A stretch of DNA of 64,000 nucleotides from Micropruina glycogenica. GTDB taxonomy: Bacteria > Actinomycetota > Actinomycetes > Propionibacteriales > Propionibacteriaceae. The stretch is from assembly GCF_900289045.1 (NCBI RefSeq), contig NZ_LT985188.1, positions 1,550,001 to 1,614,000 on the forward strand, in the 5' to 3' direction. Every line of letters starts with the position of its first letter. Position 1 is the stretch's first letter. Made by a program: the position numbers and the translations under genes. A model generated the notes under the pieces. The model was not told where the DNA came from. It did not search any database and saw only the letters and a program-made list of their open reading frames with translations. Shown in pieces: positions 1-64,000 of this stretch.

Positions 1-156
1 ACGCCGGCCGCCGCGCCGATCACCGAGCCCGAGCAGCCCAGCCTGGTCGACGAGGCCGCCAACGAGCCGTCGCGGCCGATCAAGCGCAAGCGCGCCTCGG
101 TGCCGAGCTGGGACGAGATCATGTTCGGCTCCCCCGCTCCCAAACCCAAGGACTGA
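1..156 (+). CDS. sepH: SepH (DUF3071) septation protein, C-terminal fragment
   Basis: Only the last 51 codons are in the window; the frame is open from base 1 to the TGA at 154-156. The visible end has a basic patch (KRKRAS) followed by VPSWDEIMFG and a short proline/lysine tail. That is the typical C-terminal signature of the actinobacterial SepH family, in which an N-terminal DUF3071 DNA-binding domain is joined by a long linker to this conserved peptide. SepH binds and stabilises FtsZ during septation in Streptomyces and Mycobacterium. The gene neighbours here (tdk, AlkP phosphatase, DUF5998, parC) match its usual surroundings. The DUF3071 domain is outside the window, so the call rests on the tail and synteny. 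Confidence 0.75.
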   Translation, partial: TPAAAPITEPEQPSLVDEAANEPSRPIKRKRASVPSWDEIMFGSPAPKPKD

Positions 157-176
157 CCCCGGTCAAAGCCGTCGGT

Positions 177-310
177 GGTCGAGTTTGTCGAGACCCGACA
201 CCCACTGGTCGAGCCTGTCCATGGTCGTGTTGTCGAGACCCACACCCGCTGGTCGAGCCTGTCGAGACCGCAGCCGCAAGGGGTTTCGACGACCTCAACG
301 GCCGGCACGG
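177..310. repeat. Cluster of repeat-family A palindromes
   Basis: The sepH-lipoprotein gap holds several copies of the short repeat GGTCGAGCNTGTCGAGACC: near-perfect at 177-195, perfect at 251-269, and degenerate copies around 204-240 and in inverted form at 283-300. The same unit recurs at about 15.6, 25.6, 28.15, 37.6 and 45.1 kb. It creates an artificial N-terminal extension on the downstream reading frame, so translation from within it is unlikely. Confidence 0.75.
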
Positions 311-372
311 CGATCGACGAGCCTGTCGTCGACCCGCCTAGACTTGCGGCCCGACCGACGAAGAGGAAGCGC

Positions 373-1452
373 ATGCGCACCCCCTGCTCTGCTCTCGTGC
401 TTGCACTGGTGCTGCTGGCCGGCTGCTCGCCCAGCGCCCCGCCGAGCCCGTCGCCAAGGCCCACGACCGCGATCACGGCCCAGGTGCTGGGCCAGATTCT
501 CGACGAGCACGCACCCGGCGCCTTCGCGATCGCAGGGGGTGACGGAGTGCTCAGCGCCAATCAGCCGACGGAGTTCGTGCGGGGCATCGAGGCCACCGCC
601 TATCACCGCGCCACGCCCGGGCACCCGGCCCAGACGCTCACCGTTCGCTACTCGCCCACACCCTTCAACGACACCGTTCTTTGCCCGGCGAAGAGCTGCA
701 CCGAACGCGACGGCGTGCTGGTACGGCTTCGCGACCAGCGGCCCGTCGATGTGATCGCGCAGCGCGCGGAAGGCCTCGTGCAGGTCACCGGGTCGGTGGG
801 CTGGTTCACCACCGATCGGCTGCCCACGGCGATCGCGCTGGCCAAGGACGCCCGCATCGGACCCAGCGTCGATGCGTCCCTGGCCACCGAGGCGGCCGCG
901 AACCCGCGCTGGCGCACTGCCGACCAGTTGACCTGCGGGTCGGCGGCCACGCAGCCGCCCATCGCCCTGCCCGGTGCCGCCGGCGCCGTCGAGCAGGTCA
1001 CGCCGCAAGCGCTGGCGGCCGTGCTGGCCAGTCACGTGCCCGCCGCCTGCGCGGGCGACGACAGCGTGCAGGATCGCATCGGGGGCACCGTCTACCTGGG
1101 CTCGGATGCCGAACGCGTCAGTCTGGCCGTTACCGACGTGCCGTTCGACTGCAAGGGCTACGACCGCTGCCGCACCACCGACGGCCTGCGCGTCGCCGAG
1201 CAATCCGACGTGCCCGACGACTCGTACCCCTACCATCTGGTGGTGGCCCGGCAGTTGAGCGACGGCGAGCACTGGGTGGTCGTCGACGAGGCGAGCGTCG
1301 TGGCGCACAAGGGCGACTTCCCCGTGGCGCTGGACGTGCTGAAGCAGATCGCCATCGACCCTCGGGTCGGCGCCAGCGTCGATGCGGCGCTCAACCAGGC
1401 GGGCAATGACCTGCCGCTGCGCTGGCGGGTGGCAGCCCGCACCGCCGAGTGA
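373..1452 (+). CDS. Putative lipoprotein with two duplicated domains
   Basis: A 359-residue secreted protein of unknown function. I chose ATG 373 because it gives a classic lipoprotein signal: MRTPC, a hydrophobic LVLALVLL core, then the lipobox LLAGC with Cys17 as the predicted lipidated residue. A purine-rich GAAGAGGAAG lies just upstream. The frame is open 5' of this point, but that stretch is repeat DNA. After a proline/serine linker the protein has two similar halves of about 150 residues (about 35-185 and 205-350). Each begins with a leucine-rich helix (VLGQILDEH / ALAAVLASH), contains a paired-cysteine segment and ends with a GxSVDAxL motif and RWR. This points to an internal duplication. 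I recognise no catalytic motif. Confidence 0.75.
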   Translation: MRTPCSALVLALVLLAGCSPSAPPSPSPRPTTAITAQVLGQILDEHAPGAFAIAGGDGVLSANQPTEFVRGIEATAYHRATPGHPAQTLTVRYSPTPFNDTVLCPAKSCTERDGVLVRLRDQRPVDVIAQRAEGLVQVTGSVGWFTTDRLPTAIALAKDARIGPSVDASLATEAAANPRWRTADQLTCGSAATQPPIALPGAAGAVEQVTPQALAAVLASHVPAACAGDDSVQDRIGGTVYLGSDAERVSLAVTDVPFDCKGYDRCRTTDGLRVAEQSDVPDDSYPYHLVVARQLSDGEHWVVVDEASVVAHKGDFPVALDVLKQIAIDPRVGASVDAALNQAGNDLPLRWRVAARTAE

Positions 1453-1515
1453 CCGATTTGCCGGTCGGGCTCGTCGAGATCCGATGCCTGGTCGGTCGAG
1501 AACGACCGACCGCAC

Positions 1516-2157
1516 TCACTCGAACGGCAGCGGCTCGGGGTTGAGCGTGACGCGGCCCACGGCTGCGGTCATCCGACGCCGGTGGTGCCGACGGCACAGC
1601 ACCTCGTACGCCACGTCACCCTGCTCACCCACCACGTCGCCGACCACCACCTGGCTGCCTTCGGTGACCATCCGGCCGTCCACCGTGCGGGCGTTGTGCG
1701 TGGCCGGCTCGCCGCACCAGCAGCGCGGACGCACCTGCAGCAGCTCCATTCGGTCGCACAGTTCGACCAGCCGCCTCGTGGCCGGGAACAGTTCGGTGCG
1801 AAAGTCGGTGAGAATGCCGAAGCAGTACACGTCGAGTTGCAACTCGTCGACCACGCGCGCCAGCTGGTCGATGTGGGCCGCGGTGTAGAACTGGGCCTCG
1901 TCGCAGATCAGGTAGTCGACCCGAGAACCGTGGGTGAGTTCGTGTATCACGAACGCCCAGAAGTCGAACCCGTCGTTCACCTCGATGGCGTGCTGGTCGA
2001 GCCCGATGCGCGACGAGATCACTGCCGCGCCGGCCCGGTCGTCGCGGCTGAACAGGCGACCCGAGCGGCCGGCCTGGGTTTCGGTGAAGTCGGTCTGCAG
2101 CGCCAGCGTCGACTTGCCGCAGTTCATCGGCCCGGTGAAGAAGATCAGTTGCGCCAC
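1516..2157 (-). CDS. tdk: Thymidine kinase
   Basis: Cytoplasmic thymidine salvage enzyme that phosphorylates thymidine to dTMP with ATP. The 213-residue protein has the type II thymidine kinase layout: P-loop GPMNCGKS at residues 9-16, the Mg/ATP motif DEAQF at 86-90, and a zinc site with Cys146, Cys148 and Cys188 plus a His at 191 or 192. The C-terminal lasso region between the zinc ligands is present. It is the last gene of a minus-strand operon and starts 4 bp after the stop of the AlkP-family gene. All expected motifs are intact and length is normal for the family. Confidence 0.95.
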   Translation of the reverse strand: MAQLIFFTGPMNCGKSTLALQTDFTETQAGRSGRLFSRDDRAGAAVISSRIGLDQHAIEVNDGFDFWAFVIHELTHGSRVDYLICDEAQFYTAAHIDQLARVVDELQLDVYCFGILTDFRTELFPATRRLVELCDRMELLQVRPRCWCGEPATHNARTVDGRMVTEGSQVVVGDVVGEQGDVAYEVLCRRHHRRRMTAAVGRVTLNPEPLPFE

Positions 2158-2161
2158 GAGC

Positions 2162-3277
2162 TCACCCGACCAGCAGGGGGACGTTCAGCTCGGCGGGGGT
2201 GAGCGAGCCGTGCATGCCGACGAGCCCGAACTCGTTGGGTTGTGTCGTGGTCATCAGCGCGCCGTCGTCGGCCATCGCCACCAGCACGTCGCCGAACCGG
2301 TCGGCCAGCCGCGGCTGCACCGCACCGAACCAACCCGCATCGACGGCCTCGGCCCGGGACAGCACCCACGCCCGCTCGCCCAGCCGGTCGCGGTACCGGC
2401 GCGCGACCGCCTCGGGTTCGGTGGTGTACAACTGACGAAACCTGCCCTCGCCGCCCACCAACCGAACCCCGGCGGCGAGATCGGCTTCGTGCTCGATGGT
2501 CAACCGAGCGTCGCCCGGCACGTCGACCATGCCGTGATCGCCGGTCACCAGCAGCCGGACGTCGCGGGGCAACGCCGCACGCAGTTGTGCGGCCAAATCG
2601 TCGACCCGGTTCAACTGCGCCAGCCACTGGTTGGACGCCACGCCGAACTTGTGCCCCGCATGATCGAGGTCGCGTTCGTAGACGTAGACGAGGCTGCGCT
2701 CGGCGGCCGCCGACGCCCGTGCGGCGTACTCGACCCGCCACGCCGTCGGTGAGTCGTCCGCGAAACCGAAGAAGTTCGCCCCGCGCAGCGCACAGGTGGT
2801 CAGGCCGCTGCCGCGAAACCGCGAGGGAGTCACTGTGGCGCAGTACACCCCGGCCTTGCTCAGCCGTTCGAACATGGTGAGTTGAGGTTGGACGTCCAGC
2901 CCGTGCAGCCGCGGCGACCAGACCAGGGCATTGAGCAGCTCGCGCGCGTAGCGAAAGGTGTAGCCGGCCACGCCGTGTTGGCCGGGGGTGAGCCCCGTGC
3001 CCAGCGAGGTGATGGACGTTGCAGTGGTGCTGGGCGCGCCGACGGTGATCGCACGCGATCCGTCGCGGGTCAGCAGACCGTTCAGCACCGGCGCGGCGGG
3101 TGCGTGCCGGCGCAGCAGGTCGTGGCCGAGGCCGTCCACCAGCAGCACCACATAGCGGTGGGCTGATGGAAGGTCGATCACGTTGTCGAAACCCGGCACG
3201 CCCATCGCACTGGCCACGCTCGGCAGCAGGTCGGCCAGACTGGCGCTGCCGTAGGCCGGAAGGAGCGGCTGGATCAC
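2162..3277 (-). CDS. Alkaline phosphatase superfamily nucleotide pyrophosphatase/phosphodiesterase
   Basis: A 371-residue metal-dependent phosphohydrolase of the alkaline-phosphatase superfamily. VVLLVDGLGHD (about residues 43-53) gives the first metal Asp. APSTTATS (about 81-88) supplies the Thr nucleophile. A later VYVYERDLDHAGH gives Asp/His ligands and VTGDHGM the last metal-binding pair. No signal peptide is visible, so it is probably cytoplasmic. Its start codon overlaps the stop of the upstream DUF5998 gene by 4 bp (ATGA), and tdk follows 4 bp downstream, so the three are probably translationally coupled. The substrate is unknown; nucleotides would fit the tdk context but this is inference. 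Confidence 0.85.
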   Translation of the reverse strand: MIQPLLPAYGSASLADLLPSVASAMGVPGFDNVIDLPSAHRYVVLLVDGLGHDLLRRHAPAAPVLNGLLTRDGSRAITVGAPSTTATSITSLGTGLTPGQHGVAGYTFRYARELLNALVWSPRLHGLDVQPQLTMFERLSKAGVYCATVTPSRFRGSGLTTCALRGANFFGFADDSPTAWRVEYAARASAAAERSLVYVYERDLDHAGHKFGVASNQWLAQLNRVDDLAAQLRAALPRDVRLLVTGDHGMVDVPGDARLTIEHEADLAAGVRLVGGEGRFRQLYTTEPEAVARRYRDRLGERAWVLSRAEAVDAGWFGAVQPRLADRFGDVLVAMADDGALMTTTQPNEFGLVGMHGSLTPAELNVPLLVG

Positions 3278-3852
3278 CGACCGCCGCCGCCGGCCAGTTG
3301 CAGAGCGGTGGCGAACGTCACCAGCCGGGCCACGTTGTCGGCGCCGTCGGCGGCCACGCTCATGCGCACGGTCAGGTCGTCGGCGGCGAACGTGCCCGAG
3401 TAGCCGTGGTCGGCGTCACACTCGGGGTCGCCGCAGTGGGCGGGCTCGAGCTCGACCCTGGTGGCGGTGCCCCAGCCCACGCTGAGCCAGGTTTCGGTGT
3501 CGGTCGAGCGCCCCCTGCCGTGCCGCTCCGGGTGCGCCACCACCCGGGTCAGCGCCACCGAGCTGATGCGGTGCAGGCCGACCGACTCGGTGGTCGACAT
3601 GGCCTGCCCGGCCTCACCCGGGGCGTCCGACTCGTCGGTGTGCCCGACGATCAGCCGGGTGGGCGTGAGCACCAGCACCGACAGGTGCCGCTGAATCTCG
3701 TCACGCGCGAAGGTGGCTTCGTGATGGACGACGTGGTGCAGCACCGGCTCGCCGGCGGTGGCGAGCGCGATCGTTTCGGCGATCAGATCGGGAAAGTAGC
3801 CGCACGCGTCGATGTCGCGGCGCAGGTCGGCCGGCAGAGCGAGCGAGGTCAC
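3274..3852 (-). CDS. DUF5998 family protein
   Basis: A 192-residue soluble protein of an actinobacterial family with no assigned biochemical function (DUF5998). It is recognised by LPADLRRDIDACGYFPDLIAE at the N-terminus, HHEATFARDEIQRHL in the middle, and the ELEPAHCGDPECDADHGY segment, whose clustered Cys/His/Asp residues could bind a metal. It is the first gene of the DUF5998 / AlkP phosphatase / tdk operon and overlaps the next gene by 4 bp. This neighbourhood beside sepH and parC is common in actinobacteria and supports the family call. Confidence 0.8.
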   Translation of the reverse strand: MTSLALPADLRRDIDACGYFPDLIAETIALATAGEPVLHHVVHHEATFARDEIQRHLSVLVLTPTRLIVGHTDESDAPGEAGQAMSTTESVGLHRISSVALTRVVAHPERHGRGRSTDTETWLSVGWGTATRVELEPAHCGDPECDADHGYSGTFAADDLTVRMSVAADGADNVARLVTFATALQLAGGGGR

Positions 3853-4005
3853 CGGTTCATCTTGTCACGCACCCAACGGCCTCCCAAGTCGGCCGTCGTG
3901 ACCCTGTGGACGACGCCGACGGGCGCCGTCCGGCTGTGGACGACGCGACCGGCCCGCCCGTCCCGCGAGCGCGACGCAAGGGTGCCTACCGCTACGGTGT
4001 TGCTG

Positions 4006-5037
4006 GTGAGCACAAAGCCGTTCATCGCCGCCCGCGTCGAGGAGTTTCTCGACCGGCGGTTCGAAGCGCTCTTCCGGGCGCTCGGCTGGCGTGAGCATGT
4101 GGTCGCCTACACCGGATACGGGTCGAACGAGTTCGTGCGGGTGATGGCGCGGGTGGTGCTGGCGCCGCAGTGGTCGCGCAGCCAACTCGGCCGGGCCACC
4201 AAAGAGTTCGTCAAGCGGCGCGGCTGGCGCAGCTTCATCACCGCACCCTGCGTGCGGGTGCCGGTCACCCTCACCCTGGGCGACCGGGCGGTCACCGTGC
4301 GCACCGATCGCGGCGGCTACCTCGACCACCGCGTCACCCGGCACGACTTCCCGGCGGGCTGGCACACGGTGACCGCCCAAACCCAACAGTCGCGACCTGC
4401 TGACTGCCCCGTGCTGATCGTGGCCCCCGACGCCGAGTTCGGGCTGGTCAGCGACATCGACGACACGATTCTCACCACCTGGCTGCCCCGGCCCATGGTG
4501 GCGGCCTGGAACAGCTTCGTGCGCGACGAGTCGAACCGGCAGTCGATACCGGGCATGGCCCGCTTCTACCACCGCTTTCTCGCAACCCACCCGGGCGCAC
4601 CCCTGGTGTACCTGTCGACGGGGGCCTGGAACACCTACGACTTTCTCAACCGCTTCATCGAACAGCATCGCTACCCCAAGGGCCCCCTGCTGCTCACCGA
4701 CTGGGGGCCCACCAACATCGGCTGGTTCCGCTCGGGTATGGAGCACAAGCGCACCAACCTGCTGCGGCTGGCGGCCGACTTTCCCGGCGTGCGCTGGCTG
4801 CTGGTGGGTGACGACGGCCAGCACGACCCCGAGATCTACGCCGAGTTCGCCCACGGTCATCCCGACCACGTGGCCGCGGTGGCGATCAGGCAGCTCTCCC
4901 CCACCGAGCAGGTGCTCGCCCACGGCACCGACAAGCCGCTGGACGACCGTGAGCCCGCCGAGGCCGACGACACCTGGGTCGAGGCGCCCGACGGACGAGG
5001 GCTGGCCGCCCAGCTCACGCCCCTGCTCGACGGCTAA
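4006..5037 (+). CDS. App1-type phosphatidate phosphatase (DUF2183)
   Basis: A 343-residue protein of the App1 catalytic family, related to yeast actin-patch phosphatidate phosphatase; expected to dephosphorylate phosphatidate or a similar lipid phosphate. The N-terminal 145 residues contain the family's YTGYGS and RVMARVVL segments. The HAD-like catalytic motif SDIDDTI starts at Asp150, followed by VYLSTGAWNTYDFL and LVGDDGQHDPEIY. The frame is open far upstream, so the start is uncertain. GTG 4006 is preferred because it opens the conserved N-terminus; GTG 3982 and 3997 are alternatives. No clear Shine-Dalgarno sequence is seen, so leaderless expression is possible. No membrane segment. Confidence 0.85.
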   Translation: MSTKPFIAARVEEFLDRRFEALFRALGWREHVVAYTGYGSNEFVRVMARVVLAPQWSRSQLGRATKEFVKRRGWRSFITAPCVRVPVTLTLGDRAVTVRTDRGGYLDHRVTRHDFPAGWHTVTAQTQQSRPADCPVLIVAPDAEFGLVSDIDDTILTTWLPRPMVAAWNSFVRDESNRQSIPGMARFYHRFLATHPGAPLVYLSTGAWNTYDFLNRFIEQHRYPKGPLLLTDWGPTNIGWFRSGMEHKRTNLLRLAADFPGVRWLLVGDDGQHDPEIYAEFAHGHPDHVAAVAIRQLSPTEQVLAHGTDKPLDDREPAEADDTWVEAPDGRGLAAQLTPLLDG

Positions 5038-5130
5038 TCGCCGCCGCATGGGCAGCGTGTCAGGCCGGCCGCGGCGGTTCGCCGCGGCAGAATCGGCCTG
5101 TAGCAGTAGCGAACGAAGGAGTGGCAACCG

Positions 5131-7578
<2,448 letters not shown>

Positions 7579-7585
7579 TTGCCAC

Positions 7586-7612
7586 CGTCATCCCGGCGCC
7601 TGCCGGGATCTC
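7586..7612. repeat. Repeat-family B palindrome
   Basis: CGTCATCCCGGC, a short loop, then GCCGGGATCTC: an 8-bp stem hairpin between the convergent parC and carbonic anhydrase genes. It may act as a bidirectional terminator. Related copies lie near 22.1, 28.2, 29.6, 37.7 and (degenerate) 43.4 kb. Confidence 0.75.
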
Positions 7613-7613
7613 G

Positions 7614-8099
7614 TCAGCAGACCTGCGTGAGCAACCCGCTGTCGACGTCGTAGACGAAACCGCCCACCTCGGCTCGTCCGGCGATCAGGGGGTGTTCGCT
7701 CAGCAACGCCACGTCGGCCCGCAACTGACCCACTTGATCGGGGTTGGCACCCACACTCAGCTCTCCGGCGTCGAGGCCGCTGGCGTCTGCCACGCGCTGC
7801 CTGATCTCGTCGTCGTTGCCGGACGCCATGGCGCAGCGGGTGTGCTCGATCACCATGATGCGGTTCACCCGCAGCAGATTGACTCCCAGAACGCAGCCGT
7901 TCAGCGCGTCCGCGGTGACGTGACCGCCAGGAGTGCGCAGAATCTTGGCCTCACCCAGCATCAGGCCGATCATCTCCAGCGGCTGTAGCCGCGAGTCCAT
8001 GCAGGTCACGACAGCCACCCCGGCGTGGGCATAACCGTCGAAGTTGCGGGGGGCCGAGGTTGCGTAGCGCCGGTTGGCGTCGAGCAGGTCGTCAAACAT
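7614..8099 (-). CDS. Beta-carbonic anhydrase
   Basis: A 161-residue cytoplasmic zinc enzyme that interconverts CO2 and bicarbonate. The zinc ligands of the beta class are all visible: Cys33 in CMDSR (with the Asp35/Arg37 dyad), His86 and Cys89 in EHTRC. The GGHVTADALN segment at about 58-67 is also typical. It is short, as in the compact beta-CA group that resembles mycobacterial Rv1284. It is transcribed convergently towards parC, with only a palindromic repeat between them. Bicarbonate supply for carboxylases is the likely role. Confidence 0.92.
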   Translation of the reverse strand: MFDDLLDANRRYATSAPRNFDGYAHAGVAVVTCMDSRLQPLEMIGLMLGEAKILRTPGGHVTADALNGCVLGVNLLRVNRIMVIEHTRCAMASGNDDEIRQRVADASGLDAGELSVGANPDQVGQLRADVALLSEHPLIAGRAEVGGFVYDVDSGLLTQVC

Positions 8100-8234
8100 G
8101 GCTACACCCTATTGAGCGCCACCGCCGCGCACGAGTGCGACCACCCCTCGGCGCGATGGCTTCGAGTGGCTCGGCAGCCGTCATTTCGGCGAACGCCCAG
8201 ATCGCTGCACAACTGATGAACAATCGACACGGGG

Positions 8235-8263
8235 TTGTATTTTTTCGCCGCACCCCCTATCTT
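8235..8263 (+). promoter_or_regulatory. Sigma-A type promoter TTGTAT-17-TATCTT
   Basis: A -35-like TTGTAT (8235-8240) and a -10-like TATCTT (8258-8263) are separated by exactly 17 bp, within an AT-rich patch unusual for this genome. Transcription would start near 8270 and run into the short ORF at 8310 and the structured region at 8326-8393. The call is by consensus only. Confidence 0.5.
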
Positions 8264-8309
8264 CTTACATGGCAATCGCCGCGACCACAGAAAGGGGGCC
8301 GGAGCATTG

Positions 8310-8387
8310 ATGACAGAAAAGATCTCGTTGATCGGCGGCAGGGTTACGCCGCAGCACGGCCTCGGGGCCGTCACCGGCGCAGCCTGA
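8310..8387 (+). CDS. Possible 25-residue small protein or leader peptide
   Basis: ATG 8310 opens a 25-codon frame (begins MTEKISLIGGRV, ends TGA at 8385-8387). A GGAG lies at 8301-8304, 5 bp upstream, and a G-rich tract at 8293-8298. The predicted promoter at 8235-8263 would give a 5' leader of about 40 nt. The peptide is mildly basic and glycine-rich, with no signal sequence or membrane helix. The coding region overlaps an inverted-repeat structure (8326-8393), so translation could control folding of the RNA. It could be a real microprotein, a leader peptide for the gene at 8622, or chance. I do not recognise it. Confidence 0.35.
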   Translation: MTEKISLIGGRVTPQHGLGAVTGAA

Positions 8388-8393
8388 TCAACG
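8326..8393 (+). ncRNA. Candidate structured leader RNA (multibranched)
   Basis: An 8-bp closing pair (CGTTGATC at 8326-8333 with GATCAACG at 8386-8393) encloses two further hairpins: GCGGC/GCCGC with an 8-nt loop, and ACGGCC-TCGG-GGCCGT at about 8355-8370. A third hairpin, CGGTG/CACCG, follows at 8403-8417. Together they could form a three-way junction upstream of the small gene at 8622. It does not match any riboswitch class I can recall. The rest of 8100-8621 shows no convincing gene beyond the 25-codon ORF. Confidence 0.35.
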
Positions 8394-8621
8394 CCCACGC
8401 GACGGTGGCTCTCACCGCGCACCAGTAGGCGTTCGACCTGCACATGCCGCTCTGACCAGCACTTTCAACGCTCGACTCCAGCTTCACCGGGGTCGTGATC
8501 ACGTCGGCTGCGCGGTCTTGACAATCAATTGCCTACAGCGTCACTGCTGTTTTGCGCACGAACGCACCCGCGTTTCTGCGCTATTCAATTCTGCCCACAT
8601 GAAGAAATTCCGGACACGACC

Positions 8622-8858
8622 ATGAATACCGTAACCCACACCAGAACGGAACAAACTCGCCACAACGACCTGCCCGCGCAGAGTGTGCTCGACCGCGTCG
8701 CCCTGTACGGCGGCCTGGCCCTGATTCGCTGGGCGAACCGGGCCGAGACCAACCCGGCCAGCAAGCCCAGGCGCCATCAGGCCCGGCACGCGCTGCATGC
8801 GGTGGCCGAGCGCCGCAGGCAGGTCGAGGCGAGCTATCGAATCGAGCGCGTCGTGTGA
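8622..8858 (+). CDS. Small basic hypothetical protein
   Basis: A 78-residue protein. ATG 8622 is chosen over upstream codons because the conserved-looking part starts there. The N-terminus is polar (Thr/Gln/Asn). Residues about 22-40 form an amphipathic or weakly hydrophobic helix (VALYGGLALIRWANRA). The C-terminus is strongly basic, with many Arg/His in a probable helix. Small proteins with a VGLALIRW-like core are common next to stress genes in actinobacteria, but no function is known to me. The Shine-Dalgarno sequence is weak. It sits downstream of the candidate leader RNA at 8235-8420, which may regulate it. Confidence 0.55.
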   Translation: MNTVTHTRTEQTRHNDLPAQSVLDRVALYGGLALIRWANRAETNPASKPRRHQARHALHAVAERRRQVEASYRIERVV

Positions 8859-8963
8859 CCACGACCGCGCACCCCAGGGAGCATTCCACGGCTCCCAACC
8901 TCCGCGATCGAGCGGGTGGAGCCTCCCACCTCGACCCGCTCGATCGCCGTTTCAGTGGCGAAA

Positions 8964-10007
8964 CTACGGTTGCAGACCCTCGATGGACCGCTGGTACGTC
9001 TGCGCCGCCCGCTGCCACACCGCGTCGCCGGCGAACAGACCCGGCAGCAGCGGCACCAGGGCCGACGAGAAATCGTCGCTGGCCTGCTTGGGCAGCAGCG
9101 ACGGCAGGTTATCGATCACGATCGCATCGAGCGGCACCGGCTCGTGCCAGATGCGCCGCACCGGCTCGGCCCAACTCGTGTGCACGTCGCTCACCGGCAG
9201 CAGGTTCAGGTGCGAGGTGACGTCGGCCGTGACGTCGACCAGCACCCGCAGTCGCCGACCCGGCCGGGTGCGGTCGGCGTCGGTGAGCAGCGGCGGCTGC
9301 GGCTCGGTGGCCAGCACGCAGTGCACCAGCAGGTCGTGCGCCACCAGAGCGTCGGAATCGAGGGCGGCGGTGTCGTCGCGGTCCCAACGCGACGAACCGA
9401 TGCCGGCCAGATTGAGGGCGTCCACGGCCCCACGGCCGGCCCGGCCCCAGGCGCCGGTCACCACCGCCGTGGCACCGGCCAGGTGCCCGGCCACCTCTTC
9501 GAGTTCGCCGGTCAGGTCGTCGAGGTGCATCGGACGCAGCGGCACCGGCAGCCGCCCCGCCGCCTGCATGGCGCCCAATGAAGCGCCGACGAAACCCGCC
9601 CAGTAGCCGAACGCAACCACCCGGCGTCCGGTGTCATCGACCAGGTACTCCAGGTCGAGCACCTCGCCGCCGCCTCGCACGAAGCGGCGCAGTAGGTCGT
9701 CGGCACCGGTCTGGCCCTTGTAGGCGTGGGCGAAGTAGACGTGCCGGTGCCGCAGCTCGGCCGGTTCGTCGGGCAGTTCCTTGATGCCCACCACCACCGT
9801 TTCTGGCGGAGCGGTCAGCCACGAGCCCGCGTGAACCACCGGGCAGCCCACGGCCTCGTACGCGTCATCTGAGAACACCCGCTCGGGCGAGCTCTCGACC
9901 ACGACGTCGACGCCGGCCTCGTGCAGCGCCGCCGCGCCCTTGGGTGTGATCGGGGTGCGCTGCTCGGTGTCACGCTGCTCGGCGCGCAGCAGAACGGTCG
10001 GCCTCAT
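8964..10007 (-). CDS. Saccharopine dehydrogenase-like protein (lysine-forming LYS1 type)
   Basis: A 347-residue protein related to NAD-dependent saccharopine dehydrogenase (L-lysine-forming) and alanine dehydrogenase. The N-terminal alanine-dehydrogenase-like domain begins RAEQRDTEQRTPITPKGA. Residues about 95-140 include VGIKELP and YFAHAYKGQ, which carry the lysine/saccharopine site His/Lys residues of the LYS1 fold. A Rossmann region follows (VVTGAWGRAGRGA at about 195-207). The start ATG at 10007 overlaps the parE stop by 4 bp (ATGA), so the gene is translationally coupled to parE. The window also encodes DapF, so lysine is made by the diaminopimelate route; this enzyme may degrade lysine or have another substrate. 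Confidence 0.8.
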   Translation of the reverse strand: MRPTVLLRAEQRDTEQRTPITPKGAAALHEAGVDVVVESSPERVFSDDAYEAVGCPVVHAGSWLTAPPETVVVGIKELPDEPAELRHRHVYFAHAYKGQTGADDLLRRFVRGGGEVLDLEYLVDDTGRRVVAFGYWAGFVGASLGAMQAAGRLPVPLRPMHLDDLTGELEEVAGHLAGATAVVTGAWGRAGRGAVDALNLAGIGSSRWDRDDTAALDSDALVAHDLLVHCVLATEPQPPLLTDADRTRPGRRLRVLVDVTADVTSHLNLLPVSDVHTSWAEPVRRIWHEPVPLDAIVIDNLPSLLPKQASDDFSSALVPLLPGLFAGDAVWQRAAQTYQRSIEGLQP

Positions 10008-12091
10008 GCGTCGATCCTTTCGGCGTCGAGGGCGTAGGCCCCGGCCACGATGAACTCTTTGCGGGGGGCCACATCGTTGCCCATCAGCTTCTCGAACGTG
10101 GCCATCGCCAACTCCAGCGACTCGCCCTCTTCGACGGTGATGCGGCGCAGGGTGCGGTGCCGAGGGTCCATGGTGGTCTCTTTCAACTGGTCGGCATCCA
10201 TCTCGCCCAGCCCCTTGTAGCGCTGCGGCTCTTTGAACGACACCCCCCGCTTGGTCAGCTCGGCCAGCTTTCGCTGGTACTCGGCCTCGCTGTAGGTGTA
10301 CAGGTACTTGTCTTGCCCCTTGCGTGGGCTGCTCAGCTCGAACCGGTGCAGCGGCGGCACGGCGGTGAACACCCGTCCGGCTTCGACCAGGGGCCGCATG
10401 TATTTGAAGAACAGGGTGGCCAGCAGGGTGCGAATGTGGGCGCCGTCCGAGTCGGCGTCGGCCATGAAGATCACCTTGCCGTAGCGGGCCTGCTCGAGTT
10501 CGAAGGTGCGCCCCGAACCGGCACCCACCACCTGAATGATCGACGCGCACTCGGCGTTCTTCAGCATGTCGCCCACGCTCGCCCGCTGCACGTTGAGGAT
10601 CTTGCCGCGAATCGGCAGCAGCGCCTGAAACTCCGAATTGCGGGCCAGCTTGGCGGTGCCCATGGCCGAGTCGCCCTCGACGATGAACAACTCGCTGCGC
10701 TCGTTGTCGGTGCTGCGGCAGTCGGCCAGCTTGGCCGGCAGTGAACTCGATTCGAGTGCGTTCTTGCGGCGCTGGTTCTCTTTGTGGGCACGCGCGGCCA
10801 CCCGGGTGCGTGAGGCCGACACCACCTTTTCCATCACCGCCCGTGCTTGGGGGCGCTGCGCGGCGCGGTTCGAGGTGAGGAACTCCCCCAGTTCGCGCTC
10901 GACCACCTTGGCGACCAGCCGGGTGACCGGCGGGGTGCCGAGCACCTCTTTGGTCTGGCCCTCGAACTGCGGCTCTGCCAGCCGCACGGTGACCACACCG
11001 GTCATGCCTTCGAGAATGTCGTCTTTGACGATCTCGTCGCCGGCCTTGAGCAGCCGGGTGCCTTCGAGTGCCTTGGCGAAGGCTCGGACGGTGCCCCGTT
11101 CGAACCCCTGCACGTGCGTGCCGCCCTTGGGAGTGGCGATGATGTTGACGAACGACTGCACGGTGCTGTCGTAGCCGGCCCCCCAGCGCAGCGCGATGTC
11201 GACCTCAAGGGTGCGGTCGACGTCGGTGGGGGTCATGGCTCCGTCGGCGTCGAGCATCGGCACCGTTTCGGTGAACGTGTCGGTGCCCTGCAGCCGCAGC
11301 ACGTCGGTGACCGGGGCGTCGCCGGCTAGAAAGTCGCAGAACTCCGAAATGCCGCCGTCGTGCTTGAACACCTCGGTGACGTGCTCGGACGCCCGCTGGT
11401 CGGTGAGTGCCAACTCGAGCCCCGGCACCAGAAAGCTGGTCTGTCGGGCGCGAGCCACCAGCGAAGACCACGACAGTTGAGCGTCGGGCAGAAAGATCTG
11501 CCGGTCGGGCCAGTAGCGCACCCGGGTGCCGGTTCGTCCGCGCGCCACGCGGCCGACTTTGGTGAGCGCAGCGCCCGGGGTGAAGGGTGCGTCGGGCCCG
11601 TCACCGGCGAAGCTGCCGGGCACCCCACGGCGGAACGACATGGCCCAGGTGGCCCCGTTGCGGTCGACCTCGACGTCGAGCCTCGACGACAGCGCGTTCA
11701 CCACCGAGGCGCCCACCCCGTGCAGGCCGCCGGTGGCGTTGTACGAGCCGGCGCCGAACTTGCCGCCGGCGTGCAGCTTGGTGAACACCACTTCGACGCC
11801 TGACAGGCCGGTGCGGGGTTCGATGTCGACCGGAATGCCACGGGCCACGTCGTCGACCGCGATGCTGCCGTCGGCGTTGAGCGCAACGGTGATGCGGTCG
11901 CCGAAGCCGCCCAGTGCCTCGTCCACACAGTTGTCGATGATTTCCCACATGCAGTGCATCAGGCCGCGGGTGTCGGTTGAGCCGATGTACATCGCCGGAC
12001 GTTTGCGCACCGCTTCGAGCCCTTCGAGCACGAGCAGGTGGCGGGCCTCGTAGTCGCGTCCTTCGGCGGCCGGCTTGCCTTTGATGGTCAC
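10004..12091 (-). CDS. parE: DNA topoisomerase IV subunit B
   Basis: A 695-residue ATPase subunit of topoisomerase IV. The GHKL ATP-binding domain shows RPAMYIGS (31-38), EIIDNCVDEA (50-59) with the Mg-binding Asn54, and HGVGASVVNALS. The transducer domain and a TOPRIM domain follow (EGDSAMG, then LLPIRGKILN and DADSDGAHI). QRYKGLGEM and the DPRHRTL tail complete the C-terminus. Length fits ParE/GyrB without an insertion. EGDSAMG replaces the commoner EGDSAGG, a known actinobacterial ParE-type variant. It partners parC at 5.1 kb, and the downstream gene overlaps its stop codon by 4 bp. Confidence 0.93.
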   Translation of the reverse strand: MTIKGKPAAEGRDYEARHLLVLEGLEAVRKRPAMYIGSTDTRGLMHCMWEIIDNCVDEALGGFGDRITVALNADGSIAVDDVARGIPVDIEPRTGLSGVEVVFTKLHAGGKFGAGSYNATGGLHGVGASVVNALSSRLDVEVDRNGATWAMSFRRGVPGSFAGDGPDAPFTPGAALTKVGRVARGRTGTRVRYWPDRQIFLPDAQLSWSSLVARARQTSFLVPGLELALTDQRASEHVTEVFKHDGGISEFCDFLAGDAPVTDVLRLQGTDTFTETVPMLDADGAMTPTDVDRTLEVDIALRWGAGYDSTVQSFVNIIATPKGGTHVQGFERGTVRAFAKALEGTRLLKAGDEIVKDDILEGMTGVVTVRLAEPQFEGQTKEVLGTPPVTRLVAKVVERELGEFLTSNRAAQRPQARAVMEKVVSASRTRVAARAHKENQRRKNALESSSLPAKLADCRSTDNERSELFIVEGDSAMGTAKLARNSEFQALLPIRGKILNVQRASVGDMLKNAECASIIQVVGAGSGRTFELEQARYGKVIFMADADSDGAHIRTLLATLFFKYMRPLVEAGRVFTAVPPLHRFELSSPRKGQDKYLYTYSEAEYQRKLAELTKRGVSFKEPQRYKGLGEMDADQLKETTMDPRHRTLRRITVEEGESLELAMATFEKLMGNDVAPRKEFIVAGAYALDAERIDA

Positions 12092-12322
12092 GCGATGAGG
12101 CTAGCGCCCGCCACCGACACGGGCCGGGATCTCGGGCGGGCAGGGCGCGCGTCCGTGCTGCCTCGTCGCCGACTCGTAACCGAGTTGCAATGCGCCACGC
12201 GCGGGGCGCGACCCTTCGCCGGTCACACTGGGGTGCCGGGGTAATCTCGCGGCACGGAACAATCCGGCCTCGCGATGAGTTGACACAGGTAGACTCAAGG
12301 CAAGACAGGGAGGAAACGCGAA

Positions 12323-12511
12323 ATGACGACGACAGCGCTTGAGGGGCTGACCGCGGCGGATCGCTGCGATCGCTGCGGGGCGCAGGCCTACCTTCGGGTG
12401 ACCCTGCACGCCGGCGAGCTCCTCTTCTGTGCCCACCACGCCAAGGCCCACTCGGACCGCATCAAGCAGGTGGCGCTCACCGTTCACGACGAAACAGACA
12501 AGCTCAACTGA
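12323..12511 (+). CDS. DUF7455 small zinc-binding-type protein
   Basis: A 62-residue protein conserved across actinobacteria near the sigA and parE genes. It has CDRCGAQA (CxxC) and a CAHHAKAH segment (CxxH), a likely four-ligand zinc site similar to small zinc ribbons. A strong Shine-Dalgarno GGGAGGA at 12308-12314 sits 8 bp before ATG 12323. It is monocistronic, divergent from parE and closed by a strong hairpin terminator at 12523-12553. Its function is unknown; the zinc-ribbon look suggests nucleic-acid or protein binding. Confidence 0.85.
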   Translation: MTTTALEGLTAADRCDRCGAQAYLRVTLHAGELLFCAHHAKAHSDRIKQVALTVHDETDKLN

Positions 12512-12522
12512 GTTCTGAACAT

Positions 12523-12553
12523 GAACGCCCCGGACGGATCGTCCGGGGCGTTC
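12523..12553 (+). terminator. Strong hairpin terminator after DUF7455 gene
   Basis: GAACGCCCCGGAC, a 5-nt loop, then GTCCGGGGCGTTC: a perfect 13-bp stem starting 11 bp after the stop codon, followed by a T-containing run (GTCGTTGT). Probably also ends transcription arriving from the opposite strand. Confidence 0.85.
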
Positions 12554-12590
12554 GTCGTTGTCGAGCTTGTCGACCAACGGAACCGGGTGC

Positions 12591-13568
12591 TCAGGCCCGC
12601 AGCGCCAGCACGGCGTAGGCCGCGAGCCAGTGCTCGGCCATCCAGTCGCTGCCGCTGACCACCGGCAGGGCGGCGTCCAGGTGGGCCTGAGCGGCGCGCT
12701 CCAACACCACCGAATCGCCCAGCCGACGCTGCAGAGCGCGCAGGCAGGCTGCCCGATGCAGGTTGAGACCGTGCAGGTGGGCCGCTTGGCCGTCGGTGGT
12801 GTCGATGCCGGTGACCGGACGACTCAAGCTGCCGATGCGGCCGCCCTGCAGGTCGGGCAGGGCGATCTCGACCCAGAGCCGAAACGCGTCCGGTGCGAGC
12901 ACCAGCCCCATGAGTTCGGCCTCGGCCAACGCCGGCGACAAGAAGTCGTTGCCGCCCGGCTCCCATTCGACGGGATAGTCGCGGTCATTGCCGTACCAGC
13001 GCTTGGACGCCGACGCGATCGCCTCGACCAACGCGGGCTCACCGTGCGTGGCCAGTCGCTGCGCCCAGGGCCAGGAGCGGGCGAGCGCGAAGGCGGTGTT
13101 GGCGTGCGTGCCCTGCCGGTTGGGCAGCGACGAGCGCGGCAGCCATTCGATGAAGCCGTCAGCGACCACCGCCGCCAGAGGGGCCAGGGCCCGGGCCCAC
13201 CGGGTGCCCTCCGCGGCGTCGGCGAGCGCCAACGCCCACCCCCAGCCGTACGGCCGCTCGAAACCGGCCTGTTCGCGCAGGTAGGCGGCCTCGACCGCCA
13301 GGTTCTCGGCGGTGAGATGCTCGTCGAGCACTCTCTCGGCCTCGGTGCGCGCAGCCTCGGGCAGATCGGGCAGCAGCACCAGTAACGCCCAATGCATCTC
13401 AACCGCCGAATGCCAGTCGAAACAGCCGTAGAACGCCGGGTGCAACTGCGCTGGAGTGCCGGTGTCGTGCAGCCCCGTCATCACATGCCGTGGAGCGTTG
13501 GGGTATTCGCGCCTCACCGCCCCGACGATGGTGCGAGCGAACTCGGGCGCCAGCTCGAGCAGGGTCAC
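12591..13568 (-). CDS. DUF2891 family protein
   Basis: A 325-residue protein of the DUF2891 family, whose function is unknown. Family-like segments are FYGCFDWHSAVEMHW near residues 47-61, ERPYGWGWALALADA near 113-127, and WYGNDRDYPVEWEPGGNDFLSP near 198-219. The conserved Trp, His, Tyr and Asp residues and all-helical look resemble an alpha/alpha toroid such as those in glycan-active enzymes; this is only structural analogy. GTG 13568 overlaps the TGA of the upstream gene by 4 bp (GTGA), indicating coupled translation with the DUF6882 gene. No signal peptide. Confidence 0.8.
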   Translation of the reverse strand: MTLLELAPEFARTIVGAVRREYPNAPRHVMTGLHDTGTPAQLHPAFYGCFDWHSAVEMHWALLVLLPDLPEAARTEAERVLDEHLTAENLAVEAAYLREQAGFERPYGWGWALALADAAEGTRWARALAPLAAVVADGFIEWLPRSSLPNRQGTHANTAFALARSWPWAQRLATHGEPALVEAIASASKRWYGNDRDYPVEWEPGGNDFLSPALAEAELMGLVLAPDAFRLWVEIALPDLQGGRIGSLSRPVTGIDTTDGQAAHLHGLNLHRAACLRALQRRLGDSVVLERAAQAHLDAALPVVSGSDWMAEHWLAAYAVLALRA

Positions 13569-14269
13569 TGCAGTGGCGCAGCGCCGAGCGAGCCTCTGAT
13601 GCTGACGATGCGGCCCTGCTCGTCGAAATCGACGGCCAGCACGTCCTGGCCCAGATGTACCTTCAGTTGGCGTTCGCCACCAACCACCCGCAGATCGTGC
13701 ACCGAGGCGTAGGTCAACACCTGTGAACGGGCGTGGCCGGGCATCAGCTCGACCGCCGACATGATGCGGCGGGCAAAGGTGTACCCGTGCGCCGGCGGCC
13801 TGGGCACAGCCGGATCGACGATGCCGAAGTAGGCGAGCCCGGTGCCGTAGTCGGCGGTGTAGAAGGCCGTCGCTCCCACCAGCGGTGCCGCGAGCAGGGC
13901 GACGCTGGCCCCCGGGCCCAGGCCCGTGTCGACCACTCCGTCGATGCTGAACTGCGGAATGCCCAGCTCCCAGATACCCCACGACTCGGCGAACTGCGTC
14001 ACCTTGCTCACCGGTGCGACCGACGGCAGTTGCGCCGAAAAGCCTTCGTTGGCCCACGACCACAACCAGGTGTTGCTGGCCTTCGACACGGTGCCGAGCA
14101 GCACCACACGCAACGGACGCCCACTGATGGTGAGCAGGCCCTGTGTCACGTCCGCCTGATAGGGCCCGCTGACGTCGACGGCCTGCGTCAGCGCCTCTTG
14201 CGCCTCGATCGCGATCGGAAGGTGGGCCGCGACGGCGGCGTTCAGGCGCTCGTGATTCTGATCGGGCAT
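13565..14269 (-). CDS. DUF6882 domain protein
   Basis: A 234-residue cytoplasmic protein resembling DUF6882. The N-terminal half contains TWLWSWANEGF and SWGIWELGIPQF, the tryptophan-rich motifs of the family. The C-terminal half has TARRIMSAVEL-like and DVLAVDFDEQGRI sequences reminiscent of a small beta-sheet domain. Function unknown. ATG 14269 is preferred; an in-frame upstream start near 14329 would run into the promoter zone of the divergent macro-domain gene. It is coupled to the DUF2891 gene by a 4-bp overlap. Confidence 0.7.
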   Translation of the reverse strand: MPDQNHERLNAAVAAHLPIAIEAQEALTQAVDVSGPYQADVTQGLLTISGRPLRVVLLGTVSKASNTWLWSWANEGFSAQLPSVAPVSKVTQFAESWGIWELGIPQFSIDGVVDTGLGPGASVALLAAPLVGATAFYTADYGTGLAYFGIVDPAVPRPPAHGYTFARRIMSAVELMPGHARSQVLTYASVHDLRVVGGERQLKVHLGQDVLAVDFDEQGRIVSIRGSLGAAPLQ

Positions 14270-14356
14270 GGCCGCCACAATAGTCCGCGCCCGGCCCGCC
14301 AGGGCCTGGTCGGGCAGTACTACCCTCATCGCACGCCGAGTGCCAGGCTTGACCGT

Positions 14357-14872
14357 ATGCGCAACCTCGAGGCGGTGACCGGCGACATCACCACCCAGAC
14401 CACCGACGCGATCGTCAACGCCGCGAACGCAACGCTGCTGGGCGGCGGCGGCGTGGACGGAGCGATTCACGCCGCCGCCGGACCACGGCTGCTCGAGGCG
14501 TGCCGGCGAGTGCGTCGAACCACCTGGCCCGACGGGCTGCCGGTCGGCGAGGCGGTGGCCACCGAGGCGTTCGACCTGCCCGCCCGTTGGGTGATTCACA
14601 CCGTGGGGCCGAACGCCCACCGGGGCCAGACGGACCCGGCGATGCTGGCCTCCTGCTTCACCCGTTGCCTCGACTTCGCCGCCGAACTCGGCGCCACCAG
14701 CATCGCGTTTCCGGCCGTCAGCGCGGGCGTGTACGGCTGGGACGCCGACGACGTGGCACGCATCGCCGTCGATGCCGTGCGCCGGCACCCGTCAGAAGGC
14801 GTCCAACTCGTGCGTTTCGTGCTGTTCGGCGATCGGTTGCGGGTCGCGTTCGATCGGGCCTTGGCGAACTGA
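14357..14872 (+). CDS. Macro-domain protein (O-acetyl-ADP-ribose deacetylase type)
   Basis: A 171-residue single macro domain that binds ADP-ribose and usually removes acetyl or ADP-ribosyl groups. The hallmark motifs are present: GDITTQTTDAIVNAAN (residues 9-24, with the ligand-binding Asp10 and Asn24), LLGGGGVDGAIHAAAG (27-42), and AFPAVSAGVYGWD near 116-128. It matches the MacroD/YmdB subgroup. It diverges from the DUF6882 gene, with about 90 bp between starts. No good Shine-Dalgarno sequence is seen; a TACCCT hexamer 34 bp upstream could be a -10 element. Confidence 0.92.
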   Translation: MRNLEAVTGDITTQTTDAIVNAANATLLGGGGVDGAIHAAAGPRLLEACRRVRRTTWPDGLPVGEAVATEAFDLPARWVIHTVGPNAHRGQTDPAMLASCFTRCLDFAAELGATSIAFPAVSAGVYGWDADDVARIAVDAVRRHPSEGVQLVRFVLFGDRLRVAFDRALAN

Positions 14873-14970
14873 ACCGACCGCACAGTCACGTTCAGGCTGG
14901 TCGCTGTATCGCGGGGTCGCCGGTTGTACTCATTGTGGTCGACCCGGCCCGTCCGCAGAGAGGAACGACC

Positions 14971-15564
14971 ATGAACGACCCCCTGACCGCATCAAGGCGC
15001 AACCTGCTGGTCGGCAGCGGCATCGGTACCGCCGGCCTGTTCGGCATGACCGGCCCGTCGTTGGCCACCGCCGTTCCCATGGCCTTCGTGCCGCCCGACC
15101 ACGATGCCAGCGGCGTGACGTGGTGGTTGCGTCTCGACGGCATCGTCGGCGAGTCGCTCGACCGTGACCATCCGCGCCAGATCGAGGTGCGAGCGATGGA
15201 CTGGCAGTCCACTCAGAAGTCGACCAGCGTGGCCGGGGCTGCGTCGAAAGACATCTGCCTGGCTCTCGCCACGAGTTCGGCCTCGCCCGCGATTCTCAAG
15301 AATTGCGTGCAGGGTTCGGCCGTCGCCACCGCGACTCTCAGCGGGCGCAAAGCGGGCGAGGGGCAGAAGGACTTTCTGACCTGGGACTTCACCAACCTGC
15401 GGATCAAGTCCTACGACGTGGCGTTCACCGACGGTCCGCCGCTCGACGTCGTCACCTTCTCGTTCACCCAGGTGACCATGACCTACCGCCCGCAAGACAT
15501 CAAGGGTGGCCTGGGCGCGGCGGTGACGGTGACCTGGAACGTCAAGAGCGACAAGGTGAGCTGA
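14971..15564 (+). CDS. Tat-exported Hcp-like protein
   Basis: A 197-residue protein with a twin-arginine signal (SRRNLLVG at 8-15, hydrophobic stretch, cleavage probably near ALA-type site about 33) followed by a type VI tube protein (Hcp/DUF796-like) fold. Family signs are WWLRLDGIVGES (about 50-61), HPRQIEVRAMDW (64-75), ILKNCVQG, ATLSGRKAG, KDFLTWDFTNLRIKSYD and VTMTYRPQD followed by GAAVTVTWNVK near the end. AGAGAGGA lies before ATG 14971. I see no other type VI secretion component in the window. Exported Hcp homologues in Gram-positive bacteria have no settled role; this could be a ring-forming surface or extracellular protein. Confidence 0.75.
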   Translation: MNDPLTASRRNLLVGSGIGTAGLFGMTGPSLATAVPMAFVPPDHDASGVTWWLRLDGIVGESLDRDHPRQIEVRAMDWQSTQKSTSVAGAASKDICLALATSSASPAILKNCVQGSAVATATLSGRKAGEGQKDFLTWDFTNLRIKSYDVAFTDGPPLDVVTFSFTQVTMTYRPQDIKGGLGAAVTVTWNVKSDKVS

Positions 15565-15572
15565 CCCCCGTC

Positions 15573-15654
15573 GGTCGAGCTTGTCGAAACCCGTACGGGA
15601 CGCGGTCTCGACACGTTGTGCCCAGCGATGCCCGGGGTCTCGACGAGCTCGACC
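15573..15654. repeat. Inverted pair of repeat-family A
   Basis: A forward copy at 15573-15591 (GGTCGAGCTTGTCGAAACC) and an inverted copy at 15636-15654 (GGTCTCGACGAGCTCGACC), with a degenerate copy around 15604-15616. Together they can form a long hairpin between the convergent hcp-like gene and the gene at 15688. Confidence 0.75.
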
Positions 15655-15687
15655 AACGCGAGCCCGTCCGAACTCGACGAGCGGCGA

Positions 15688-16041
15688 TTAGTAGCTGGGT
15701 GTGGGCTGGGCCGAGATGATCAGCGCGGCGTTGAGCGCCACTATGGTCAGAATCGCCAGCACGACCCACCACACCCGACTCAGGGGCCGCTTGAGCAACG
15801 TGAGCACCAGCCCGATCGCAGCACCCGCTGCGCCGGCCCAGGCCGTCCACGCCAGTGCGACCCGCTCGGGGTAGGTGTGCGTCATCGACTGCACACCACC
15901 GTCGGGTGCCGGCAGCGAGTAATGATCCACCGAGAGCCCGGTGAGCATCACCCCAGACAGCAGGCACGCCACCACCATCAGCGAGAGCACCACGATCGGC
16001 ACCACGGGCGACTGCTGCGCCCCGTTGTCGTCGGCCGTCAA
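15688..16041 (-). CDS. Small membrane protein downstream of sigA
   Basis: A 117-residue predicted membrane protein with three hydrophobic helices at about 13-35, 66-82 and 91-109. It has a short polar N-terminus and ends in a proline-containing tail. A loop of about 30 residues after the first helix would be extracytoplasmic. It begins 4 bp after the sigA stop codon, so it is probably co-transcribed with sigA. I recognise no family or function. Confidence 0.65.
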   Translation of the reverse strand: MTADDNGAQQSPVVPIVVLSLMVVACLLSGVMLTGLSVDHYSLPAPDGGVQSMTHTYPERVALAWTAWAGAAGAAIGLVLTLLKRPLSRVWWVVLAILTIVALNAALIISAQPTPSY

Positions 16042-16045
16042 GGCG

Positions 16046-17419
16046 TCAGTCGAGGTAGTCGCGAAGCACCTGCGAGCGCGACGGGTGCCGCAGCTTGCTC
16101 ATCGTCTTCGACTCGATCTGGCGGATGCGCTCACGGGTGACGCCGTACACTTTGCCGATCTCGTCGAGCGTCTTGGGCTGGCCGTCGGTGAGGCCGAAGC
16201 GCATCGACACCACGCCGGCCTCACGCTCGCTGAGGGTGTCGAGCACGTCGTGCAGTTGCTCTTGCAGCAGGGTGAAGTTCACCGCTTCTGCCGGAACGAC
16301 CGCCTCGGAGTCCTCGATCAGGTCGCCGAACTCTGAGTCGCCGTCCTCGCCCAGAGGCGTGTGCAGCGAGATCGGCTCGCGGCCGTACTTCTGCACCTCG
16401 ACGACCTTCTCGGGGGTCATGTCGAGCTCTTTGGCGAGCTCTTCGGGCGTCGGTTCGCGACCCAGGTCCTGCAGCATCTGACGCTGCACGCGGGCGAGCT
16501 TGTTGATCACCTCGACCATGTGGACGGGGATCCGGATGGTGCGGGCCTGGTCGGCCATCGCGCGGGTGATCGCCTGCTTGATCCACCAGGTGGCGTAGGT
16601 GGAGAACTTGTAGCCCTTGGTGTAGTCGAACTTCTCGACCGCACGGATCAGGCCGAGGTTGCCCTCCTGGATCAGGTCGAGAAACAGCATGCCGCGGCCG
16701 GTGTAGCGCTTGGCCAGCGACACCACGAGGCGCAGGTTGGCCTCGAGCAGGTGGTTCTTGGCGCGTCGTCCGTCTTGAGCGATCCAGTCGTAGTCGTCCT
16801 GGTCGGACGCACTGATCGAGCGTCCGGTGTTGATCGACTCCTCGGCGAACAGGCCGGCCTCGATGCGCTTGGCGAGGGTGACCTCCTGCTCGGCGTTCAG
16901 CAGCGCGACCTTGCCGATCTGCTTGAGGTAGTCCTTCACCGGGTCGGCGGTCGCACCCGCGACCAGCACCTGCTGCTCGGGCTCGTCGGCGTCGTCGGCG
17001 TCGCTGACGATGAAGCCCTCGTCCTCGGTCAACTCCTTCTCGACGACGGCCTCCTTGGCCTCTTCGAAGTTCGAGTCGTCGACGTCGTCGAGCGAACGGC
17101 GCTTGCCACCGACGGTGAGCACCACGTCGTCACCCTCGCGGGCGAACTTCACGTCGACCGAACCGGGGCTGAGCACGGCCTCTTCGAGGGTGGGCGCGTC
17201 GTCGACCTCGACCTCTTCGAGCTCGTCGGGGGCCACGTCCTCATCGTCGGTGGCCTCGGCGTCAAGCTCGGGCGCCTCGGGGGCGGGCGCCGCGGCGGGC
17301 TTACCGCGATGGGCGGCGGGCTGCTTTGCTGAAGTGCTGGTGCGACGTCGGCGGGGTGCGGGCGCGGCCTCGTCAGATACGGTTTCGACTTTGGCTGCGG
17401 CACTGGAGCGTGGTGACAC
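16046..17419 (-). CDS. sigA: Principal RNA polymerase sigma factor
   Basis: The 457-residue housekeeping sigma factor (group 1, HrdB/SigA). An Ala/Pro/acidic N-terminal extension of about 150 residues replaces a compact region 1.1. [16 protein letters not shown] marks region 1.2. Regions 2.3-2.4 read [20 protein letters not shown], region 3 includes [16 protein letters not shown], and region 4 ends in [19 protein letters not shown] with DYLD at the C-terminus. The start is GTG at 17419. It diverges from a prolyl oligopeptidase gene and is followed 4 bp downstream by a small membrane protein. Confidence 0.95.
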
Positions 17420-17566
17420 AAGTAGCCTTTCGGATCTTGATTTTGGGCGCGCACCGACCGGGGGTTGTCAATGGCTAGCGCCGCGTTCATTCTGTCACGC
17501 GGGTGGGCACAATCCAAACGCGGGCGAGCACCAGCAGGTCTCGGACGCACCACTAGGGTCGTCGTC

Positions 17567-19684
17567 ATGCCGCAACCTCCGCGGGCCGACGCCCGCCCAA
17601 CCCGCCGGCTGCACCACGGCGACGAGTTCGTCGACGACTTCGCCTGGATGAGCGACAAGGGGTCGGCGGACTTTCTGGCCCACCTCGCGGCCGAGAACGC
17701 CTACACCGTCGACGCCACCGCCCACCTGGCCCCCCTGCGCGACGAGCTCTACGACGACATTCTGGCCCGCACCCGGCAGACCGACCTCAGCGTGCCGTCG
17801 TTCGTGCGGCACACCGACGGCTCGGCCTGGTGGTACTACAGCCGCTCGATCGAGGGCCTCGACTACCCGATTCACTGCCGGCTGCCCGCCCTCGACGCCG
17901 ACGAGATTCCCGACGTGACCACCGCCCCGCCGGGTGAGCAGGTGGTGCTCGACGAGAACCTGGTCGCCGAGGGTCAGGCCTTCTTCGCCCTAGGCCTCTG
18001 CGACGTGTCCCCCGACGGACGGCTGCTGGCGTGGAGCCAAGACACCAGCGGCGACGAGCGTTACCGGTTTCACGTCATCGACCTGGCCACCCGGGCCGAA
18101 CTGCCGGCGCCCGATGTACCCGTCGCGGCCGGCGGTTGCTGGTGCGGCGACGAGCGGCTGGTCTATCTCACCGTCGACGACGCGTGGCGGCCCGACCGGG
18201 TCTGGCTGCACACGCTGGGGTCGGCCGGCGCCGACACCCTGCTGCTGAGCGAACCCGACGAGCGGTTCTGGCTGGGCGTGGACGATTCTCGCGACCGCAC
18301 CAAGGTCTTGATCGCGAGCGAAAGCAAGCAGACCAGCGAGTACTGGCTGCTCGATGTGACCGACCCGGACGCGGGCCTCCGGGTGGTCGCCCCTCGCCGG
18401 GAAGGGCTCGAATACAGCGTCGAGGTGGGCACCGACGGCCTCTACATCGTGCACAACGACGGCGCCACGGATTTCGAGTTGGCCGTGGCGCCGTTCACGG
18501 CCACCGGCGCCCACGACTGGCAGCCTCTGGTGCCGCAGCGCCCGGGCGTGCGCCTGCTGGGCGTGGACGCCTACGCCGACTACCTGGTGCTGAGTTCCCG
18601 CTCACAAGCGCTGCCGCTGATCGAGGTGCTCACCCGCTTGCCCGACGGCACCTGGGGCGATCCCGTGCCGATCGGCTTCGACGAGCCGCTCTACAGCGCC
18701 GGCGCCGTGTCGTCAGACGACCCAACCACCGACCGCATCAGGCTCGTGCACGAGTCACTGGTCACCCCCCGCCGACTCGAGGAATATCGGCTCGACACCG
18801 GCCGGCGCCGGGTGCTCAAGGCCACCGAGGTGCTCGACCACCCGGTGCTCGGCGCGTTCGACCCCGGCGCCTACGTGCAGCACCGCGAATGGGTGACGGC
18901 ACCCGACGGCTCCCGGGTGCCGCTGTCGATCGTGCACCGCGCCGACGTGCCGAGGGACGGCTCGGCGCCCGCCCTGCTGTACGCCTACGGCGCCTACGAA
19001 ACGTCGATGCTGCCCTGGTTCTCGATTCCCCGGCTGAGCCTGCTCGACCGCGGTTTCGTCTGGGCCGTGGCGCACGTGCGCGGCGGCGGCGAACTGGGGC
19101 GGGCCTGGTACGAACAGGGCCGGCTGCTGGCGAAGCCGAACACCTTCACCGACTTCGTGGCCTGCGCGCGGCACCTGGTCGACGAAGGCTGGACGTCGGC
19201 CAACCGGCTGGTCGCCCAGGGCGGGTCCGCCGGCGGTTTGACCGTCGGGGCCGCGGTCAACCTGGCACCCGACGCCTTTCGCGCCGTGCATGCCGACGTG
19301 CCGTTCGTCGACGCGCTGACCACGATCCTGAACCCCGATCTACCGCTGACCGTCACCGAGTGGGACGAGTGGGGCGACCCGCTGCACGACCCTGCGGTGT
19401 ACGCCTGCATGAAGGGCTACACCCCCTACGAGAACGTGCCCGCGGGGCGGTTTCCGGCGGTGCTCGCCACCACCAGCCTCAACGACACCCGGGTGGAGGT
19501 CACCGAGCCGGCCAAGTGGGTCGCTCAGCTGCGACGTACAGTGGACGACGACCCGGCTCGTCCGATTCTGCTGCGCACCGAAATGGTGGCCGGTCACGGC
19601 GGGGTTTCGGGGCGCTACCAGGCCTGGCGCGACCTGGCGTTCGAGCTTGCCTGGATCATCGACCAGGCCTCATCGCCCGCCTGA
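17567..19684 (+). CDS. ptrB: Prolyl oligopeptidase family serine protease (oligopeptidase B type)
   Basis: A 705-residue cytoplasmic serine peptidase with an N-terminal seven-bladed beta-propeller (about 75-420) and a C-terminal alpha/beta hydrolase domain. The nucleophile is Ser554 in GGSAGGLTVG. The downstream WDEWGDP and MVAGHGGVSGRYQAW carry the oligopeptidase B substrate-pocket and catalytic His region. Oligopeptidase B cleaves short peptides after Arg or Lys. ATG 17567 is chosen because MPQPPRADARPTRRLHHGDEFVDDF is the usual family N-terminus; a TAGGGT hexamer 8 bp upstream suggests leaderless transcription. No signal peptide. Confidence 0.9.
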   Translation: MPQPPRADARPTRRLHHGDEFVDDFAWMSDKGSADFLAHLAAENAYTVDATAHLAPLRDELYDDILARTRQTDLSVPSFVRHTDGSAWWYYSRSIEGLDYPIHCRLPALDADEIPDVTTAPPGEQVVLDENLVAEGQAFFALGLCDVSPDGRLLAWSQDTSGDERYRFHVIDLATRAELPAPDVPVAAGGCWCGDERLVYLTVDDAWRPDRVWLHTLGSAGADTLLLSEPDERFWLGVDDSRDRTKVLIASESKQTSEYWLLDVTDPDAGLRVVAPRREGLEYSVEVGTDGLYIVHNDGATDFELAVAPFTATGAHDWQPLVPQRPGVRLLGVDAYADYLVLSSRSQALPLIEVLTRLPDGTWGDPVPIGFDEPLYSAGAVSSDDPTTDRIRLVHESLVTPRRLEEYRLDTGRRRVLKATEVLDHPVLGAFDPGAYVQHREWVTAPDGSRVPLSIVHRADVPRDGSAPALLYAYGAYETSMLPWFSIPRLSLLDRGFVWAVAHVRGGGELGRAWYEQGRLLAKPNTFTDFVACARHLVDEGWTSANRLVAQGGSAGGLTVGAAVNLAPDAFRAVHADVPFVDALTTILNPDLPLTVTEWDEWGDPLHDPAVYACMKGYTPYENVPAGRFPAVLATTSLNDTRVEVTEPAKWVAQLRRTVDDDPARPILLRTEMVAGHGGVSGRYQAWRDLAFELAWIIDQASSPA

Positions 19685-19826
19685 TAACCCCCCGCGGTCG
19701 AACCCTGAGTACGACTGTGGTCTTGGTTTGTCACCCTGGGGTGCGTTCAGGGTTCATTGAGGGCCAACACGAGAAGTTCTGCGCCGCCCGCTGCGTTGTA
19801 CTGAGTGACGAAGCGAAAGGACGCAC

Positions 19827-20774
19827 ATGATCTCGACTGCGCACCGAATTCGGAGCACCGACGGAATCGACGGCAAGGACGCTGTAGGCCTCTACCTGGA
19901 CGGAATCGCCAAGACCGCACTGCTGACCGCCGAAGAGGAGGTCATTCTCGCCAAGCGCATCGAAGCCGGCCTGTTCGCCCGGGCACTGCTCAGCGGCACC
20001 GTCGACGCCGACTCGCGTGAGCGCGTCGCGTGCACCGCCGACGAACTGAGCCGCATCGTGGCCGAAGGCGACGCCGCGCTGCAGCGCTTCATCACCGCCA
20101 ACCTGCGCCTGGTGGTGTCGGTGGCCCGCAAGTACGGCCGGGCCCAGATGCCGCTGCTCGACCTGGTGCAAGAGGGCAACACCGGCCTGATCCGCGCCGT
20201 GGAGAAGTTCGACTACGCCAAGGGCTTCAAGTTCTCGACCTACGCCACCTGGTGGGTGCGCCAGTCCATCTCGCGTGGCATCGCGCAGCAGGGCCGCATC
20301 GTGCGGCTGCCGGTGCACGTGGCCGAGCAGGTCAACCAGGTCTCGGCCGTGCGCCGCACGCTGGAGCGCCGCTTGGGCCGTGAGCCCGAACTGGTCGAGA
20401 TCGCCGACGAGCTGGGCCTCACCGAAGAGCAGGTCATCGACCTGCTGCGGCTGGCCCGCGACCACGTCAGCCTCGACGCCCCGATCGAAGCGGACGGCGA
20501 CACCGCCCTGGGCGACCTGCTCGCCCGCGAGATGTCCCCCGGCCCCGACGAGATGGTGCTCGACGCCGAAGACCGCGCCCGGCTCGACGACATGTTGTCG
20601 TCGCTCGACGAGCGCTCGGCCGACGTCGTCCGCCGCCGCTACGGCCTGATGGACGGCCGGCAGGCCAAGCTGGCCGACATCGCCGCCGTGTGGGGCATCA
20701 CCGCCGAACGCGTGCGGCAGATCGAGCGGCACGCCATCGCCAAGCTGCGCAGCTCGCAAGAACTCGCCGCCTGA
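19827..20774 (+). CDS. sigB: Group 2 sigma factor, SigB type
   Basis: A 315-residue primary-like sigma factor lacking the long N-terminal region of SigA. Region 1.2 (DAVGLYLDGIAKTALLT) is followed by 2.3-2.4 ([20 protein letters not shown]), region 3 (RLPVHVAEQVNQV) and region 4 (LADIAAVWGITAERVRQIE). This matches the actinobacterial SigB/HrdD group used in stress and stationary phase. GAAAGGA at 19815-19821 lies 5 bp before ATG. A perfect 16-bp terminator follows at 20783-20819. The upstream 140 bp show no recognised anti-sigma gene. Confidence 0.92.
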   Translation: MISTAHRIRSTDGIDGKDAVGLYLDGIAKTALLTAEEEVILAKRIEAGLFARALLSGTVDADSRERVACTADELSRIVAEGDAALQRFITANLRLVVSVARKYGRAQMPLLDLVQEGNTGLIRAVEKFDYAKGFKFSTYATWWVRQSISRGIAQQGRIVRLPVHVAEQVNQVSAVRRTLERRLGREPELVEIADELGLTEEQVIDLLRLARDHVSLDAPIEADGDTALGDLLAREMSPGPDEMVLDAEDRARLDDMLSSLDERSADVVRRRYGLMDGRQAKLADIAAVWGITAERVRQIERHAIAKLRSSQELAA

Positions 20775-20782
20775 TTCAGCAG

Positions 20783-20819
20783 ACCAACGGCCCGTCCCGC
20801 CCTGGGACGGGCCGTTGGT
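20783..20819 (+). terminator. 16-bp stem terminator after sigB
   Basis: ACCAACGGCCCGTCCC and its exact inverse around a 5-nt loop, starting 8 bp after the sigB stop. No long U-tract, as usual in high-GC actinobacteria. Confidence 0.88.
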
Positions 20820-20880
20820 GCGTCCAGGGCTGATGAGACGGCGTGACCGGGCCTGATTATGCGCCGCTAGCCTTGCGTTA

Positions 20881-22038
20881 ATGGCACCGTTCTGCGTGTC
20901 CGGCACGACGAGCGAGGCGGCATTGAGCAGCGGGACTGCACTGGTGCGGCGCGGGTTGCGCACCCACTGGCGAGACGCGACGACCTGTGCCGTGCTGACC
21001 TCGACGCATCAGGGTTGCGAGGCACTGGTCGCGGTGCTCATCGGTCTGGTGATCGACCGGGCCGTGGCCCAGCGCGACGTCGCCGCCCCGGGCTGATCGT
21101 CGGCTTCTTCGCAGTGGCCGCCGGAGACATCGAAGTCGGTGCGGCCACCACCGCCGCCCTCTACTTTCACGGGCTGTTCAACCCCATCGGCGGGCTGCTG
21201 TCCCAACTCGACACCGTGCAGGACGCGGGCGCGTCCCTGGCCCGGCTGGTGGGCGTGTTGCGCCTTGACCGTGCCGTCGACTCCCCGTCGGGGACCCCGG
21301 CGACGGGGTGCGGGTGCGGGACGTCGGCTACGACTACGAAGCCGGTCACCCGGTGCTGCGGGGGGTGTCACTGCAGGTGCCGCCGGCGCGCCGCATGGTG
21401 CTGGTCGGCGAGAGCGGGGCCGGCAAGACCACCCTGGTCAAGCTGGTCGCCGGGCTGCTGCAACCCAGCGAAGGGTTGGTCGAGGTGGGTGCGCGGCCGC
21501 AGGGCGCCGTGACCCAGCCGTCCACGTGGGTCAACTCGGTCAGCCAAGAGGTGCACGTGTTCGCCGGAACTGTCGCCGACAACCTGAGCCTGGGCCGGCC
21601 GGGCGCCGACGAGGCGACTCTTGAATCGGCATTGCGAGCGGTGGGGGCGCACGCGTGGGTGCACGCCCTGCCGCAGGGCCCGCCACCGTGGTCGGCGAGG
21701 GCGGGCATCAACTCACCGTCGCACAGGCCCAGCACCTGGCGCTGGCCCGGCTGTGGCTGGCCCGGGCCCCGGTGGTGATTCTCGACGAGGCCACCGCCGA
21801 GGCGGGCAGTGCAGCGTCCCGCGACCCCGAACGGGCAGCCCTGGCCGCCATTCGGGGCAGAACCGCCCTGGTCGTGGCGCACCGGCTCAGCCAGGCCGAG
21901 GGTGCCGACGCGATCGCCGTGCTGAGCCACGGCCGTCTGGTCGAACTGGGCACCCACGACGATCTGCTCGCCAGGAATGGGGCCTACGCGACCATTTGGA
22001 CGGGGTGTGCCGCGCGCGGCGTCCAACCGCCGCCTTGA
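20881..22038 (+). pseudogene. Decayed ABC exporter (fused membrane/ATPase half-transporter)
   Basis: Remnants of one ABC exporter protein lie in three frames. The N-terminal membrane part (20881-21096) ends after one helix at a stop. It is followed in another frame by the last membrane segment (VGFFAVAAGDIEVGAAT near 21095-21150), so most of the helices are deleted. The ATPase domain then continues in the frame at 21308 with Walker A GESGAGKTT. It shifts again near 21680 into the frame at 21655-22038, which holds LTVAQAQHLALARL (degenerate signature), VILDEATA (Walker B) and VVAHRLSQ (switch His). At least three frame changes plus a deletion of roughly 150 residues rule out a functional product. 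Confidence 0.85.
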
Positions 22039-22103
22039 CCGATGGTCGTCGATCGATCGGGCGTCCTGCTGTGTGGGATCCCGGACAACGCCTGCACGCT
22101 TCA

Positions 22104-22151
22104 CGTCATCCCGGCGCATGCCCACGTCATCCCGGCGCACGCCGGGATCTC
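22104..22151. repeat. One and a half copies of repeat-family B
   Basis: A half-unit at 22104-22122 followed by a full unit CGTCATCCCGGC..GCCGGGATCTC at 22125-22151. Further on, AGGCCCGTG (22186-22194) pairs with CACGGGCCT (22238-22246). Nothing else is seen between the ABC relic and tesB. Confidence 0.75.
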
Positions 22152-22303
22152 ATAACGGACGCCATAGTCGCGCGCATCGACACGTAGGCCCGTGAGATGA
22201 CGACGGATTTGTGAACGTCTGCGGCCGGCTGAGCATGCACGGGCCTGAGATCACGGCCCCCCTGAATCGCTCGAACGAGACCCGGCCTTGTCGATGACCG
22301 GCT

Positions 22304-23161
22304 TCAGGCGCGGTCGACGAGCCGGATCAGGCCCTGCTGGGCGCAGGACGCGCCGAAGACGCCGTTGTGGCCGAACAGCCGGCCCTGGGCGAAACCGAGG
22401 GCTCCAGAGGCCGACGGCGACGCCTGGTCGTACAGCAGCCACTCGTCGGCTCTCACGGGCCGGTGAAACCACATCGCGTGGTCGATCGAGGCGGCGTGCA
22501 GCGCGGGTGACATGAACTCGACCGGGTGGGTGACGGTGCTCACGCTGAGCAGCGAAATGTCGGACAGATAGGCCAGCACCATCTGGTGAATGCGCGGATC
22601 GTCGGGCAGCTTCGATTCGGCCTTGATCCACAGCATCAGCCGAGACGACCCGTTCTCGGCCGCATGTGCCGGCTCGGTGACGTAACGGGCGTCGAGTGCA
22701 CCCCACTCCATCTCCCAGAACGCGGCCCGACGTGCCGACCGCTCGCCCAGCACCTGGGCGGCCGGACGGCACGCCTCGGGCGGCGGGACGTCGCTGGGCA
22801 GCGGGTCGGCATGATCGAGACCGGTCTCGTGCACGTGAAATGAGCACACCATCGAAAAGATCGGACGGCCGTCCTGCCGGGCCACCACGCGACGCTGGCT
22901 GAAGGTGCGTCCGTCGCGGGTCGGCTCGACCACGTAGAGAATCGGCGAGGCCGGCGAACCGGGACGCAGAAAGTAGGCATTCAGCGAGTGCGCGAGCCGA
23001 TCGCTGTCGACCGTTCGGTACGCGGCACTGAGGCCTTGGGCCAGCACCTCGCCGCCGAACGAACGCTGCATGGCAGTTTCGGGCTGCGGGCCACGATACA
23101 GGTCGGTGTCGAGCTGCTCGAGCTGCAGCAGGGTGAGCAGCTCGCCGGTGGTGCGGGGCAT
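22304..23161 (-). CDS. tesB: Acyl-CoA thioesterase II
   Basis: A 285-residue double hot-dog thioesterase that hydrolyses medium- and long-chain acyl-CoA to fatty acid and CoA. The first hot-dog contains RSFGGEVLAQGL and HSLNAYFLRPG; the junction reads TFSQRRVVARQDGRPIF. The second contains LAYLSDISLL (catalytic Asp), SIDHAMWFHRP and a late Gln in FAQGRLFGHNG. Length and motifs match TesB. It starts 6 bp after the stop of the PAC2 gene, so the pair is an operon. Intact. Confidence 0.93.
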   Translation of the reverse strand: MPRTTGELLTLLQLEQLDTDLYRGPQPETAMQRSFGGEVLAQGLSAAYRTVDSDRLAHSLNAYFLRPGSPASPILYVVEPTRDGRTFSQRRVVARQDGRPIFSMVCSFHVHETGLDHADPLPSDVPPPEACRPAAQVLGERSARRAAFWEMEWGALDARYVTEPAHAAENGSSRLMLWIKAESKLPDDPRIHQMVLAYLSDISLLSVSTVTHPVEFMSPALHAASIDHAMWFHRPVRADEWLLYDQASPSASGALGFAQGRLFGHNGVFGASCAQQGLIRLVDRA

Positions 23162-23167
23162 GGCCGA

Positions 23168-24067
23168 TCAGCCCTGCCCGTCGCCCGAATCGTCTTGTTC
23201 GGCGAGGAACTGCTCCACGGCGGCTCCGATCTCGTCGGCGGTGGGCACTGCAGCTCGACCAGAGTCGGCGAGCTGGTCGTACTGCTCTTCGAGCGCTGCC
23301 AGCACGGCCGGAAACTCGGAGTCTTCTTGTACCTCGGCCTGAATGGTGACGAGCTGCTGCTCGGCCTCGTCGTCGAGTTCGCCCAGCGGAATGCTGAGCC
23401 CGGCCGCCTCGTTCATGCGGCGCAGCACCGCAGCGGTGGCCTGCGGAAATGTCGACTGCGCCAGGTAGTGCGGCACGTGCGCAACGAAGCCCATGCCGGT
23501 GATGCCGGCGTGACCACCGCGGTACTCCAGCGCCGCCGAGAAGCTGCCGGGAATCTGAATGCGGTCGATCCACAGCGGGTTGCCGGCCGCCCGGGCCGGA
23601 TCGGTGGAGTGCGAGGTGACCAGAGTGGGCCGGGTGTGCGGAACCGCCATCGGCACGCCGCTGCCGGTGAGCAGCATGGCCGAGTCGAGCCGCTCGGCGA
23701 TGCCGAGCACCGCCTGCGTCATGCGGCGCCACTGGGTGTCGGGTTCGGGCCCGCTGAGCAGCAGAAACGGCTGGCCCTCGGCGTCCAACACCTTGTACAG
23801 CAGCAGTGAGAAGTCGCTCATCGACACCCACTTGTTCGTGTCGAACACCATCTGCGGCCGGCGGCTGCGGTAGTCGTGCAACTGGTCGTGGTCGAACTCG
23901 GCGAGCACCTCGTGCTTGCAGTGCGCCAAGATGTGCGTGGCCAGGCCCCGGTTGACCGCGGCCGCGTCGACGTAACCCTCGAACAGGTGAATCAGCACCG
24001 GACGCTTGCCGTCAAGGCTCGACCACACCTCGGGATTGAACGTGTACAGCAACCGCGGATCGATCAC
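23168..24067 (-). CDS. PAC2 family protein
   Basis: A 299-residue protein of the PAC2 family (proteasome assembly chaperone 2-like fold). Recognised by VLIHLFEGYVDAAAV near residues 24-38, VLAEFDHDQLHDYRSRRP at about 54-71 and GMGFVAHVPHYLAQS near 180-195. In actinobacteria these are abundant cytoplasmic proteins of unknown activity; a link to the proteasome is by fold only. A Glu/Asp-rich C-terminus of about 90 residues follows. It is the first gene of a two-gene operon with tesB. Confidence 0.88.
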   Translation of the reverse strand: MIDPRLLYTFNPEVWSSLDGKRPVLIHLFEGYVDAAAVNRGLATHILAHCKHEVLAEFDHDQLHDYRSRRPQMVFDTNKWVSMSDFSLLLYKVLDAEGQPFLLLSGPEPDTQWRRMTQAVLGIAERLDSAMLLTGSGVPMAVPHTRPTLVTSHSTDPARAAGNPLWIDRIQIPGSFSAALEYRGGHAGITGMGFVAHVPHYLAQSTFPQATAAVLRRMNEAAGLSIPLGELDDEAEQQLVTIQAEVQEDSEFPAVLAALEEQYDQLADSGRAAVPTADEIGAAVEQFLAEQDDSGDGQG

Positions 24068-24218
24068 GCTGCAACCCTACCGCCCGGCTGCGACTTCGCT
24101 CGGGCCGCTTCGCCGACGGCGGACGGGTGCTGAGGGTGCGTCGAGCGATGGAAGCAGGTGTCGATCGAGTTGATCGAGAGCGCAGCTCCGGGGTCTCGAC
24201 CGCCCCGAACGGCCAGGC

Positions 24219-24835
24219 TCAGGGCAGGTGAGTCCCGACACCGGCGACCACAAGACCCAACTCGTTCTCGAAACGCTGATCGGGCGGCCCGAACAGGGGC
24301 TCGCTGGCGGCCGCCGTCAGCGGGTATCGCTCCACAGGAGAGCAGCCGGCGCAGCTCGGGGTCGTACTCCCCCGATTCGCCCGATGCCCGATGCTGTTCT
24401 TCGATTACGAACCCGATGGTCAGGTCGAGCACCGCCTGCAGCGCGGTGACCGCCTGTTCCAGCGAGAATCCGGCCTCGACGAGGCTGCGCAGCGGTTCCT
24501 CCATCGCGGTCAGCAGCGAGGGGTCGGGCAGCCGACGCCCGGCGAACAGGCGGCCTCCGTCACGGTGGGCCAGCAGAGCGCGCCGCAGCACCCGTCCGGT
24601 TTCGAGCAGCAACTCACGCCAACCAGTGACCGGTTGCAGCACCAGGTCGCGCCGCATGGCGGTCGCCATCTGGTCGAGTAGCGTGGCCATGTCGGGCAGG
24701 TGGTGGTACAGAGCACTCGGCCGGACGCCCAACTGGGCGGCCACCGCCCGGGCTGTCACGCCGCTCAACCCCCGCGTTCTCAAGCACGACGAAGGCGGCG
24801 TCCACGATCACCGGAACGCTGAGACTGCCCCGCAT
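24219..24835 (-). pseudogene. TetR-family repressor broken by two frameshifts
   Basis: A TetR-type regulator read in three pieces. ATG 24835 opens MRGSLSVPVIVDAAFVVLENAG; one extra G in a G5 run near 24770 breaks the frame. The helix-turn-helix continues in the next frame as GLSGVTARAVAAQLGVRPSALYHHL, followed by a TetR_C-like domain. Near 24345 a second shift occurs, after which ERYPLTAAASEPLF and GVGTHLP run to TGA 24219-24221 in the third frame. Restoring both frames gives a normal TetR of about 205 residues. It is divergent from the truncated oxidoreductase at 24904, with its operator between them. Homopolymer error could explain the first shift but not both. Confidence 0.8.
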
Positions 24836-24857
24836 TGCGGCCTCCCGATTTGAACAC

Positions 24858-24896
24858 TGAACTTTGTTCACTAACGCAGCACGTGAACAAAGTTCA
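24858..24896. promoter_or_regulatory. Twin TetR-type operators
   Basis: TGAACTTTGTTCAC (24858-24871) and its exact inverse GTGAACAAAGTTCA (24883-24896) are 11 bp apart. Each is itself a palindrome (TGAAC-3-GTTCA). The arrangement is typical of an autoregulating TetR repressor with a divergent target. A GGAGG at 24897-24901 lies just downstream, on the oxidoreductase side. Confidence 0.75.
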
Positions 24897-24903
24897 GGAG
24901 GCA

Positions 24904-25499
24904 CGGGCACGTCGTCGTGGTTGCCGCTGACTCCGCTGCTGGCGGAACGTCCTGACGCGACCGTGTTGGTTCACGGCGCGACCGGGGTGTCGGGCCTGCT
25001 CGCGGTGCAGGTTGCCAAGGTGCTGGGCGCCGCACGGGTGATCGCTGCCGGACGATCTGAGACCGGACTGGCCAAGGCGTTGGGCCGCGGAGCCGACGCT
25101 CTGGTGCTGCTCGACGAACCGCTGGCCCCGCAGGTGCAGCAGGCGGCACCCGATGGCGTCGACATCGTGATCGACTACCTGTGGGGTGAGCGCACCGCTG
25201 CCCTGCTGCCGGCGCTGCTCGCGGGAGATCGGGCGCCCGACCGCCGCCTCGACCTGGTCGAGGTCGGCTCGGTGGCGGGCCAGACCCTGGCCATGCACGC
25301 GTCATGGTTGCGCAGCCGGCCCCTGCGCCTCAGCGGCAGTGGCCTGGGCAGCGTGGGTATGAAGGCGATGCTCGGCGCAGTCGGCGGGGTGCTCGAAGCC
25401 GCGGCGGACGGTCGGTTGACCGTCGACTACGTCGCCCAGCCGCTGGCCGAGGTCGAGGACGCGTGGCCCACCGGCGACCGGTTGGTGCTGGTTCCCTGA
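24904..25499 (+). pseudogene. Truncated zinc-type/quinone oxidoreductase (MDR family), N-terminus deleted
   Basis: About 195 codons of a medium-chain dehydrogenase/reductase. Residues start in the cofactor domain: VLVHGATGVSGLLAVQVAKVLG (NADPH-binding glycine loop), then VIAAGRSE and the C-terminal substrate-domain strand. The N-terminal GroES-like domain of about 125 residues is missing. The intact operators and GGAGG ribosome site at 24858-24901 run straight into the middle of the gene, so an internal deletion removed the start and first domain. A GTG at 24963 could start only a fragment. It was probably the target of the adjacent, also broken, TetR regulator. Confidence 0.8.
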
Positions 25500-25562
25500 G
25501 CTCAAGCGGCGATTCTTGAATCGGGCAGCGTCGAGATCCATGAGCGCTGGTGGGATCGGACT

Positions 25563-25612
25563 GGCAAGCTCGACCACAAGTGGGTCTCGGCAAGCTCGAC
25601 CAACCGGGATCT
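25563..25612. repeat. Two tandem copies of repeat-family A
   Basis: GGCAAGCTCGACCAC at 25563-25577 and GGTCTCGGCAAGCTCGACC at 25583-25601, in the gap between the oxidoreductase relic and the hrpA stop codon, followed by a family B half (CGGGATCTCGC). Confidence 0.65.
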
Positions 25613-25617
25613 CGCGG

Positions 25618-28600
25618 TCACCGGGGTGGGGTGACCCCGGCCATCGCCGTACGGACGCGTTTCGCCGAGATCGGTGCCGACGTGCCGAGCGACTGGGCGA
25701 ACAGGCTGACCCGCAGTTCTTCCAGTAGCCAGCCGACGCCTGCGACGTCGGTCGGCAGCGGCCCGGCCGGGTAGCGGGCGCACAAGGCCGCGTACTCGTC
25801 TTCGAGCCCGTCGATGATCTCGGCGTTCACCGCGTCGCGGGCCGGGTTGGCCCGGGCGGCAGCCAGCCGCAGCTCGACGGCGTGCAGGTAGCGCGGCAGC
25901 CGCTGCCAGTGCGGGTCGGGCGTGCCGGCCACGAAACCGCGGTGCACCAGCCCCGCCAACTGCTCGGTGACGTCACGCCGCACCGGCTCAGTGGCCCCGG
26001 GCAGCGCCAACTGCACGCGCTGGTGGCGCTGCAGCACGTCGCCGGCGGTGGTCACCACCGAAAGGGTTTGATCGGCGGCATCGGCCCGCACCCGGTCGCG
26101 AAGCGCGGCGAACGCCGCGTCGTCACGCACCAGCCATGGGTCGCCGGCGGTCAGTATCAAGGTCTCGATGGCCTTCAGCCTGGCGTCGGCCAGCAGCGCC
26201 GGTACGGTCGGGTAGGGGGACGCGGCCAGTGCGAACTTCGTGGGGTTGCTCAGCCTCGACACCACCCAGTTGGTCACCTCGGGGCTGGTCAGCGCGACCA
26301 GCCGGCGCAGCCCCAGCAGGTGCGAACTGCGGGCCTCTGGCTCGGTCGCGAACACCGTGACCCCCACCCGGTCACCGCGGTCCGACAAGGCCGGATAACC
26401 GACCACGGTGCCCTCGACCCGGTCGGCGATCGTGCTGAAGGCCCAGTTCGTTGCGCCGCTGTGGGTGTGTTCGGACGCCTCCACGTTCAACTCGGCGCGC
26501 ACCTTCGAACCGAGTCGTTCGGCAAGTTCGGGCAGGTCTTTGCCGGCCGCGACCTCGGCACCGTCGCGGGTGACCACGAACCGCACCCGCAGGTGGTCGG
26601 GCACCGCGTCGAGCTGCCACGCGTCTGCGGGCACCTGTACGCCGGTGAGCTGCCGAATCGCCCGGCCCAGCCCATCGGTCAGCGCCTCACCCGCGACCCG
26701 GTGCTCGTCGAGCCAGGCGACGGCGCGGCGGGCGGTATCGGGCGCGGGCACGAGCTTGGCCCGCCACTGTTTCGGCAGCCCGCGCACCAGGGCGGTGACC
26801 AACTCCTGCCGCAGCCCGGGTATCTGCCAGCCGAAGTCGTCGGCCGTCACCTGATTGAGCTGGGCCAACTCGATCGACACCGTGACGCCGTCGTGGCCCG
26901 AGCCGGGGTCGAACACGTAGCTGACCGGCAGGTCGAGCTCGCCGCTGCTCCAGTGATCGGGAAAGTCGTCGGCGTCGACCGATTCGCCCTGCGGCAACAA
27001 CACGTCGGACGGCAGGTCGAGCAGATGCTCTTCGCGGCGCCGGGCGTCGCGCCACCAGCGGTCGAAGTGGGCCACCGACACCACGTCGGCCGGAATGCGG
27101 GCGTCGTAGAAGGCGAACAACGCTGCGTCGTCGGCCAGCAGGTCGTGCCGTCGGGTGCGTTCGGCCAGCTCTTCGGCAGCCGCGCGCGCCGCCTCGTTGC
27201 GGGCCCAGAAGTGGTGCCTGGTGTGCCACTGGCCTTCGACCAGGGCGGCCTGAAGGAACAGCCGCCGCGACTCGTCGGGGTCGATGCGCCCGTAGCTGAC
27301 GGTGCGGCCGGCCACGATCGGCACCCCCAGCAGGGTGACGCGTTCGGTGGCCACCGCCTGGCCGCTGCGGGCCGACCAGCGCGGCTCGGAATAGGTGCGG
27401 CTCAGCAGGTGAGCGCCGACCTCTTCGACCCAGGCCTCGTCGATCGGCGCCACGGTGCGGGCCCACAGCCGCGTGGTCTCGACCAGTTCGACCGCCATCA
27501 CCAGGGGCGGGTTGATGCGGGCGGCGGCCGACCCAGGGCTGATCGCGAAGCGGCTGCCGCGCGCACCCAGGTATTCGCGCGGGCCACGTCGGCGCTCGCC
27601 CGGACGGGTGGTGGTGCGCTCGTCCAGCAGGCCCACGTGCGAGAGCAGGCCCGACAGCACCGCGATGTGCAACCGGTCGATTCCGGCCGGTTCGGTGTTG
27701 CGGTTCATGCCGAGGTCGCGGCACACGGTCTTGAGTTGCTCGTTGAGGTCTTCCCACTCGCGCACGCGCAGAAAGTTCAGGTACTCGTCGCGACACATGC
27801 GGCGAAAGGCGTTGCCCGAACGTTCTTTGCGGGCGGTGCGCAGGTAGTTCCAGAGCCGCTGCAGGGCGGCGACGTCGGACGGGTCTCTACCCCCGGTCGC
27901 CTCCGGGTCGTCGCTGAAGAAGCGCCGATGCAGGGCGTCCGCCTGCTGCTGAAACTCGGCAGGGCGCTCGCGGACGTCTTGAATGGTCAGCCCGGCCACC
28001 ACCGCCTGTGCCTCGCGCAGGCAGCCCTGCCGCTCGGCCTCGACGAGCATGCGGCCCAGCCGCGGGTCGACGGGCAGCCGGGCGAGTTGGTGACCGATCG
28101 GGGTGAGCCGAACGTGCCCGCCGCGCCGGCGCTTGCGCCCACCCCCGCTGGTCGAGCCTGTCGAGACCCCACCACGGCTGGTCGAGCTTGTCGAGACCCC
28201 ACTGGATGAGATCCCGGCGTTCGCCGGGATGACGGGGCGGGCCGGGGTGACGGGGCGGGCCGGGGTGACGGGGTGCTGCGCGTCCGACTCGATCGCACCC
28301 AGCTCACGCAGCAGCCGCAGGCCGTCGCTGATCTGGGCCGAGTCGGGCGGTTCGACGAACGGGAAGCGCTCGATGTCGCCCAGCTTGGCCTGCGCCATCT
28401 GCAGAATCACCGCGGCCAGGTTGGTACGCAGAATCTCGGGCTCGGTGAACTCTGGCCGCGCCTCGAAGTCGTCTTCGTCGTAGAGCCGAATGCAGACGCC
28501 GGGCGCGACGCGTCCGCAGCGTCCGGCCCGCTGGTTGGCCGAGGCTTGTGAGATCGCCTCGATGGGCAGCCGTTGCACCTTGGTGCGCGCCGAGTAGCGC

Positions 28601-29529
28601 GAGATGCGGGCGAAGCCGGGGTCGACCACCGAGCGGATCCCCGGCACCGTGAGCGACGTTTCGGCGACGTTGGTGGCCAGCACCACCCGCAGCCCACGGT
28701 GCGGGGCGAAGACCCGGTGCTGCTCGTGCGCGCTCAACCGCGCGTACAGGGGCAGGATCTCGACCTCGCGGGGGGTGAGGGCACGCCAGTCGAGCGCACC
28801 GATCGCGTCGGCGGCGTCACGAATGTCGCGCTCGCCGGAACAGAACACCAGAATGTCGCCATCGGGGCCGTCGATCATCAACTCGGTGACGGCGTCGCAG
28901 ATGCCGTCGATCAGGTCGCGGTCGGTACCCTGCTCGATCACCGGACGCCAGCGCACCTCGACCGGGTAGGTGCGGCCCGACACCTCAATGATCGGCGCGC
29001 CGCCGAAGTGCTCTGAGAATCGCTGGGTGTCAATGGTGGCCGAGGTGACGATCAGGTTTAGGTCGGGTCGCCTGGGCAACAGTTGCTTGAGGTAGCCGAG
29101 CAGAAAGTCGATGTTGAGGCTGCGCTCGTGGGCCTCGTCGATGATCAGGGTGTCGTAGCGGCGCAGGTCGCGGTCGTGGGCGATTTCGGCCAGCAGAATG
29201 CCGTCGGTCATCACCTTGACCCGGGTCTGCCGGCTGGTCTTCGCGGTGAACCGCACCTGGTAGCCCACCACGTCACCCAGCGGCGTGCCGATCTCTTCGG
29301 CGATGCGTTCGGCCAGGCTGCGCGCGGCGATGCGGCGGGGCTGGGTGTGACCGACGCGGGTTCGTCCGGCGGCGAGGCAGAGCTTGGGCAACTGGGTGGT
29401 CTTGCCCGAACCGGTCTCGCCCGCCACGATCAGCACCTGGTGGTCGCGAACGGCCGCCACGATGTCGTCGGCCCACGCAGCGATCGGCAGCGCCGGGTCG
29501 ACGGCCAGTGAGAGCGCGGGTTCGGACAC
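25618..29529 (-). CDS. hrpA: ATP-dependent RNA helicase HrpA
   Basis: A 1303-residue DEAH-box RNA helicase; in E. coli HrpA acts in mRNA processing and resolves stalled ribosomes. Walker A is AGETGSGKT (37-45), DEAH at 131-134, SAT at 163-165, and QRAGRCGR (333-340) is motif VI. HA2 and OB-fold domains follow, then the long DUF3418 C-terminal region typical of bacterial HrpA. Between motif VI and the HA2 domain, residues about 418-470 (SDAQHP.. to RRRGG) form a low-complexity Pro/Ala/Ser/Thr/Gly insertion encoded by intergenic-type repeats (28120-28278); the frame is kept. The helicase is otherwise full length and probably functional. Confidence 0.93.
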   Translation of the reverse strand: MSEPALSLAVDPALPIAAWADDIVAAVRDHQVLIVAGETGSGKTTQLPKLCLAAGRTRVGHTQPRRIAARSLAERIAEEIGTPLGDVVGYQVRFTAKTSRQTRVKVMTDGILLAEIAHDRDLRRYDTLIIDEAHERSLNIDFLLGYLKQLLPRRPDLNLIVTSATIDTQRFSEHFGGAPIIEVSGRTYPVEVRWRPVIEQGTDRDLIDGICDAVTELMIDGPDGDILVFCSGERDIRDAADAIGALDWRALTPREVEILPLYARLSAHEQHRVFAPHRGLRVVLATNVAETSLTVPGIRSVVDPGFARISRYSARTKVQRLPIEAISQASANQRAGRCGRVAPGVCIRLYDEDDFEARPEFTEPEILRTNLAAVILQMAQAKLGDIERFPFVEPPDSAQISDGLRLLRELGAIESDAQHPVTPARPVTPARPVIPANAGISSSGVSTSSTSRGGVSTGSTSGGGRKRRRGGHVRLTPIGHQLARLPVDPRLGRMLVEAERQGCLREAQAVVAGLTIQDVRERPAEFQQQADALHRRFFSDDPEATGGRDPSDVAALQRLWNYLRTARKERSGNAFRRMCRDEYLNFLRVREWEDLNEQLKTVCRDLGMNRNTEPAGIDRLHIAVLSGLLSHVGLLDERTTTRPGERRRGPREYLGARGSRFAISPGSAAARINPPLVMAVELVETTRLWARTVAPIDEAWVEEVGAHLLSRTYSEPRWSARSGQAVATERVTLLGVPIVAGRTVSYGRIDPDESRRLFLQAALVEGQWHTRHHFWARNEAARAAAEELAERTRRHDLLADDAALFAFYDARIPADVVSVAHFDRWWRDARRREEHLLDLPSDVLLPQGESVDADDFPDHWSSGELDLPVSYVFDPGSGHDGVTVSIELAQLNQVTADDFGWQIPGLRQELVTALVRGLPKQWRAKLVPAPDTARRAVAWLDEHRVAGEALTDGLGRAIRQLTGVQVPADAWQLDAVPDHLRVRFVVTRDGAEVAAGKDLPELAERLGSKVRAELNVEASEHTHSGATNWAFSTIADRVEGTVVGYPALSDRGDRVGVTVFATEPEARSSHLLGLRRLVALTSPEVTNWVVSRLSNPTKFALAASPYPTVPALLADARLKAIETLILTAGDPWLVRDDAAFAALRDRVRADAADQTLSVVTTAGDVLQRHQRVQLALPGATEPVRRDVTEQLAGLVHRGFVAGTPDPHWQRLPRYLHAVELRLAAARANPARDAVNAEIIDGLEDEYAALCARYPAGPLPTDVAGVGWLLEELRVSLFAQSLGTSAPISAKRVRTAMAGVTPPR
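28120..28278. repeat. Family A and B repeats inserted in-frame inside hrpA
   Basis: Two perfect family A units (28150-28168 and 28180-28198), one full family B palindrome (about 28206-28234) and three tandem copies of a GGGGCGGGCCGGGGTGAC-like unit (about 28232-28275) lie within the hrpA coding sequence. They add about 50 residues (VTPARP repeats, then IPANAGISS and STSSTS-type sequence) without breaking the frame. Confidence 0.85.
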
Positions 29530-29618
29530 GACCCGTCAGCCTACAGCGGCCCACCAGCTCGATCCTGTGGCGCGGGTGAGCGGGCCCGCCCAGACGCCGC
29601 GATCTCAGGGTGCACGGT

Positions 29619-29645
29619 GAGATCCCGGGGCAGGCCCGGGATGAC
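29619..29645. repeat. Repeat-family B palindrome after usp
   Basis: GAGATCCCGGGG, a short loop, then CCCGGGATGAC, between the hrpA start and the usp stop codon. On the minus strand it sits about 35 bp past the usp stop and could end that transcript. Confidence 0.65.
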
Positions 29646-29678
29646 GGTGGGTACGCGAGGGGGCCGACCGGGGTCGGG

Positions 29679-30551
29679 TCAGGACTTGACCAGCACCACC
29701 GGGCATGAGGCGTAGGTCAACATGCCGCGCGCCACGCTGCCCACCGAATAGGTCGGAAATCTCACCGACGCTTCGAGCACGAGCACCGAGACCTGCTCGC
29801 TCAACGACGCAAGTTCGTCGATGGGCGAGCCGTAGCGAACCTCGGCTTCGATGCTGCTGGCACCGGGGTGCCGCACCGCCACCTTGGCGACCAAAGAGGC
29901 CTGGGAAGCGCCGGTCTGCCGCACGGCCTCGTCGATCTGCTCCTGGCTGACGCTCGAGCGAAAGATGCGGCTCTGCGGCGCTCGGCACACGCTCACCACG
30001 CGCACCGGACGGCCGGTGAACAGCGGGTTCGACAGCGCCCAATCGAGGGCGGCCAGGCCGGGGCCAGAGGCGTCCAGGGCGACGCCGATCGGGCCGTCGA
30101 TGTGGGTGGCGGTGTCGGACACCACGACCAGCGGGCAGCGCACCGATGCGGCCAGCCCCACCGTGGTCGAGCCCGAGAACTGGCGGCTGACGCCGCTGTT
30201 GGCCCTCCGTCCGACCACCACCATCGAACAGTTCTGGCTGAGCTGGGTGAGTACGCCCACCGGGGTGCCCACCGCAACCTTGGTCTGAATGCGTTTCTTG
30301 GCAACGCCGAGCGAATGCGCCACGCCGGCCGCCTCGCCCAGCAACCGGCGCGCCGTGCTCTGCACCGAACTGGCGTCGAAAACCACGCCCCAGGCGCTGT
30401 TCACCACCGTGTCGTCGGCCACGAACACCACCTGCAGCAGCGTCTTGGTGGCGGCCGCCACCCTGGCCGCGTACTCCAGGGCCTGCACCGCGTCGTCGGA
30501 CGCGTCGTAGCCGACCAGAATGGGGGGCGGGCCGGCGTACGGCTTGGCCAT
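29679..30551 (-). CDS. Tandem universal stress protein
   Basis: A 290-residue cytoplasmic protein made of two Usp domains (about 8-148 and 155-290). The first opens PPPILVGYDASDDAVQALEYAAR and carries a VVGRRANSGVSRQFSGST loop, close to the G-2x-G-9x-G-S/T ATP-binding motif. The second ends in SVARGMLTYASCPVVLVKS, with the glycine motif weaker. Actinobacterial two-domain Usps are often induced in dormancy or low oxygen. The same-strand neighbours, a flavin-barrel protein and phosphoketolase, form a stress/energy cluster with it (gap of 28 bp). Confidence 0.92.
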   Translation of the reverse strand: MAKPYAGPPPILVGYDASDDAVQALEYAARVAAATKTLLQVVFVADDTVVNSAWGVVFDASSVQSTARRLLGEAAGVAHSLGVAKKRIQTKVAVGTPVGVLTQLSQNCSMVVVGRRANSGVSRQFSGSTTVGLAASVRCPLVVVSDTATHIDGPIGVALDASGPGLAALDWALSNPLFTGRPVRVVSVCRAPQSRIFRSSVSQEQIDEAVRQTGASQASLVAKVAVRHPGASSIEAEVRYGSPIDELASLSEQVSVLVLEASVRFPTYSVGSVARGMLTYASCPVVLVKS

Positions 30552-30579
30552 GACGTGGTGCTCCTTCAGCTCGGGCGGC

Positions 30580-30972
30580 TCAGTCGGCCGCGATCGAACG
30601 CCCCGCGAAGTGGTCGGCGGCGATGCCGATCACCAGTGGACGATCCCCCGGCGCCCACGGGGCCGGCATGTTGGCGGGCAGTTGCTCCACCGGGGCGCCC
30701 GACATGCCGTGCACCAGAATGCTCCACCCCGTGGTGGTTTCGTCGTCGAGGTCGTCGACCTGAAACGACACCTCGACCGGTCGGACGAGTTCGGCCAGCG
30801 GCGAGGCGGCCATGGTGCGAAACACGATCGTGTCGCCCACCATGCCGTAACTCACCGGCAGGATCTGCACCCCCGAGGCCGAGTTCCAACCCACCCGTCC
30901 GAAGCGACGCGTGCCCAGCAGCAACCGACACTCATCCGCATCGAGTGTGGTCAGATGCCCGTACTGCGCCAT
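30580..30972 (-). CDS. Pyridoxamine 5'-phosphate oxidase-like split-barrel protein
   Basis: A 130-residue split-barrel protein of the PNPOx-like family, which binds FMN, F420 or haem depending on the member. It begins LTTLDADECRLLLGTRRFGRVGWN and continues ILPVSYGMVGDTIVFRT, the usual family strands. Most resembles the nitroreductase-like or DosR-regulon members rather than true PdxH, since the pyridoxal-site residues are not evident. It lies 28 bp upstream of the usp gene and downstream of phosphoketolase on the same strand. Cofactor and reaction cannot be told from sequence alone. Confidence 0.8.
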   Translation of the reverse strand: MAQYGHLTTLDADECRLLLGTRRFGRVGWNSASGVQILPVSYGMVGDTIVFRTMAASPLAELVRPVEVSFQVDDLDDETTTGWSILVHGMSGAPVEQLPANMPAPWAPGDRPLVIGIAADHFAGRSIAAD

Positions 30973-30993
30973 ACAGGTGACCTTACTGGTATT

Positions 30994-33369
30994 TCAGACG
31001 GTGGCTCCAAGCTTCCAATCCCGCACCTCGGGCATGTCTTCGAGATGTTCCACGATGTAGCTCTCGTGCCGGGCCAACTGGGCCTCACAGAACCGCATCA
31101 GGTCGCCTGAACCGCGCCTGGTGACGCGCATGTTGTTGAGCACGTCCATCACCAGGTGGTAGCGCGACGCACGGTTGCGCACCACCATGTCGAACGGGGT
31201 GGTGGTGGTGCCCTGCTCGATGAAGCCGCGCACCCTGAACCGGTCGGCGTCGGGCCGTCCATGCACCAACTGGTGAATCGCGCCCGGGTAGCCGTGAAAA
31301 GCGAACACCACGTCGCGGTTGTCGGTGAACAGTTCTTTGAAGTAGAGCTCGCTCATGCCGTGCGGGTGGTCCTTGGGCCGCAGCAGCGTCATCAGATCGA
31401 CCACGTTCACCACCCGCAGCCTGATATCAGGCAGCTTGGCCTTGATGATCTCGGCGGCGGCCACCGTTTCGAGCGTGGGAATGTCGCCGGCGCAGGCCAT
31501 CACGATGTCGGGCTCGCCGGCGTCTTCTTCGGTGCCCGCCCATTGCCAGATGGACGCTCCGCGGGTGCAATGGTCGATCGCTTCGGTCATGCTCAGCCAC
31601 TGCGGCTGCGGCTGCTTGTCCTGCACGATCAGGTTGACGTAGTTGTGGCTGCGAAAGCAGTGGTCGGCCACCGAAAGCAGGCAGTTGGCGTCGGGCGGCA
31701 GGTAGATGCGCGAATGCTGGGCGCCGCCGTTGAGCACCACCTGCAGCATGCCGGGGCCCTGGTGGCTGAAGCCGTTGTGGTCGTTGCGCCACGCGGTGGA
31801 GCTGAGCAGCACGTTGAGGCTGGGCACGTCGGCGCGCCACGGCAGGTGCGACGCCTCTTGCAGCCACTTGCCGTGCTGAATGGTCTGACTGGCCGACACC
31901 ATGGCGAACGCCTCGTAGGTGGCGAACAGTCCGTGCCGTCCGGTGAGGGTGTAGGCCTCGAGCCAGCCGTGGCAGTTGTGCTCGCTGAGCACCTCCATCA
32001 CCCGGCCGCGCGGGCTCAGGCTGACGTCGTCGGGGGTGACCGATTCCATCCAGGCCCGGTCGCTCGCCTCGAAGACCGCACCCAGCCGGTTGCTGTTGGT
32101 CTCGTCGGGGCAGAACAGCCGGAAGTTGTGCGGGTTGCGCCGGTACGCCTCGCGCATCAGCTCGCCCAGCTTGCGGGTCGACTCGATGCGTTCGGTGGCC
32201 CTTTGCTCGACCGTCACCGCCAGTTCGCGAAAGTCGGGAAGGTCGAGCGGTTCGGTGAGCAGCCCGCCGTTGGCGTACGGGGTACCCGACATGGACGCGA
32301 TCTTGTCTGGGTTGGCGCTCAACACCAGGTCGACCGGGCGGCCGGCGTCATCGAACAGCTCCTCGGGGCGGTACGACCGCAACCACGCCTCGAGCTGGGC
32401 GAGGTGGTCGGCGTTGGTCTTCACTCCCGAGAGCGGCACCTGGTGGGCGCGCCAGGTGCCCTGCACCTGAATGCCGTCCACCTTGTCGGGGCCGGTCCAG
32501 CCCTTGGGGCTGCGCAGCACGATGAGCGGCCAGCGCGGACGCTCGGTGAACCCCTCCCCCTCACGCGCCTGTTGCTGGATCTGCTTGATGCCGGCGTAGG
32601 CCTGCTGCAGAGCGGCCGCGAACCGGTGGTGCATGCCGGGCAGGTCATCGCCCTCGACCTCGATCACGTCGTAGCCGTGGCCCTCGAGCAGTTCACGAAC
32701 CTCGGCGGGCGGCTTGCGCGACAGCACGGTCGGCGCGGCGATCTTGCCGCCGTTCAGGTGCAGCACGGGCAGCACGGCACCGTCGTGTTCGGGGTTCAGA
32801 AACGAGATGCCCTTCCACGAGCCCTCGAGCGGGCCGGTTTCGGCCTCGCCGTCGCCGACCACGGCGATGGTGAGCAGGTCGGGGTTGTCGAACACCGAGC
32901 CGAAGGCGTGGATCAGCGCGTAGCCGAGTTCGCCGCCCTCGTGAATCGAGCCGGGGGTGGTCACCGACACGTGGCTGGGAATGCCGCCGGGGGCCGAGAA
33001 CTGGCGGAAGAACGTGAGCAGGCCGTCGTTGTCTTGGGTGATGTGCGGAAAGGCGTCGGTGTAGGTGCCCTCCAGATAGGACGCCCCCACCAGGGCGGGG
33101 CCGCCGTGGCCGGGGCCGGTGATGTAGAGGCAGTCCTGGCCGGTGTGCTTGATCAGCCGCGACACGTGGGCGTACACGAACGCCAGCCCCGGGCTGGTGC
33201 CCCAGTGGCCGAGCAGCCGCGGCTTGATGTGCTCGGGCTTGAGCGGTTCGCGCAGCAGTGGGTTGGCCATCAGGTAGATCTGGCCGACGGTGAGGTAGTT
33301 GTTGGCGCGCCACCAGGCGTCGATGCCGGCGAGCTCGGATTCGGTAAGGTCGGGCAGAGTTTCTGACAT
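30994..33369 (-). CDS. xfp: Phosphoketolase (xylulose-5-phosphate/fructose-6-phosphate)
   Basis: A 791-residue thiamine-diphosphate enzyme that splits xylulose 5-phosphate or fructose 6-phosphate with phosphate to give acetyl phosphate plus a shorter sugar phosphate. Typical signs: GHWGTSPGLAFVYAH (near 52-66), ITGPGHGGPALVG, VVGDGEAETGPLEGSWK (the ThDP GDG motif), and ESVTPDDVSL-type sequences in the second half. ATG 33369 (MSETLPDLTE) is preferred to upstream codons because it opens the conserved N-terminus. It lies 21 bp upstream of the split-barrel gene. Acetate kinase and phosphotransacetylase are not in the window. Confidence 0.95.
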   Translation of the reverse strand: MSETLPDLTESELAGIDAWWRANNYLTVGQIYLMANPLLREPLKPEHIKPRLLGHWGTSPGLAFVYAHVSRLIKHTGQDCLYITGPGHGGPALVGASYLEGTYTDAFPHITQDNDGLLTFFRQFSAPGGIPSHVSVTTPGSIHEGGELGYALIHAFGSVFDNPDLLTIAVVGDGEAETGPLEGSWKGISFLNPEHDGAVLPVLHLNGGKIAAPTVLSRKPPAEVRELLEGHGYDVIEVEGDDLPGMHHRFAAALQQAYAGIKQIQQQAREGEGFTERPRWPLIVLRSPKGWTGPDKVDGIQVQGTWRAHQVPLSGVKTNADHLAQLEAWLRSYRPEELFDDAGRPVDLVLSANPDKIASMSGTPYANGGLLTEPLDLPDFRELAVTVEQRATERIESTRKLGELMREAYRRNPHNFRLFCPDETNSNRLGAVFEASDRAWMESVTPDDVSLSPRGRVMEVLSEHNCHGWLEAYTLTGRHGLFATYEAFAMVSASQTIQHGKWLQEASHLPWRADVPSLNVLLSSTAWRNDHNGFSHQGPGMLQVVLNGGAQHSRIYLPPDANCLLSVADHCFRSHNYVNLIVQDKQPQPQWLSMTEAIDHCTRGASIWQWAGTEEDAGEPDIVMACAGDIPTLETVAAAEIIKAKLPDIRLRVVNVVDLMTLLRPKDHPHGMSELYFKELFTDNRDVVFAFHGYPGAIHQLVHGRPDADRFRVRGFIEQGTTTTPFDMVVRNRASRYHLVMDVLNNMRVTRRGSGDLMRFCEAQLARHESYIVEHLEDMPEVRDWKLGATV

Positions 33370-33589
33370 GGCCCCCACGCTAGCCAGGTTCGCCGAGGTG
33401 CGGAACCGCCCAGCCGCGCCTGCGTCACGCCGGGGGGACGCCTCAACGTGCCCGCCTTTCGGCGCGCTGCGTACCGGGCGACTCAGCGGCGCAGCCTGCA
33501 TCGCCCAGGGCGGGACGGGGTGCACCCCCACGGCGCGGCACCCACGTGAGCACCGCAGCTACCTGGCCACGAGCGCAGCTCGAGTCAGC

Positions 33590-34531
33590 TCAGCCGTCGC
33601 CGGCAAAGGTCGTGCGCCCGCGCAGCTTGGACGCCAGATGCTCGTCGATCTCGTCGGACACCACCGACACCGCACGCAGCGCCTGATGCAGATGGGCGGG
33701 GACGAAGGGCTGGCCGAAGATCGACAGCGAAACGAAAACCCGGTCGCGAATCAGCATGAACCGCACGAATCGCGCCTCGGTGTTGAGGTCGCTGAGCACC
33801 TCCATGGCCCGGCTGCGGCCGTCGACGTCGTGCACCACCGCCGAGAACACCAGCACCTCTTGAGCGTCGCTGGTGGCCCGCACGAACACCATCGTCGAGC
33901 CGACCCGCAGTGCGAAGTCGCCGTCTGCGTCCTGCAGTGGCTGGTGGCCGAGCAACTGCGTCAGCTCGGCCTCGATCAGGCGGTCCAGTTCGGCCTTGCC
34001 GCTCACCACATGAGCCACCATGTCGTCGGACTCGAACATGGTGGTCGGCGCCTCTCGGGCACCGGGCGGGGTGAGGATCTCGGCGAGCTGGTCGGGGGCG
34101 AGAAACGCCGGGTGCGGCACGTGGTAGATGTTGCGCAACACGTCCGTGGCCCGCTCGGCCAACTCGACCGCGTCTTCCTGGTTGCCGACGATCCAGTAGT
34201 TCTCGCTGGGGTATGCACCGTCGACGTTGGGCGGGTTCCAGCCGCGCTGCTCCAGCGCCTCGAGCTGCTCGGTGCCGAGCTGGAACTCCTCGCTCAACGA
34301 GGCGTTGCCAGCGGCCTCGACGACCAGGTCTTGCACCCCTTCGCACCGAAACAGCACGAAGGGCGACATGCCCTCGTGCTCGGTGGCCAGCGATCCGATG
34401 CGCAGCGTGGCGCCGCTGTCCATGTGTGAGATCACCTCACCGAGGCGCGTGGCGAACTCGGTCCAGGCCTCGTCGGTGCTGCGATCGATGTCGAACGCGT
34501 GCACCTCACTGGGGTTGTTCGGATCGTCCAC
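33590..34531 (-). CDS. YbjN-domain protein
   Basis: A 313-residue cytoplasmic protein with two YbjN-like (type III secretion chaperone fold) halves. The first (about 15-120) ends in a LEQRGWNPP segment with conserved Gly/Trp. The second (about 175-305) contains GSTMVFVRATSDAQEVLVFSAV and REM-like helices RAVSVVSDEIDEHL. Acidic throughout. YbjN proteins are linked to stress and motility in E. coli, and in actinobacteria to mycothiol biosynthesis neighbourhoods, but the role here is unknown. It stands alone between xfp and the permease region. Confidence 0.75.
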   Translation of the reverse strand: MDDPNNPSEVHAFDIDRSTDEAWTEFATRLGEVISHMDSGATLRIGSLATEHEGMSPFVLFRCEGVQDLVVEAAGNASLSEEFQLGTEQLEALEQRGWNPPNVDGAYPSENYWIVGNQEDAVELAERATDVLRNIYHVPHPAFLAPDQLAEILTPPGAREAPTTMFESDDMVAHVVSGKAELDRLIEAELTQLLGHQPLQDADGDFALRVGSTMVFVRATSDAQEVLVFSAVVHDVDGRSRAMEVLSDLNTEARFVRFMLIRDRVFVSLSIFGQPFVPAHLHQALRAVSVVSDEIDEHLASKLRGRTTFAGDG

Positions 34532-34592
34532 GCGTCCAACCTAGCCCGCACCCCGGCCGGTAGGGAACCGATCGGACGCACTGGCGTGGCGC

Positions 34593-34775
34593 TCACCGGT
34601 GGCGGTGGATCAGCAACACGCGGACGCACTCGACTGCGTCGCCTCGGACGAGCTCGGTCTGGTAGGTGGCACGACCCTCGAGCATGGGGTCGAACGAGTC
34701 TGCGCACGGCAACAGCCCTTCTTGTTGCGGTGTGCCGGCACGGACTCGCACGCCACCGAAGGGCTCAGCCGGCAC
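34593..34775 (-). CDS. Possible small protein after the AEC permease gene
   Basis: A 60-residue frame with GTG start at 34775 that overlaps the TGA of the upstream permease gene. It has codon use compatible with coding (mostly G or C at the third position), contains CADSFDPMLEGRATYQTELV and ends VLLIHRHR. No homology is recognised. It could be a real coupled gene, a relic, or chance. Confidence 0.35.
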   Translation of the reverse strand: MPAEPFGGVRVRAGTPQQEGLLPCADSFDPMLEGRATYQTELVRGDAVECVRVLLIHRHR

Positions 34776-35703
34776 CCAGCAGACCTGCGATCAGGGTGAT
34801 CGTGGGCACCGACAGCATGGTCGAGATGAAGATGGAGTCTCGGGCCAACGACTCACCCACTTCGTAGCGCGACGCGATCACGTAGATGTTCTGCGCCGCG
34901 GGCAGCGCGGCGATCACCGTCACGGCCAGCAGTTCGGACCCGTTCAGCCCGAACGCGAAGCTGCCCAGCACCCATGCGGCCAGGGGCATCAGCACCACCT
35001 TGATCACCTGAACGAGCCACACCAGCGGGGCGTGGCTGCCACGGATTGCCAGAGGGTCGAGCCGCAGCGAGATGCCGAAGGCGAGCAGCATCGCGGGCAC
35101 CGCGATGGCGCCCACCATCTCGATCGGCTTCTGCACCAGCGCCGGTACGCTCACGCCGGTCAGCTTCACCACGACGGCGAGCAGCACTGCGGTGGTGATC
35201 GGGTTGCGCAGCGGCAGGGTCAGATAGCTGTGCCAGGCCAGCGGTTCGCCCGACCGGCGGGCGGTTCTGGTGTCGAGCACGGCGAGCGCGAGCGGCTGCA
35301 GCAGGCCGATCTGCACCAGCATGATCGGCGCCATCCAGGTCATGTCGCCCATGATCGCGGCCGCGATCGGCAGGCCGAGGTTGCCGGCGTTGGTGTAACT
35401 GGCGCACAACGTGCCGATCACGGTCGCGGCATTGAAGCGGCCGAAAAGTGCTCGCGAGGCGACCAGATAGGCGACGGCTGCCGCCCCGATGGCGATCAGC
35501 GACACCGTCAGGGTGTGCGAGAACAGGTGCGCCAGGTCGGCCTGCACCACCAGCGAGAACAGCAGCGCCGGAGACGCCACCAGAAACGCCAGCCGATTCA
35601 GCAGCGCGCGATGCAGATCGCCGAGCACTCTGAAGTGCGCGAGCAGCGCGCCGGTCGCCACGATCACTCCGATCGTGAAGAACCCCGACAGCGCACCCTG
35701 CAC
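34765..35703 (-). CDS. AEC family transporter (auxin efflux carrier fold)
   Basis: A 312-residue inner-membrane protein with about ten predicted helices, of the auxin-efflux-carrier/malonate-malate permease fold. Signs are the first helix FFTIGVIVATGALLAHF, YTNAGNLGLPIAAAIMG near 120-136 (the helix-break Asn/Gly motif), and AIAVPAMLLAFGISL in the second half. Substrate may be an organic acid, but none can be deduced. The frame is open upstream. GTG 35703 is chosen because it places the start just before helix 1. Divergent from the acyltransferase gene at 35802. Confidence 0.85.
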   Translation of the reverse strand: MQGALSGFFTIGVIVATGALLAHFRVLGDLHRALLNRLAFLVASPALLFSLVVQADLAHLFSHTLTVSLIAIGAAAVAYLVASRALFGRFNAATVIGTLCASYTNAGNLGLPIAAAIMGDMTWMAPIMLVQIGLLQPLALAVLDTRTARRSGEPLAWHSYLTLPLRNPITTAVLLAVVVKLTGVSVPALVQKPIEMVGAIAVPAMLLAFGISLRLDPLAIRGSHAPLVWLVQVIKVVLMPLAAWVLGSFAFGLNGSELLAVTVIAALPAAQNIYVIASRYEVGESLARDSIFISTMLSVPTITLIAGLLGAG

Positions 35704-35801
35704 TCGTAGCAGGCTAGGGGTGTCGGCGTCGGCCGCGCGGTGCGTCCCGGCAGCTCGCACGCGCCAGCACGCCGCAGCCGCACCGCGTACGATGACGGCC
35801 G

Positions 35802-37064
35802 ATGACCCCGCGCAACCACCTGATCGACCTGGCCCGGGCAACGTCCGTGCTGGTGGTGGTGACGTTCCACTGCCTGCTGTATCAGGTGGTCGTGGTCGAC
35901 GGGCTGCCGCAGGTGGTGCCGTGGGCGCCGCAGCCGCACTGGTCGTGGTGGACGGCCAGTTGGTTCGTCATGATCATTCCGCTGTTCTTCATCGCCGGCG
36001 GTTTCGCCCACGCCCTGGTGGTCGACAAGGTGCGGGCCGAGGCCCGCGGCTACACCTTCTATCTGGCCTCACGCGCACACCGGCTGGTCGGGCCCATGCT
36101 GCTGTTCGTGGGCTTCAGCACGGTGCTGTCGACCGCCGCGGCCTGGTTCGGGCCGGTCGCACCCAGCATCGCGCTGAGCGTGCAGTTCGCCCAACTGTTG
36201 TGGTTCATCGCGATCTACCTGGTGATCGTTGCGGTCGCACCGTTCATGGTCACCCTGCACGACCGGCGGCCGTGGTTGCCGCTGCTGGTGCTCGGCCTTC
36301 TCGCCGTCGTGGTGGATGCCTGGTCGTGGCGGGTCGGCGACTTCGAGGTGCGCTACGCCAACCTGCTGACCGTGTGGCCGTTGTGTCATCAACTGGGCAT
36401 CGCCTACCACCGTGGGTGGTTTCGGCGCGGACCGGTCTGGGTGTCGTGGGTGGTGATGGCCGTGGCCGCGGCGATCATTCCGGTGCTGATCTTCGGCCTC
36501 GGCTACCCCGGGTCGTCCATCGGTCTGGGCGACATTCCGATCGCCAACGTGCTGCCGCCCACCGTGGCCATGGCGGTGCTGGGCGCCGCACAAGCGGCCG
36601 GACTTGGGCTGCTCGAACGGGCCGGTGTGGCGGCCCGGCTGTCGCCGCGCACCGAGCGTGGGCTGTCGGTGGCCAACGCGCTGGCCGTGACCACCTATCT
36701 TTGGCACATTCCGTGCATCGTGATCGCGGGCGCGCTGCTGTTCGGGGTCTCGCGACTGGCGCCGGCGGCCACCGAGGTGCTGTTGTCGCAGTGGTCGATG
36801 GTGCTCGTGACCTACGGGGTGATCGCCCTTGTGGTGCCGTGGATCGGACGGCTCGAGTACGCCCTGATTCCACCACTGGGCGACGCCCCGTCGCGCGGTG
36901 TGGTCGCCGCCTTTCTGCTGCTGATGCTGGGCACGGCCCTGGTGTGGCGCTACGGCACCGTGCTGCACCCCGCACAGCCCGTCTCGGCGGTCGGGCTGGT
37001 GCTGCTGTTCGGCGGCATGGCCTGGCTGGCCCGGGCCGCGCGAGCAGGGGCTCGAATACACTGA
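35802..37064 (+). CDS. Acyltransferase 3 family membrane protein
   Basis: A 420-residue integral membrane acyltransferase with about ten helices. It begins HLIDLARATSVLVVVTFH; the His in the first helix is typical of the catalytic pocket. Later comes FFIAGGFAHALVV and WHIPCIVIA in the C-terminal half. These enzymes transfer acyl groups to sugars, lipids or peptidoglycan outside the membrane. A TACGAT hexamer at 35788-35793, 9 bp before the ATG, suggests a -10 element and an almost leaderless transcript. A small DedA-like gene follows 27 bp downstream. Confidence 0.85.
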   Translation: MTPRNHLIDLARATSVLVVVTFHCLLYQVVVVDGLPQVVPWAPQPHWSWWTASWFVMIIPLFFIAGGFAHALVVDKVRAEARGYTFYLASRAHRLVGPMLLFVGFSTVLSTAAAWFGPVAPSIALSVQFAQLLWFIAIYLVIVAVAPFMVTLHDRRPWLPLLVLGLLAVVVDAWSWRVGDFEVRYANLLTVWPLCHQLGIAYHRGWFRRGPVWVSWVVMAVAAAIIPVLIFGLGYPGSSIGLGDIPIANVLPPTVAMAVLGAAQAAGLGLLERAGVAARLSPRTERGLSVANALAVTTYLWHIPCIVIAGALLFGVSRLAPAATEVLLSQWSMVLVTYGVIALVVPWIGRLEYALIPPLGDAPSRGVVAAFLLLMLGTALVWRYGTVLHPAQPVSAVGLVLLFGGMAWLARAARAGARIH

Positions 37065-37091
37065 CCCGACGACGACGGAAGGTGGAGCCCA

Positions 37092-37577
37092 ATGGACCCG
37101 ACCGGTTGGGGCGCGCCCTTTCCGATCGTGATCGCAGCGCTCTTCGTCATCGTGCTGCTGCGCTCGAACGCCACGTACTGGGTCGGACGACTGGTCGCGA
37201 ATGGTGCCCACCGCACGCGTGCCGCGCGGTGGATGGACTCACCGGGTTACCAGCGGGCCGTCGAGCGGATCAATCGCTGGGGAGCGCCGGCCGTCAGCGT
37301 GTCCTTTCTGACCATCGGCGTGCAGACGCTCGTCAACCTCGCCGCAGGAGCGACCCGCATGCCGCTGGTGCGGTACGTGCCGGCCACCGTGGTGGGCGCG
37401 GTGGCCTGGGCGTTCTTGTACGGCACCGTCGGCTTCGTCGGTTTTGAAGCGCTCGCCTTGCTGTGGGAACACTCCCCCGCAGCCGCTCTGGCCGCAGCGG
37501 CCATCGCCCTGGCCGGCCTGGTGTGGTTCTTCCTGCGACAGGCGCGGCGCAGAACGGTGGACGCGGACCCGGCCTGA
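37092..37577 (+). CDS. DedA/SNARE-associated-like membrane protein
   Basis: A 161-residue membrane protein. It has hydrophobic segments at about 11-23, 65-80, 92-115 and 127-143. FLTIGVQTLVNLAAGATRMPLVRYV near 74-98 resembles the DedA core, in which a conserved Arg/Gly loop follows re-entrant helices. DedA proteins support lipid-carrier recycling and membrane homeostasis. It is short and lacks the N-terminal Glu/Asp motif seen in full-length DedA, so it may be a minimal family member. GGTGGAG before ATG gives a ribosome site. Confidence 0.7.
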   Translation: MDPTGWGAPFPIVIAALFVIVLLRSNATYWVGRLVANGAHRTRAARWMDSPGYQRAVERINRWGAPAVSVSFLTIGVQTLVNLAAGATRMPLVRYVPATVVGAVAWAFLYGTVGFVGFEALALLWEHSPAAALAAAAIALAGLVWFFLRQARRRTVDADPA

Positions 37578-37580
37578 GCG

Positions 37581-37766
37581 TCGGTCGAGACAGCTTGTCG
37601 AGACGCCTCACCGGTCGAGCGTGTCGAGACGGCAGTGCCTCTGGTCGAGCGTGTCGAGGCCTCCCACGCCGACCATCTGCCCGCGGCCCGGTATCAGAGC
37701 GTCGCCCGAATGAGATCCCGGCATTCGCCGGGATGACGGCGGGCCTGTGGTCGAGCGTGTCGAGAC
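37581..37766. repeat. Repeat-rich intergenic block (families A and B)
   Basis: Family A units, one degenerate, at about 37583-37661 (three, some reading GGTCGAGCGTGTCGAGNC) and another at 37748-37766. A family B palindrome, GAGATCCCGGC..GCCGGGATGAC, lies at about 37710-37737. No gene is seen between 37578 and 37915; the rest of the gap holds the nrdJ terminator. Confidence 0.8.
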
Positions 37767-37839
37767 GCGTGTGGAACCGCTCTTGTCCAGCCCTGCGAGA
37801 CCCACGGCAACCGCCGGTCGAGCTGGCAGGGCCTCGACA

Positions 37840-37875
37840 GCGTAGGGGGTCCGGTATGCACCGGACCCCCTACGC
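37840..37875 (-). terminator. Strong terminator after nrdJ
   Basis: GCGTAGGGGGTCCGGT with its exact inverse, 16-bp stem and 4-nt loop. It lies about 40 bp past the nrdJ stop on the minus strand. It can also work on the plus strand for the DedA-like gene. Confidence 0.88.
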
Positions 37876-37915
37876 ACTACCCTTCAGCCGCGCCCCCCGA
37901 TACGCGGCAGTGGCG

Positions 37916-40753
37916 TCAGCTGCAGCCGCTGGTGCTGCCGCAACCTTCGCAGATGTAGCAGCTGCCACTGCGGCGCATCTTGGTGCCGCAGGTCATGCAC
38001 AACGGCGCGTCGATGGCCAAGCCCGAGATCTTCTCGAGCACCTCGGCGGTCGAATGCGGACGGGCCTCGACCAGGGCCGGCTGGTTCGGGCCGTCCTCGT
38101 GAATGGTGACCTCGTCGCCCGCGTCGTTCTTCAACGCCTCGGACTCGATCAGGTTGGCCTCGTCCTCCTCCGACAGGTACGACCCGGTTTCGACGTAGCG
38201 GGCCCGCTCGGCGGAGGTGTGAATGCCCAACTCGGCGCGTTCGTCGAAGGTCAGGTAGTCGAGTGCCAGCCGACGGAAGATGTAGTCGATGATCGACTGC
38301 GCCATGCGCACGTCGGCGTCATCGGTCATGCCCGCCGGCTCGAACTTCATGTTGGTGAACTTCTGCACGTAGGTCTCGAGCGGCACCCCGTACTGCAGGG
38401 CGATCGAGATGGCGATCGAGAAGGCGTCCATCACCCCGGCCAGGGTGGAGCCCTGCTTGCCGAGCTTGAGGAACACTTCGCCGAGGCGTCCGTCGTCGTA
38501 GGCGCCGGCGGTGAGGTAGCCCTCGGCCCCGCCCACCGAGAACGACGTGGTGCGGCTCATGCGTGACTTGGGCAGACGCTTGCGACGCGGCCGGTACTCG
38601 ACCTTGACCGGCGCCTCGGCCACCGCTTCGGCCTTGGCCTCGCTCTTCTTGCCGTCGCTGAGCGGCTGGCCGACCTTGCAGTTGTCGCGGTACACCGCGA
38701 GCGCCTTCAGGCCGAGCTTCCAGCCCTGCAGGTACACCTCGGCGATCTCGTCGACGGTGGCGGTCTCGGGCAGGTTGACGGTCTTGCTGATCGCGCCCGA
38801 CAAGAACGGCTGCACCGCGGCCATCATGTGCACGTGGCCCATCGGCTTGATGGCGCGCTCGCCCATCGCGGTGTCGAAGATCTCGTAGTGCTCGCTCTTC
38901 AGGCCGGGCGCGTTGACCACGTGGCCGTGGGTCGAGATGTACTCGATGATCGCCTCGACGGTCTCTTCGGTGTAGCCGAGCCGATTGAGCGCCCGCGGAA
39001 TGGTCTGGTTGACGATCTGCATCGAGCCGCCACCGACCAGCTTCTTGAACTTGACCAGCGAGAAGTCGGGTTCGATGCCGGTGGTGTCGCAGTCCATCAT
39101 GAAGCCGATCGTGCCCGTGGGTGCGAGCACGGACGCCTGGGCGTTGCGGAAGCCGTTGCCGGCCCCGAGCGACACCACCGAGGCCCACTCGCTGGTCGCC
39201 GCATCGTGCACCGACGCGTCGAGGTCGGTGAACGTGCGCACCTCGTCGTTGGCCGCCTGATGCTTGCGCATCACCTTCTGGTGGGCGGTCGCGTTGCGGG
39301 CGTAGCCGTTGTAGGGGCCGAGGATGCCCGCCAGTTCGGCCGAGCGGCGGTAGCTGGTGGCGGTCATCAGTGACGTGATGGCCGCGGCCAGTGCCCGTCC
39401 ACCGGCGGAGTCGTACCCGCGACCCACCGCCATCAGCAGGGCGCCCAGGTTGGCGTACCCGATGCCGAGCTGACGATAGTCACGCGTGGTCTGGCCGATC
39501 GACTCGGTGGGAAAGTCGGCGAAGCAGATGCTGATGTCCATGGCCGTGATGACCAGTTCGACCGCCTTGACGAACTTCGCCACGTCGAAGGTGTCGTCGT
39601 CGCGCAGAAACTTGAGCAGGTTGAGGCTGGCCAGGTTGCACGATGAGTTGTCGAGGCTCATGTACTCAGAGCACGGGTTCGACGCGGTGATGCGGCCGGT
39701 CTCGGGGTTGGTGTGCCAGGCGTTGATCGTGTCGTCGTACTGAATGCCGGGGTCGGCGCACTCCCAGGCGGCCTTGGCCATCTTGTCGAACAGCGACCGG
39801 GCGTCGACGGTTTCGATCACCTCGCCGTCCATTCGCGAGCGCAACCCGAACTCGGTGCCGGCCTCCACGGCGGTCATGAACTCGTCGGTGACCCGGACGG
39901 AGTTGTTGGCGTTCTGGTACTGCACGCTGACGATGTCTTTGCCGCCGAGGTCCATGTCGAAGCCGGCGTCGCGCAGCGCGCGAATCTTGTCTTCCTCGCG
40001 GGCCTTGGTCTCGATGAACTCTTCGATGTCGGGGTGGTCGACGTCGAGCACGACCATTTTTGCGGCCCGCCGGGTGGCACCACCGGACTTGATGGTGCCC
40101 GCCGATGCGTCGGCGCCGCGCATGAAGCTGACCGGGCCGGACGCGGTGCCGCCGGAGGACAGCAGCTCTTTGCTGGAGCGGATCCGGGACAGGTTCAGGC
40201 CGGCACCGGAGCCGCCCTTGAAGATGAAGCCCTCCTCCTTGTACCAGTTGAGAATCGAGTCCATCGAGTCGTCGACGCTGAGAATGAAGCAGGCGCTGAC
40301 CTGCTGCGGGCTCTTGGTGCCCACGTTGAACCACACCGGGCTGTTGAAGCTGAAGTACTGGTGCAGCAGCATCCAGGTGAGCTCGTGGTCGAAGATCTCG
40401 GCGTCGTACTCGGTGGCGAAGTACCCGTTTGCCTCACCGGCCCCGCGGTAGGTGCTGACGACGCGGTCGATGAGCTGGCGCAGGCTGGTTTCACGGGCCG
40501 GGGTGTTGAGCGCTCCGCGGAAGTACTTGGTGGTGACGATGGTCGAGGCGTTCACGCTCCAGAAGTCGGGAAACTCGGCGCCGCGCTGTTCGAAGACGGT
40601 CTCACCGGTCTTCCAGTTGGTCTGCACCACGTCGCGGTGCTCCCACGTGACCTGGTCGTAGGGGTGGACGCCCTCGGTGGTGAAGACCCGCTCGACGGTG
40701 AGCCCCGACGACTTGCCGGAGCGCTTTCCGGCGGTGCGTGTGATTTCGGTCAT
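37916..40753 (-). CDS. nrdJ: Adenosylcobalamin-dependent ribonucleotide reductase (class II)
   Basis: A 945-residue class II ribonucleotide reductase that makes deoxyribonucleotides using adenosylcobalamin rather than oxygen. The long N-terminal catalytic barrel shows NPCSEYMSLDNSSCNLASLNLL, carrying the active-site Cys/Asn/Glu region, and FPTESIGQTT. The DUF-type C-terminal half has KRLPKSRMSRTTSFSV. A Cys-rich tail, CMTCGTKMRRSGSCYICEGCGSTSGCS-like, supplies the redox and zinc cysteines. It starts 15 bp downstream of nrdR in a two-gene operon. Implies cobalamin synthesis or uptake by the cell. No cobalamin riboswitch is evident in the leader. Confidence 0.95.
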   Translation of the reverse strand: MTEITRTAGKRSGKSSGLTVERVFTTEGVHPYDQVTWEHRDVVQTNWKTGETVFEQRGAEFPDFWSVNASTIVTTKYFRGALNTPARETSLRQLIDRVVSTYRGAGEANGYFATEYDAEIFDHELTWMLLHQYFSFNSPVWFNVGTKSPQQVSACFILSVDDSMDSILNWYKEEGFIFKGGSGAGLNLSRIRSSKELLSSGGTASGPVSFMRGADASAGTIKSGGATRRAAKMVVLDVDHPDIEEFIETKAREEDKIRALRDAGFDMDLGGKDIVSVQYQNANNSVRVTDEFMTAVEAGTEFGLRSRMDGEVIETVDARSLFDKMAKAAWECADPGIQYDDTINAWHTNPETGRITASNPCSEYMSLDNSSCNLASLNLLKFLRDDDTFDVAKFVKAVELVITAMDISICFADFPTESIGQTTRDYRQLGIGYANLGALLMAVGRGYDSAGGRALAAAITSLMTATSYRRSAELAGILGPYNGYARNATAHQKVMRKHQAANDEVRTFTDLDASVHDAATSEWASVVSLGAGNGFRNAQASVLAPTGTIGFMMDCDTTGIEPDFSLVKFKKLVGGGSMQIVNQTIPRALNRLGYTEETVEAIIEYISTHGHVVNAPGLKSEHYEIFDTAMGERAIKPMGHVHMMAAVQPFLSGAISKTVNLPETATVDEIAEVYLQGWKLGLKALAVYRDNCKVGQPLSDGKKSEAKAEAVAEAPVKVEYRPRRKRLPKSRMSRTTSFSVGGAEGYLTAGAYDDGRLGEVFLKLGKQGSTLAGVMDAFSIAISIALQYGVPLETYVQKFTNMKFEPAGMTDDADVRMAQSIIDYIFRRLALDYLTFDERAELGIHTSAERARYVETGSYLSEEDEANLIESEALKNDAGDEVTIHEDGPNQPALVEARPHSTAEVLEKISGLAIDAPLCMTCGTKMRRSGSCYICEGCGSTSGCS

Positions 40754-40768
40754 GGGTTGGCTTCGCTT

Positions 40769-41248
40769 TCAGTTGGGCTCGGACGCGCTGAGCGCGGGCG
40801 GCGAAAGGTGATTACGTAGGTTCTCGATCTCGGACTCGAAGTCTTCGACCGACGAGTAGTGCTTGTACACCGACGCGAAGCGCAGGTACGCCACGGCGTC
40901 GAGCGATCGCAGGGGCCCCAGGATCGCCAGCCCCACCTCGTCGGCGGGAATCTCACCCTGACCGCCGGCCCGCAGCGATTCTTCGACCTGCTGGCCGAGC
41001 CTGGCCAGGTCGGCGTCCGACACCGGGCGGCCCTTGCAGGCCTTGCGAACGCCACCCACGACTTTGTCGCGCGAAAAGGCTTCGACGACGCCGGAGCGCT
41101 TCACCACCACGAGCTGCATCTGCTCCAACGTGGTGAACCGACGCTCACACGAGGGGCACTGACGTCGACGCCTGATCGCCGCGCCGTCATCGACCACGCG
41201 CGAATCGAGCACGCGCGAGTCGGTGTTGCGGCAATACGGGCAGTACAT
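40769..41248 (-). CDS. nrdR: Transcriptional repressor NrdR
   Basis: A 159-residue ATP/dATP-responsive repressor of ribonucleotide reductase genes. A zinc ribbon (Cys3, Cys6, Cys31, Cys34; MYCPYC and CPSC) is followed by an ATP-cone ([17 protein letters not shown] near 46-62). ATG 41248 is preferred over an upstream start because the zinc ribbon begins immediately. It is the first gene of the nrdR-nrdJ operon. Its promoter carries a good NrdR box at 41367-41376, so the operon is very probably autorepressed when dATP is high. Confidence 0.95.
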
Positions 41249-41284
41249 GATGCGACCCCTCTGCACCGACGATGGCGAACACCC

Positions 41285-41348
41285 TGTGGACCAGCGTGTG
41301 AACGGGCTGTGGAAACCGGTGTGGATAACAACCACCACCTGTGGGCGA
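41285..41348 (-). promoter_or_regulatory. Cluster of DnaA-box-like sites in the nrdR leader
   Basis: One perfect DnaA box (TTATCCACA on the minus strand, plus-strand 41320-41328) and four near-boxes with the TGTGG core or its close variant at 41285, 41297, 41308 and 41340, in about 64 bp between the promoter and the nrdR start. This could let DnaA tie nucleotide reduction to replication initiation, as in E. coli nrdAB. Confidence 0.55.
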
Positions 41349-41366
41349 ACCACGTGCCTGTAACTA

Positions 41367-41405
41367 CTACATGTAGATACTAAGCATACCTCGATGAGTT
41401 GGCAA
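41367..41405 (-). promoter_or_regulatory. nrdRJ promoter with NrdR box
   Basis: On the minus strand TTGCCA (-35, 41400-41405) and TAGTAT (-10, 41377-41382) are 17 bp apart. Directly downstream is the palindrome CTACATGTAG (41367-41376), which fits the CWATATATWG core of the NrdR box at 8 of 10 positions. It overlaps the expected start point, so bound NrdR would block initiation. Confidence 0.65.
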
Positions 41406-41508
41406 TGACGATTCGCGGCGCGTCGTGACGAAGCCGCTGCGCACCGTGCGCGGCGCCCCGCGAGCGACGAGGCAGACGCCGCCCGCCAGGCCTGAGCGAA
41501 CCGTCGAC

Positions 41509-41874
41509 TCAGCCGCGAACGACGCTCACCAACGAGCCCTGCTCAACACCCACGGGGGCGTTCGACACAGAGACGAAAGCCGCCACGGCCGTGATCGTGG
41601 CAGCCGCCACGACACCCAGGAAGAGCCCCATCACGACGATGAGCCCGCGGCGGGTCAACTGCACCCCTTGGGCGATCGGCGCGGCCACCGGCCGTGCCAC
41701 GCGCACCAACGGCGCCGCAGGAGGCGCAGAGGGTCGCCCGCCGGGGCCGGCCGGATGGGCCGGACGAGCAACCGGGCCACGCGTCTGAGGGACGTGCCGC
41801 CACCGCGGCGGCGTGGATACCCGGGCGGCGGCCGGCTCGTCGGTACGCGCCGTCTCAACCAGCATTGCGCTCAT
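41509..41874 (-). CDS. SOS-controlled DivS/ChiZ-like cell-division inhibitor, short form
   Basis: A 121-residue membrane protein divergent from lexA. It has a proline/alanine-rich cytoplasmic N-terminus of about 75 residues, one hydrophobic helix (about 81-103, [25 protein letters not shown]) and a short tail. Position and SOS box match the lexA-divergent cell-division suppressors DivS (Corynebacterium) and ChiZ/Rv2719c (Mycobacterium). Unlike those, it has no LysM or other wall-binding domain. A perfect-arm LexA operator (41889-41904) lies 15 bp before the ATG, and AGAGGTG forms a ribosome site. The function is inferred mainly from context. Confidence 0.65.
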
Positions 41875-41888
41875 CTCGCACCTCTTTC

Positions 41889-41904
41889 TCGAACATACGT
41901 TCGA
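41889..41904. promoter_or_regulatory. LexA (SOS) box of the divS-like gene
   Basis: TCGAACATACGTTCGA: perfect 6-bp arms around ATAC, matching the actinobacterial SOS box (TCGAAC-N4-GTTCGA). It lies 15 bp upstream of the start of the gene at 41509-41874. Confidence 0.9.
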
Positions 41905-42106
41905 CGATCATTGTTACCTCGCGACCACGTGAAGCGCAAGCACTATTCGTACAGACGTACCCAGCGTGTCGCGACCTGTGATCAGTCCACCAGGGGGGTC
42001 TGACAGTTTTCACAGGGCACGTCACCCACAGCGCACCACCGGCCGCGGACGCCCCGGTCCGGCCGGGCGGGAGCTCGACCGGGCCGTCGAATGATTCGCG
42101 ACACGC

Positions 42107-42147
42107 TCGAACAGATGTTTGAATCGCGATGTTCGATTCCCTACCCT
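42107..42147 (+). promoter_or_regulatory. lexA promoter with SOS box
   Basis: TCGAACAGATGTTTGA (42107-42122) is a LexA box with one arm mismatch. It overlaps the -35 TTGAAT (42119-42124), 17 bp from the -10 TACCCT (42142-42147). The predicted start point falls at about 42154, the lexA ATG, so the mRNA would be leaderless. Confidence 0.8.
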
Positions 42148-42153
42148 GAATCC

Positions 42154-42996
42154 ATGGCTGGCAGGAATCCATTCGACAAGACGCCGCGACGCGGGCGTCC
42201 ACCCAAGCAGCCCCCCAAGATGAGCGTGGGGCGCCCGAGCAATGCCGAGGTCGCCCAGCAACTGGAGATGGCGAAGATCACCCAGTTGCCCGACGGCCCG
42301 GCCGACACCGAGGGTCTCACGCCTCGGCAACGCCGCATCCTGGAACTGATTCATCTGGCGGTGAGCACCCGGGGTTACCCGCCCACCATTCGAGAGATCG
42401 GTGAGGCCGCAGGTTTGGCCTCACCCTCGAGCGTGTCGCACCAGCTGCGGGCGCTCGAGGCCAAGGGTTACCTGCGTCGCGACCCACATCGCCCGCGTGC
42501 CATGGAGGTACGGCTGCCCGAATCGGTGACGCGGGCGGCGCAGCCCGAGGCCGAGGGCCGGTATGACCCGGCGTCCGAACTCGATGTGGTCGATGTCACC
42601 GGTATCGGCGACGCGATGCCCGAGGCGGTCAACGTGCCCGTGGTCGGTCGCATCGCGGCAGGCGGCCCGATCCTGGCCGAGGAGCGCGTCGAAGACGTCT
42701 TTCCGCTGCCCAAGCAGTTGGTGGGCGACGGCACGCTGTTTCTGCTCGAGGTGAAGGGCGACTCGATGATCGAGGCCGCGATCTGCGACGGCGACTTCGT
42801 GGTCGTGCGTCAGCAGCCCACCGCCAACAACGGCGACATCGTGGCGGCTCTACTCGAAGACGAAGCGACGGTGAAGACCTTCAAGCGCACCGAAGGGCAA
42901 GTGTGGCTGCTGCCGCACAACCCCGCCTACTCCCCCATCGACGGCAACCAGGCGTCGATTCTGGGCAAAGTGGTCGCGGTACTTCGCCGCGTCTAG
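42154..42996 (+). CDS. lexA: LexA repressor
   Basis: A 280-residue SOS repressor with self-cleavage. After a 50-residue basic extension (RGRPPKQPP), the winged helix-turn-helix shows [12 protein letters not shown] and [18 protein letters not shown]. The cleavage site is Ala169-Gly170 in GRIAAGGP; Ser204 (GDSMI) and Lys241 form the catalytic dyad. All are intact. ATG 42154 is chosen because the promoter's start point coincides with it; a start 21 codons upstream would lie in the SOS box. The N-terminal extension is longer than in E. coli, as is usual in actinobacteria. Autoregulated by the overlapping LexA box. Confidence 0.95.
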
Positions 42997-42999
42997 CGG

Positions 43000-43266
43000 G
43001 TGCCAGTGCGCGTGCAGATTCGGGTCAAGCCCCGCGCCGGCCGCACCAGGGTGGGTGGAAGCTACGGCGACGACACCCTGGTGGTGGCCGTCCAAGCGCC
43101 GGCGATCGATGGGCGCGCCACTGCCGCCGCACTGACGGCTCTGGCCCAGGCCGTCGGAAGTCGTTCTGCAGACGTCACCTTGGTGGCCGGGGCGACGAGT
43201 CGAACCAAGGTGATCGACATTCCCGACGACTGCGGGGCGGCTTTTCGCCGATTGCTCGAGACCTGA
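43000..43266 (+). CDS. DUF167 (YggU) family protein
   Basis: An 88-residue small cytoplasmic protein of the DUF167/UPF0235 family. It opens PVRVQIRVKPRAGRTRVGG and ends in an alpha-beta region with a GATSRTKVIDI segment, the conserved part of the family. Function unknown. GTG 43000 follows the lexA stop codon by only 3 bp, so it is probably co-transcribed and SOS-induced with lexA. Confidence 0.8.
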   Translation: MPVRVQIRVKPRAGRTRVGGSYGDDTLVVAVQAPAIDGRATAAALTALAQAVGSRSADVTLVAGATSRTKVIDIPDDCGAAFRRLLET

Positions 43267-43668
43267 CTCGGCGCACGGCGAAGACGAGATCCAGGGTGTG
43301 CCTGCACGACTGAGGCGCGTCGTGGCGGCGAGCGCTGCGCGCTCGAACCAGCACCGCGCAGGCTGTCAGCGGCGGCCGCCGAATCGTGGTGAGATCCCGG
43401 CGTTCGCCGAAACGACCCGGTCACGGCTGCCGGCAGCCACGCCGCAGCACGTATCAGACCGCATTCGAAAAGGACGCACCCAACACTCGACCATCGCGCA
43501 TTGAACTCTCAACCAATACTCAGCCCGCCGGGCGGTAATGCCAGAATCGCAAGAAGTCGTGGTTCGCCCATCAACCCACGACTGGTGTCGATACGGCGGC
43601 AGTGCCGGTATTGGCGCCCGCGCCTTTCACGCGCCCAATTGTCGCCAAGCCAGGGAAGGTCAGCCCCC
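43267..43668. other. Intergenic region with a degenerate family B repeat
   Basis: 402 bp without a convincing gene. A degenerate family B palindrome (GAGATCCCGGC, then a mutated right arm) lies at about 43390-43415. A GGGAAGG site at 43653-43659 serves the next gene. No promoter stands out. Confidence 0.6.
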
Positions 43669-45078
43669 ATGACTCACCTGAAGAGATTGTTGGTTCGGCT
43701 GCCGATAGCCGTCGTGGCGCTCGCCCTCACCATCGCCTCCGCCCTGGTCAGCGCGCTGCCGTCGCACGCCGTTGTGGTCACGCCGAGCCGCGAGGCACTC
43801 AAGGCCAGAGCCCTCTACTATTTCGCCACCGCGCAATCGGCTGAACGTTCCGTGATGATCGGAACACTCAGCACTCGCTCGGCGTTCGAGGGCCGCTTGT
43901 GGTCTGATTTCGTGAGCACCTGGGCGCGCATCAATGCATCCATGACGATGAACACCGCCGTGCCCAGCGGGCTGCCCAAGAAGGGCCACGTCTTCATCGT
44001 GCTGGGCTCGGGGCTGAAGTCCTCGGGAGCAGTGAGTGCGAAGTTCGAGCGCAGGCTGCGGCTGGCCGCCAAGGCGGCCAAGGCTCACCCGGCCGCCACG
44101 GTGCTGATCAGCGGCGGCGCAGCGCGTCGCGGCCGCACCGAGGCCGAGGCCGGCTATCGCTGGCTGCGCAAGGCGGGCGTCAAGGCGTCTCGGCTACTGC
44201 GCGAGAGCCGCTCGTCGAGCACCATCGGCAACGCCAAGTATTCGATGGAGCTGCTGTCCCGTGACTCGGGGTACACCAGCTACAGCCTGATCTCTGACTC
44301 GTCGCACCTTCGCCGTGCCTCGGTGCTGTTCGAAGCGGCCGAGGTGCTGGTGCAAGAGCGCACCGGTCGGTCGTGGGGCATCAAGAGGCTGGCAAACCTG
44401 GCCCACATCGACATGGCCCGCGCGGGCCACGGCCAGTTGAGGGCCAGTTCGGTGAAAATAGCCGCCGAGAACGTGGCGTCACTGTTCTCGGTGCTTTCGC
44501 AGTACCGGGCGCTGGTGGCGAAGAAGCCCGCGAAGCTCACCTTAACCGCGCTGCAGGTGACCCCGCCCAGCACCCTGAGCTATCACGTGGGCCAGAAGGT
44601 GAACACCAAGGGCCTGGTCACCCGGGCCGTGTTCAACAAGGGCACCTACAGCCAACCGGTCAGCGCCAAGGTCACCGGCTTCGACACCGCAGCGGTGGGC
44701 ACCCGCCGCGCCACGGTGAGCTACACCTATCGCGGAGTCACGCTCACCGGCCGGTGCGACTACCGGGTCACCAAGGCCGCGAGCGTGACCACGGCCAAGC
44801 CGTCCGCAGCCACGGCGACCCGGTCACGAACCCGGGTGACGCTCACCGCCACCGTGAAATCGCAGGTCGCCGGCGTGACGCCCAAAGGTTCGGTGCGCTT
44901 CTACCTCGACGGCGTGCGCGTGGGCGACGTCATGCTGGGCTCGGCCAAGCACGGGGTGGCGGCCTTTCGCTACCCCACCATCGCCACCGCCGGCAGCCAC
45001 CGGCTGACAGCCCGCTATCGGGGCGACGCGCGCATCACGGCCTCGTACGAGTCAGTCATCATCATCGTGAAGGGCTGA
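43669..45078 (+). CDS. Secreted YdcF/DUF218-type protein with C-terminal Ig-like domains
   Basis: A 469-residue exported protein. The N-terminus is a signal peptide (MTHLKRLLVRLPIAVVALALTIAS), cleaved probably after SHA near residue 37. Residues about 105-245 form a DUF218/YdcF domain: HVFIVLGSGL, TVLISGGAARRGRTEAE with the conserved Glu/Asn positions, STIGNAKYS and ISDSSHLRRA. The C-terminal half has a bacterial Ig-like domain (about 285-375, LTALQVTPPSTLSYHVGQKV) and an Ig-like domain with RVTLTATVKS and GSVRFYLDGVRVG. DUF218 proteins are usually membrane-anchored and may act in wall or carbohydrate metabolism. The combination with Ig domains points to the cell surface. Confidence 0.8.
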   Translation: MTHLKRLLVRLPIAVVALALTIASALVSALPSHAVVVTPSREALKARALYYFATAQSAERSVMIGTLSTRSAFEGRLWSDFVSTWARINASMTMNTAVPSGLPKKGHVFIVLGSGLKSSGAVSAKFERRLRLAAKAAKAHPAATVLISGGAARRGRTEAEAGYRWLRKAGVKASRLLRESRSSSTIGNAKYSMELLSRDSGYTSYSLISDSSHLRRASVLFEAAEVLVQERTGRSWGIKRLANLAHIDMARAGHGQLRASSVKIAAENVASLFSVLSQYRALVAKKPAKLTLTALQVTPPSTLSYHVGQKVNTKGLVTRAVFNKGTYSQPVSAKVTGFDTAAVGTRRATVSYTYRGVTLTGRCDYRVTKAASVTTAKPSAATATRSRTRVTLTATVKSQVAGVTPKGSVRFYLDGVRVGDVMLGSAKHGVAAFRYPTIATAGSHRLTARYRGDARITASYESVIIIVKG

Positions 45079-45130
45079 GAGCGCCGGTTAGCTGGTCACC
45101 CAGCGCTGCCTCAGTGTGCCGATGCCATCC

Positions 45131-45180
45131 ACACAGGGGTCGCGACAGGCTCGACCAACGACCGGGTCTCGACCCGGCCA
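45131..45180. repeat. Inverted pair of repeat-family A
   Basis: Two units, GGTCGCGACAGGCTCGACC-like and GGTCTCGACCCGGCC-like, between the YdcF/Ig gene and the stop of the MFS relic. The 168-bp gap holds nothing else recognisable. Confidence 0.6.
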
Positions 45181-45246
45181 CCCCTTCGGGCCGAACGCCC
45201 AAGCGGGCCGAGGCGGCAACCGCCTCGACCCGCTTGGTGCAGTGAC

Positions 45247-46690
45247 TCAGAACTGACCCTGCTCGATGAGCTTGGTGCGCTGCCGCTGCAGCGCCACGTC
45301 GCGGGGGTAGGTCTTGTAGAAGATGAACCAGTAGATGGCGTTGATGATGTACGGCACGGAGCCGAACCACAGCAGCGTCAACTGCAGGCTGCCGATGGCC
45401 TGCGAGATCGCGCCCAGCGAAAGGCTCAGCGCCGCGGTGATCGCGCCCTGAATCAACGAGAACAGCACGGCGAACGCGGTGGCCGACAACTGCTTGGGCG
45501 CCACCGACGACACCATGGGCAGCACGCAACCCGAGAAGCCGATCGAGAACACCAGGCCCATGAGAAACACGACCACGTAGTAGCCGATGCTCGGGTCGTT
45601 GGTCACGGTCTGACCGGTGCCCTTGGACACGTCGGAGTCGAAGAGCGAAGCCATCTGGAACGTGATGTAGGTCATGACCGCGAACGACACCGCGTAGAGC
45701 TGGAACAGCAGCACCCGGCCCTTGTCACCGAAGCGCTTATTGAACACGTCGCCGAGGTAGCCACCCAGCAGCGCCGACAAGAACGAACCGATGCCCTGCA
45801 CGGTGGCCAGGTAGGCGGCGTTGGTGACGCCGTAGCCGAGGTCGCGGGCCCAGAACTGGGCCTGGAAGCCGAAGATCACCAGCGAACTGACGAACAGCAG
45901 CATGGGCGCCATGGCGGCCAGGGTCGGAATCTTGAACAGCTTGGCCGCGTCCGACAGCTTGAACAGGCCCGCATCCGACTTCATCTCGGTCGAGAGTTCG
46001 TCGGCGCCGGTCACCTTCTCAGGCTCGTGCACGAACCACAGGATCAGAAAGCCCGACACCACCGAGGTGATGCCCATGGCGATCATGGCGTACCGCCAGC
46101 CCTCGGGGTTCGCACCGAACTGGCCGATCAGCGGGGTGATGATGAAGCCAATGATGGCGCCGGTGGCCCGCACCAGGCCGTAGGCGCGCCCACGCTCGGA
46201 GCGGCGGTACAGCGAGCCCAGCAGACCGTTCAAGATGGGTTCGGACGCCACCGTGCCGATCAGCGCGATCGAGTACAGCACGAGCAGCATCGTCCAGCTG
46301 TTGGCGAAGCCGGTCGCCACCGTCCACAGGCCCCAGAGTCCGGTGACGATGAACAGCACGCGCTTGCGGCCGAACCGGTCGGCCACCAGTGCCCAGATCG
46401 GGCCGAAGAGCGAGCGGGCGATCGGCAGCATCGCCCAGCCCGAACGCGAGCATGATCTGCGGGAAGAATGTCTTCGACACTCCACCTTCGGAGTTGTCCA
46501 CCGCCTGCGACACGCCGAGGGCAATGGTGCCACCCACGCGGCCGCGAGGCATCACGAAGTCCTTCTCTTCGGGGTCCAGGTCGTCGTCGGAAGGTTGGCT
46601 CGTCAACACCGTGCCGGTCGGGGTCTCAGCGGGCGTCGCGCCGATCACCTCGAGCGGATCGTCTTCGCCCAGATTGCTGTTCTGCGTCAT
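45247..46690 (-). pseudogene. MFS transporter with a frameshift
   Basis: A 12-helix major-facilitator-type transporter of about 480 residues. ATG 46690 (ribosome site GAGAGGA) opens a hydrophilic N-terminus of about 55 residues and the first helix, GTIALGVSQAVDNSEGG, ending LAFGLGD. At about 46437 the frame is lost. The rest (AMLPIARSLFGPIWALVADRFGRKR onwards) continues to 45247 in another frame, with DRFGRKR the helix 2-3 loop and all later helices intact. One indel (loss of two or gain of one base in GGGCGATG) explains the break. It may be a recent mutation or a sequencing error, so the function could be restored. Confidence 0.75.
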
Positions 46691-46891
46691 GTTGCTCGTT
46701 TCCTCTCGCCACCCCCGGCGCATCGTTGGACCGGGATGCCATCGCTACCTTGCGTTTGGGTGATCCAATGGCAACCCATCGGGGCGGCACCGCGACATCA
46801 GTTGCCATGTGTTTCACCGGCGAGGGGGGTCGGACAACCGGCCGTGGCGGATTCGTACCCGGCAAGCACCGCCGAGCGCGGGCGTCGGGTG

Positions 46892-48898
46892 CTACGCCTC
46901 GGGTGGCTTCTCCAGCCGCTGCAGCGCGCCAATCGCCACCTCACGGTCGGTGGTCGGCCAGAAATCGGGCATGGACGCGCGCAGAAAGCTGCCGTAGCGG
47001 GCGGTGACCAGTCGCGGGTCGAGCACCGCCACCACGCCCTTGTCGGTCAGCCGGCGGATCAGCCGTCCAGAACCCTGAGCCAGCAGCAGTGCGGCATGCG
47101 TGGCCGCGACGGTCATGAAGCCGTTGCCGCCCCGCTCGGCGACGGCTCGCTGCCTGGCCTGCAGCAACGGGTCGTCGGGCCGCGGGAACGGAATCTTGTC
47201 GATGATCACGAGCCGGCACGTGTCGCCCGGAACGTCGACGCCCTGCCACAGCGAGAGTGTGCCGAACAGGCTGGTTTCGGGCTCTGCGACGAACGTGCGG
47301 GTGAGCTCGCCCAACTGGGCGTCGCCCTGGCACAGAATCGTCATGGCCGGCAGTTCGCGCCGGCAGTGCAGTGCCGCCGCCTCGGCCGCGCGCTGCGAGG
47401 CGAACAGACCCAGCGTGCGACCGCCGGCGGCCCACACCAGCTCGGCGACCTCGGCGAGCGTGTCGGGGCCGATGCCGTCGCGGCCGGGCGGCGGCAGCGA
47501 ACGCGCAACGTAGAGAATGCCCTGCGCCCGGTAGTCGAACGGTGAGCCGACGTCGAGCCCGCGCCACCGCGGCAGCTCGGGTTCGGCGCCGTCGTCGGCC
47601 TGGTACGGCTCCGTGAGGCCCACCGAGGCCGCCACGGCATCGAAGTTGCCGCCGATCGTGAGCGTGGCCGAGGTGAGCACCGCCGGGCGCTTGGCGAAAA
47701 TACCCTCGCGCATCAGGCCGGCCACCGACAGCGGCGACTGATTCACCTGCCGTCCGAACCGCTCCCGCTCCGACACCCACACCACGTCGTGGGCGGCCAT
47801 GGCGGCCAACTGCCCCGCGACGTCGAAGACCTCTTTAGCGGCGGCGGCGGCCTGCTTGCGGTCGTTGTCGGTCTCGTCACCACCGAGTGCCGAGGTCACC
47901 CGGCGGGCAACGTCACGAACCAGCCGGAGCGCCACCCCGAGCCCACCGTCGGGGTCCTCGACACGATCGAGCGGGGCATCGTCCAATGCCGTCTTGAGGG
48001 TGTCGGCGCAGTCGAGAAAGTCCAGGCCGAGGTCGTCGTCGAGCCAGGGCAGGCAGCGCCGGGCGACCCGTTCGATCGTTTGCGGGCTGAGTTCGTGCGA
48101 CGCGGCCCCGGTGACGCGGCTGACCAGCTCATGGGCCTCGTCGATGATCACGCCGTCGTGCTCGGGTAGCGCCGTGCCGCCGTGCATGGCGTCGATGGCC
48201 AGCAGCGCGTGGTTGGTCACCACCAACTGCGCGGCCCGGGCCCGGTCGCGCGACCGCTCGACGAAACACTCCCCGCCGTAGGGGCAGCGCTGCACCCCGA
48301 GGCACTCGCGCACCGGTATCGAGACCTGCGTCCACGACTGGTTGCCGTGGCTGGGCGCGTCGTCACGATCGGCCAGACCCTTGGCACGGGCCTCGGTCTC
48401 GACCCACTCGCGCAGCGCGACCACCTCTGCCCCGACCTTCGACGAGGCGTCCGGGGCCGACGCGGTCAGTGCCTCGACGAGCTCGGGACCGCCGATCAAC
48501 GACTCCTGCTCGAGGCCCAGCCCGTCGCGCACCCGATACAGACAGGCGTAGTTCGTGCGGCCCTTCAAGATCGCGTGCTTCACCGACCGTCCGGTCACCT
48601 GTTCGCACGCCGCGAGTGCGGTGGGAATGTCTTTGCGGGCAAGCTGCGCCTGCAGGGCCAGGGTGGCGGTGGCCACCACGATGCGATCGTCGGGCGCCTG
48701 CACCAGTTGAGCCAGCGCCGGGGCCAGGTAGCCCAGCGACTTGCCGGTGCCCGTACCGGCCTGCACCAGCAGATGATCACCACCGGCCAGAGCCTCGCCG
48801 ACCGCCGCCGCCATCTGGTGCTGGCCGGGACGTTGCGCACCCTCGATACCCGCCACCGCGGCGGCGAGGATCGCCTCGGCGATGTCTGTCTCGGGCAC
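46892..48898 (-). CDS. dinG: DinG-family ATP-dependent DNA helicase
   Basis: A 668-residue XPD/DinG-type superfamily 2 helicase used in repair and removal of R-loops. Walker A is GTGTGKS (48-54), DEAH at 253-256 and a QGSGRLIRR motif VI near the C-terminus. Cys119, Cys199, Cys205 and Cys211 match the iron-sulfur cluster domain. GTG 48898 is the start. The paralogue YoaA is the other option, and the small size fits the YoaA/DinG actinobacterial group. It lies near lexA and hflX; no SOS box was seen in its short upstream gap. Confidence 0.92.
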   Translation of the reverse strand: MPETDIAEAILAAAVAGIEGAQRPGQHQMAAAVGEALAGGDHLLVQAGTGTGKSLGYLAPALAQLVQAPDDRIVVATATLALQAQLARKDIPTALAACEQVTGRSVKHAILKGRTNYACLYRVRDGLGLEQESLIGGPELVEALTASAPDASSKVGAEVVALREWVETEARAKGLADRDDAPSHGNQSWTQVSIPVRECLGVQRCPYGGECFVERSRDRARAAQLVVTNHALLAIDAMHGGTALPEHDGVIIDEAHELVSRVTGAASHELSPQTIERVARRCLPWLDDDLGLDFLDCADTLKTALDDAPLDRVEDPDGGLGVALRLVRDVARRVTSALGGDETDNDRKQAAAAAKEVFDVAGQLAAMAAHDVVWVSERERFGRQVNQSPLSVAGLMREGIFAKRPAVLTSATLTIGGNFDAVAASVGLTEPYQADDGAEPELPRWRGLDVGSPFDYRAQGILYVARSLPPPGRDGIGPDTLAEVAELVWAAGGRTLGLFASQRAAEAAALHCRRELPAMTILCQGDAQLGELTRTFVAEPETSLFGTLSLWQGVDVPGDTCRLVIIDKIPFPRPDDPLLQARQRAVAERGGNGFMTVAATHAALLLAQGSGRLIRRLTDKGVVAVLDPRLVTARYGSFLRASMPDFWPTTDREVAIGALQRLEKPPEA

Positions 48899-48929
48899 CG
48901 GTTCAACCTACCGGTCAACGCAGACAAAG

Positions 48930-48964
48930 ACCGTGGCCGGCCGGGCGAGCCGACCGGCCACGGT
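48930..48964 (-). terminator. Hairpin terminator upstream of dinG
   Basis: ACCGTGGCCGG and CCGGCCACGGT, 11-bp stem with a 13-nt GC-rich loop. Read on the minus strand, it is followed by CTTTGT and ends the transcript of the MFS/Usp relic before dinG. Confidence 0.75.
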
Positions 48965-49003
48965 TCACGCGGGCCCCGGTGCGGTAGTGGCGTTCCGCCC
49001 CGC

Positions 49004-49660
49004 TCAGACTCCTGCGGTTTCGTCGGTGCGAACCACGATCACGTCGCACGTGGCCGACTTCAACACCTGGTCGGCGACCACACCGAGGTTGCCCCCGTCG
49101 CGAGCGCCCACGCCGCGATCATGGTGACCGCGTTGTAGCTGGCGTTCATCAGGCCCGACCAGCCGGCGGCCTGCTGAAAGGCTTCCTTCTGGTCGGGGGT
49201 GACGCCGAACACCGACTCGCCCACGCTCAGCGACACGAACTGCCAGTAGATGAACATCGCGTACCACTGGAAGCCGAAGACGAAGCCCAGCTTGTGCATG
49301 GCGGCGGGCATGGTCTTGACGGCGTCACCGAGGTCACGGAACACCACACCCGGGCCGCCCTTGCTGTTGGCGATCTCTTCGAGCTCCCAAGCCGGCGGGG
49401 TCAGCTCGTTGGTGCGAGCCATCGCGACGCCCCTGGCCGGCCCGATGACGGGTCTGATCATTCAGCCCATGATCGGTGAGAATCGGCAGGTCGTGGGCCG
49501 TGGCGCCCATGGCGCTGAACAGCCGGCTCATCGCGGTCTGAGTGATGCCGAAGCTGAACTGGATTCCGAAGAAGCCCATGTTCATCAGCAGGATGTTTCG
49601 CGACGACTGGGGGAAGCATACAGAAGCGGGCCCGCAGACCAACCCAGCGGGGGTGAGCAC
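49004..49660 (-). pseudogene. Chimeric relic: sucrose-type MFS transporter joined to a Usp tail
   Basis: Pieces in order along the minus strand. NILLMNMGFFGIQFSFGITQTAMSRLFSAMG (about 49520-49610) is helix 1 of a SUC-type MFS transporter. After a frameshift and an internal deletion come PPAWELEEIANSKGG and LGFVFGFQWYAMFIYWQFVSLSV (about 49085-49430), a middle segment. The last part, GVVADQVLKSATCDVIVVR, is the C-terminus of a universal stress protein ending at 49004. At least two deletions and a frame change joined unrelated genes. No functional protein is expected. Confidence 0.75.
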
Positions 49661-49737
49661 AGGCGGTAGAACCCGAACCCACAGCGCACCGGTCGAGCGA
49701 ACGGTTCACCCGGGCGCTCGCGCTGAGAACGAATCAG

Positions 49738-51156
49738 CTAGTCAGCGACCACAAACGCGGCCAGTTCGGCGGCCAGGTCGGGGTTGACGCGCACGTCGAG
49801 CAGGGTGCCGTCGGGGGTGTGCTCCTGTGACACGAACTCGCCGAACTGGTGGATCTTGTTCACCAGGTCGCCGCGGTCGTAGGGCACCAGCGCCCGCACC
49901 GCGACCGGCGGCCGGGGCAACCGCTGCTCGACCCGCTCCTTGAGTTCGGGCAGGCCGGCGCCGGTGCGCGCCGACACGAAGACCGCATCGGGGTACTGGC
50001 TGCGCAGCGCGGTCAGCGCGGCGGCGTCGGCGCGGTCGATCTTGTTGATCACCAGCTGTTCGGCGACGTCTGAGGCGCCGATCTCGCCCAGCACGGTGCG
50101 CACGGCGCGAATCTGGCCCTCGGGGTCGGGGTCGGAGCCGTCGACCACGTGCAGCAACAGGTCGGCCAGCACCGATTCTTCCAGTGTCGAGCGAAACGCC
50201 TCGACCAGGTCGTGGGGCAGGTGGCGCACGAAGCCGACCGTGTCGGTGAGGGTGTAGATGCGCCCGTCGGAGCTCTCCGAACGCCGGGTGGTGGGGTCGA
50301 GGGTGGCGAACAGGGCGTCCTCGACCAGCACGCCGGCGCCGGTCAGCCGGTTGAGCAGTGACGACTTGCCGGCGTTGGTGTACCCCACGATGGCCACGGA
50401 CGGCACGTCGTTGCGTTGCCGCTCCTGACGCTTGGTGGCGCGGACCTCGTCCATCTCACGCAGCCGCTTACGCAGCATCTGAATGCGAATGCGAATGCGA
50501 CGGCGATCGGTTTCGATCTTGGTTTCACCAGGGCCGCGACCACCGATGCCGGCGCCGCCCGCCGCTCGTCCACCGGCCTGCCGCGACAGGTTGCCACCCC
50601 AACCCCGCAGCCGCTGCCGCAGGTACTGCAACTGGGCCAGTTCGACCTGCGCCTTGCCCTCGGCGCTCTTGGCGTGTTGGGCGAAGATGTCGAGAATCAG
50701 CGCGGTGCGATCGATCACCTTGACCCGCACCCGGTCTTCGAGGTTGCGCAGTTGCGCGGGTTCGAGTTCGCCGTCGCAGATCACCGTGTCGGCGCCGGTG
50801 GCCATCACCACCTCGCGCAGCTCGTCGACCTTGCCGCGGCCGATGAAGGTGGCCGGGTCTGGGTGGCTGCGACGCTGCACCAATGCCTCGAGCACGTCTG
50901 AGCCGGCCGTTTCGGCCAACAGCTTGAGTTCGGCCAAGGCGTTGTCGACGTCGGCCTGGGTGCCCTGCGTCCACACGCTGACCAGCACCACGCGCTCGAG
51001 TTGCAGGTCGCGGTACTCGACCTCGGTGATGTCGGCCAACTGGGTCGACATGCCGGCCACCCGGCGCAGCGAGAGCCGCTCGGCCAGGTCGAGTTGGTCG
51101 CCGTCGTAGTCGACGACCTCGGGGTCGTCGGCGTCGTCGTAGCTCAGATCGGTCAC
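49738..51156 (-). CDS. hflX: GTPase HflX
   Basis: A 472-residue ribosome-associated GTPase that splits stalled or hibernating 70S ribosomes under stress. The N-terminal HflX domain includes [16 protein letters not shown] and [18 protein letters not shown]. The G domain follows: GYTNAGKSS (G1), a DPTTR G2 region, [10 protein letters not shown] (G3), NKIDRAD (G4), then SARTG (G5). GTG 51156 overlaps the dapF stop by 4 bp (GTGA), so translation is coupled to dapF. It is the last gene of miaA-dapF-hflX, a standard actinobacterial order. Confidence 0.95.
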
Positions 51157-51962
51157 ACCGCCACCTTGCCATGCGCCACGATGACGGCGGGGCCGGTGAG
51201 GTAGGCCTGTTCGGGCGTGAGGTCGACCTGCAGGGTGCCGCCGGGCGGGTCGACCCGCCACGTGCCCGTCCGTTCACCCACCGAGGCGGCCGCCGCCACC
51301 GCGGCGGCCACCGTGCCGGTGCCGCACGAGAAGGTCTCACCCACGCCGCGTTCCCACACCCGCATGCGCACGTGCTGGGGGCCGACGAACTCGATGAACT
51401 CGACGTTGGCCCGGTTCGGGTAGGTGTCGGACGGGTAGCCCGGCTCGCGTTCGAGATCGATGCCGGCGAGCTCGCCCGGGGCCAGCACGACCGCTGCGTG
51501 CGGGTTGCCGACGTCGACCACGGCCGCCGAGAACTCACGCCCGCCGGCGGTGACCGGCACGTGCTCGGCAGCGATGGTCGGCACCCCCATGGTCACCCGA
51601 ATCCGGCCATCGGGCAGAAACTCGCCATGCAGCACCCCGGCCCGGGTGACGATGTCGATGGGCCTCGCGTCGATCAGGCCTTGGTCGAGCAGGTAGGCCA
51701 GAAACACCCGTAGCCCGTTGCCGCACATCTCGGCGATCGAGGCGTCGGCGTTGCGGTAGTCCATGAACCACAGGTCGCCGTGCTGCTGATACCCGGGCAC
51801 GTGCGCTGCCCGGACGGCCCGCAGCGTACCGTCACCGCCGATGCCGGCCCGCCGGTCGCACAGAAAGCGCAACTGCTCATCGGTCAGCTCGAGCCGTCCG
51901 TCGGGGTCGCTGAAGCAGACGAAGTCGTTCAGCGTGCCGTGACCCTTGGCAAAGGCGAGCAT
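51153..51962 (-). CDS. dapF: Diaminopimelate epimerase
   Basis: A 269-residue enzyme that converts LL- to meso-diaminopimelate for lysine and peptidoglycan synthesis. The two catalytic cysteines are present: Cys80 in CGNGLRVF and Cys213 in [21 protein letters not shown] is the typical start. It lies 32 bp downstream of miaA and overlaps hflX by 4 bp. Its presence shows the diaminopimelate lysine route, which matters for judging the saccharopine-dehydrogenase-like gene at 8964-10007. Confidence 0.95.
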
Positions 51963-51994
51963 TGCCGAATTGCATCCCACGGCGGCGGCGCCGG

Positions 51995-52912
51995 TCAAAC
52001 CGGCAGGGTCATGGCCAGGTGTTCGGCGAGCCCGGGTTCGGTGGCGGGCAGCCAGCGAATGCGTGGGTCGCGGCGAAACCAGCCGAGTTGCTTGCGGGCG
52101 AATCTCCGGGTGCCGCTGATGGTCTGCTCGATGGCTTCGGCTTCGGTGAGTTCGCCGTCGAGCAGCGCGAGCACCTGGCGGTAACCCAGGGCGCGTGAGG
52201 CCGTCCGTCCCTGGCGCAGGCCACGTTCGGCCAACCCTCGCACCTCGGCGACCAGGCCGTCGGCCCACATGCGCTGAACCCGAGCCTCGATGCGCTGGTC
52301 GAGTTGTTCGCGCGGCAGTTCGAGCCCCCACTGCTGAACGTCGGCGATCGCGTAGTTCCACTCGGGCAGCCGCGCCCGCCACGACCCGGTGAGTTCGAGC
52401 ACCTCCAGCGCCCGGACGATGCGCCGTGCGTTGCCCGGCAGTATGTCGGCCGCGGCCTCAGGGGCTCGCTCGACGAGCCGCCGATAGAGCTGCTCGGCGC
52501 CCAAGGCGTCCAGTTCGGCTTCGAGTCGGGCGCGCACGGCAGGGTCGGTGCCGGGGAACTCGAAGTCGTCGACGATCGCGTGCACGTACAGTGCCGAGCC
52601 ACCGACCAGCAGCGGAATCACGCCACGATGCCGGCAGTCGGCGATGGCGGCCCTGGCCAACTGCTGAAAGGTCGCGACGCTGGCTACCTGGTCGACCTCG
52701 AGAACGTCGATCAGGTGGTGCACCACACCGCCGCGCTCGGCCATGGTGGGTTTCGCGGTACCGATGTTCATGCCCCGGTACACCAGCATCGAGTCGGCGT
52801 TGACGATTTCAGCCGGACGACCCGCTGCCGTCAGTTCCTGCGCCAACCGAACCGCCAAGGTGCTTTTGCCGCTGGCCGTGGGCCCGTTGAGCACGAGCAG
52901 GGGGGTCGACAC
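51995..52912 (-). CDS. miaA: tRNA dimethylallyltransferase
   Basis: A 305-residue enzyme that isopentenylates A37 of tRNAs reading U-starting codons. The P-loop GPTASGKS is at residues 10-17, followed by VNADSMLVYRGMNIGTAKP and HHLIDV. A second conserved part, RRIVRALEV, and TRRFARKQLGWFRRD (zinc-like and tRNA-binding) close the C-terminus. GTG 52912 (VSTPLLVLNG) is preferred, but GTG 52930 is a possible alternative. MiaB, which works on the same nucleotide, is encoded at 58.3 kb. The three-gene operon continues with dapF and hflX. Confidence 0.95.
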   Translation of the reverse strand: MSTPLLVLNGPTASGKSTLAVRLAQELTAAGRPAEIVNADSMLVYRGMNIGTAKPTMAERGGVVHHLIDVLEVDQVASVATFQQLARAAIADCRHRGVIPLLVGGSALYVHAIVDDFEFPGTDPAVRARLEAELDALGAEQLYRRLVERAPEAAADILPGNARRIVRALEVLELTGSWRARLPEWNYAIADVQQWGLELPREQLDQRIEARVQRMWADGLVAEVRGLAERGLRQGRTASRALGYRQVLALLDGELTEAEAIEQTISGTRRFARKQLGWFRRDPRIRWLPATEPGLAEHLAMTLPV

Positions 52913-53019
52913 CCGCTCATTGTGCCGCACGACCGCAGACCCTTGGCTAGCGGGCGCGAAGGGAGTAAGAATGTGAACGAACCGGGCGTGAACCGGACGT
53001 TGGAGAGAAAGGGGGCCAA

Positions 53020-53214
53020 ATGGACTTCGTCGACCAGATCAAGGGCGCGGTTTCCGGCCATGACGATCAGATCGAGGGCGCCATCGACAAAGGTGGTGAC
53101 TTCATCGACTCGAAGACGGACGGAAAGTACGCGGGCCAGGTCGATCAGGTACAGGACTTCCTGAAGGATCAACTCAACGCCTTCGCGGGCGACCAGGAGG
53201 CTCTGAAGAGCTGA
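53020..53214 (+). CDS. MT0933-like antitoxin family protein
   Basis: A 64-residue acidic small protein of the MT0933-like antitoxin family. Characteristic elements are the FVDQIKGAV opening, paired helices HDDQIEGAIDKGGDFIDSKTDGKY with a conserved DGKY-type tail, and VDQVQDFLKDQ. It is named after a mycobacterial candidate antitoxin. A ribosome site GGAGAGAAAGGGGG lies before ATG 53020. There is no toxin-like gene beside it; the antitoxin role is therefore doubtful, and it could be a stress-related small protein. A strong terminator follows. Confidence 0.75.
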   Translation: MDFVDQIKGAVSGHDDQIEGAIDKGGDFIDSKTDGKYAGQVDQVQDFLKDQLNAFAGDQEALKS

Positions 53215-53247
53215 TCGATTGATCGTCGAACGAATCAGCTATCTATC

Positions 53248-53280
53248 GACGGGGCCGGGCTCAGTGAGCCCGGCCCCGTC
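53248..53280 (+). terminator. Terminator after the MT0933-like gene
   Basis: GACGGGGCCGGGCTCA and its exact inverse around a single base, giving a stem of about 14 bp once the loop is relaxed, 33 bp after the stop codon. Confidence 0.88.
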
Positions 53281-53331
53281 TTCGCGTCCGCACGCTGGGC
53301 GGCCCCGCAGCGTCCGATCAGCCAACGTCAC

Positions 53332-53385
53332 TGCCTTTGGAGCACGTTGCTGCCTGCGTGCAGGCAGTTGGGTGTCACAAAGGCA
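53332..53385. promoter_or_regulatory. 54-bp concentric palindrome upstream of the GABA cluster
   Basis: Three nested pairs share one centre at 53358.5: TGCCTTTG/CAAAGGCA (outer arms), CAC/GTG (middle) and CTGCCTGC-GT-GCAGGCAG (inner). A further inverted repeat, AGCATG-5-CATGCT, lies at 53435-53451. They precede the aldehyde dehydrogenase start by about 175 bp and 110 bp. The rest of the 345-bp gap (53215-53559) contains the terminator at 53248-53280 and no gene. Confidence 0.6.
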
Positions 53386-53559
53386 GCCACGTCGACTTGA
53401 TGCCGCAGGGGTGCCCCGACAACAATGCCTGTCGAGCATGATCGGCATGCTATGAAGGTCTTTGACCGCATGAAGCGGCCGGGCCAGCCTTGTGTCTGAA
53501 CGGTGCCCGGCCACGTCCGCGCGGGCCGGCCGCATTCACCCACCGTCGAGAGGAATCCG

Positions 53560-55005
53560 GTGACCGACCTCAAGGTTCTGCACAACATCATCGACGGGCA
53601 GGCACGTCCGTCGGCTTCGGGCGAGACCCTCGACATCGTGAACCCGAGCACCGGGCAGGTGTACGCGACGTCCCCCAAGTCGGGTGAGGCCGACGTCGAC
53701 GCGGCCTTCACCGCCGCGGCCGATGCTTTCGAGTCGTGGCGCTGGAGCACGCCGAGCGAACGACAGGCGGCCTTGCTCGCCCTCGCCGACGTGATCGAGG
53801 GCAACGCCGATGAACTGGTCGACATCGAGATCGAGAACACCGGCAAGCCCCGCAACCTGACCGCGTCAGAAGAGATCGGCCCGATGGTCGATCAGGTGCG
53901 GTTCTTCGCCGGTGCGGCCCGGGTGCTCGACGGACGGGCCCAGGGCGAGTACATGAAGGGCTTCACCTCATCGATCAGGCGCGAGCCGATCGGACCGGTG
54001 GGCCAGGTGACGCCGTGGAACTACCCGATGATGATGGCGATCTGGAAACTCGCCCCGGCCTTGGCGGCGGGCAACACGGTGGTGCTGAAGCCGTCCGACA
54101 CCACCCCGGCGAGCTCGGTGTGGCTGGCCGAGAAGCTGCAGGACATTCTGCCCGCGGGCGTGGTCAACCTGGTGTGCGGCGACCGCGAGACCGGCGCGGC
54201 GCTGACGGCGCACCCCATTCCGCGCATGGTGTCGATCACCGGTTCGACGCGGGCCGGCATGGCAGTGGCCACGGCCGCGGCCGCCGACCTCAAGGTCGCG
54301 CACCTCGAACTCGGCGGCAAGGCCCCCGTGGTGGTGTTCGACGACGTCGACCTGGCCGCGGCGATCGAGGGCATCTCGGTGGCGGGGCTGTTCAACGCCG
54401 GGCAGGACTGCACAGCGGCCACCCGGGTGCTGTGCCAGGCGGGCGTCTACGACGAGTTCGTGGCCGAACTGGCCAAGGCGGCGGCCGCGACCCGCACCGG
54501 CTGGAACCCCGACGACGAAGACATTCTCTACGGCCCGATCAACAACCCCCGCCAACTGGCGCACATTTCGGGGCTGGTCGAGCGCGCACCCAGCCACGCC
54601 AACGTGGTGACCGGTGGGCGTCAGGTGGCCGGCGACGGGTTCTTCTACGAGCCCACCGTGGTGGCCGACCTGCAGCAAAGTGACGAGCTGATTCGCACCG
54701 AGGTGTTCGGCCCGGTGATCACCGTGCAGAAGTTCGGCGACGAGAACGAAGCCGTGGCGATGGCCAACGACACCGAGTACGGGCTGGCGTCGTCGGTGTG
54801 GACGACCAACGTGGGTACCGCCGCGCGGCTGTCGATGCGGCTCGACTTCGGCTGCGTGTGGGTGAACACCCACATTCCGCTGGTCGCCGAGATGCCGCAC
54901 GGCGGGTTCAAGCATTCGGGCTACGGCAAGGACCTGAGCCTGTACAGCCTGGAGGACTACACGCGCATCAAGCACGTGATGCACTACCACGGCTTCGAGG
55001 GCTGA
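53560..55005 (+). CDS. Gamma-aminobutyraldehyde dehydrogenase-type NAD(P)+ aldehyde dehydrogenase
   Basis: A 481-residue aldehyde dehydrogenase, probably oxidising 4-aminobutanal (from putrescine) to GABA. Glu250 (ELGGKAP) is the general base and Cys284 (GQDCTAATR) the nucleophile. GPVGQVTPWNYPMMM marks the cofactor cleft, and the MPHGGFKHSGYGKD end is typical. GTG 53560, with GAGAGGA 6 bp upstream, is the start. The LysR regulator and GABA aminotransferase genes follow, so a putrescine/GABA degradation module is inferred. The exact aldehyde substrate cannot be fixed from sequence; betaine aldehyde is an alternative. Confidence 0.85.
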   Translation: MTDLKVLHNIIDGQARPSASGETLDIVNPSTGQVYATSPKSGEADVDAAFTAAADAFESWRWSTPSERQAALLALADVIEGNADELVDIEIENTGKPRNLTASEEIGPMVDQVRFFAGAARVLDGRAQGEYMKGFTSSIRREPIGPVGQVTPWNYPMMMAIWKLAPALAAGNTVVLKPSDTTPASSVWLAEKLQDILPAGVVNLVCGDRETGAALTAHPIPRMVSITGSTRAGMAVATAAAADLKVAHLELGGKAPVVVFDDVDLAAAIEGISVAGLFNAGQDCTAATRVLCQAGVYDEFVAELAKAAAATRTGWNPDDEDILYGPINNPRQLAHISGLVERAPSHANVVTGGRQVAGDGFFYEPTVVADLQQSDELIRTEVFGPVITVQKFGDENEAVAMANDTEYGLASSVWTTNVGTAARLSMRLDFGCVWVNTHIPLVAEMPHGGFKHSGYGKDLSLYSLEDYTRIKHVMHYHGFEG

Positions 55006-55107
55006 GGCCGCCGATCGTCGCCGTTCGATCTTGTCGAGACCTCCTTTGGCCACTTCGGCTAGGGGTTTCCCCAACCTCAACCAGAGCGGCGGCTCGCGAT
55101 CGGTCCC

Positions 55108-55989
55108 CTACCGCGGCTGGTCGTAGCGGTCGCGAACGAAGCGGCGCAGCCGCTGAACGAGCACTGCCAGGTGGGCGGCGCCGTGGTGATGCGGCGACCA
55201 GGCGGCGTGCAGACCGATGCGTAGCACGTCGCCCGAACCGGTGGTGACGAGCAGGCGGACGAGGTCGTAGCGCGGGTCGTCCGACACCACGGCGATGCCC
55301 CGCCCGGCGGCCGCGACGGCCTGTGCCACCTGCGACGAGCTGAACTCCGTGAGCCGCACCGGCAGCCCTGCCGTTTCCACCGCTGCGTCGAAGGCTCGCC
55401 GCGCGTGACTCTCGGGCGTGGGCACCAGCAGGTCGTGCTCGACCAGCTCGGCCAGCGTCACCTCACGACGACCCGCCCACTCGTGATCAGCCCGCACGTA
55501 GGCGTTCACCGGAAAGCTCGCCAACGGCGTCCGAGCTGTGGTGCCCGACGGTGGACGGGTGCCGATCACCAGGTCTGCACCCCGGTCGAGCGCGCCGTAC
55601 TCGTCGGATGCGTCCAGGGGCAGCACTCGGGGCATCGGGTCGTCGGGGCCGAAAGTGGCGAAGAAGGGCGCCACGATGTCGTTCAGGGTGACGGCGGGCG
55701 CCGCGACAGTGACGGTGGGCAGGCTGCCGGCACGAATGCGCGCGGCGGCGGCGCGGGTGGCGTCCGCTCGGCTCAACAGATCGCGGGCGACGGGCAGAAA
55801 CTGGCGCCCCGCGGGGGTGAGCGTCAGCCGTCCGTCCTGTCGGGTGAAGAGCTCGAGCCCGAGTTCACGTTCGAGCTGTCGCAGTTGCCGCGAGAGGGAC
55901 GGCTGAGTGATGTGGGTGAGCCGGGTCGCAGCGCTGACCGAGCCGGCGTCTGCCACGGCCACGAAGTACCCGATCGTGCGCAACTCCAT
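55108..55989 (-). CDS. LysR-family transcriptional regulator
   Basis: A 293-residue regulator. The winged helix-turn-helix is at the N-terminus: [18 protein letters not shown], then [28 protein letters not shown] periplasmic-binding-like effector domain begins near residue 90 ([15 protein letters not shown]). It lies between the aldehyde dehydrogenase and aminotransferase genes, on the opposite strand to both. It is the likely regulator of those genes, responding to an amine or GABA; the ligand is not known. A 24-bp tandem-repeat array lies directly upstream of its start. Confidence 0.9.
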
Positions 55990-56003
55990 GCGATGCCTCC
56001 TTC

Positions 56004-56190
56004 ACTTTGAGCCGGAACGGGGACGGTTCTACTTCTGGCTCAGGGGACGGTTCTACTTCTGGCTCAGGGGACGGTTCTCGATCTGGCTCAGGGGACGGTT
56101 CTCGATCTGGCTCAGGGGACGGTTCTCGATCTGGCTCAGGGGACGGTTCTCGATCTGTATCAAAGAACCGTCCCCATTCCGGTTCAGAGC
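56004..56190. repeat. REPIN-like inverted repeat with six 24-bp tandem units inside
   Basis: Outer arms (ACTTTGAGCCGGAACG near 56004 and its near-inverse ending at 56190) flank six head-to-tail 24-bp units of GGGGACGGTTCTNNNTCTGGCTCA, units at 56019, 56043, 56067, 56091, 56115 and 56139. The array ends in an exact inverted copy, AGAACCGTCCCC (56164-56175), of its GGGGACGGTTCT core. The GGGACGGTTCT core resembles REP ends linked to RAYT transposases. The 310-bp gap 55990-56299 holds the array, the lysR start side and the gabT ribosome site, with no gene. Confidence 0.85.
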
Positions 56191-56299
56191 GCCCCACTCT
56201 ATGCTCACCAAGCATGATTTGGTTAGCTGACGAGTATTCGACAGCATGGCAGCGGCGGCAGCACGATTGAACCATCCGCTCAACCGCGAGGAGTTCGTC

Positions 56300-57637
56300 A
56301 TGCCCATTGAGCAGCGTCGCCGCCTGGTCACCGCCGTACCGGGGCCGCGTTCACTCGAGTTGGCGAGCCGTAAGCAGGCCAGCGTCGCCCACGGCGTCGC
56401 GACCACCCTGCCGGCCTACATCGTCGAAGCCGGCGGCGGCATTCTGGTCGACGCCGACGGCAACCACTTGATCGACTTCGGCTCGGGCATCGCCGTGACA
56501 ACGGTCGGCAACGCTGCGCCGGCTGTCGTGCGACGCGCGCACGAGGCAGTGCAGAAGTTCACCCACACCTGCTTCATGGTCACCCCCTACGAGGGCTACG
56601 TCGAGGTGGCCGAAAAGCTCGCCGAACTCACCCCGGGCGATCACGCCAAGAAGTCGGCCCTGTTCAACTCGGGCGCCGAGGCGGTCGAGAACGCCATCAA
56701 GATCGCGCGCGTGGCCACCGGACGCACCGCCGTGGTGTGCTTCGACCACGCCTACCACGGCCGCACCAACCTGACCATGGCGCTCACCGCCAAAGACATG
56801 CCCTACAAGCATGGGTTCGGGCCCTTCGCGTCCGACATCTACCGCGTGCCGATGGCCTACCCCTACCGCTGGCCTGGCGATGCCGAGCACGTCACGGACG
56901 AGGCGTTCGCTCAGTTCGAATCGCTGGTGCACGTGCAGGTGGGCGAGAACCAGGTGGCGGCGGTGATCATCGAACCGATTCAGGGCGAGGGTGGCTTCAT
57001 CGTGCCACCGGACGGCTTTCTGCCACGGCTTGCGCAGTGGTGCCGCGACAACGGCGCTGTGTTCATCGCCGACGAGATTCAAAGCGGCTTCTGCCGCACC
57101 GGTGACTGGTTCGCCTGCGACCACGAAGGCGTAGTGCCCGACCTGATCACCACTGCCAAGGGCATCGCCGGCGGGTTGCCGCTGGCCGCAGTCACCGGCC
57201 GCGCCGAACTGATGGACGCCGTGCACCCCGGCGGCCTCGGCGGCACCTACGGCGGCAATCCGGTGGCCTGCGCGGCCGCGCTGGGCGCCATCGAAGAGAT
57301 GCAGACCAACGACCTGCCGGGGCGCGCGCGGCAGATCGAGCGGATCTTCCGCGACCGCTTGGGCGAGCTGGCCCAGCGCTACCCGGCCATCGGCGACCTT
57401 CGCGGTCGTGGTGCCATGATGGCGGTCGAACTGGTGCGACCCGGCACCAAAGAACCGGACCCCGCGCTGACCGGCGCGGTCGCCCGAGCGTGTCACGCCC
57501 GCGGACTGGTGGTGCTGACCGCCGGGTCGTTCGGCAACGTGTTCCGCTTTCTGCCGCCACTCAGCATCAGCGACGACCTCTTGCACGAGGGCCTGGACGT
57601 GATCGCCGAAGCGTTCGCCGAGGTCACCGGCGACTGA
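56300..57637 (+). CDS. gabT: 4-aminobutyrate aminotransferase
   Basis: A 445-residue PLP enzyme that transfers the amino group of GABA to 2-oxoglutarate to give succinate semialdehyde. Lys287 in [10 protein letters not shown] is the Schiff-base lysine. [13 protein letters not shown] (near 126-138), [15 protein letters not shown] (PLP aspartate) and [16 protein letters not shown] are family marks. ATG 56300 is preferred: GAGGAG lies at 56288-56293, 6 bp upstream, and it gives the usual length. It works with the aldehyde dehydrogenase upstream; succinate-semialdehyde dehydrogenase is not in the window. Confidence 0.92.
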
Positions 57638-57729
57638 CGGACGGCACGGAGGTCTGGGCGTCGACTTGTCGGCGGCCCGGCACCGTCCTCATGCGTCGAG
57701 GGAACCGTGCCTGAACCGATGCGAGATTG

Positions 57730-58209
57730 TCAGGGCCGGTGGCCGTAACCGCCCGGATTCGTCCAGTCGGTCTGCTGCGGCGCCTGCGGGTTCGACGGCT
57801 GCGAGTGTCCATACCTACTGGCCTGTGGGTACTGATTCGGCTGGCTTGCGCCGAGGGTCGGAAAGCCCGTTGTTTCGCTACCGGACTGCTGCCAACTCTG
57901 CGGACCCGGGTACGCACCGCCGCCCGGGACTGCCCGCGCGGCCACCCCGACGGCGACCACCAGCAGCACGATGCCCACCGTGGCCAGCACGTTCAGAATC
58001 AGGTTGGCGACCCCGTACGCCACCATCGACCCACCGGTGACGAGCGCTGGCAGGAACATTCCCGCCAACCGGGTCAGACACACCGCCGCGATACCACTCC
58101 ACATCAGCGTGCGGGCCGTGCCCATCACCCGTCCATGCACCACGGCTCCGGCGATCACCAACGCGATCACAAGGGGCAACGCGTACACAAGGTTCATCAA
58201 GGTCATCAT
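57730..58209 (-). CDS. Membrane protein with proline/glutamine-rich tail
   Basis: A 159-residue protein with three hydrophobic helices in the first 100 residues (about 8-25, 36-58 and 66-94) and a low-complexity C-terminal tail of about 60 residues rich in Gly, Pro, Gln and Ser with an NPGGYGHRP end. It resembles the many actinobacterial small membrane proteins with Gly/Tyr-rich tails, but I recognise no family. It lies on the same strand as miaB, 61 bp downstream of it. Confidence 0.6.
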   Translation of the reverse strand: MMTLMNLVYALPLVIALVIAGAVVHGRVMGTARTLMWSGIAAVCLTRLAGMFLPALVTGGSMVAYGVANLILNVLATVGIVLLVVAVGVAARAVPGGGAYPGPQSWQQSGSETTGFPTLGASQPNQYPQASRYGHSQPSNPQAPQQTDWTNPGGYGHRP

Positions 58210-58270
58210 GGGTGGCTCCTCTCGACCACGTCAGGCTAGCGGCCGATGGTGGCGGCACCGGCCCCGCCGG

Positions 58271-59731
58271 TCAACCAGCCGCGGCTGCGGCGCGCGTGGG
58301 CAGGCCGAGGCCGACCAGACGCTTCTGCGGGGTGTTGCGGGCATCCCAGGCGTCACCGCCGCGGGTGCGCCGCAGACCCCTCACTCCCCCGTCGGCCACC
58401 AGATGATGCGGGGCGGCGTAGGTGATCTCGGCCACGCCCAGATCACCCGGGCGCGGACGCTCTGCCCCCTCCGGCACACTCACGTGCACCAGCCGGTTGT
58501 CGCGGGCGCGGCCCGACACCCGGGCGGTGGCGGCGTCCTTTCTGCCCTCGCCGGCGGCGAACATGACCTCGACCTCGGTGCCGACCAGCGACTTGTTCTC
58601 GCGCCACGCCAGGTCGCCGACCAGCTCGACGAGCCGCTCGTAACGCTCTTGCACGACCTGCTTGGGCACCTGGCCGGGCATGGTCGCCGCGGGCGTACCT
58701 GGCCTGATCGAGTACTGAAAGGTGAATGCCGCCGCGAACCGTGACGCCTCGGCCACCCGTAGGGTTTCGGCGAAGTCGGCTTCGGTTTCGCCCGGAAAGC
58801 CGACGATGATGTCGGTGGTGATCGCGGCGTGCGGCATGGCGGCGCGCACCCGTTCGATGATGCCGAGGTAGCGCTCCGATCGGTACGACCGGCGCATCGC
58901 CTTGAGCACCTTGTCAGAGCCCGATTGCAGCGGCATGTGCAGGCTGGGCATCACGTTGGGCGTTTCGGCCATGGCGGCGATGACGTCGTCGGTGAAGGCG
59001 GCCGGGTGCGGCGAGGTGAACCGGACGCGCTCGAGGCCGTCGATCGTGCCGCACGCGCGCAGCAGCTTGCCGAACGCGAGCCGGTCGCCGAACTCGACAC
59101 CGTAGGTGTTCACGTTCTGGCCCAGCAGGGTGATCTCTTGCACCCCGTCGTCCACCAGGGCCTGAATCTCGGCCAGCACGTCACCCGGACGGCGATCGGT
59201 CTCTTTGCCGCGCAACTGCGGCACGATGCAGAACGTGCAGGTGTTGTTGCAGCCCACGCTGATCGACACCCACGCCGAGTAGGGCGACTCGCGCCGGGCT
59301 GGCAGCGTGGACGGAAAGGCCTCCAATGCCTCGACGATCTCGACCTGCGCCTCCTGCTCGATGCGTGCCCGCTCGAGCAGAATCGGCAGCTTGCCGATGT
59401 TGTGGGTGCCGAACACCACGTCGACCCAGGGGGCGCGGTTCGTGATGGTGTCGCGGTCCTTCTGCGCCATGCAGCCGCCGACCGCTATCTGCATGCCCGG
59501 GTGCGATGCCTTCACCGGCGCCAGGTGCCCGAGGTTGCCGTAGAGCCGGTTGTCGGCGTTCTCTCTGACCGCGCAGGTGTTGAACACGACCAGATCGGCT
59601 TGCTCGCCCTCGGGGTGGGGGGCGTAACCGGCGTCTTCGAGCAGCCCAGCGATCCGTTCGGAGTCGTGAACGTTCATCTGGCAGCCGTAGGTGACCACCT
59701 GGTAGGTGCGGGTCTGGGCGGTAGTCGTCAT
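58271..59731 (-). CDS. miaB: tRNA-2-methylthio-N6-dimethylallyladenosine synthase
   Basis: A 486-residue radical SAM enzyme that adds a methylthio group to isopentenyl-A37 of tRNA. The N-terminal UPF0004 domain has Cys17, Cys53 and Cys87 (YGCQMN, NTCAVR, GGCMAQ). The radical SAM cluster is Cys161, Cys165 and Cys168 (GCNNTCTFC). The TRAM domain is at the C-terminal end, with [26 protein letters not shown], and a basic tail of about 35 residues follows. It normally lies close to miaA in actinobacteria; here the GABA cluster separates the two. Complete and typical. Confidence 0.95.
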
Positions 59732-59837
59732 CTCGGGGCGTTAGCTTACCGGCTGAGTCGGTGAGCGCCGCAGCCCTGGGGAACGACCCGACCCAACCGG
59801 CTTCCGGGGAGGGGCGGATGCGGAGGATGATCGGTGG

Positions 59838-60257
59838 ATGATCTGGAATCAGACCCTCGTCTGCGTTGCCGACGTGCCGGCGTCCAGTGCCTGGTACTGC
59901 GCCGTGCTCGGTGGTGCCAGCGGGCACGGCGGCGACGAGTACGAGCAGATCCTCGTCGACGGCGAGCTCCTGCTGCAGCTGCATCGCACCGACGTCGAGG
60001 ATCATCACGGCTACCTGGCCGATCCGGGGGCCACGCTGGGCAACGGGGTCGCGCTCTGGTTCGAGGTCGACGACTTCGACGCCGCCGTGGCGCGGGTACG
60101 GGCGTCCGGGGCAAAGGTGCAGACCGAACCGCACGTCAACCCCAATGCCCGGCAGTCCGAGATCTGGCTGCGCGACCCGGACGGCTACCTGGTCGTGGTG
60201 GCCGGGCCGTCGCAGTGGCGTCCCCGTGGCTGGGCACGACCTACGGCTGCTGAGTGA
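59838..60257 (+). CDS. VOC superfamily (glyoxalase/bleomycin resistance) protein
   Basis: A 139-residue single-domain VOC protein. TLVCVADVPASSAWYCAVLGGA and LLLQLHRTD give the first beta-alpha-beta module; WFEVDDFDAAVARVRA and EIWLRDPDGYLVVVAG the second. His and Glu of LQLHRTD and SEIW can serve as metal ligands. These proteins are usually glyoxalases, dioxygenases or antibiotic-binding proteins; the substrate is unknown. First gene of the segment with distinct codon use. It converges on the AraC gene, 11 bp apart. Confidence 0.8.
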   Translation: MIWNQTLVCVADVPASSAWYCAVLGGASGHGGDEYEQILVDGELLLQLHRTDVEDHHGYLADPGATLGNGVALWFEVDDFDAAVARVRASGAKVQTEPHVNPNARQSEIWLRDPDGYLVVVAGPSQWRPRGWARPTAAE

Positions 60258-60268
60258 AACCCCACGAC

Positions 60269-61099
60269 TCATTGCTCGGCCAGGTACTGCCCGGGGGTGA
60301 GGCCGGTGACGGCACGGAAGTCTTTGGTGAAGTGCGCCTGGTCGGCGTAGCCGAGTTCCGCCGCCAGGTCGGAGAGTGAGGCCGCCCCCGCCTTGAGCCG
60401 GGTAACGGCGTCGTGCAGCCGGCGCCGCTGGATCAGCCACTTGGGGGTAAGCCCGACCCGGTCGACGACCAGCCGCTGCAGGCTGCGCTCGGTCATCGCG
60501 AACGCCTCGGCCACCTCGGACACCCGGGTCACCGCGGGATGCTCGGTCAACCAGTCGATGACCCGGTTGATCAGCAGACCCGGGCCGTCGACGGGCAGCA
60601 GGGCGCCGAGGACGTCCTCGTAGGCGGCGATGGCCGCCCGGTGGCTGGCCGGGGCGGCCGGATCAGGGGTCATCGAGGCCGTGACCCGCGCGGCGAGCGC
60701 CGCTCCGTCGATTGAGGGCAACGAGGCCAGCTCGAGGTGGGCGTCAGTCAGCTCGCTGACCGGACGACCGAGCAGCAGGCGTCCGGCGGCGGGACGGAAC
60801 AGCACGCCGACCGCCCAGCCGTCACCGTCGAGCGTCACCCGGGAGAGGCCGCGGGCGACGCCGTAGAACCGCGCGTAGCTATCGCTCACCACGATCAGGC
60901 AGACCGGGTACTGCAGCGTGCTCTGGGTCGTCGGCGCGGTCAGCGACCAGACCGGGATCCAGTACCGGGCGACCAGGTCCGCCAGCACGGCGGACGGCGC
61001 GTACCGGTGGATCGGCGGCGACGGTCGCGCTGCCGACGTCAGGTGGGCGCGATCGACCGGGTCGACGCGGCGTCCGGTTCCAGCAGACGGATCGGGCAT
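60269..61099 (-). CDS. AraC-family transcriptional regulator
   Basis: A 276-residue regulator with a C-terminal AraC DNA-binding domain (about 180-275). First HTH: VSEVAEAFAMTERSLQRLVVDRVGLTPKWLIQRRRLHDA. Second: LAAELGYADQAHFTKDFRAVTGLTPGQYLAEQ. The N-terminal sensing region has DGDGWAVGVLFRPAAGRLLLG, similar to DUF6597-type members. ATG 61099 is preferred over an upstream start because the frame is open far 5'. It diverges from the gene at 61151, with 51 bp between, and may control it. Confidence 0.85.
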   Translation of the reverse strand: MPDPSAGTGRRVDPVDRAHLTSAARPSPPIHRYAPSAVLADLVARYWIPVWSLTAPTTQSTLQYPVCLIVVSDSYARFYGVARGLSRVTLDGDGWAVGVLFRPAAGRLLLGRPVSELTDAHLELASLPSIDGAALAARVTASMTPDPAAPASHRAAIAAYEDVLGALLPVDGPGLLINRVIDWLTEHPAVTRVSEVAEAFAMTERSLQRLVVDRVGLTPKWLIQRRRLHDAVTRLKAGAASLSDLAAELGYADQAHFTKDFRAVTGLTPGQYLAEQ

Positions 61100-61150
61100 G
61101 TGTCGGATTATCACAAGGCTCGTCGCGGCTGTCTTCCTAGCCTGGGGCAC

Positions 61151-61714
61151 ATGACGAACACCATCACCATCTTCACCGGCCGCGCCGATCGTTTCAGCCG
61201 GATCGTGGCGGGCGTGGGCAGCCGCTGGGACGACCCCAGTCCCTGCGAGGGCTGGACGGCCGCGGACGTCGTCCGCCACGTGATCGACACCGAACGCGAC
61301 TTCTTGGTCAGACACGGGCTGCTCGACACCACACCGCCGGCGACGAACGATCCCGCGGAGGCCTGGCGGGCGCACCTCAGCGATGTCGCGCAGGCGTTGG
61401 CGACCGGCGGCGTGGCCGAGCGCCCCTACGACGGCTACTTCGGACCGACCACCATCGGCGACACCATGGCCGACTTCTACGGCTGGGACCTGGTCGTGCA
61501 CGGCTGGGACATCGCCCGCGCCACCGGCCAGGACGGCCCGATCACCGATGACGACGCCCGCACCCTCGGCGCTATCGCCGACGGCTGGGGAGCCGCGCTG
61601 CACTCGCCCGGCGTCTGCGCGCCGGCACTCCCGATTCCGGACGGCGCCACCCCGGTCGAGCGGCTGCTCGCCCGCCTCGGACGCGACCCGCACTGGACCG
61701 CGCCGGGTTCCTGA
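61151..61714 (+). CDS. TIGR03086-type/mycothiol maleylpyruvate isomerase N-terminal domain protein
   Basis: A 187-residue protein of the DinB-like metalloenzyme family (MDMPI, TIGR03086). His43 (VVRHVIDTE), Asp113 and His117 (GWDLVVHGWD) match the metal-binding triad, and PSPCEGWTAADV is the family's conserved opening. These are putative thiol- or metal-dependent enzymes. Divergent from the AraC gene at 60269-61099, which is the natural regulator candidate. No clear substrate. Confidence 0.8.
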   Translation: MTNTITIFTGRADRFSRIVAGVGSRWDDPSPCEGWTAADVVRHVIDTERDFLVRHGLLDTTPPATNDPAEAWRAHLSDVAQALATGGVAERPYDGYFGPTTIGDTMADFYGWDLVVHGWDIARATGQDGPITDDDARTLGAIADGWGAALHSPGVCAPALPIPDGATPVERLLARLGRDPHWTAPGS

Positions 61715-61857
61715 GCCGGGAAGGCGCTGACTCCTCACGGTCGCACCCACGCCGGCCGCGGCCGAGGAAGCGCTGATCAACACCGGGACTGGCCGTACCC
61801 GGGTCACCTGGCCGGTGTTTTCCGCGGGTTCGCCTCCGGGGCGTAGCCTCGGCGTCC

Positions 61858-62955
61858 ATGGACGACGGTTGGCTGCGGATCGGTGAGGTGGCGCGTCGCA
61901 CCGGGCTGACCGTGCGGGCACTGCACCACTACGACCGGCTCGGGCTGCTGGTGCCGAGCGAGCGCAGCTGGGGCGACCACCGGCTGTACACGCCGTCCGA
62001 CCTGCGACGGCTGCTCGACATCCAGCACCTGCGGTCGCTCGGGCTCAGCCTCGCCGAGGTGCAGGCGGCACTGGACGATCCCGGGTTCGACCCGAACCTG
62101 GTGCTGGACCAGCACATCGCCCGGTTGACCGAACAGATCGCGCTGCAGCGGCAGCTGCTCGACCGGCTCCGGGTGCTGCGCGCGGGCAACGAGGCCGCCT
62201 GGCCGGAGCTGCTCGACACCATCGCCCTGATCGCCCGGCTGCGGCATCCGGAGGCGACCGTCCGGGTGCGCGCAGCCCTGGACGCCGACCCGATCCCGCT
62301 GCCGGTGCTGATCGAGCGCATCGCGGCCGAGACCGATCCGGACGTGCTGGGGGTGCTGGTGTGGGCGGTGGCGCGGCACGGACGCCCCGCGGTCGCGCCG
62401 CTGATCGACCTGCTCGGCGGCGCGCGACCCGGGGTCCGGCTGCACATCGTGCATGCCCTGGACAAGCTGGGCGAGCGCGATGCGGTGCCCGCCCTGAAGA
62501 CACTGCTGGACGATCCCGAGCCGGCGATCCGGGCGGCGGCGGTCACCGCGCTGGGACGGCTCGGCGACGAACGCGCCCTGCCGGATCTGATCGACCTGCT
62601 CGGCACCCCCGACGAACCGCTCGGGGCCGCCGTCACCGATGCCCTGATCCGCTTCGGCGACGTCGCCGCCGCGGCACTCGCGCTCGCTCCCCCCGCGGAT
62701 CCGAGGGCCCGGACCCGGGCCGTCGAGGTGCTCGAGCAGCTCGACGGACCCGCGGCCACCTCGGCACTGGTCGCGCGGGCCGACGACGGCGACCGGCAGG
62801 TGCGCCTGGCCGCGGTGTTCGCGCTGGCCGAGGTGCGCGGTGAGGCCGCCGAGGCCGCGATCGCCCGCGCCGCGGCGTCCGATGACCCGCACCTGGTGGC
62901 CCTGGCCCGCCGGATCAGCGCCGATCGCCTGCGGTCAGCCGGCGGAAGCCGGTGA
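61858..62955 (+). CDS. MerR-family regulator fused to HEAT repeats
   Basis: A 365-residue protein. Residues 5-75 are a MerR winged HTH: LRIGEVARRTGLTVRALHHYDRLGLLVPSE and DLRRLLDIQHLRSLGLSLAEVQAAL. A dimerisation coiled coil follows at about 85-110 (QHIARLTEQIALQRQLLDRL). Residues about 120-360 are HEAT/PBS-lyase repeats with a clear period, e.g. ALKTLLDDPEPAIRAAAVTALGRLG and VRLAAVFALAEVRG. MerR effector domains are usually short; a HEAT-solenoid fusion suggests a protein-binding rather than small-molecule sensor. Its 3' end overlaps the next, convergent gene by 41 bp. Confidence 0.85.
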   Translation: MDDGWLRIGEVARRTGLTVRALHHYDRLGLLVPSERSWGDHRLYTPSDLRRLLDIQHLRSLGLSLAEVQAALDDPGFDPNLVLDQHIARLTEQIALQRQLLDRLRVLRAGNEAAWPELLDTIALIARLRHPEATVRVRAALDADPIPLPVLIERIAAETDPDVLGVLVWAVARHGRPAVAPLIDLLGGARPGVRLHIVHALDKLGERDAVPALKTLLDDPEPAIRAAAVTALGRLGDERALPDLIDLLGTPDEPLGAAVTDALIRFGDVAAAALALAPPADPRARTRAVEVLEQLDGPAATSALVARADDGDRQVRLAAVFALAEVRGEAAEAAIARAAASDDPHLVALARRISADRLRSAGGSR

Positions 62956-64000
62956 GCCGGATCCCCCGGCCGTACAACAGGGCGTCGATCGTGCCGCCGG
63001 GGTCGGTGATGCTCACCTGCTGCAGCAACACGTGCCGCGCCGCATAGTCGGCCATGGCCCCGGCGACGGCCCGCTCCGCCAGGGCGCCCGTCAGGCCGTC
63101 GGCCCGCGCCCGGTCGTCTGCCGCCGCGCGCACGCCGTCCCAGACCCGGGCGGGTACATCGCCGGTCGCGACCGACCGAGGTGCGCAGACGGCCACCTGC
63201 AGCAGGATCTTGGCGATGATCCGGTCGGTGTCCGGACCGGGGCCTCCGGTGTGCCCGAGCAGAACCCCGACCGGCGATCCGTCGGCGGCTGCATGGACGG
63301 CATGCGCGGCGCCGTCCAGGCGCTCTACGGCGGCGAGATCGATCGCCTCCCCCGCACGGATCGACAGGGCGGCGAGCTCGCCCCGCACCGTCGACCCGTC
63401 CGGGAGCGCGACCTCGAGAAGTCCGTCCCGGTCGAGATCGGGGTGGGCTGCGGCAAGTGTGGCGACCCGGTCGGCCAGCGCGGTCAGCATCCGGCTCTGC
63501 GTCAGCAGGGTCGACTCGCACGCGAGTTCGACCAGCACCCCCGGGGCCGCAGCGACCACGCCCGCGGGCAGCGGACGGTCCGTAGGCTCCGGGGCGACCG
63601 GAGCCGGCTCGGGCCGGTGCCGGCGGACGAGCCGTTCCGCGAGACGCCGCAGCCGCGGATCGTCCGAATCCGACACCGCACGGACGGCGGCGCGCGCCCG
63701 CGGCGAGTCCAGCTGACCCAACGCGTTCAGCGCGGCGAAGCGCACCATCGCGTCAGGATCGGCGGTGGCCTCGTGCAGCAGCAGGATCGCCGGATCGGCA
63801 TACGGGGAGCCGATCAGCCCGAGGGTGTCGGCGGCGTGCTCGCGTACCCCCGCCATCTCGTCGTGCCGGAGCCGGCGGGCCAGCGCCGGGACGCCGAGGT
63901 CGCGCAACTCCTCGAACGCGATGCTGAGCGAGTTGCGCAGCTCGCTGTCGCCGCGACCCAGTTGCTCCGCCAGGGCGTCGGTGACCGCCGGCGAGCCCGT
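62915..64000 (-). CDS. HEAT-repeat protein, N-terminus beyond window edge
   Basis: The frame is open to base 64000, so the start is outside; at least 361 residues are visible. HEAT/PBS-lyase-like repeats occupy the N-terminal part: VPALARRLRHDEMAGVREHAADTLGLIG and PDAMVRFAALNALGQLDSPRARAAV. The remaining 230 residues, after a proline-rich linker, contain a LLVEL-type alpha/beta domain with PDGSTVRGELAALSIRAGE and end GIRLTGFRRLTAGDRR. I do not recognise that C-terminal domain. It converges on the MerR-HEAT gene with a 41-bp overlap. The two may form a functional pair. Confidence 0.75.
   Translation of the reverse strand, partial: TGSPAVTDALAEQLGRGDSELRNSLSIAFEELRDLGVPALARRLRHDEMAGVREHAADTLGLIGSPYADPAILLLHEATADPDAMVRFAALNALGQLDSPRARAAVRAVSDSDDPRLRRLAERLVRRHRPEPAPVAPEPTDRPLPAGVVAAAPGVLVELACESTLLTQSRMLTALADRVATLAAAHPDLDRDGLLEVALPDGSTVRGELAALSIRAGEAIDLAAVERLDGAAHAVHAAADGSPVGVLLGHTGGPGPDTDRIIAKILLQVAVCAPRSVATGDVPARVWDGVRAAADDRARADGLTGALAERAVAGAMADYAARHVLLQQVSITDPGGTIDALLYGRGIRLTGFRRLTAGDRR

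What the first reader, a model, noticed from the sequence alone, without database searches (positions are those of the whole stretch)
14971..15564. Twin-arginine-exported Hcp-fold protein in a Gram-positive bacterium
Hcp forms the type VI secretion tube in proteobacteria, which this organism is not. Here the fold carries a Tat signal (SRRNLLVG), implying folded export to the exterior. No T6SS gene is visible. It could form rings or fibres on the surface.
Basis: partly seen in the sequence, partly recalled or inferred. Interest (0 to 1): 0.55.

Follow-up and report, generated by a model that had tools for sequence, protein, structure and literature searches.

The report
Exported Hcp-fold protein in Micropruina
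A wastewater actinobacterium carries a relative of the tube protein of the type VI secretion "syringe", but without the syringe and with what looks like a tag for export from the cell, so it may work as a stand-alone extracellular ring or surface protein.

Summary
Window 14971-15564 (+) encodes a 197-aa protein with an Hcp domain (Pfam PF05638, E 1.1e-21). Its AlphaFold2 model matches solved Hcp structures at Z up to 19.5. The N-terminus looks like a twin-arginine signal (SRRNLL, weakly hydrophobic stretch, ATA site), and the genome has TatC. The curated Tat model scores it below cut-off (12.7 of 16.7 bits). The host is Micropruina. TssB, TssC and phage-type sheath genes are absent, so no type VI machine is served. 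A second Hcp gene without a signal lies elsewhere. The gene is missing near the same macro-domain gene in all five genus relatives. Its loop L2,3, which supports ring stacking in one studied Hcp, is the shortest of 44 rows compared, which favours single rings over tubes. Signal-bearing Hcp-fold proteins recur in the class: 19 of 28 examined look Sec- or Tat-exported, seven with a collagen-like stretch. Best reading: a tube-protein relative reused as an extracellular ring or matrix protein. Export is likely; rings and function are untested.

The parts
14971..15564 (+). Hcp-fold gene, 197 aa, P0001
   Evidence: Translation; PF05638 E 1.1e-21; fold match Z up to 19.5
14959..14964 (+). Likely ribosome-binding site AGAGGA, 6 bases before the ATG
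   Evidence: Read from the sequence; not tested
14971..15072 (+). Putative Tat signal peptide, residues 1-34, ending ATA
   Evidence: SRRNLL motif and hydropathy; TIGR01409 12.7 bits, below its cut-off of 16.7; model pLDDT under 50
15127..15486 (+). Hcp domain, residues 53-172
   Evidence: PF05638 match; barrel and one helix in the model
15214..15237 (+). Shortened loop L2,3, residues 82-89
   Evidence: 29 residues from W78 to P106 against 33-38 in 43 other rows; pLDDT under 50
14357..14872 (+). Upstream neighbour, macro-domain protein, kept in the genus
   Evidence: PF01661 E 4.6e-40; found in 6 of 6 genus genomes
15569..15658 (.). Imperfect inverted repeat behind the gene
   Evidence: Two 24-nt arms, 88% complementary; copies of the motif elsewhere in the window
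15688..16041 (-). Downstream neighbour, small hydrophobic protein, no Pfam family
   Evidence: ORF; no match; next to the macro gene without an Hcp between in G017

Best explanation
The gene encodes a relative of the type VI tube protein Hcp that does not serve a type VI machine. It folds in the cytoplasm, is exported by Tat, loses its signal at ATA|VP, and acts outside the single membrane as an Hcp ring or as free subunits, as a structural or adhesive part of the wall or floc matrix. Shown: the gene, the predicted Hcp fold, absence of the sheath genes searched, a TatC gene, and that relatives lack the gene at this site. Inferred: Tat export and cleavage (likely), ring formation (plausible, with weakened stacking), matrix or adhesion role (least sure).
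For: Hcp domain and fold. RR motif with moderate hydropathy, between that of unsignalled and Sec-like relatives. TatC present. No TssC, TssB or PF04984 sheath. About 48 residues precede the fold, where 28 proteobacterial relatives have almost none. Other signal-bearing Hcp-fold proteins in the class. T6SS_HCP-domain proteins among predicted secreted, potentially aggregate-forming proteins of sludge granules (PMC12019908, section 18 read).
Against: TIGR01409 below cut-off and PF10518 silent. No operon partner or wall anchor was recognised. The gene is absent from all five genus relatives at this site, so it is not a conserved function of the genus. Oligomer state is untested, and the shortened loop may also mean lost assembly. 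In the phylum survey 11 further Hcp-like proteins showed no signal by eye.
Confidence: 0.45

Rival explanations
1. A recently acquired Hcp gene with no settled role: a drifting orphan whose signal-like N-terminus is incidental or non-working.
For: Present only in this genome at this site; long branch and no clear nearest relative; shortened loop; weak Tat scores.
Against: The frame is intact and coding-like, the fold is predicted with confidence, and similar signal-plus-Hcp proteins occur in other families.
Confidence: 0.25
2. A cytosolic Hcp-fold protein, like the second Hcp of this genome, whose N-terminus only resembles a signal.
For: Weak Tat scores. The paralogue L002 has no signal and its neighbour carries CHAT and TCAD7 domains, so cytosolic Hcp folds without a type VI system exist here.
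Against: No other ORF in the window met the signal rule. The N-terminal extension is missing in 28 proteobacterial relatives. The neighbours scanned are a macro-domain gene, a small protein and a sigma factor, not CHAT genes.
Confidence: 0.15
3. A tube part of an undetected contractile machine (type VI, eCIS or phage tail) in this genome.
For: Hcp fold. A Micropruina relative has a sheath gene on the same contig as its unsignalled Hcp.
Against: No TssC, TssB or PF04984 in the own genome, which is one contig rated 100% complete. Machine tubes assemble in the cytoplasm and carry no export signal (established knowledge). VgrG, TssK and TssM were not searched.
Confidence: 0.04

Closest known systems
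Hcp / TssD, type VI secretion tube protein (PF05638; PDB 1y12, 3v4h, 4tv4)
   Same: Fold and sequence domain
   Different: Signal-like N-terminus, no TssB or TssC in the genome, shorter L2,3 loop, below the TssD model cut-off
Hcp-domain proteins with PEP-CTERM signals in Gram-negatives (PMC8262886, methods passage)
   Same: Hcp domain joined to an export or sorting signal
   Different: Other signal type and cell envelope; that study set them aside
Signal-bearing actinobacterial Hcp-fold proteins L010 and L017
   Same: SRR motif plus Hcp fold; L010 is 34% identical over 150 residues
   Different: Other families, longer L2,3; one origin of the three is neither shown nor rejected (support 74/36). 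L017 passes the Tat model (18.4 of 16.7), L010 is not listed for it
Second Hcp of the same genome (L002)
   Same: PF05638, similar score
   Different: No signal, own C-terminal tail, neighbour with CHAT and TCAD7 domains

Membership tests
Hcp superfamily (PF05638) | Pfam domain over the curated cut-off | tested here: met
   77.9 bits against 23.5
Hcp superfamily (PF05638) | Hcp barrel fold | tested here: met
   Z 19.5 to 4tv4, 18.8 to 1y12; the model was built with an Hcp alignment
Type VI secretion TssD (working tube) | Sheath genes TssB and TssC in the genome | tested here: not met
   0 matches in the own genome; the E. coli control rings in both
Type VI secretion TssD (working tube) | Score over the TssD model TIGR03344 | tested here: not met
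   22.2 of 58.9 bits; other Hcp-fold proteins scanned also fall short
Type VI secretion TssD (working tube) | Hexamer rings that stack | not testable with these tools
   No oligomer prediction; loop L2,3 shortened
Tat substrate | Twin-arginine motif, weakly hydrophobic stretch, AxA site | tested here: met
   SRRNLL, hydropathy 1.57, ATA
Tat substrate | Score over a curated Tat model | tested here: not met
   TIGR01409 12.7 of 16.7; PF10518 no match
Tat substrate | Tat translocase in the genome | tested here: met
   TatC E 2.8e-60; TatA not searched
Tat substrate | TatC-dependent export | not testable with these tools
   Needs an experiment
eCIS / phage-tail tube | Sheath PF04984 in the genome | tested here: not met
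   0 in the own genome; present in 4 of 21 genomes searched

The most novel reading that the evidence does not exclude
Actinobacteria have taken the type VI tube fold out of the secretion machine and made it an extracellular ring-forming module. It exists as free rings (Tat and Sec forms, the window gene among them) and as heads on collagen-like stalks. In tandem-Hcp stalk proteins (L007, L084) a collagen trimer would bring 3 x 2 Hcp domains together, enough for one pseudo-hexameric ring.
Probability: 0.3. Interest if true: 0.72.

Novelty: new variant of a known kind. Interest (0 to 1): 0.5.

Why it matters
Domain databases label such genes 'type VI secretion system effector', which misleads for a genome without TssB and TssC. 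If exported Hcp rings exist in Gram-positives, a well-studied ring former has a second life outside injection machines, and single genes would suffice to test it. It would also suggest a protein component for floc and granule formation in wastewater bacteria.

Tried and rejected
A named-genome scan with P0001 alone matched 41 stretches but no relative; a viral-contig scan matched 3 and none. Phage records gave four hits, all in Salmonella or Escherichia entries; plasmids gave 70 records, all under 60% identity. PHROGs gave one unnamed family. A second named scan with a three-row alignment returned 30 loci, 29 proteobacterial and one Micropruina. It used two short motifs, so it says little about the true nearest relative.

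Origin: trees did not place P0001. A clade with the two other Tat forms (support 74/36), with the proteobacterial group (p-AU 0.32), with L004 (0.24) and with the unsignalled Micropruina Hcps (0.47) is in no case rejected. Six long rows were dropped (L013, L014, L015, L016, L019, L022). L038 first seemed to share the N-terminus (query residues 4-196), but it has a start just before the Hcp fold and I treat the upstream match as chance. L061 was left out because its match frame gave no Hcp ORF. L056 was aligned in a wrong frame and redone.

Counts: 28 proteins; L004 was left out because its start region is broken or of low quality. I chose the start codons. The 11 phylum-survey proteins are not among the 28 and show no signal by eye. 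The surveys overlap and are samples; the phylum search scored only 8 candidates a genome. The six genomes with Hcps new in the order survey were not tested for TssB. Promoter and terminator scans found nothing.

Literature: the searches listed no paper whose title or abstract start names an exported Hcp in a Gram-positive or a collagen-Hcp fusion. They cover open-licence PMC papers only, most lists were cut, and I read passages or one section of four papers, so this is no proof of absence.

Full report
What is there. Window 14971-15564 (+) holds an ORF of 197 aa. It starts at an ATG behind AGAGGA and has third-position GC of 0.879. Pfam finds one family at E up to 1: PF05638 T6SS_HCP, residues 53-172, E 1.1e-21. 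NCBIfam's narrower TssD model matches at 22.2 bits, below its cut-off of 58.9. By sequence the best solved structure is 3v4h (E 7.9e-18).

Fold. AlphaFold2 on P0001 with 29 relatives gave mean pLDDT 74.2. Most blocks of the barrel and helix are over 80; residues 1-38, 40-46 and 82-89 are under 50. Among the listed Foldseek matches every one is an Hcp, a fusion or complex that contains Hcp, or a type VI assembly. VIA-align gives Z 19.5 (rmsd 2.6, 144 aligned) to 4tv4 and 18.8 to P. aeruginosa Hcp1 (1y12); phage, pyocin and eCIS tubes follow at about 8-10. The model was made with an Hcp alignment, so it is not independent of the sequence match. No oligomer could be modelled.

Export signal. Residues 8-13 read SRRNLL, followed by a weakly hydrophobic stretch and ATA before V35. 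The best 12-residue hydropathy in the first 45 residues is 1.57. The same measure is 0.77-1.43 in nine actinobacterial Hcps without a signal, 1.62 and 1.73 in two others with SRR motifs, and 2.16-3.18 in sixteen with Sec-like N-termini. It is at most 1.14 in 28 proteobacterial Hcps. A combined rule over 1868 starts in the window picked only this ORF, but I wrote the rule knowing the protein. Against it, TIGR01409 is 4 bits under its cut-off and PF10518 is silent. The genome has TatC. I take Tat export as likely, not shown.

Host and machinery. So the host is Micropruina; a paper title in a listing places the genus in phosphorus-removal sludge (PMC5974061, listing only). The window genome is one contig of 3.84 Mb. 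It has two PF05638 genes, no TssC, no TssB and no PF04984 sheath. Of 20 Hcp-bearing genomes tested, own included, none has TssB. Of 19 proteobacterial genomes that hold pattern-found relatives, 14 have TssC and 5 do not.

Locus. The order is macro domain (+), this gene (+), small protein (-), sigma-70 factor (-). In G017, rated 100% complete, the macro and small-protein genes are about 40 bp apart and no PF05638 gene was found in the genome. In G087 macro and sigma factor are under 100 bp apart. In G058 another ORF lies between, which I read as an acetyltransferase without a scan. In G040 about 1.1 kb of repeats lies between. In G073 no Hcp lies within 1.5 kb of the macro gene. So the gene is particular to this genome at this site. 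No operon partner is evident.

Loop L2,3. From W78 to P106 this protein has 29 residues. The 28 proteobacterial rows have 34-38, the 15 actinobacterial rows 33-38, and two solved Hcps 36. In B. pseudomallei Hcp1 two residues of this loop are needed for hexamers to pair into dodecamers, and the authors leave open whether this holds for other Hcps (PMC4650826, passages). I infer weaker stacking here: rings rather than tubes, or no assembly.

A wider pattern. In samples of 117, 394 and 391 genomes of the family, class and order (overlapping, own included), 6, 15 and 10 had PF05638 over its cut-off. Of 28 proteins examined, 3 have Tat-like, 16 Sec-like and 9 no signal; L018 of the Sec-like ones also has an RR motif. 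Seven of the Sec-like ones carry a Gly-x-x run before the Hcp domain. Pfam's Collagen model is over its cut-off in L012, L018, L023 and L084 and below it in L007, L020 and L021. L023's Hcp match is itself just under the cut-off. L007 and L084 have two Hcp stretches each. In the phylum survey 11 more proteins showed no signal by eye, so export is not general.

Exported relatives in print. A study of Gram-negative Hcps removed PF05638 genes with PEP-CTERM signals from its set (PMC8262886, methods passage), so Hcp domains with sorting signals were already met. A secretome study of sludge granules clusters T6SS_HCP-domain proteins among predicted secreted, potentially aggregate-forming proteins (PMC12019908, section 18).

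Mechanism. Best reading: fold in the cytoplasm, Tat export, cleavage, then ring or subunit acting in the wall or matrix. The matrix role rests on analogy with the stalked forms and the sludge secretome, and is the weakest step. Rivals are a drifting acquired orphan, a cytosolic protein with a chance N-terminus, and an undetected machine.

Verdict. The protein belongs to the Hcp superfamily but fails the tested marks of a working type VI tube. It is a new variant of a known kind, one case of a scattered group of signal-bearing actinobacterial Hcp-fold proteins for which my searches listed no study.

Noticed in passing
L077:5876-6415 (-) in the own genome; L003, L005, L006: A second Hcp type of Micropruina without a signal shares a C-terminal tail PGSGG(V/I)WRPR. 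In the own genome its neighbour carries CHAT and TCAD7 domains, and a CHAT protein lies nearby.
   Followed up: partly
L075:2901-19999: In a Micropruina relative (G073) the unsignalled Hcp lies beside a CHAT+TCAD7 gene, a CBM9-like gene and eCIS-type genes (Pvc16_N, AAA ATPase, phage sheath) on one contig. The own genome lacks the sheath.
   Followed up: partly
L007, L012, L018, L020, L021, L023, L084: Sec-like signal, Gly-x-x collagen-like stretch, then one or two Hcp domains in one protein; possible stalked Hcp heads.
   Followed up: partly
window 15573-15590 and eight other places; L073: Intergenic motif GGTCGAGCTTGTCGAAAC, 9 copies in the window at up to 2 mismatches and 15 in 3.5 kb of L073 at up to 3, none expected by chance.
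   Followed up: partly
L004 / L056: Another Micropruina Hcp groups with proteobacterial Hcps (98/96), which hints at gene transfer; its start region is broken or of low quality.
   Followed up: partly
L039, L040: Two Rhodoferax genomes have an Hcp of this group but no TssC match, so Hcps without TssC also occur in Gram-negatives.
   Followed up: no
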